Of a stretch of DNA of 22,057 nt, positions 1-22,057 are shown piece after piece. The DNA comes from a virus. The notes under the pieces are model-generated. The model searched no databases. It was not told where the DNA came from and saw nothing but the letters and a program-made list of their open reading frames with translations. The number at the start of each line of letters is the position of its first letter. Positions within the stretch are counted from its first letter, which is position 1. Location: the IMG/VR virus record IMGVR_UViG_3300025122_000185, positions 1 to 22,057 of that record; one strand, written 5' to 3'. The translations under genes and the position numbers were made by a program.

Positions 1-638
1 AAGACGAACTCGCAGAAGGCGATGAAGACATTGAACTTGATGAAATGATTCTTAACGCTATAGCAGAAGAACTAAAAGTTGATCTGGGTATTCCAGATCA
101 AGGACTTGGAGGACGCACAACTCCAACCGCTAGAAATTTAGAGGGACAAAAAGTTCACCTTGCCGCCCTTAAGGACGATGAACTTGCAGAAGAGCATGCC
201 GCACTGGAGAAAGCCAGAGAAGAAGCAGGCATGTATATGGAGCAAGTGGAAACCTATAAAACAAAGGCAAACAAATTACAAAAAACAGTTTTACATCTTA
301 AAGAGCGATTGGAAGAAGTTAATCTTTCCAACGCTCGTTTACTTTATACTAATCGTGTATTAAATAGCACCTCCTTGAATGAGCGACAAAAAATTAAAAT
401 TGTCGAGTCTATTTCAAACGCAGATTCTGTAGAAGAGGCGAAGGTTATTTACGAAACCCTTCAAAGCGCAGTGGGAAGTTCTAGAAATAGTAAATCTCCA
501 CAATCACTACGCGAAGCAGTAGAGAAACCGTCGCAAACGCTCCCCCGAAGCATTGCAAGAAGGGAAGCACATAGCGCTCAAAATCCACACTTTGATCGGA
601 TGAGAGCGTTAGCAGGCATTAAAGGAGGTAATAAATAA
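1..638 (+). CDS. Prohead core/scaffolding protein, T4 gp22-like (5' end missing)
   Basis: The frame is open from base 3, so the gene begins before the window; the ATG at 45 is probably an internal Met. About 211 C-terminal residues are visible. They start with an acidic stretch (DELAEGDEDIELDE). A long charged helix rich in Glu, Lys and Leu follows, likely a coiled coil, then a helical segment containing LLYTNRVLN, ERQKIKIVESI and VEEAKVIYETL, which I recognise as typical of gp22-like scaffolds. The tail is basic (RSIARREAHS). In T4-like phages this protein forms the internal core on which the prohead shell assembles and is then degraded by the phage protease. The position directly before the capsid gene matches the T4 order 22-23. 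The stop TAA shares its last A with the capsid start codon. The function rests on family resemblance and synteny. Confidence 0.8.
   Translation, partial: DELAEGDEDIELDEMILNAIAEELKVDLGIPDQGLGGRTTPTARNLEGQKVHLAALKDDELAEEHAALEKAREEAGMYMEQVETYKTKANKLQKTVLHLKERLEEVNLSNARLLYTNRVLNSTSLNERQKIKIVESISNADSVEEAKVIYETLQSAVGSSRNSKSPQSLREAVEKPSQTLPRSIARREAHSAQNPHFDRMRALAGIKGGNK
621..628 (+). promoter_or_regulatory. Strong Shine-Dalgarno site of the capsid gene
   Basis: AAAGGAGG lies 9 bases before the ATG at 638, inside the end of the scaffold gene. It is the best ribosome-binding match in the window together with that of the LysM-like gene, as expected for the most abundant virion protein. Confidence 0.8.
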
Positions 639-2452
639 TGTCCGTATTAAAAAAACTAACTGAAGGCATTGTCGATAGAGATCTTTCAAAGGAAGGTACT
701 GCACTTTTATCAAAGTGGGAACGTACCGGACTTTTGGAAGGCTTAGACAATGACCGTACAAAGCAAAGTATGGCTCGTCTTCTAGAGAACCAAGCTAAGG
801 AACTTCTTCGTGAAACTTCCGCTATGGCTGGTGGTGATGTAGAAGGTTTTGCCGCTGTTGCTTTTCCCATTGTTCGTCGTGTATTCGGCGGCTTGGTTGC
901 TAACGATATCGTTAGCGTTCAGCCCATGAGCTTGCCCTCTGGTCTGATTTTCTTCCTTGACTTTACTGTTTCTGATGAAACTGGTACTCGTCTTGGATAT
1001 GAGTCTGGTGAATCCCTTTATGGTGGTGGCAAGGTTGCTTCTGAGATTACTGGTGGTGTTTCGCTTTCCGGTGATAGTGCAGAAGATAGCTTCTACAACC
1101 TAAATAATGGTTATTCTTCACCAACTGGTTCCGCTGCGGCAACCGTTCAAGGTGTTGCTTCCGGTACATTCGGTGGTAGTGGATATAAAACTACTCAATG
1201 GAATGCACAAACCAATGTAAACGTGCTTGGTTCAATTATGTCTGGTGCGCTGGGAGATCAGCTTTGCCGATTCGATCCAGAATTTACTTCTGGTACAACC
1301 AATGTTATGATCGGTAGAGTTGCAATTGCAAGTCTCACTCAGATCAACAAGAAGGACTGGGTTACTGTCAGTGCATCTTTTGGTCTGCCCGCAGCTACTC
1401 AACTGAATCGTCGTCTGACTCAGCTTTCTGGATCAGCCGCGAACAAGGGTATCTGGAAGCCCGGTGATGCAGAAACTCATCTTTTGATGTTCTGGTCTTC
1501 GGACTCACAAACTATTGCACAGTTGTCGGCTTCAATTCAACCGGCGACTTACCTTAGTCCTCCTTTTCACTATTCCATCGATGATGATTTCGTCGCTGGC
1601 GGTGCAATTGGAGCAGTCATTGGAGATCCCGCTTGGGGTCTTGAGCAGGCGGGTCTTAGCGCAAGTGAAGCCAATAACCGAGATCTCATTCCCGAGATTG
1701 ACATCAAGGTTGACTCTGTGAGTATCACCGCTATGACCAAGAAGCTGAAAGCCAAGTGGACACCTGAATTGGGACAGGATCTTAACGCCTATCACAATTT
1801 GGATGCCGAGGTTGAGCTTACTTCAATTCTCTCTGAGCAAATTGCTCTAGAAATTGATCGTGAGATTCTTGAGGATCTCGTTAAAGGTCAGACCGCTGGA
1901 CTGTACTATTGGTCTAGGGCACCCGGTAGGTTTGTAAGACGAACCGGATTGGGTGCTGGTGAAGAAGTTGGTGTGACTACTGCTACACCTGACTTTACCG
2001 GTACTGTGTCCGAATGGTATGAGACTCTTGTTGAGACAATCAATGATGTTTCTGCACAAATTCATCGCAAGACCTTAAGAGGTGGCGCTAACTTCATCGT
2101 CGTTGGACCTGAAGTGGCAAACGTTCTTGAGTTCACTGCGGGATTCCGTGCAAATGTCACTGGTGATGTTGACAAGGGTACCGTTGGTGCAGTTAAGACT
2201 GGAGCACTTTCTAAGAAGTGGGATGTCTATGTAGACCCCTACTTCCCTCGCAACGTCGTTCTCGTCGGTCGCAAGGGTGGCTCTTTCTTGGAAAGCGGCT
2301 ACGTGTATGCCCCATATGTACCACTACAGGTCACACCTACTATCTTCGGAACCGAAGACTTCGTACCCCGCAAGGGAGTTATGACGCGCTACGGCAAGAA
2401 GATGGTTCGTCCTGACATGTATGGACTAGTCGTCGTACTTGACCTCGTATAA
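638..2452 (+). CDS. Major capsid protein, T4 gp23-like
   Basis: This 604-residue protein forms the capsid hexamers. The segment around residues 77-100 (FPIVRRVFGG, then NDIVSVQPMSLPSG) matches the hallmark 'VRR...DI..VQPM..P.G' region of gp23-family proteins. The C-terminus has APYVPLQ, then PRKGVMTRYGKKMVRP, also typical of the family. It is longer than T4 gp23 (521 aa); a Gly/Ser-rich stretch around residues 120-190 may be an added loop. The N-terminal 59 residues are charged and helical and end in LRE before Thr60, which fits the L/I-x-E pattern cut by T4-type prohead proteases, so the mature protein may start there. The start codon overlaps the scaffold stop and has a strong ribosome-binding site. 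A terminator follows, which could give the capsid gene its own transcript end. Confidence 0.95.
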   Translation: MSVLKKLTEGIVDRDLSKEGTALLSKWERTGLLEGLDNDRTKQSMARLLENQAKELLRETSAMAGGDVEGFAAVAFPIVRRVFGGLVANDIVSVQPMSLPSGLIFFLDFTVSDETGTRLGYESGESLYGGGKVASEITGGVSLSGDSAEDSFYNLNNGYSSPTGSAAATVQGVASGTFGGSGYKTTQWNAQTNVNVLGSIMSGALGDQLCRFDPEFTSGTTNVMIGRVAIASLTQINKKDWVTVSASFGLPAATQLNRRLTQLSGSAANKGIWKPGDAETHLLMFWSSDSQTIAQLSASIQPATYLSPPFHYSIDDDFVAGGAIGAVIGDPAWGLEQAGLSASEANNRDLIPEIDIKVDSVSITAMTKKLKAKWTPELGQDLNAYHNLDAEVELTSILSEQIALEIDREILEDLVKGQTAGLYYWSRAPGRFVRRTGLGAGEEVGVTTATPDFTGTVSEWYETLVETINDVSAQIHRKTLRGGANFIVVGPEVANVLEFTAGFRANVTGDVDKGTVGAVKTGALSKKWDVYVDPYFPRNVVLVGRKGGSFLESGYVYAPYVPLQVTPTIFGTEDFVPRKGVMTRYGKKMVRPDMYGLVVVLDLV

Positions 2453-2482
2453 TCGAGCAAAAGAGCGATAATATAAAAGATT

Positions 2483-2515
2483 CCCTCGTCATGCAAATGG
2501 CGAGGGTTTTCTTTT
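2483..2515 (+). terminator. Rho-independent terminator after the capsid gene
   Basis: A 10-bp stem (2483-2492 with 2497-2506, one G-T wobble) closes a GCAA loop of the GNRA type and is followed by TTTTCTTTT. It separates the capsid gene from the neck genes. Confidence 0.9.
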
Positions 2516-2523
2516 AGTGCTCA

Positions 2524-2531
2524 ACTATTTA
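2524..2531 (+). promoter_or_regulatory. Candidate late-promoter element ACTATTTA
   Basis: ACTATTTA sits between the capsid terminator and the next gene, 22 bases before its start codon. The same CTATTTA core recurs upstream of the sheath gene (5262) and the LysM-like gene (14587). It is an AT-rich octamer like the T4 late promoter (TATAAATA), but copies also occur inside genes (near 4147, 7172, 8629 and 20681), so this is only a candidate. Confidence 0.25.
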
Positions 2532-2535
2532 CAGT

Positions 2536-2542
2536 GAGGAGG
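2536..2542 (+). promoter_or_regulatory. Shine-Dalgarno site that decides the start at 2553
   Basis: GAGGAGG is followed by two ATGs. The first (2546) is too close and runs into a TAG after 14 codons. The second (2553) is well spaced and opens the 429-codon frame, so it is the start. Confidence 0.7.
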
Positions 2543-2552
2543 CTTATGTCCA

Positions 2553-3842
2553 ATGGCGATACCCACCCTTACCCCCCAAAGCACAGTTAGCGCAATTGTA
2601 CTTCCTGCCACCGGCTCAGCCCTGTATGTGGCGGATCAGTGTCCGTTTGGGATGTTTACCGGCTCTACAGAGTTTTTATCTGGAGCAGCAGAACAAGTTG
2701 CATATATATATAAAAAGCTTGGTGGAGATGTTTTAGATCTTGAGATTACAACCGGAAGTGTTTATGCTTCCTACGAAGAAGCAGTATTAGAATATTCTTA
2801 TATTGTTAACATGCATCAGGCAAAAAATATATTGTCAGATGTTTTAGGAATGACAACTGGTACTTTCAATAGTGACGGGGAACTGCTTGCAGGCACGTTG
2901 TCTTCTAGTCTTAGCGGCACACACGTTGCTCTTAAGTATCCACAGTTTACATTTTCATACGCACAAAGGGTAGCAGATGCCTTTTCAACCGAGGCTCGTG
3001 CAGGAGGTACCACGAGAATATATTCCGCATCCTTCAGTACCACCGGAAGTGTACAGGATTACGATTTACAGCAGATTCTCCACAGCGCTAGTGTTAATAA
3101 TTTAGATGCAGCAACAGGTGAGCCAGTCCCTTATGCTGGGTTTGTAAGCGGAAGCAGAATAATAGTTGAAAAAGTTTATTATAAAACCCCTTCATCAATG
3201 TGGAGATTTTTTGGATACTATGGCGGACTAAATACCGTGGGTAACCTAGCAAACTATGGACAATATGCAGACGATTCAACATTTCAATTAGTCCCAGTTT
3301 GGCAAAATAAGGCGCAGGCAATGGCGTTTGAAGACTCGATTTATTCAAGAAATTCCCACTGGTCCTTCGAGCTAAATAATAATATGTTAAGAATATTTCC
3401 TACACCAGTGCAAGGAGGGGCTTCACCGAACTATTTCTGGTTTAATTTTCGGATAGTTGAAGATGCCTGGACAGCAACATCGGGCTCTATGGTAGATGGA
3501 ATTAATAATATGAATACAATTCCATTTGGAAATATTCCTTACCAAAATATTAATTCTATTGGTAAGCAGTGGATTCGACGCTTTTCGCTTTCTTTAACAA
3601 AAGAGACTCTGGGTCAAGTCCGCTCCAAGTTCGCTACTGTGCCCATCCCAGGTGAGTCCGTTACACTCAACGGACCTGCTCTGATATCGGAAGGGCGAGA
3701 AGAACAAGACAAGCTCAGAACAGAATTAAAAGAAACACTCGATGAATTAACATATCAAGCCTTAATGAAAAAGGACGCAGAAATAGCCGAATCAACCAAT
3801 ACAATAAATCAAAATGTACCAGCAGGCGTTTATGTTGGATAG
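2553..3842 (+). CDS. Virion neck protein, probably T4 gp13-like
   Basis: This 429-aa protein shows no signal peptide or membrane segment. Near the N-terminus (about residues 50-100) YIYKKLGGDVLDLEI, then YEEAVLEYSYIVN, looks like the helical segment common to head-tail connector proteins. Near the C-terminus (about 340-400) come KETLGQVRSKF, PIPGESVTLNGPALISEG and a charged helix REEQDKLRTELKETLDEL. That layout (GxxRxKF, P.PG..V.LNG, EG.EE) resembles the end of gp13-type neck proteins as I remember them. The next two genes look like gp14 and gp15, so position supports gp13. In T4, gp13 binds the portal after packaging and joins gp14 to close the neck. The middle part, rich in Ser, Thr and aromatic residues, makes it longer than T4 gp13 (about 309 aa). 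The functional call is inference; a virion structural role is much safer. Confidence 0.6.
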   Translation: MAIPTLTPQSTVSAIVLPATGSALYVADQCPFGMFTGSTEFLSGAAEQVAYIYKKLGGDVLDLEITTGSVYASYEEAVLEYSYIVNMHQAKNILSDVLGMTTGTFNSDGELLAGTLSSSLSGTHVALKYPQFTFSYAQRVADAFSTEARAGGTTRIYSASFSTTGSVQDYDLQQILHSASVNNLDAATGEPVPYAGFVSGSRIIVEKVYYKTPSSMWRFFGYYGGLNTVGNLANYGQYADDSTFQLVPVWQNKAQAMAFEDSIYSRNSHWSFELNNNMLRIFPTPVQGGASPNYFWFNFRIVEDAWTATSGSMVDGINNMNTIPFGNIPYQNINSIGKQWIRRFSLSLTKETLGQVRSKFATVPIPGESVTLNGPALISEGREEQDKLRTELKETLDELTYQALMKKDAEIAESTNTINQNVPAGVYVG

Positions 3843-3855
3843 GGGGGTGTTTTAA

Positions 3856-4347
3856 ATGGCTGATAACAAATGGTCCCAACCTCCACAACCACCTCCTCCA
3901 CTATTTGTCGGTGAAAAAGAGCGCAATCTTGTTAAGCAAGTAAATGACGAGCTTATTGAGCGCGTTATTGGGCAACAAGTCGTTTATTATCCAATTGATC
4001 AAACGATTACAAACTATAACGATCTTTATGGAGAAGCAATTGAGAAATCATTTCTACCACCAATAAGAGTATATGCATTAGTTGATTATCAGAGTACTGA
4101 AACAAAAGCCGACGAATCGGTTGGTATTGATAAGTCCAACACGATTACTATTTATTTTCACAAACGAAGGTTGACAGAAGATCAGGATTTATATGTGCGA
4201 GAAGGCGACTTTGTTTTATACGGAGATTATTTTTACGAAATAACAGGTGTGTCCTGGGCACGACAGTTGTTTGGGCAGATAGATCATAAATTTGAAATTG
4301 TAGCAACGTGCTATTATTCAAGGGAGGGATTGTTCGATGCCACCTGA
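3856..4347 (+). CDS. Neck/head-closure protein, T4 gp14-like
   Basis: This 163-aa protein would close the head-tail junction together with the gp13-like protein. After a proline-rich N-terminus (QPPQPPPP, residues 8-15) it has GEKERNLVKQVNDELIERV, then VVYYPIDQTITNYNDLYGEA, KSFLPPIRVYALV, and EGDFVLYGDYFYEITGV before LFGQ. The same order of elements (Y-Y-I/P, LxGE, a strand with A-x-L, EGDLIYF...FEI, F/Y-x-xGQ) occurs in T4 gp14, which is longer (256 aa) and has a C-terminal extension absent here. The start at 3856 lies 14 bases after the previous stop and is preceded by AGGGGGGTG. The gene overlaps the next by 11 bases, so the two are probably translationally coupled. Confidence 0.7.
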   Translation: MADNKWSQPPQPPPPLFVGEKERNLVKQVNDELIERVIGQQVVYYPIDQTITNYNDLYGEAIEKSFLPPIRVYALVDYQSTETKADESVGIDKSNTITIYFHKRRLTEDQDLYVREGDFVLYGDYFYEITGVSWARQLFGQIDHKFEIVATCYYSREGLFDAT

Positions 4348-5227
4348 TAACCCAAGAAGTCAAGATTTGGCACCTTTAAAAGAAATTTCTTTTATGCCAT
4401 CGACAATAGAGACTATTGATCGCGCCTTGTTCGAATATATTGACGATGAGTTAAATATATCTTGCACGACAAATAAAGGTTTTAATAAATTGCCTTTTAT
4501 TTGGGCAGGCGCAGAACGGGCTTATCAAATTAAGCACAATAAAGATTTAAGAGATTCTAATGGCTTTCTAATATATCCAATAATGACCCTTGAAAGAACG
4601 GCTATTTCAAAAGATGTATCAAAAAGAGGGGCTTTATATGCTGCAATACCCAATCGACAAGATGCCAAAGGCGGTGTGATGACGGTTGCAAGAGTAATCA
4701 AACAAGACAAAACAGCAAATTTTGCCAATGCCGACGCTAAAAGGCTTATAAACAATACTATAGGAAAAGGGCAAAATAATTTTCCAAGAAAGAATGCCAA
4801 GGTCGTTTATGAAACAATCACAATGCCCATCCCAATGTATATAGAGGTACAATACACACTAACAATCCACGCAGAATACCAACAACAAATAAACGAAGCC
4901 CTCGCAGCGCTTATGACCACCTCGGTATATGGACCGGATTATTTTAATATTCTCAAAGATGGTCATCATTATGAAGCATTCATAGAATCAGAATATGATT
5001 TAAACAATAATACCGCTGCATTAAATGAAGATGTGAGAGGCTACCAAACACAAGCGTCTCTTAGGGTACGAGGATACATCATTGGTGGTGATAAAAACGA
5101 AGACCGTCCCACAATCGTTAGACGAGAAAATGCGGTCGAAGTCAAGATTCCCCGCGAACAGGTAATATTCGGAGACATACCAGAAAATCTACATGTTAGC
5201 GGAAACGTACCATTTTATCGAGAGTAG
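4337..5227 (+). CDS. Tail completion / sheath terminator protein, T4 gp15-like
   Basis: This 296-aa protein is close in length to T4 gp15 (272 aa), which caps the finished tail tube and sheath and docks it to the neck. The central part (about residues 155-255) has PIPMYIEVQYTLTIHAEY, then a helix QQINEALAALM, and later LRVRGYIIGG. T4 gp15 has the same pattern: P-I-x-M-x-Y-E-L-x-I, a helix Q-x-x-E-Q-I-L, then L-T-F-E-V-N-G-W. The start codon lies inside the end of the gp14-like gene with GGGAGGGA just upstream. After the stop comes a 112-base gap before the sheath gene, so this probably ends the neck sub-operon. Confidence 0.7.
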   Translation: MPPDNPRSQDLAPLKEISFMPSTIETIDRALFEYIDDELNISCTTNKGFNKLPFIWAGAERAYQIKHNKDLRDSNGFLIYPIMTLERTAISKDVSKRGALYAAIPNRQDAKGGVMTVARVIKQDKTANFANADAKRLINNTIGKGQNNFPRKNAKVVYETITMPIPMYIEVQYTLTIHAEYQQQINEALAALMTTSVYGPDYFNILKDGHHYEAFIESEYDLNNNTAALNEDVRGYQTQASLRVRGYIIGGDKNEDRPTIVRRENAVEVKIPREQVIFGDIPENLHVSGNVPFYRE

Positions 5228-5261
5228 TTTTGACTTATTTGGGTCTTTCGCCTTTTGTTTA

Positions 5262-5269
5262 ACTATTTA
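5262..5269 (+). promoter_or_regulatory. Candidate late-promoter element ACTATTTA before the sheath gene
   Basis: This is the second copy of ACTATTTA found in a gene-free gap (5228-5339). It lies 71 bases before the sheath start, in an AT-rich stretch that also holds TATAAAATATTC. I see no convincing terminator hairpin in this gap. The motif is recurrent but weak. Confidence 0.25.
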
Positions 5270-5339
5270 TTAACGATAGCAAGAATATAAAATATTCATA
5301 TTAATATTGTATTGAAGCAGTACAAGGAGACACTTCATA

Positions 5340-8333
5340 ATGGCAGCTAAGTCTTTCAAGTTTATTTCACCCGGCATTTTTATTGATGAAATTGATAATT
5401 CAGAATTGCCAGCCCTCCCAGAAGAAATGGGTCCAGTTATTATCGGACGCACAGAGCGCGGTCCATCGATGCGACCCATCAAGGTTAACGCTTTTTCAGA
5501 ATTTGTTCAAATTTTTGGAAACCCCATTCCTGGTGGCCAAGGCGGCGATGTTTGGCGTGATGGAAACTATCTTGCTCCCACATATGCTGCATATGCTGCA
5601 CAAGCATACTTAAAAAACAGTAGTGCCGTTACAATGGTGCGCCTTGCCGGTGCCCAAAAAACCGGGATTTCACACGGTTCATCTGGTGAAGCCGGATGGC
5701 AAACAGCCGCGAAATCAAACGCTGCCAGCGAAGCCACTAATGGTGGCGCTTATGGATTGTTTGTCTTCCCATCAGCGTCGGCGTTTACGGCGGCTGGACA
5801 AGTAATGACAGGTGCCCTTGCCGCAGTCTGGTATTTAAACGAAGGCTCACTCACCATTTCGGGATCGGCAAGAAACAGCACCGGGGCAGGCGTCGGCGGC
5901 TCTATCGTTACTGGTAGTGGCGTTATGATTAGATCTTTATCCGCCAATACACGGGTTGCAGGAACCGCGCAGTCTTCCTCCGCAGCAATTGCTAATGAAT
6001 TTTATGCGGTTATCAAGAACAACGATGGCAACATTGTTAAAGAGACGGCATTTAACTTTTCCCCCTCTTCTGCGAGATACATAAGAAAAGTATTTAATAC
6101 AAATCCAACTCTTGTAAACTCGGCAATCACTAGAACAGCACAATTGAAAACTTATTTTCTTGGCGGAAGCTATGAAAGACACTTAGGTGTTCATGTCACT
6201 GGCTCTTCTGCGGGACAAGCATGGGGCGTTGTCTTGGGTCTTGATAGTGGCTCCAGCGCCGCCGCTGCTGATTTCCGCATGGGGTTCCAAGCGGCACAAA
6301 CTCCTTGGATTGTTTCACAAGATCTCCAGTCAGCTTATGCTAACTACGAAATAACGAACACTAGTCGCGTTAGGAGACTAATCAAATTCCACACGCTTGA
6401 TGCCGGTGAAGATGAGATGAAAAAACTTAAGATCTCTATTGTCGATATTAAGGTTGCAACTAATGATTTTGATCCTTATGGTTCATTTGGTGTCGAAATT
6501 CGAGATGCTCGCGATAATGATAATGCACCAGTTGTATTAGAAAGATTTAGCGGCTGCAATCTTAATCCCAACTCAAACAAATATATTGCAAGAGTTGTTG
6601 GTGATCAATATCTTTCCTGGAACGACACAGAGAGAAGGCACACACTTTTTGGAAATTATCCTAATGCATCACAATATGTGCGCGTTGAAATTAATAGTGA
6701 CGTAGATGCTGGTGTAACGGATCCGGCACTTCTCCCCTTCGGTTCATATGGACCCATTCGGATGAAGTCGTGGACATTTAATAGCGGTGCCGTTGCTGGG
6801 CTTCCACTGGGCACTGCACCGGATGCCTCTGGTCAAAACGCCTGGGTTCGTGGCGGAAGCAACGTCACTCAGCCAGTACCGGGACTTTCTCAAATATTCA
6901 TAAACATATCAGGAAATGCCGTTGCTGCTGGAGTTGGTGACTCTTATCCACTAAATAGAGAATGGTTCACCCAACTTAAGGCAGTATACCCGACTCTTCC
7001 ATTGAGAGCAAGCGCTTCCGCTGGTGGTGTTCCTAACCCGTTAGATGCTTATTTCGGCATGGATTCTACACAAGCTTCTAATAATAGACATGATGAGAGC
7101 TATAGTGATGTGCTACAAGTATTACCATATTCTGGGGACTCTTTCAACACCGCCGCAGGCACTGAATACTCATATCTATTTAGTCTTGATGACCTAAGCT
7201 CTTCTGCTGGAATGGCCGGAACAGGTGTTGCTGTTTGGGTTTCTGGATCTCGCGCAGGTGGAACATCTTATACGGCGATAAGTGGCACATATAAAGAAGT
7301 CTTAGATGAGGGATACAACAGATTTACTGTTCCACTCTATGGTGGATTCAACGGTCTAGACATTAGAGACAAAGAACCTTTTAACAATACCGATCTCGAT
7401 GATGGAGCAGACACAACAAATTATGGCTACTATTCCATTAAGCGAGCAATTGATACGGTCGCAGATCCAGAGGTTGCAGAATATAATTTAATGGCTGCAC
7501 CCGGTATTTGGAACGAAAGCCTCACTGCCCACATGGTTGAAGTATGTGAAGCTCGCGGCGATGCACTCGCAGTTATCGATCCTAGTACTGGATTCTATGC
7601 GGAGACAGAAAACACAAAATCGGCAAGTACCAATTTAGGATCTGTTACAACAGCCGTTACAAACATGAGAAATAGGAAGATTAATTCAAGTTATGGATGT
7701 GCCTATTACCCATGGGTCCAGATTAGAGACAATATTGGTAATAGTCTTCTCTGGGTACCCCCCAGCATTGTAGCGCTTGGAACATTCTCTAGCGCTCAGA
7801 AGAAGAGCGAGCTTTGGTTTGCTCCCGCAGGCTTTACGAGAGGAGGCTTGACCGAAGGTTCTGCTGGATTACCAGTATTACAGACCCGCGAGAGACTAAC
7901 CTCTAAGAACCGCGACGATCTCTATGAAGCAAACATCAATCCAATTGCCACATTCCCCGCAGAAGGGATAGTGATTTTTGGACAAAAGACACTTCAGGTA
8001 ACACCTTCAGCATTAGACAGAATTAATGTGCGTCGTTTGATGATTTATGTCAAGAAAGAAATTTCAAGAATGGCGGCAACGCTTCTGTTCGATCAAAACG
8101 TACAATCAACTTGGGATCGGTTCTTAAACAAGGTTAACCCCTTCTTGAGAAGTGTGCAGGCGAGACTTGGACTTACAGACTTTAGAGTTATTTTGGATGA
8201 AACCACAACAACTCCAGAGTTAATTGATAGAAACATTATGTACGCCAAGATTCTATTAAAACCCGCACGGGCAATTGAGTTTATTGCACTCGATTTTGTT
8301 ATCACGAATACAGGTGCTAGTTTTGAAGATTAA
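5340..8333 (+). CDS. Contractile tail sheath protein, T4 gp18-like, oversized
   Basis: At 997 aa this is much longer than T4 gp18 (659 aa). The N-terminus (SPGIFIDEIDNSELP, then GPVIIGRTERGP and the FVQIFGNP segment) is the classic start of myovirus sheath proteins. The C-terminal 200 residues hold the conserved assembly domain: APAGFTRGGL, then ANINPIATFPAEGIVIFGQKTL, INVRRLMIYVKKEISR, FRVILDETTT, and KPARAIEFIALDFVIT. The middle (roughly residues 110-650) is Ser/Gly/Ala-rich with β-rich segments and probably forms extra outward-facing domains. The sheath stores the energy for contraction and drives the tube through the host envelope. AAGGAG at 5324-5329 gives the start. The tube gene follows, as in T4 (18-19). 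Confidence 0.95.
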   Translation: MAAKSFKFISPGIFIDEIDNSELPALPEEMGPVIIGRTERGPSMRPIKVNAFSEFVQIFGNPIPGGQGGDVWRDGNYLAPTYAAYAAQAYLKNSSAVTMVRLAGAQKTGISHGSSGEAGWQTAAKSNAASEATNGGAYGLFVFPSASAFTAAGQVMTGALAAVWYLNEGSLTISGSARNSTGAGVGGSIVTGSGVMIRSLSANTRVAGTAQSSSAAIANEFYAVIKNNDGNIVKETAFNFSPSSARYIRKVFNTNPTLVNSAITRTAQLKTYFLGGSYERHLGVHVTGSSAGQAWGVVLGLDSGSSAAAADFRMGFQAAQTPWIVSQDLQSAYANYEITNTSRVRRLIKFHTLDAGEDEMKKLKISIVDIKVATNDFDPYGSFGVEIRDARDNDNAPVVLERFSGCNLNPNSNKYIARVVGDQYLSWNDTERRHTLFGNYPNASQYVRVEINSDVDAGVTDPALLPFGSYGPIRMKSWTFNSGAVAGLPLGTAPDASGQNAWVRGGSNVTQPVPGLSQIFINISGNAVAAGVGDSYPLNREWFTQLKAVYPTLPLRASASAGGVPNPLDAYFGMDSTQASNNRHDESYSDVLQVLPYSGDSFNTAAGTEYSYLFSLDDLSSSAGMAGTGVAVWVSGSRAGGTSYTAISGTYKEVLDEGYNRFTVPLYGGFNGLDIRDKEPFNNTDLDDGADTTNYGYYSIKRAIDTVADPEVAEYNLMAAPGIWNESLTAHMVEVCEARGDALAVIDPSTGFYAETENTKSASTNLGSVTTAVTNMRNRKINSSYGCAYYPWVQIRDNIGNSLLWVPPSIVALGTFSSAQKKSELWFAPAGFTRGGLTEGSAGLPVLQTRERLTSKNRDDLYEANINPIATFPAEGIVIFGQKTLQVTPSALDRINVRRLMIYVKKEISRMAATLLFDQNVQSTWDRFLNKVNPFLRSVQARLGLTDFRVILDETTTTPELIDRNIMYAKILLKPARAIEFIALDFVITNTGASFED

Positions 8334-8375
8334 GAATAAAAGAACTATATATTATAGAAACAGGAGAAACGAACA

Positions 8376-8927
8376 ATGAGCGGAAATTTTTGGTCATCAA
8401 AGGACTTAGAGCCAAAACGCCAGTTTAGATTTATTGTAAGCTTTCAACCCGCTGGTATCGACTTGAAACTGGCTTGCAAAACGGTAGATCGCCCAAGTTT
8501 TACAATTGGTGAACAAGAACACCGATTCTTTAACCACACTTTTTATTATCCTGGCAGAATGAACTGGAACACAGTAGGGATGACTATAGTTGATGCCGTA
8601 ACCCCAGGCTCAACCGAAGTTCTTTATGACTATTTATCTGATATCGGCATTCAACAGCCCAGGTCTGAAGCCGACGCGATGAAGACGACAATTACTAAGG
8701 CGACTGCCGTAAGTTCGCTTGGCGATGTCAAGGTCAGAGAACTTGGCACAGATAACAAGGGCGAGACAGTCATTATAGGCGAATGGGCATTAATTAATGC
8801 TTTTATAACCGAAGTGAACTTCGGTAGCCACTCGTATGATGCAGACGAGATGGTTGAATTAACCATAACATTACGGTACGATTGGGCAACCTATGACGCA
8901 ATACCGTCAGGTAAAAAGTTGAATTAA
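8376..8927 (+). CDS. Tail tube protein, T4 gp19-like, with an altered C-terminus
   Basis: This 183-aa protein (T4 gp19 is 163 aa) forms the hexameric rings of the inner tail tube. Family features are FRFIVSFQPAG near the start, then KTVDRPSF, FYYPGRMNWNTVGMTIVD, the helix VLYDYLSDIG, and the final strands WALINAFITEVNFG...VELTITLRYDWA. CAGGAG at 8361-8366 precedes the start. A 65-bp tandem duplication begins at codon 160 (8853). The reading frame enters the second copy out of phase and stops after LN, so the protein ends GKKLN, whereas the second copy, read in its own frame, ends GRKLA. The fold should be unaffected because all core strands lie in copy 1. Confidence 0.93.
   Translation: MSGNFWSSKDLEPKRQFRFIVSFQPAGIDLKLACKTVDRPSFTIGEQEHRFFNHTFYYPGRMNWNTVGMTIVDAVTPGSTEVLYDYLSDIGIQQPRSEADAMKTTITKATAVSSLGDVKVRELGTDNKGETVIIGEWALINAFITEVNFGSHSYDADEMVELTITLRYDWATYDAIPSGKKLN
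8808..8825 (+). other. Small perfect hairpin inside the tail tube gene
   Basis: ACCGAAG (8808-8814) pairs perfectly with CTTCGGT (8819-8825) around a TGAA loop, within coding sequence and 28 bases before the tandem duplication. No T-run follows, so it is not a standard terminator. It may be chance or may have helped polymerase pausing. Confidence 0.35.
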
Positions 8928-8982
8928 CCATAACATTACGGTACGATTGGGCAACCTATGACGCAATACCGTCAGGTAGAAA
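8853..8982 (+). repeat. 65-bp tandem duplication at the end of the tail tube gene
   Basis: Bases 8853-8917 and 8918-8982 are direct adjacent copies of one 65-base unit. The first 61 bases are identical and there is one mismatch overall (A in copy 1, G in copy 2). The period is not a multiple of three. Near identity points to a recent event, or to an assembly error. Confidence 0.95.
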
Positions 8983-8992
8983 ATTAGCATAA
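8918..8992 (+). pseudogene. Stranded duplicate of the tail tube 3' end
   Basis: Read from 8918, this stretch encodes 24 codons matching the tail tube C-terminus (VELTITLRYDWATYDAIPSG) followed by RKLA and a TAA at 8990-8992. It is out of frame with the tube gene, has no start of its own and is not translated as such. It probably preserves the original gene end. The AT-rich gap that follows (8993-9048) shows no clear hairpin. Confidence 0.75.
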
Positions 8993-9048
8993 TTTAATTT
9001 TAAAAATTATACTAATTACTGTATACTATAATAAACACAGAGGTATTA

Positions 9049-9924
9049 ATGGCTAGAAATAATCAAGCACGCACTGGTGTTGCGGAAGCACCAGTCGATG
9101 CTACTGAAAACGAAACTCCGGTGGAGCCCAAAGCACCACCTAAGCCGGGTGGTCTTGCGTATGCCATCCCCACAGAGTTCGTAGAACTTCCATCCGAAGG
9201 GCGGTATTACCCTCCAGGTCATCCACTATATAAGCAGGATACCGTTGAGATACGATATATGACCGCTAAAGATGAAGACATCCTTACATCACAGACTCTT
9301 TTGCGTAAAGGAGTTGCGATTGATCGGATGTTAGAAAATCTCCTGGTTAATCAAGAGATTGTGGTCGATGATCTGCTTGCTGGTGACAAAAGCGCACTAA
9401 TTCTTGCTGCTAGGATTTCTGGATATGGAGCATCTTATCAAACTAGAGTTACGTGTCCTGGGTGTAAAACAGCATCGGTTTATGACTTTGATCTTGAAGC
9501 ATCTTCCACAAATCCAGGCACAGTTGTGACAGAAGAAGTCGAGGAAGTCCAAATATCACCACACGGAACCTTCTTGGTAACATTACCTACAACAGAATAC
9601 CAAGTTGAATTTCGACTCTTAACAGGAAGAGATGAAAAATATTTAACAGATGCAGCCAATAAAAAATCAAAGATGAATTTGCCAGATTCTAACGCCACAG
9701 AATTATTAAAAAGGCTTATTATCTCAGTTAACGATGTTGCCAATGGGGGAGAGATAAGTGATTTTGTCGATAATATGCCAGCCCTCGACTCACGCTTCCT
9801 TCGGGCTTGCGTAGTCGGCGCAACCCCAAATGTTGATATGTCGCAAGAATACTCTTGCTCACAATGCGGTTATGAATCCGAAATGGAGGTGCCGTTGACA
9901 GCGGACTTTTTTTGGCCTGGATAA
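9049..9924 (+). CDS. T4 gp26-like baseplate/tail-assembly chaperone with split four-cysteine site
   Basis: This 291-aa protein starts with about 35 disordered, Pro/Glu-rich residues. Then come AIPTEFVELPSEGRYYPPGHP and VEIRYMTAKDEDILTSQTLLRKG, the signature of the T4 baseplate protein family (gp26-like), which I regard as related to tail assembly chaperones. CPGC (Cys136, Cys139) and CSQC (Cys270, Cys273) lie about 130 residues apart and could together bind one zinc. The position between tube and tape measure genes is where chaperones of the lambda G/GT type sit. AGAGGT precedes the start. The last codons run through seven T's (9907-9913), and the frame overlaps a second open frame there, so part of the product may be a frameshifted longer form. 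Alternatively it is a plain structural baseplate component. Confidence 0.7.
   Translation: MARNNQARTGVAEAPVDATENETPVEPKAPPKPGGLAYAIPTEFVELPSEGRYYPPGHPLYKQDTVEIRYMTAKDEDILTSQTLLRKGVAIDRMLENLLVNQEIVVDDLLAGDKSALILAARISGYGASYQTRVTCPGCKTASVYDFDLEASSTNPGTVVTEEVEEVQISPHGTFLVTLPTTEYQVEFRLLTGRDEKYLTDAANKKSKMNLPDSNATELLKRLIISVNDVANGGEISDFVDNMPALDSRFLRACVVGATPNVDMSQEYSCSQCGYESEMEVPLTADFFWPG
9907..9913 (+). other. Possible ribosomal frameshift site (seven T's)
   Basis: The end of the gp26-like gene reads GAC TTT TTT TGG. A +1 or -2 shift here enters the frame that is open from 9899 and continues through the 59-aa ORF to 10111. A -1 shift would stop at the TAG of GAAGTAG, near 9938. No clear stimulatory hairpin was found. 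This is inference from sequence and from the known habit of tail chaperone genes. Confidence 0.35.
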
Positions 9925-9931
9925 TGAATAT

Positions 9932-10111
9932 ATGGAAGTAGTTTATGAGCATTTCTTTTATTTAAAACAACATGGTAATTGGAGCTTTCATGAAGCATAT
10001 AGTTTACCAATTGGTTTAAGAGCTTGGTTTGTAAAAAGGCTATCGAAACACTTCGAAGATCAAAATCAGGAAGCTGAAAAAGCAAGAAATAAGTCGAAAG
10101 GTCGTTATTAA
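9932..10111 (+). CDS. Small tail-chaperone partner (59 aa) or frameshift extension
   Basis: The ORF encodes 59 residues and begins with the ATG 8 bases after the gp26-like stop. The sequence holds EHFFYLKQHGNWSFHEAY, then LPIGLRAWFVKRLSKH and a charged helical tail. The pattern (aromatic helix, W-S/T-F-x-E, LP-x-x-LR-x-WF) resembles the small proteins that follow gp26-like chaperones in other T4-like phages as I remember them. There is no good Shine-Dalgarno site, so it is translated either by coupling or as a C-terminal extension through the T-run at 9907. It lies between the chaperone gene and a strong terminator. It is small, but the conserved style and position argue that it is real. Confidence 0.6.
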   Translation: MEVVYEHFFYLKQHGNWSFHEAYSLPIGLRAWFVKRLSKHFEDQNQEAEKARNKSKGRY

Positions 10112-10123
10112 GCCGAGGCTGTG

Positions 10124-10157
10124 AGAAAATTGGGTTAACGCCCAATTTTCTTTTTTT
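10124..10157 (+). terminator. Rho-independent terminator with a perfect 11-bp stem
   Basis: AGAAAATTGGG (10124-10134) pairs perfectly with CCCAATTTTCT (10141-10151) around TTAACG, followed by a run of T's. It ends the sheath-tube-chaperone transcript and sets it apart from the tape measure and baseplate genes. The following 42 bases hold no obvious promoter. Confidence 0.92.
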
Positions 10158-10199
10158 ATGGAACTAATTAAAGAAGCAGCAATATAAGGAAAGCTTCTC

Positions 10200-10535
10200 A
10201 TGAAAAATAATGGTGACTTAGTGCCAATTAAAATTGATTTAACAATTGGCAATGCAATTAACGAAAGTTACCTTGCCATGTTTGGTGGCGCAATTCAAAC
10301 AATTCTAGGTGGAATGTTTGGTGCCCGAAGCCCCGCTCTTGTTCCCGTTAATGTTGTGGGATCGAGTTCACAAATTAAATCTTTTGAAAAAGCGCTCGCA
10401 GGTGAAGCCAAATACCTCAGAGCAATGAACCAATATGGACTAAATGATCCAAAGGTTGTAAAGAACAAAGCAGCTTTAGATAAAGTAATAAAAAGCTTCG
10501 AAAAAGAAACCGGAATTATTTGGCCATTTAAATAG
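10200..10535 (+). CDS. Small protein of unknown function before the tape measure gene
   Basis: I do not recognise this 111-aa protein. It has a polar N-terminus (MKNNGDLVPIKIDL), then a glycine-rich hydrophobic stretch at about residues 22-50 (AMFGGAIQTILGGMFG, then PALVPVNVVG), and a charged C-terminal helix rich in Lys and Ala ending in IIWPFK. The hydrophobic stretch contains charged breaks and is not a clean membrane helix. AAGGAA at 10186-10191 supports the start, and the ORF ends 13 bases before the tape measure. The place between a terminator and the tape measure suggests a tail or tape-measure partner, but nothing in the sequence proves this. Confidence 0.7.
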   Translation: MKNNGDLVPIKIDLTIGNAINESYLAMFGGAIQTILGGMFGARSPALVPVNVVGSSSQIKSFEKALAGEAKYLRAMNQYGLNDPKVVKNKAALDKVIKSFEKETGIIWPFK

Positions 10536-10548
10536 GATATAATAAATT

Positions 10549-12906
10549 ATGCCACCAGTCCCGCCAGCCCCAGGCACCCCCGAATACACCCTTGCACTCG
10601 AAGCTGCCGCAGTAGCGGCTGACCGGCTCGCTGCCTCATACAGCGCAATGGGCACGCGAGGCGCGGGAGCATCCACAGCAATGGAGGAACTGGCCGTCCG
10701 CCTTCGCACCAATACGGAAACCCTTGACGCAGCGACTGACCAGCTTTCCACGTACACGACGAGACTACGTGAGATGGAAGATGCCTCTAGAACTCTTGCA
10801 AGAGGTACAGAGCGCTTAATTAGTACACTAACTGGTGTTGAAAAGACCGCAGATGGTGTCGTCGCCGGTTTCGCCAGAATGATTGCCGAAGGCGACGGGC
10901 TGCAAGGTAAGTGGAACGCATTGAAGGACACCGTTCACATAGTGGGTAGGGAAATTGCAGAAACGATGACACCGACGAATATGGCGATTGCAACTTTTAA
11001 AAAGTTTACTGAAGCGTCATCTGTCTTAACTCTAAGTATTGATAACGCAACTACGGCATTTGCCAAATCCACAGGAACCGGATTAAAATATAGGGACGTA
11101 ATCCAGTCGGTAGAGTTTCAAAATCGTGATCTTGGTGTAACCGCAGATCACGCGGCTACCGCAGTCGGTGCTCTTCAAAGCGGATTTTCAGAATTCTTAA
11201 TGATGTCCGAGGGGGCACAAAAAGAGTTAGCTGGCACCGTAGCTCAATTTGAAACATTCGGCGTCTCTGCGGACAATACAACTGGCTTTTTACAAGCCGT
11301 CACCAGAACAACAAATACGACAAGAGGCGGTGCCCTAAGACTTCAAAAGTCTATAATGGGTACTGCAAAAGCCTTTGGCGACGATCTTAATAAGGTTATG
11401 CAGGAAGCCAGCACAATAATGCCCAAACTTGCAGTTCACGGAAAAGATATGGAAAAAGTCTTTGATGACCTCTATTCTGCCTCCAAACGAACTGGTATGG
11501 GAATGCAAGATATTATATCCCTGTCTAAGCAATTCGACACATTTGAGAGCGCTGCTGACGCAGCAGGGCAACTAAATTCTGTTCTTGCTTCAATGGGTGG
11601 CACACCACTTGTTGACACAATGGAAATTCTTGAAACTACAAATCCGGCTGAAAGAATGGAACTATTCCGCAATGCCATTTCGCAATCCGTTGGCGATTTC
11701 GAGAGTCTTGACTATTGGTCACAAGAAGCTCTAGCTAGCACATTAGGAATGTCAAGCGAGCAATTGCTTATGATGATGAACCAAGAGGAACAGGTAGACG
11801 CCTTAGAAGTTGCTATGTCAAAAGCAGGATTAAGACAAGAAGAGATGGTAGAGTTACAGAAAGCAGGTCGAGATTTTGCAATGGAGGCGAAAATTTTAGC
11901 AATGTCGTTTGCGGTATCCCTCCAGAAGCCACTTACATTGCTTAAAGATACGATGGCATCTATTAGCAAATTCATGATGGATATATCTAGAGATAATCCC
12001 TGGCTGGCAGGGCTTGCAAAAATCGGTGGTGCTTTAGCCATAGCCGCAGGAATGGGTGCCCTCACGACAATTATTGGCTTTATGATGATGAGAGGTTCCT
12101 CGCCGTTGTACCAGACATATGCCTCTGATACTGTTACTCATGGCTTGTTAAACGCGTTGATCACAAGGTTCGGGGTCACAGGACCAGCACCACCCACACC
12201 CGGTGGCCCCGGCGGTGCAGCAAGCGGCGCGTTGAAAGCCGTCGGTATAACCCTCGCCTTAACAGCAGCCGTGAAGGGGATAGGCAAACTTCAAAGTGAT
12301 ATGGAAAAAGACAAGGCAGCGGGGGAAGAAGAAAAAGCCGCGAGCAGGGCGCGATGGGGCAAAGGGCTGGCCGTTGGTCTGGGAATCACCGGGGCAATAT
12401 TAGGCTCGATTGTACCCGGTGCTGGTACTGCGGGAGGGGCTGCACTGGGCATCGGCATGGGAACAGCCATCGGCGGACTCTTTGGCGTGGGTGCTGGCGC
12501 AGCATTGGGGTCGGAAATCGGCGGCAGCATGGCAGAAGGCGGCATCACCCAGGGACTGTCTATTGCTGGAGAAGCCGGTCCCGAAGCTGTCGTTCCATTG
12601 CCTAATGGCAAAACGATTCCTGTAACGCTCCATGGTGCCGCATTAGAACCGCTAATTAATCCGCTAATTCAGGCGATTGATAGTATGACGCCTATGAAGC
12701 TCCATACTACCGCATTAGAACCGCTAATTCAGGCGATTGATAGTATGGCGCGTGAACCTGTTGCACTCGATCCGCTAATTAAAAAGCTTGATGAAGTCGC
12801 AAACCGTATTACAAACGCAGTAAATAAAACTCAAACAACGGTTTTAATTAGCGACTTAGAAGCGGCAGGGTTCAGTAGAGGAAACGCTTCGGCGTTGAAG
12901 CCATGA
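10549..12906 (+). CDS. Tail tape measure protein (T4 gp29 position)
   Basis: This 785-aa protein is long and helical. It opens with a Pro-rich segment, then Ala/Thr/Leu-rich heptad-like helices. A hydrophobic stretch at about residues 484-512 (GGALAIAAGMGALTTIIGF) and a glycine-zipper region at about 604-660 could insert in the host membrane. The C-terminal motif MAEGGITQG, then IAGEAGPEAVVPLPNGKTIPV (about 660-690), is a strong hallmark of tape measure proteins. Residues about 698-745 carry a short repeat (ALEPLI...QAIDSM twice, then ALDPLIKKLDEV). At the usual 0.15 nm per residue the tail would be near 118 nm. Only a weak AGGA (10534) precedes the start. The stop overlaps the next ATG as ATGA. 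It is longer than T4 gp29 (590 aa). Confidence 0.92.
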   Translation: MPPVPPAPGTPEYTLALEAAAVAADRLAASYSAMGTRGAGASTAMEELAVRLRTNTETLDAATDQLSTYTTRLREMEDASRTLARGTERLISTLTGVEKTADGVVAGFARMIAEGDGLQGKWNALKDTVHIVGREIAETMTPTNMAIATFKKFTEASSVLTLSIDNATTAFAKSTGTGLKYRDVIQSVEFQNRDLGVTADHAATAVGALQSGFSEFLMMSEGAQKELAGTVAQFETFGVSADNTTGFLQAVTRTTNTTRGGALRLQKSIMGTAKAFGDDLNKVMQEASTIMPKLAVHGKDMEKVFDDLYSASKRTGMGMQDIISLSKQFDTFESAADAAGQLNSVLASMGGTPLVDTMEILETTNPAERMELFRNAISQSVGDFESLDYWSQEALASTLGMSSEQLLMMMNQEEQVDALEVAMSKAGLRQEEMVELQKAGRDFAMEAKILAMSFAVSLQKPLTLLKDTMASISKFMMDISRDNPWLAGLAKIGGALAIAAGMGALTTIIGFMMMRGSSPLYQTYASDTVTHGLLNALITRFGVTGPAPPTPGGPGGAASGALKAVGITLALTAAVKGIGKLQSDMEKDKAAGEEEKAASRARWGKGLAVGLGITGAILGSIVPGAGTAGGAALGIGMGTAIGGLFGVGAGAALGSEIGGSMAEGGITQGLSIAGEAGPEAVVPLPNGKTIPVTLHGAALEPLINPLIQAIDSMTPMKLHTTALEPLIQAIDSMAREPVALDPLIKKLDEVANRITNAVNKTQTTVLISDLEAAGFSRGNASALKP
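12641..12782 (+). repeat. 60-bp-spaced direct repeat near the 3' end of the tape measure gene
   Basis: Bases 12661-12687 and 12721-12747 are identical over 27 bases, 60 bases apart, and each is preceded by a related CGCATTAGAA segment. In protein, ALEPLI...QAIDSM appears twice, followed by a looser third unit, ALDPLIKKLDEV. The near identity at DNA level suggests recent slippage or duplication in frame. Confidence 0.85.
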
Positions 12907-13550
12907 GCGATATTATCGGAGCAACACACAGACCGATATATGGGGAGGGTTCTAGTGCGCCTCATGTGGACAAGTCCACTTCTACCTGGGCTATCAAACA
13001 AGGATATAAAATAAGGTTTACACACACGACTGGTCATACAGTTGAGTTTCCAGGCAATATAATAAAATTTACCGATAGTCACAAAGCCGAGAACGATATA
13101 AGATATATCCAGGATGATCAAAATCCCATATTTACTACTAAGTGGACCGCTAGGCAAATTAGTTTTACGCTTTCTCTTGCAAACGCATCTCTTGACGAGG
13201 CACGATATAATGCACAAAACATTAATTTATTGATATGTATGATGTACCCCACGTTCGACACAAGTGACAAGCGGTCGGACCTCCCAGTAGTATACTGTCG
13301 CGGGCTATCATTCGTTCAAGCCACCGCCAGAAGCCCAGAAGGAGTAGGATTATACATCAATGATCTAACATATAGTCCCAACATAGACGCTGGGTTTATT
13401 ACAAGCAAGGGGACCGGAATTCGTGGAGAAGACGAAATCTATCCAGCACAGATTGATATTGTAATCACGGCAGACTGCATCATCCCAGGCGTCCCAGACG
13501 ATGATGCCCTGGCGTCTCCGTTCCCAGACGATTATCCAAGGTATTATTAG
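12903..13550 (+). CDS. Baseplate-tail tube junction protein, T4 gp48-like by position
   Basis: This 215-aa protein starts in an ATGA overlap with the tape measure stop, indicating translational coupling; no good ribosome-binding site is seen. It contains HTTGHTVEFPGNIIKFTDSH, then PIFTTKWTARQISFTLSLA, the helix LDEARYNAQNINLLICMMYP, and VGLYINDLTYSPNIDAGFI. The β-strand, helix, β-strand order and the FTL...EA..N..L...MYP segment recur in the next gene, so the two are paralogs. In T4, gp48 and gp54 follow the tape measure gene 29, are themselves paralogs with a tube-like fold, and start tube polymerisation on the baseplate. The same tape measure-pair arrangement here supports that role. The acidic tail (DDDALASPFPDDYP) may bind partners. 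Assignment to gp48 rather than gp54 is by order only. Confidence 0.65.
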   Translation: MSDIIGATHRPIYGEGSSAPHVDKSTSTWAIKQGYKIRFTHTTGHTVEFPGNIIKFTDSHKAENDIRYIQDDQNPIFTTKWTARQISFTLSLANASLDEARYNAQNINLLICMMYPTFDTSDKRSDLPVVYCRGLSFVQATARSPEGVGLYINDLTYSPNIDAGFITSKGTGIRGEDEIYPAQIDIVITADCIIPGVPDDDALASPFPDDYPRYY

Positions 13551-13559
13551 GTAACAACT

Positions 13560-14573
13560 ATGGCAAATATCAAGGGCAGTCCCAGACAATATGGAAATGG
13601 CAAACAATATAGTACTATCCAACAAACTGGAGACAGAGCATATCCGCCTTTAGAAATCCGAAGAAACGATGACCCCGCCATTAGTTTGGTAAGATATATT
13701 TTTTTAGAAAGCTACTCTGAGTCATATAAAGCTGAGTGGGATTTTTCCGACACCAAAGCGGGCGATTTAGATCTGACGGTGGCATATTCAGTCACGAAAC
13801 GGTCCATAGACATGTCTTTTACTTTGGCTGCTAGAAATGTTCACGAAGCGAAAAAAAACTTAGATTTTTGCCAAAGTTTGGCAAAACTTGTATATAAGGA
13901 TTATGGCAACACGTCCACAGGCGGACCCGAGGATAACCCGGATTTCATCGGTCCCAGGGTGGCGGTATCCACACCACAGTATGGCGCGGGGGCAACACCT
14001 AAATACGTCGTTAGTTTTGGAACATTTTTAAGAGAACAATCGATTTCCATACTGTCCTTTGATTTCGAGATAAAGTTCGACGCAGGAGTGTTTGACTATG
14101 GATCCACAATAATTGGTACTATAGACCCAAAAGGGAAGCAGGTGGCATCAGTCGGTCAGCACTCTGACAACCATTGGGCGGCTATGGGGGGACCAAGCGG
14201 TCTAATACAAGAAACTGAATATGTTTACCATGGTCAAAGAGGAGGTGTCTATCCAAAACTTGTTGCCGTTAAGATAACAATGCTGCCCGACGAGGGAGTC
14301 TCCATCGGCTTTGGTGGAATGAACCGGGCTGAGGGCTCGCTTGGCTGGTCGTTATCGGCAAAGGGTGCGCCGAGAAATGCACTGTTGGATTGGCCACATG
14401 GCACTGGACCAATCCCAGCAGCCGAATATTGCCAGCGCACTTATAACGATGGGAGCGGTGATCACCCAGTGGTAAGCTACAAAGACCCCAATGACACGAG
14501 GACGGTAGATGAGAACGATGAGACAGGTGAGGAAGATATCAGCGAACAATTTCCTGGACTCATGAAGGAGTAA
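13560..14573 (+). CDS. Baseplate tail tube initiator, T4 gp54-like by position
   Basis: This 337-aa protein lies 9 bases after the preceding stop, with AGGT just upstream. It is a paralog of the gene before it: IDMSFTLAARNVHEAKKNLDFCQSL...VYKDYG corresponds to the FTL...DEARYNAQ...MYP helix, and ISILSFDFEIKFDAGVFDYG corresponds to VGLYINDLTYSPNIDAGFI. It is longer at the C-terminus, with a β-rich part (YPKLVAVKITMLPDEG, then GFGGMNRAEG) and an acidic, probably flexible tail (DENDETGEEDISEQ). The expected role is to sit on the baseplate centre and nucleate the tail tube. The length is close to T4 gp54 (320 aa). Evidence is internal paralogy plus synteny. Confidence 0.62.
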   Translation: MANIKGSPRQYGNGKQYSTIQQTGDRAYPPLEIRRNDDPAISLVRYIFLESYSESYKAEWDFSDTKAGDLDLTVAYSVTKRSIDMSFTLAARNVHEAKKNLDFCQSLAKLVYKDYGNTSTGGPEDNPDFIGPRVAVSTPQYGAGATPKYVVSFGTFLREQSISILSFDFEIKFDAGVFDYGSTIIGTIDPKGKQVASVGQHSDNHWAAMGGPSGLIQETEYVYHGQRGGVYPKLVAVKITMLPDEGVSIGFGGMNRAEGSLGWSLSAKGAPRNALLDWPHGTGPIPAAEYCQRTYNDGSGDHPVVSYKDPNDTRTVDENDETGEEDISEQFPGLMKE

Positions 14574-14586
14574 ATTTTTATTTAAA

Positions 14587-14594
14587 TCTATTTA
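14587..14594 (+). promoter_or_regulatory. Candidate late-promoter element TCTATTTA
   Basis: The CTATTTA core lies 20 bases before the LysM-like gene, almost the same spacing as the copy at 2524 (22 bases). The 40-base gap here has no terminator hairpin. Confidence 0.25.
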
Positions 14595-14613
14595 AAACTA
14601 AGGAGGGCTAAAA

Positions 14614-14952
14614 ATGGCTTCAAGCAGTAGAAATTATGGAAGACGGTTGTTTCGCAATGTAAGTAAAAAATATACTGATATACTCAAACGAAAAAAAAGC
14701 CCCGGTATAACCCAGTGGACAACCCCAATATCCGTGCCACTTGCACCAAATGCCAGTCCAGCGATTAGAGATATAAGACATATTTGGAAAACGGGTGATA
14801 GATATTATAAACTCGCAAATCAATATTATCAAAACCCGGAATATTGGTGGGTTATAGCTTCGTATAATCAAGCTCCCACCGAAGGGCATCTTAAGATTGG
14901 GGATGTTATTTTTATTCCCACTCCATTAGACGTATTTTTGGGAAGTCAATAA
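14614..14952 (+). CDS. LysM-like baseplate wedge protein, T4 gp53-like
   Basis: This 112-aa protein has a basic N-terminal 30 residues (RRLFRNVSKKYTDILKRKKS). It then has a LysM-type unit: IWKTGDRYYKLANQYYQNPEYWWVIASYNQAP, followed by IGDVIFIPTPLD. The order W..GDR...LA..YY..P.YWW.IA..N and the final GDVIFIP are characteristic of the LysM fold found in gp53-family baseplate wedge proteins, where it serves protein-protein contacts inside the virion rather than peptidoglycan binding. T4 gp53 is longer (196 aa). AAGGAGGG at 14600-14607 is a strong ribosome-binding site. The gene ends 3 bases before the hub gene. Confidence 0.8.
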   Translation: MASSSRNYGRRLFRNVSKKYTDILKRKKSPGITQWTTPISVPLAPNASPAIRDIRHIWKTGDRYYKLANQYYQNPEYWWVIASYNQAPTEGHLKIGDVIFIPTPLDVFLGSQ

Positions 14953-14955
14953 CAC

Positions 14956-17900
14956 ATGGGAAGCGACACTCCAGGATATACCCCGAGAGAACTAGCACAA
15001 AGGCTTTTAATAGATCGTATAGACGAGATACTTAAGCAAACGGGCAGAAGTACCGGCTTCCCAGGCGAGGCGGTCTATGCAAACAAGACAGCCAAATGGG
15101 GCGAGGACGGCGGTGTCATGGCACGCACCAACCAGTCAGGCGACCAAGTTATCGCTGGACCGCCTGCCGTTGCGATTACAAGAGTGGTCCAGGACAACCG
15201 CGACTCGGACGGGCTCCTGGAGGATCTGTTCGGCACGGGACTCAATACCTACGATTCACAGACCCTGGTAAATGCTTTTGTGCCAAAACAGACTCTTAGT
15301 TTATTAGATCTCGATTCTAAGATACTCAATTCGCTCGTACCCCAGGTCACCGTATACAAACTATATCCTGCTGGCGGTCTGATGATCCCCGTGGAGTTTA
15401 AAAAATCTTGGTTAAAACCTAATCCGCTGAGTGCTAAAGCTTTCTCCGGCGGGGGTCAGCCTCAACATAAAGATATTAGAGTTGGTTTTACGGGCTGCAC
15501 AATTACACAAATGGGAGAGAACCCCGCACTGGTCGATTCTAATCTCAAGGTGCAACTTACTGTAGAAACCCAGGATTTAAATAATTTATTTTATAGATGG
15601 AAAATTCCCCGCACCAACGATAAATGCGATCCAACCACCAAACTCCACACCTGGGCTGCCCAACAAAAGCGCAAGGTGGAGGCGGGGACACTCGATCCCG
15701 CCAAACTGGCCCGGTCGGAAGGTCAGAGGATTCTAGACAATGGAATAGCTTGGATTGACTTAATTAAAATGAATCCGAAAGGAACGGCTAATTCCAATAG
15801 CTGTGACTTGTCATACAATCCGGCTGAATCCGCCATAAAATTAGTAATAAATTATGGAACACCATCGCCCTCCTCGATCAGACGCATGCTAAGAGATGCC
15901 CGCCCCGCTCTTATCTATAGAACTGCCGCTGCTGCCCGTGCTGCCATCGACAAAAGTTCGAATAGGAGATTGACCGAGACAGCCAAGGCAAAAATAATAG
16001 CAGATGCCGAATACAACGAAAGACTAATTGGTGAAGAGGGAGAGGAAGAATTTAACAAACGAATAGAACAACTGACTCCCACATACGACAAAATCAAAGA
16101 AATTATTCAAAATCATAAACAAATATATTATTTACAATTGAGCCATCATGAATTTGTTCTAGGCCCCGACTTACAGGTTGAATTAAAAATTCATTATATA
16201 GCTAGAAGTGAATTGATGACACGCACCCCACAGGCAGATTTACTAAACGATCCGAAAGTGCGACAGGAGTTAGCAGACGTAACTCAAAAGATGAAGTCGA
16301 TAGAAGCACAATTGGCCCCCTTGCAAGAAGTAGTACCCGAAGAAGGACTCGACCCCGACTCGAAAGCATATGCAGAGATTGTAGCCGGAAACGCAGACCG
16401 GGAGTCATGCCGTGGTCCGCTTAAAGCAGAATTAAAGACAATACAAACGAAGTATGATGCGATGCTTCGAAATTCAAAGAAACGATTATACAACCAATTG
16501 GTACTAAAAGACCACCCAAGTTCCAGAATCTATAAGGTTCGCATTCCGAAAGGACTCCCATTGCAGCCTGAATTTCGGCTGAACCCCCATCAGGAATCAA
16601 TAGATTATCCTTTACTTATTAGAAATTACACAGACGCATGGTGGAATCCGGGACAAAACCGCTCGGTGCATGCCAGCATCGCCCAACCAGAACTTGATAA
16701 GCTTGCGAACGGTGAGGAAATGAATGATGACGTATCCGGTGCCTCCGATGAGCGAACAAATCTCTTGATTAAATCTTTTAGTGACGAGCAGGATTATTAT
16801 CAACTTAATTTTGTTTTTATAGGAGATATTGTGGAAGCCGCCTTAGAATTGGTGGCGTACAATAACGAGTATTTCGGGAAGACTCCGATTCCGCGCCCCG
16901 GCGAGCAAGCCGGGATTGCATCCATCTCAGGCGGCGCAGTGTCCACATTTTATAGAGAGGTAAATGAGGATGGAACACTCGGTCCACTTGCCACAGCCAC
17001 AATCGATCTTCTTGGAAAATATGTTTTCGGAGATATTGAACTCCCCCGGAAGTTAGGCGCACCCGGCATAAAATGTGTTAATATAGCAGATATACCAATT
17101 GATGTTGAGTTTTTCAGAACCTTTTGGTTTAATAAAGTTATATCCAAACCAGGCCGAACAACGTACTTTCTTAAAAATCTGATCGATGGCATCATGAGTG
17201 ATTTGATTCCTTATGCGATTACAAGCAGGGCGGTTACAGCACACAACACAGATCCCAAAAAGCCACCCACCACGAAAAGAAACTATTTTTCATTACCAGG
17301 GACCGGACAAGGTTTAAATGCAAAATTAAGGAAAGAGATAGTCCCCCCCAAAGAACCTAAAAAAGCCACCAAGGACGAACTAAAAGCCTGGGTCGACCTT
17401 CAAACTGGTTTGAACGACAAGGAGCGCGCACAGCTTCAGGAAATGTGTGAAGAGGATCCCACATTCTGTGCAGCAGCAGCAACTCAGGAAGTACACGCTG
17501 AAGTAAAATATGTACCTTATTTCACGACATCAGAGATTTCGGAACAATTAGAAAAAGAGTATGACGACTCCGTTGCCACCCTCGCCGCTGCTGGAGGTTG
17601 CGGCACCTCGCCACCGCCCCCGACCAGTTATGATGTTGTTTTGATTCAACAAAAGCCAGCAGGAGCAGTAAGGCGTACCGGAAGCCCCGAGATTGATAAA
17701 ACTCAATCCATTCAACATTATATTTTAAATGTGGCAAATAAAAAAGCACTTATAAGCGCCACATTTAAAAGAAATGACGTTTCTGCAATGCAAACCGCAA
17801 ATCTGATGCAAGATTCTGTCATAAATAGCCGTGGAATAATGAGGGAAAAATATGATGCCGATGTTTTGTTACGAGGCAACGTTGTTTACAAGCCCGGAGC

Positions 17901-18330
17901 AATATTGTATATTGATCATTCTAGATTACAATCAAACAAAATAGATGTAGACTCGTTCAATCGGCATTATAAGAACAATATGCTTGATTGGGCGTTAAAA
18001 GTTTCACCTGCCAGAGCACTAGGGCTCGGTGGATATTTTACAGTAATCAGTGTAAGTCACGATTTTGGACACCTTGGAACAGGTGCAAAATGGCTCACAA
18101 CTTTATCAACTAAATGGCTTTCGTTCGAACACATTAAGGGTCTTGCAGATCCCTGTGGCGAAGCACCCACATCTAGCGAAAACGTGTGTTTAATAGAAGC
18201 AACAAAGTCCAGAATTGAACAGGCGGAAATCGCCGCCAAAAAGGCCGAGGAAGCAGCCGAAAAAGCCGCAGCCGAAGCGAAACTCACCTCCCAAACACCG
18301 AATATTCCGATGGGCGGTCGCAAATTGTAA
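14956..18330 (+). CDS. Large baseplate hub protein with gp27/gpD-like C-terminal part
   Basis: This 1124-aa protein is probably the central hub that links tube, baseplate and spike. The best evidence is at about residues 925-1060: YILNVANKKALISATFKRNDVS, then YDADVLLRGNVVYKPGAILYID and RALGLGGYFTVISVSHDFG. This order (V...L.GNP/V..KPG..I.I, LGLGGYY.V..V.H) recurs at the ends of phage hub proteins of the gp27/gpD type. Other parts are β-rich (residues 130-200, LVPQVTVYKLYPAGG onward). Charged helical insertions lie at about 323-385 and 441-515. There is a cysteine/proline linker (GGCGTSPPPP) near 878-890 and a Glu/Ala/Lys-rich helix at 1087-1112. No lysozyme domain is visible. The start is 3 bases after the LysM-like gene, with GGAAG upstream. 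Confidence 0.7.
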   Translation: MGSDTPGYTPRELAQRLLIDRIDEILKQTGRSTGFPGEAVYANKTAKWGEDGGVMARTNQSGDQVIAGPPAVAITRVVQDNRDSDGLLEDLFGTGLNTYDSQTLVNAFVPKQTLSLLDLDSKILNSLVPQVTVYKLYPAGGLMIPVEFKKSWLKPNPLSAKAFSGGGQPQHKDIRVGFTGCTITQMGENPALVDSNLKVQLTVETQDLNNLFYRWKIPRTNDKCDPTTKLHTWAAQQKRKVEAGTLDPAKLARSEGQRILDNGIAWIDLIKMNPKGTANSNSCDLSYNPAESAIKLVINYGTPSPSSIRRMLRDARPALIYRTAAAARAAIDKSSNRRLTETAKAKIIADAEYNERLIGEEGEEEFNKRIEQLTPTYDKIKEIIQNHKQIYYLQLSHHEFVLGPDLQVELKIHYIARSELMTRTPQADLLNDPKVRQELADVTQKMKSIEAQLAPLQEVVPEEGLDPDSKAYAEIVAGNADRESCRGPLKAELKTIQTKYDAMLRNSKKRLYNQLVLKDHPSSRIYKVRIPKGLPLQPEFRLNPHQESIDYPLLIRNYTDAWWNPGQNRSVHASIAQPELDKLANGEEMNDDVSGASDERTNLLIKSFSDEQDYYQLNFVFIGDIVEAALELVAYNNEYFGKTPIPRPGEQAGIASISGGAVSTFYREVNEDGTLGPLATATIDLLGKYVFGDIELPRKLGAPGIKCVNIADIPIDVEFFRTFWFNKVISKPGRTTYFLKNLIDGIMSDLIPYAITSRAVTAHNTDPKKPPTTKRNYFSLPGTGQGLNAKLRKEIVPPKEPKKATKDELKAWVDLQTGLNDKERAQLQEMCEEDPTFCAAAATQEVHAEVKYVPYFTTSEISEQLEKEYDDSVATLAAAGGCGTSPPPPTSYDVVLIQQKPAGAVRRTGSPEIDKTQSIQHYILNVANKKALISATFKRNDVSAMQTANLMQDSVINSRGIMREKYDADVLLRGNVVYKPGAILYIDHSRLQSNKIDVDSFNRHYKNNMLDWALKVSPARALGLGGYFTVISVSHDFGHLGTGAKWLTTLSTKWLSFEHIKGLADPCGEAPTSSENVCLIEATKSRIEQAEIAAKKAEEAAEKAAAEAKLTSQTPNIPMGGRKL

Positions 18331-18336
18331 TAAACT

Positions 18337-19722
18337 ATGGCAAAGAATCAAAACAGTTCAAAGCGAATATTTAATTTAAGGAAGCAATATTTAAATCATG
18401 TTGTTCCAACTGATAAATATGACAATTTCTTTGACTCATCGCTAACTCCACATTATGGTAAAGTCGATACGAAAGGCAATGTAGTATATCCCTCTGAACG
18501 TCACCTTGTGGCATTATCCGCAAACAAAGCAGCCTCCACAGATACAATATATGTACTAAATTTTGTTGCCGAGGCTTTTACGGATTTACAAGATCATCTT
18601 AATAAAGCGAATACACTGGGGCTTATTAAAAACGAAGCGAACAATATTCAAACGATTGTGCCAACTAAAGGCTGGGAGAGTGTCCATACTAAATATGCCG
18701 CTCATATTCGAGCACTTTATCAACCATTGGTATCTGTTTATCTTGAAAAGCCAAATGAAAAAACTGGTCTACAGTTTGCTAGACCAACCAATTTCGAAAG
18801 ATACCTACAATCTATTACACATCTCTACAAGACCAAGGGATCCAAGTTTCCCCTAAGTCGCTCATCTTTTATATTATCGCAAAAATGTTCAAAATTTATT
18901 TCTGGACTTATTATAGAAATTGAACCATCGATAGACTATTCTGATGATGCGGCAAAGAATTTCACATATATAGAAAGTGCAAATTTTGAGTTTTACATGA
19001 GATCGCTTAGAAAGTTTGGGTTTATGGCAGACAAAGAATATCCAGGCAGAATTATTGCCGACCTTGGCACCCCAGAAATGCAAGATTATATGGCTTTATA
19101 CAACATAAGTTTTGATAATCTTTTTGAATCATATTATTATAAGGCAACTGATTATGATTATGAGTGCATTCGAGTTTACTTAATACAGTTTTACAACAAT
19201 TACGCTTCGGCATATCCTGTTGTCTCGGAAACAACAACGTGCCATAGCAGGTCTGCTAGAAAATATTTTTTCAATGCAAGTGAGCTTGCCCTAAGAAGAG
19301 GTCCAATTATGGGTACTTATAACAATCAAACAAGTATGACCCATACAAAGCTTGCAGAGCGAATACCGCTATCGGACAATGACATACAAGATAAATATAA
19401 TCAAGATTTTTGGCTTCCTATATATGCTGAATTTTTAAATTATGAACTATCCAACCCTTTGGATCAACATAACCTAGAGAAAACTATTAAAAATGCAAAA
19501 GATTTAAAGAAAAGTGTTGACTTTGATACTGCAATAGGTTATATTGGAGATAAGTTCAATTTTTATCGCTACCCTTTAAGGGACTTGGCACTAGCAAACT
19601 ATGAAGATAAAACCAAAACATCAACCGGCACTACCACGTCAGCAACATCCCCAGCTTCACCTTCGAATGGTGGGGGCAGTACATCCGGTACAGGCAACAT
19701 GGGTGGAACCGGTGGATATTAA
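18337..19722 (+). CDS. Probable virion-associated protein of unknown function with Gly/Ser/Thr-rich tail
   Basis: I do not recognise a named family for this 461-aa protein, though its style resembles proteins next to hub genes in other marine T4-like phages as I remember them. It has no signal peptide or membrane segment. It is rich in Tyr, Phe and Asn. Notable stretches are FPLSRSSFILSQKCSKFISGLIIEI (about residues 169-193), YIESANFEFYMRSLRKFGFMAD, then IADLGTPEMQDYMALYNISFDNLFESYYYK and VYLIQFYNNYASAYP. The last 35 residues are low-complexity Thr/Ser/Gly and likely flexible. Codons are very AT-rich (12 of 60 bases are G or C at 19081-19140). No Shine-Dalgarno site is visible, and it begins 6 bases after the hub stop, so it is probably coupled to the hub gene. 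A tail or baseplate role is inferred from position only. Confidence 0.75.
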   Translation: MAKNQNSSKRIFNLRKQYLNHVVPTDKYDNFFDSSLTPHYGKVDTKGNVVYPSERHLVALSANKAASTDTIYVLNFVAEAFTDLQDHLNKANTLGLIKNEANNIQTIVPTKGWESVHTKYAAHIRALYQPLVSVYLEKPNEKTGLQFARPTNFERYLQSITHLYKTKGSKFPLSRSSFILSQKCSKFISGLIIEIEPSIDYSDDAAKNFTYIESANFEFYMRSLRKFGFMADKEYPGRIIADLGTPEMQDYMALYNISFDNLFESYYYKATDYDYECIRVYLIQFYNNYASAYPVVSETTTCHSRSARKYFFNASELALRRGPIMGTYNNQTSMTHTKLAERIPLSDNDIQDKYNQDFWLPIYAEFLNYELSNPLDQHNLEKTIKNAKDLKKSVDFDTAIGYIGDKFNFYRYPLRDLALANYEDKTKTSTGTTTSATSPASPSNGGGSTSGTGNMGGTGGY

Positions 19723-19732
19723 TAGGTAAACT

Positions 19733-20935
19733 TTGCTTATTCAAGCATTAGACGACAAGCAACACTGTATTGGCATTTATCACGATGGCAAGCTAATCTA
19801 TGATTGTGACGAATTCGACCTTGATACCGTAAGTGCAACTTGGAATTATAGTCCTATTTTCGCTCAAAAGAATGCTGTCATTGCCTCTCTGTTCGTTAAG
19901 GGGAAATCATTGGATGAGGTATGTCCTGATTTTTTAAGACATCGTTGGGAGGCTATCAATGCTCGTTTGAGGGCATTCTACAAGTCATTTTCAACAGCGA
20001 AAGTCTCTCTTGATAAGCACTGCTTCTATGATCTCGTCCCCCAAAGATTTTTGCTTGAATATTGTGAGGTTAAGAATAAAATCACTGAGCACATCCTCAA
20101 AGAATATGACAAGCCAGAGAACTATGATTTTATGAGAAATCTGGCGGAATTCACATACAACATTAGACAACAAAAACTAACTGTTGACTACGCAGAAATT
20201 GCGAGAGAAAGCCACCAATTTAAGACCAGGAATTTTTTAAAAAAAAGCAAATATATTAAGCCACATATTTCATATAATATTCACGGAACAAAAACTGGTC
20301 GAATGACAACTTACAAAGGAGGCTTTCCGATACTAACTTTAGATGCAGACTATAGAACTATATTGAAACCTACAAATGATTATTTTGTTGAGCTTGATTA
20401 TAATGCTGCCGAACTTCGGGTTCTTCTTGGACTAAACGGAAAAGAACAGCCACAAGACGACATCCATCAGTGGAATATTGACAATATTTATCGCGGTATG
20501 GGAACCCGCGAAGAAGCGAAGAAGCGTATATTTGCTTGGCTATATAATCCAAAGTCTAAGGACTGTCTATCAAGTCGATATTATAACCGTGATGAAGTAT
20601 TGAGAAAGCACTTCAATGGAACACAAGTAAAAACCTTTTTTAAGAGACAAATAGAAGCGGACAAACACCACGCATTAAACTATTTAATACAGAGCACCAC
20701 AAGCGACTTGGTACTATCCAGAGCGTTTAAAATTGCAGATGTTTTGAAGGAGAAAAAATCCTTTATTTCTTTCACACTTCATGATAGTATTATCATAGAT
20801 TGCGATGATAGCGAGCGTATAATTATTGGAGAGTTAATAGATATTTTTTCTGAAACTCCTTTTGGCGTTTTTAAGGTTAATGTAAGTGCTGGAAAATCAT
20901 ATGGCACAATGAGGAGACTAGAATGGATACAATAA
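19733..20935 (+). CDS. Compact family A DNA polymerase (polymerase domain only)
   Basis: This 400-aa protein is predicted to synthesise DNA. All core family A motifs are present in order: TKTGR (residues 186-190); motif A ELDYNAAELR with catalytic Asp222; the O-helix R259-K263-F267-Y271, the same spacing as Arg754-Lys758-Phe762-Tyr766 of E. coli Pol I; N316...Q320 before the palm helix; and motif C LHDS with catalytic Asp351, where the usual HDE has Ser352. No 3'-5' or 5' exonuclease domain is present, and only about 180 residues precede TxTGR, so the thumb is reduced. The start is TTG at 19733: a stop in the same frame at 19727 excludes a longer protein, and AGGT lies upstream. It overlaps the next gene by 13 bases. 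Finding it among virion genes is unusual. Confidence 0.88.
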   Translation: MLIQALDDKQHCIGIYHDGKLIYDCDEFDLDTVSATWNYSPIFAQKNAVIASLFVKGKSLDEVCPDFLRHRWEAINARLRAFYKSFSTAKVSLDKHCFYDLVPQRFLLEYCEVKNKITEHILKEYDKPENYDFMRNLAEFTYNIRQQKLTVDYAEIARESHQFKTRNFLKKSKYIKPHISYNIHGTKTGRMTTYKGGFPILTLDADYRTILKPTNDYFVELDYNAAELRVLLGLNGKEQPQDDIHQWNIDNIYRGMGTREEAKKRIFAWLYNPKSKDCLSSRYYNRDEVLRKHFNGTQVKTFFKRQIEADKHHALNYLIQSTTSDLVLSRAFKIADVLKEKKSFISFTLHDSIIIDCDDSERIIIGELIDIFSETPFGVFKVNVSAGKSYGTMRRLEWIQ

Positions 20936-21759
20936 TCGGTCTTGGAAAGGCGGGCTGTGCTATTGCAGACAAGTTCGCTCAATACCCTCAATATAAAATT
21001 TTTAAAATCGATAGCGAAGGCATAGATAAAGACGAGAAATGTACACATCTCTTAAAAAGACAAACATCTCCAGAGGAATATGAACAACACATTCCGTCTC
21101 TGAAAACTTTTTTTAGGCACACGACCAATGATATTCTTTTTGTGCTTTCCGGGGCTGGATATATCTCGGCAACTTGCTTGGGGATATTAGAGCAGTTATC
21201 TCATAAAAGCTTGAGTATTCTTTATATTAAACCTGATCGTGAATTTTTGGGAGAAAACAACGCCCTCCAGGAAAGGGTAGTGCGATGTGTTTTACAAGAA
21301 TATGCTCGTTCGCATGCCATTGGACGCATATATTTGGTTGACAACAAGATGCTCGAAACAATATTAGGTGATGTTCCAATTATTGGATATTATGACAAGC
21401 TAAACGACTTAATCGTATCAGCGCTCCACATGGTGAACGTATATGATCATCAAACACCAGTCCACACCACGGCTTATGAACCTAAAGAAACAGCAACTGT
21501 AAGCACAATTGGTGTTGTTGATATAGATAGCGGTGAAGAAAAATTGTTTTTTTCCCTTGACAGTATCTCTGAAAAGTGTTATTATTATGCTATCAATTCA
21601 ACAGCACTTGAAACAGATGGCAAACTACTACGACGATTAACCGAGAATATTAATAAAAATATTGACAAAGACATCAGAGCAGCATTCCAAGTTCATTCTA
21701 CATCATACGAACAGAATTATGGTTATGTAGTTGTCAACACAAGTCAGACGAATAACTAA
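20923..21759 (+). CDS. Divergent tubulin/FtsZ-like protein
   Basis: This 278-aa protein follows the FtsZ/tubulin order of elements. IIGLGKAGCAIADKF (residues 4-18) matches the first nucleotide loop (GxGxxG). NDILFVLSGAGYISATCLGILEQL (69-92) matches the FtsZ stretch FVTAGMGGGTGTGAAP, but the GGTG core is YISA. ILYIKPD (99-105) fits the next strand. RIYLVDNKMLETILGD (135-150) fits 'IPNDKLL', and YYDKLNDLIVSALHMV (156-171) fits helix H7 'FGAANDVL', with the guanine-binding Asn and Asp kept (Asn161, Asp162). A C-terminal β-domain follows; I do not find a clear NxDxxD catalytic loop. GAGGAG lies before the start, which overlaps the polymerase stop. It could polymerise or bind nucleotide in an altered way. 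A Rossmann-type protein is the alternative. Confidence 0.62.
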   Translation: MDTIIGLGKAGCAIADKFAQYPQYKIFKIDSEGIDKDEKCTHLLKRQTSPEEYEQHIPSLKTFFRHTTNDILFVLSGAGYISATCLGILEQLSHKSLSILYIKPDREFLGENNALQERVVRCVLQEYARSHAIGRIYLVDNKMLETILGDVPIIGYYDKLNDLIVSALHMVNVYDHQTPVHTTAYEPKETATVSTIGVVDIDSGEEKLFFSLDSISEKCYYYAINSTALETDGKLLRRLTENINKNIDKDIRAAFQVHSTSYEQNYGYVVVNTSQTNN

Positions 21760-21768
21760 AAAGATAAC

Positions 21769-22032
21769 ATGTTAAAGAAAGTAGTAAATTTTATAAAGAG
21801 ATATTGGAAACGAGCAGTTGTGATGCTTCTATTTTCAGCGGTTGGGACGGTTCTCGCCACCATTACATACAACGAAGGTTTTGAATTTGGACGGATAGTC
21901 GGTCACTGCGAGGTGGCATGTTCCGTATTAGGTGCGGACTTCTCGGGATTCGAATATGAGGGCGCTTGCCAGTGCGAACAAGCAGGCGGCTTTATTCTTA
22001 CTATTCCGGTCGATCACAGTTTTTTTAATTAA
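21769..22032 (+). CDS. Small single-span membrane protein with four cysteines
   Basis: This 87-aa protein has a basic N-terminus (KKVVNFIKRYWKR) followed by one hydrophobic helix at about residues 16-33 (AVVMLLFSAVGTVLATIT). By the positive-inside rule the remainder should face the periplasm or cell exterior. That part has a GFEFGRIVGHCEVAC segment and a later ACQCE, giving Cys47, Cys51, Cys67 and Cys69, which could form disulfides. The helix has no lipobox and no clear signal peptidase site, so it is probably a membrane anchor. The gene starts 9 bases after the tubulin-like gene without a Shine-Dalgarno site, suggesting coupling. The function is unknown; lysis, superinfection control or a membrane partner of the upstream genes are all possible. 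Confidence 0.7.
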   Translation: MLKKVVNFIKRYWKRAVVMLLFSAVGTVLATITYNEGFEFGRIVGHCEVACSVLGADFSGFEYEGACQCEQAGGFILTIPVDHSFFN

Positions 22033-22057
22033 TTTTAATTAATCTCTTGACAGCACC

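Follow-up and report, generated by a model that had tools for sequence, protein, structure and literature searches.

Probable +1 recoding at the end of a gp26-like gene in T4-like viruses

Does the gp26-like gene of this virus end at its own stop codon, or is it continued in a second reading frame? The window, by which we mean the whole 22,057-nt stretch that was analysed (IMG/VR record IMGVR_UViG_3300025122_000185), holds genes of T4-like myovirus morphogenesis, i.e., those for a gp23-like capsid protein, sheath, tube, the gp26-like protein, tape measure, and a baseplate wedge. A first-pass annotation of the sequence had suggested that the gp26-like gene (here TAC-N) is joined to a 59-aa ORF behind it by programmed frameshifting. 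The features of the locus are as follows.

8376-8927: tube gene (phrog_4542, E = 2e-24).
9049..9924, + strand: TAC-N, gp26-like / T4_baseplate protein of 291 aa with two CxxC pairs (zinc-ribbon-like) and the C-terminus FFWPG; PF12322 (E = 1e-14; 55.2 bits, above the curated cut-off of 24.5) and phrog_150 baseplate hub (E = 7.9e-18).
9885..9891, + strand: Shine-Dalgarno-like GGAGGTG within the gene, 18 nt ahead of the proposed P-site codon (from the sequence).
9907..9915, + strand: proposed slip site TTT TTT TGG (from the lowest synonymous variability of the gene and the site variants).
9922..9924, + strand: 0-frame stop TAA, end of the short form (from the sequence).
9914..10111, + strand: TAC-C, the putative +1-frame extension of 65 codons plus stop, containing the 59-aa ORF (9932-10111; from alignment and substitution phase).
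10200..10535, + strand: 111-aa ORF of no assigned function, between TAC and tape measure.
10549..12906, + strand: tape measure protein, the predicted chaperone client (phrog_167, E = 3.2e-10).

In the 0 frame, TAC-N ends with GAC (9904), TTT (9907), TTT (9910), TGG (9913), CCT, GGA, and TAA (9922-9924), and the T-run at 9907-9913 is seven T long. The +1 frame is closed by TGA at 9896-9898, is open from 9899, reads GGC (9914), CTG, GAT, AAT, GAA, TAT, and ATG (9932), and ends with TAA at 10109-10111; the 59-aa ORF (ATG 9932 to 10111) lies inside it, with its ATG 7 nt past the 0-frame stop. The overlap of the two frames across TTTTTTT and into the 59-aa ORF, as described in the first-pass annotation, is thus confirmed by the sequence, and the ORF's want of a good ribosome-binding site is borne out by the 22 bases preceding ATG 9932, which hold no Shine-Dalgarno (SD) sequence. 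A +1 shift would give a product of 353 aa (TGGC read as one step) with 65 residues from the new frame, in agreement with the predicted gain of about 65, and the gp26-like name is upheld by the PF12322 match. The proposed slip-site sequence is TTTTTTTGG. The placing of the chaperone next to the tape measure gene holds in part: the unit sits between the tube gene and the tape measure gene, and the latter is close downstream, but the 111-aa ORF intervenes before 10549.

Two further observations were made in the window. The end of the tube gene (8853-8983) consists of two tandem copies with a 65-base period and 98% matches, present as a single copy in the close relatives L003-L005; as a result of this repeat, the tube protein ends in KKLN rather than RKLA. 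The repeat may be either a true duplication or an assembly artefact. Positions 20923-21759 encode a 278-aa protein whose N-terminal GLGKAGCAIADKF stretch has a nucleotide-binding look, and for which Pfam and PHROG returned nothing at E ≤ 0.01.

Conservation of the frame overlap

Junctions were drawn from six viral-contig scans, one bacterial-genome scan (one locus), and phage records. Three of the viral-contig scans had the first gene only as query and contributed the best 80 of 580, of 599, and of 143 relatives, respectively, while one used the second ORF as query; all counts describe nearest relatives, not the whole family. The window itself (L001/L002), T4 (L115), copies of SP-15 and RM378 (L199/L200), and two incomplete sequences (L015 and L141) were dropped before counting. 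A complete gene end was present in 194 of the 196 sequences of the first set, and identical junction regions were merged to leave 157 distinct junctions; for start-codon scoring these were reduced to 149 by removing L071 and seven that lack an F-[F/L]-W site (L110-L114, L117, and L157). The second set comprised 80 loci, which, less three already in the first set and one incomplete, merged to 64. Groups A, B, and C denote the window-like junctions, the immuto-like junctions, and the second set, with one A and one C sequence omitted for short flank.

The +1 frame ran past the 0-frame stop with no fewer than 45 open codons in 152 of 157 junctions of the first set and 62 of 64 of the second, i.e., in 214 of 221 of these nearest relatives, including Mel-JY01, immuto, SP-15, LIS04, GXN1, and RM378. 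Since this many homologous junctions share the open +1 frame, the overlap is not due to chance. The check proposed with the frameshift reading, conservation of the T-run and frame overlap in relatives, therefore supports it. Five of the seven exceptions are contigs that end early (L030, L058, and L178 in the first set, two in the second); in another, L071, the second domain is in the -1 frame. In the last, L114, a separate ORF spans the stop; it is the only record to approach the separately initiated second ORF which, according to the first-pass annotation, would speak against frameshifting. Agrobacterium phage Atu_ph07 (L117) was counted as +1-open, yet its +1 peptide is unlike TAC-C.

When SP-15 and RM378 proteins were used as queries against viral contigs, each returned one locus, the phage itself, and three gp26-like queries had no match among plasmids at E limits of 1e-3, 1e-2, and 0.1. 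The +1 site recurs in a gp26-like gene on contig CALMEO010000055.1 (L118) of a ~1.3-Mb bacterial genome assembly, which could be either a provirus or a phage contig binned with that assembly. In the records of immuto (L109), SP-15 (L111), and RM378 (L116), a small +1 ORF is annotated from an internal start (36, 39, and 58 aa, respectively) and the frameshift extension is missed.

Coding signal upstream of the start codon

Counting +1 codons from GGC 9914, codon 6 was Tyr in all 79 scorable window-like junctions (TAT 50, TAC 29; one of the 80 was too short), and codon 7 was ATG in 61 of them and ATA, ATT, TCC, ACT, or others elsewhere. The second set had Tyr at codon 6 in 61/63 and ATG at codon 7 in 27/63. 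In 46 relatives with the 0-frame stop at the identical place, codons 5-6 fall between that stop and the ATG position, and pairwise differences within these codons numbered 360/45/1246 at positions 1/2/3. As judged by this comparison, the +1 frame evolves as protein-coding sequence from near the slip site on, upstream of any conserved start codon. A Tyr codon that is kept, an ATG that varies, and coding-type substitutions in the gap together argue that translation enters from upstream.

Start codons were also scored directly. No ATG, GTG, or TTG was present in the first 20 +1 codons of 64/211 junctions (5/79, 43/67, and 16/63 in groups A, B, and C, and 0/2 in others). Where these 20 codons do hold a start, the one nearest the site was accompanied by an SD in 0/75 window-like, 2/24 immuto-like, and 0/2 other junctions; as controls, the TAC-N ATG had one in 70/142 and the next long ORF in 35/123. 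Possible starts occur upstream of the site as well, inside the +1 open stretch, in 42/80 window-like, 48/67 immuto-like, and 1/2 other junctions; in the 25 junctions detailed they lie 8 to 51 codons before the site, and some are common to subgroups. Two of these counts weigh against recoding: with upstream starts included, any start with an SD-like match was found in 6/80 window-like and 13/67 immuto-like junctions, and only 9/149 were free of start codons throughout the +1 open stretch as far as codon 20. If this virus is considered by itself, separate initiation is possible, since the window, like the 61 window-like relatives above, has the ATG at codon 7, albeit without an SD.

Such initiation could take the form of translational coupling, in which ribosomes terminate at 9922-9924 and restart at ATG 9932. 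The 7-nt distance would suit it, as would the SD-like element ahead of the stop, since, according to a review, numerous genes of bacteria and phages carry elements of this kind before their ends. However, codon 7 is not ATG in 18/79 window-like and 36/63 second-set relatives, and the Tyr codon conserved as protein stands upstream of the ATG. Moreover, the SD-like element is no rarer in group A relatives without an early ATG (17/18) than in those with one (44/61), and thus apparently does not serve the ATG. We consider termination-reinitiation very unlikely.

The slip site and the Shine-Dalgarno-like element

TTT TTT TGG or a close variant lies in the overlap of the frames. Among the 157 distinct junctions of the first set, the site is TTT TTT TGG CCT in 112, TTT CTT TGG CCT in 29, TTT CTA TGG CCT in four, and TTC TTT TGG in three, and the remaining nine are single variants or have no site; the second set adds 11 cases of TTC TTT TGG and one of TTT CTT TGG. 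Synonymous entropy was scored over 275 codon columns for the window-like junctions and 236 for the immuto-like ones. In both, the lowest five-codon stretch of the gene was codons -3 to +1, where the mean ratio of observed to expected entropy was 0.18 and 0.19, respectively, vs. medians of 0.80 and 0.77; as relatedness depresses all columns equally, the comparison is one between columns of the same gene. RNAalifold, run on 41 sequences, found no pair of a conserved RNA stem around the site, a point against recoding.

With high confidence, comparison of the junctions points to one recoded gene that makes a short and a long product through a +1 slip, rather than to two genes. We infer that the shift is ribosomal and +1, and likewise its efficiency. 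The majority of ribosomes would read TAC-N (291 aa) to the TAA at 9922. In a minority, tRNA-Phe would stand on UUU 9910-9912 with UGG (Trp) waiting in the A site, slip +1 onto UUU 9911-9913, and let reading resume at GGC CUG GAU, producing the 353-aa TAC-NC with a 65-residue helical C-terminal domain. Pairing by hand indicated that +1 re-pairing covers the site variants, with UUU on UUU or UUC, and CUU on UUU as in prfB.

The same frame could be reached by a -2 ribosomal frameshift of the type used by phage Mu, with a product one residue longer. On seven T's the P-site tRNA is able to re-pair two bases back, but pairing by hand gave no acceptable -2 re-pairing in the 14 TTC TTT TGG junctions (UUU on UCU) or the four TTT CTA TGG junctions (CUA on UUC), whereas all 18 permit +1 re-pairing; a -2 shift is accordingly improbable. 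The first-pass annotation had offered Listeria phage PSA as an example of a +1 tail chaperone, an example that falls away, as the +1 frameshifts of PSA affect the genes of its major capsid and tail proteins and none is known in a tail chaperone. Alternatively, the polymerase might slip on the T-run, so that mRNAs one U shorter or two U longer yield the long form by ordinary translation. A run of seven, as in the window, or of eight is present in 165/213 relatives; however, it is no longer than four T's in 48/213 (TTTCTTTGG, TTTCTATGG, TTCTTTTGG) and the frame relation there is unchanged, leaving transcriptional slippage highly improbable. That two independent genes overlap by accident, as the separate ORFs of L114 might suggest, is barely credible given the +1 relation in 214/221 junctions, the coding-type substitutions in the gap, and slip codons that are the least variable of the gene.

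The proposed +1 slip is preceded by an SD-like element. A match of at least 6 nt to AAGGAGGTGA was found between 45 and 4 nt upstream of the A site in 61/79, 31/67, and 63/63 sequences of groups A, B, and C, and, at less than 80% identity, in 22/24, 10/16, and 29/29 (61/69 clusters in total). Maxima over 300 codon shuffles were 12, 7, and 12 for the three groups, so that the observed values exceeded every shuffle, and twelve other windows of the gene gave 0-3, 0-6, and 0-1 in the same <80% subsets. The signal is weaker in group B, for which other windows reached 20/67 in the full set; RM378 has no element, and the match in Mel-JY01 is only 5 nt. Matches of at least 6 nt are separated from the P-site codon by 18-19, 23-25, or 28-29 nt. 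A review puts stimulatory SD spacers at 3 nt in +1 shifts and at 9-14 nt in -1 shifts. At 18-29 nt, rather than 3 nt before the P site as in prfB, the element is too distant for the known +1 mechanism, which counts against the +1 reading.

In one lineage, the shift may run the other way. The two contigs L071 and L072, which represent a single distinct sequence, carry a duplicated ATAC past the 0-frame stop (bases 3329-3380), and their second domain is in the -1 frame, which is open from the site GAT TTT TTT TGG, i.e., U_UUU_UUU; a switch of frameshift direction in this lineage is possible. We put forward only tentatively, as a doubtful proposal, that the long-range SD-like element (18-29 nt) is a conserved +1 stimulator or pacing signal and that the 4-nt duplication in L071 turned the same U-run from a +1 into a -1 site. 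If true, SD action would extend to spacings outside 3 nt (+1) and 9-14 nt (-1).

Protein domains and known tail chaperones

The predicted fold of TAC-N (pLDDT 83.0) matches predicted models of phage baseplate hub proteins, among them the hub subunit of the SP-15 baseplate (E = 9.6e-19) and gp26 of Aeromonas phage 25 (E = 9.4e-6). In a fold search of solved structures no hit reached E ≤ 0.001; the tail assembly chaperone of HK97 came at rank 6 (E = 2.1; target-normalised TM 0.48). There was no sequence match among solved structures, and none of five proteins scored above a cut-off in NCBIfam. TAC-C is predicted to be helical (residues 4-21, 25-29, and 33-63; pLDDT 84.9), and in a 45-row alignment G1, Y29, P32, and R36 are invariant and L2, Y6, and G21 are at least 90% conserved. 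A fold search of viral models with TAC-C found nothing at E ≤ 0.001.

By sequence, TAC-C and DUF6760 (PF20546) would at most be distant kin: the window scores 16 bits, below the cut-off of 27, and 22/45 relatives match at E ≤ 0.1 (best 1.3e-4), again below cut-off. DUF6760 was found in none of 286 bacterial genomes of one phylum, a search that is uninformative because 14 controls were empty too. At E ≤ 0.1, the TAC-C of 5/45 relatives matched phrog_634 (baseplate hub assembly catalyst; best 0.0045) and that of 2/45 matched phrog_32580 (tail assembly chaperone). The C-terminus of T4 gp51 was tried as a TAC-C homologue and rejected, the hhalign result not being significant (probability 0.1%, E = 0.71), although the stretch that aligned is the GNWSF motif. 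The fused alignment matched the C-terminal part of T4 gp26 with an hhalign E of 0.00099 at a probability of only 22%.

Frameshifted tail chaperones are classical, and the arrangement seen here is that of the TAC-N/TAC-NC tail chaperones, of which T4-like phages have provided earlier examples. In work by Vladimirov, Gautam and Davidson (Virology 2022), several T4-like groups reportedly frameshift, whereas T4 itself relies on two genes, 26 and 51. The T4-like systems share with this locus a second domain in another frame ahead of the tape measure gene and a poly-T site; the shift here would be +1, whereas a paper citing the 2022 study terms the T4-like poly-T signals -1. The PRFect paper, also citing that study, describes some T4-like phages that, in place of frameshifting, have a long fused gene as well as a short one. 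In T4, gp26 resembles gp51 over an N-terminal region (BLASTP E = 2e-6), and a table in a review gives both as hub assembly chaperones, which fits the view that the two forms come from different genes in T4; there, unlike here, the two genes are on opposite strands.

According to a review, the partner of lambda gpG is the tape measure protein and that of the T domain added by frameshifting is the tube protein, and the virion contains neither form. The likeness, a short form and a frameshift-extended form, is one of arrangement, and the lambda shift is -1. After lambda gpG/gpGT, both TAC-N and TAC-NC would act as chaperones of tape-measure and tube assembly, a role that position, domain make-up, and recoding make likely. 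With bacterial prfB (release factor 2), the locus would share a forward slip of the P-site tRNA, as it shares an upstream SD-like element, and the immuto-like CUU_U variant would make the identical CUU-to-UUU slip. The locus differs from prfB in having UGG rather than a stop in the A site, besides the longer SD spacer. A literature search, mostly without subscription papers, returned none that deals with the present +1 group or with an SD-like element at such a distance, and we make no claim that they are unpublished.

The natural slip-site variants (UUU_U, CUU_U, and UUU_C) are on offer for tests of +1 slippage, and the SD-like element makes the question of ribosome-mRNA contacts during elongation directly testable. 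For annotation, the small ORFs that follow gp26-like genes, for example in immuto, SP-15, and RM378, would be parts of one longer protein. A tentative reading of a single contig has become a well-supported recoding site, probably common to many environmental T4-like viruses.
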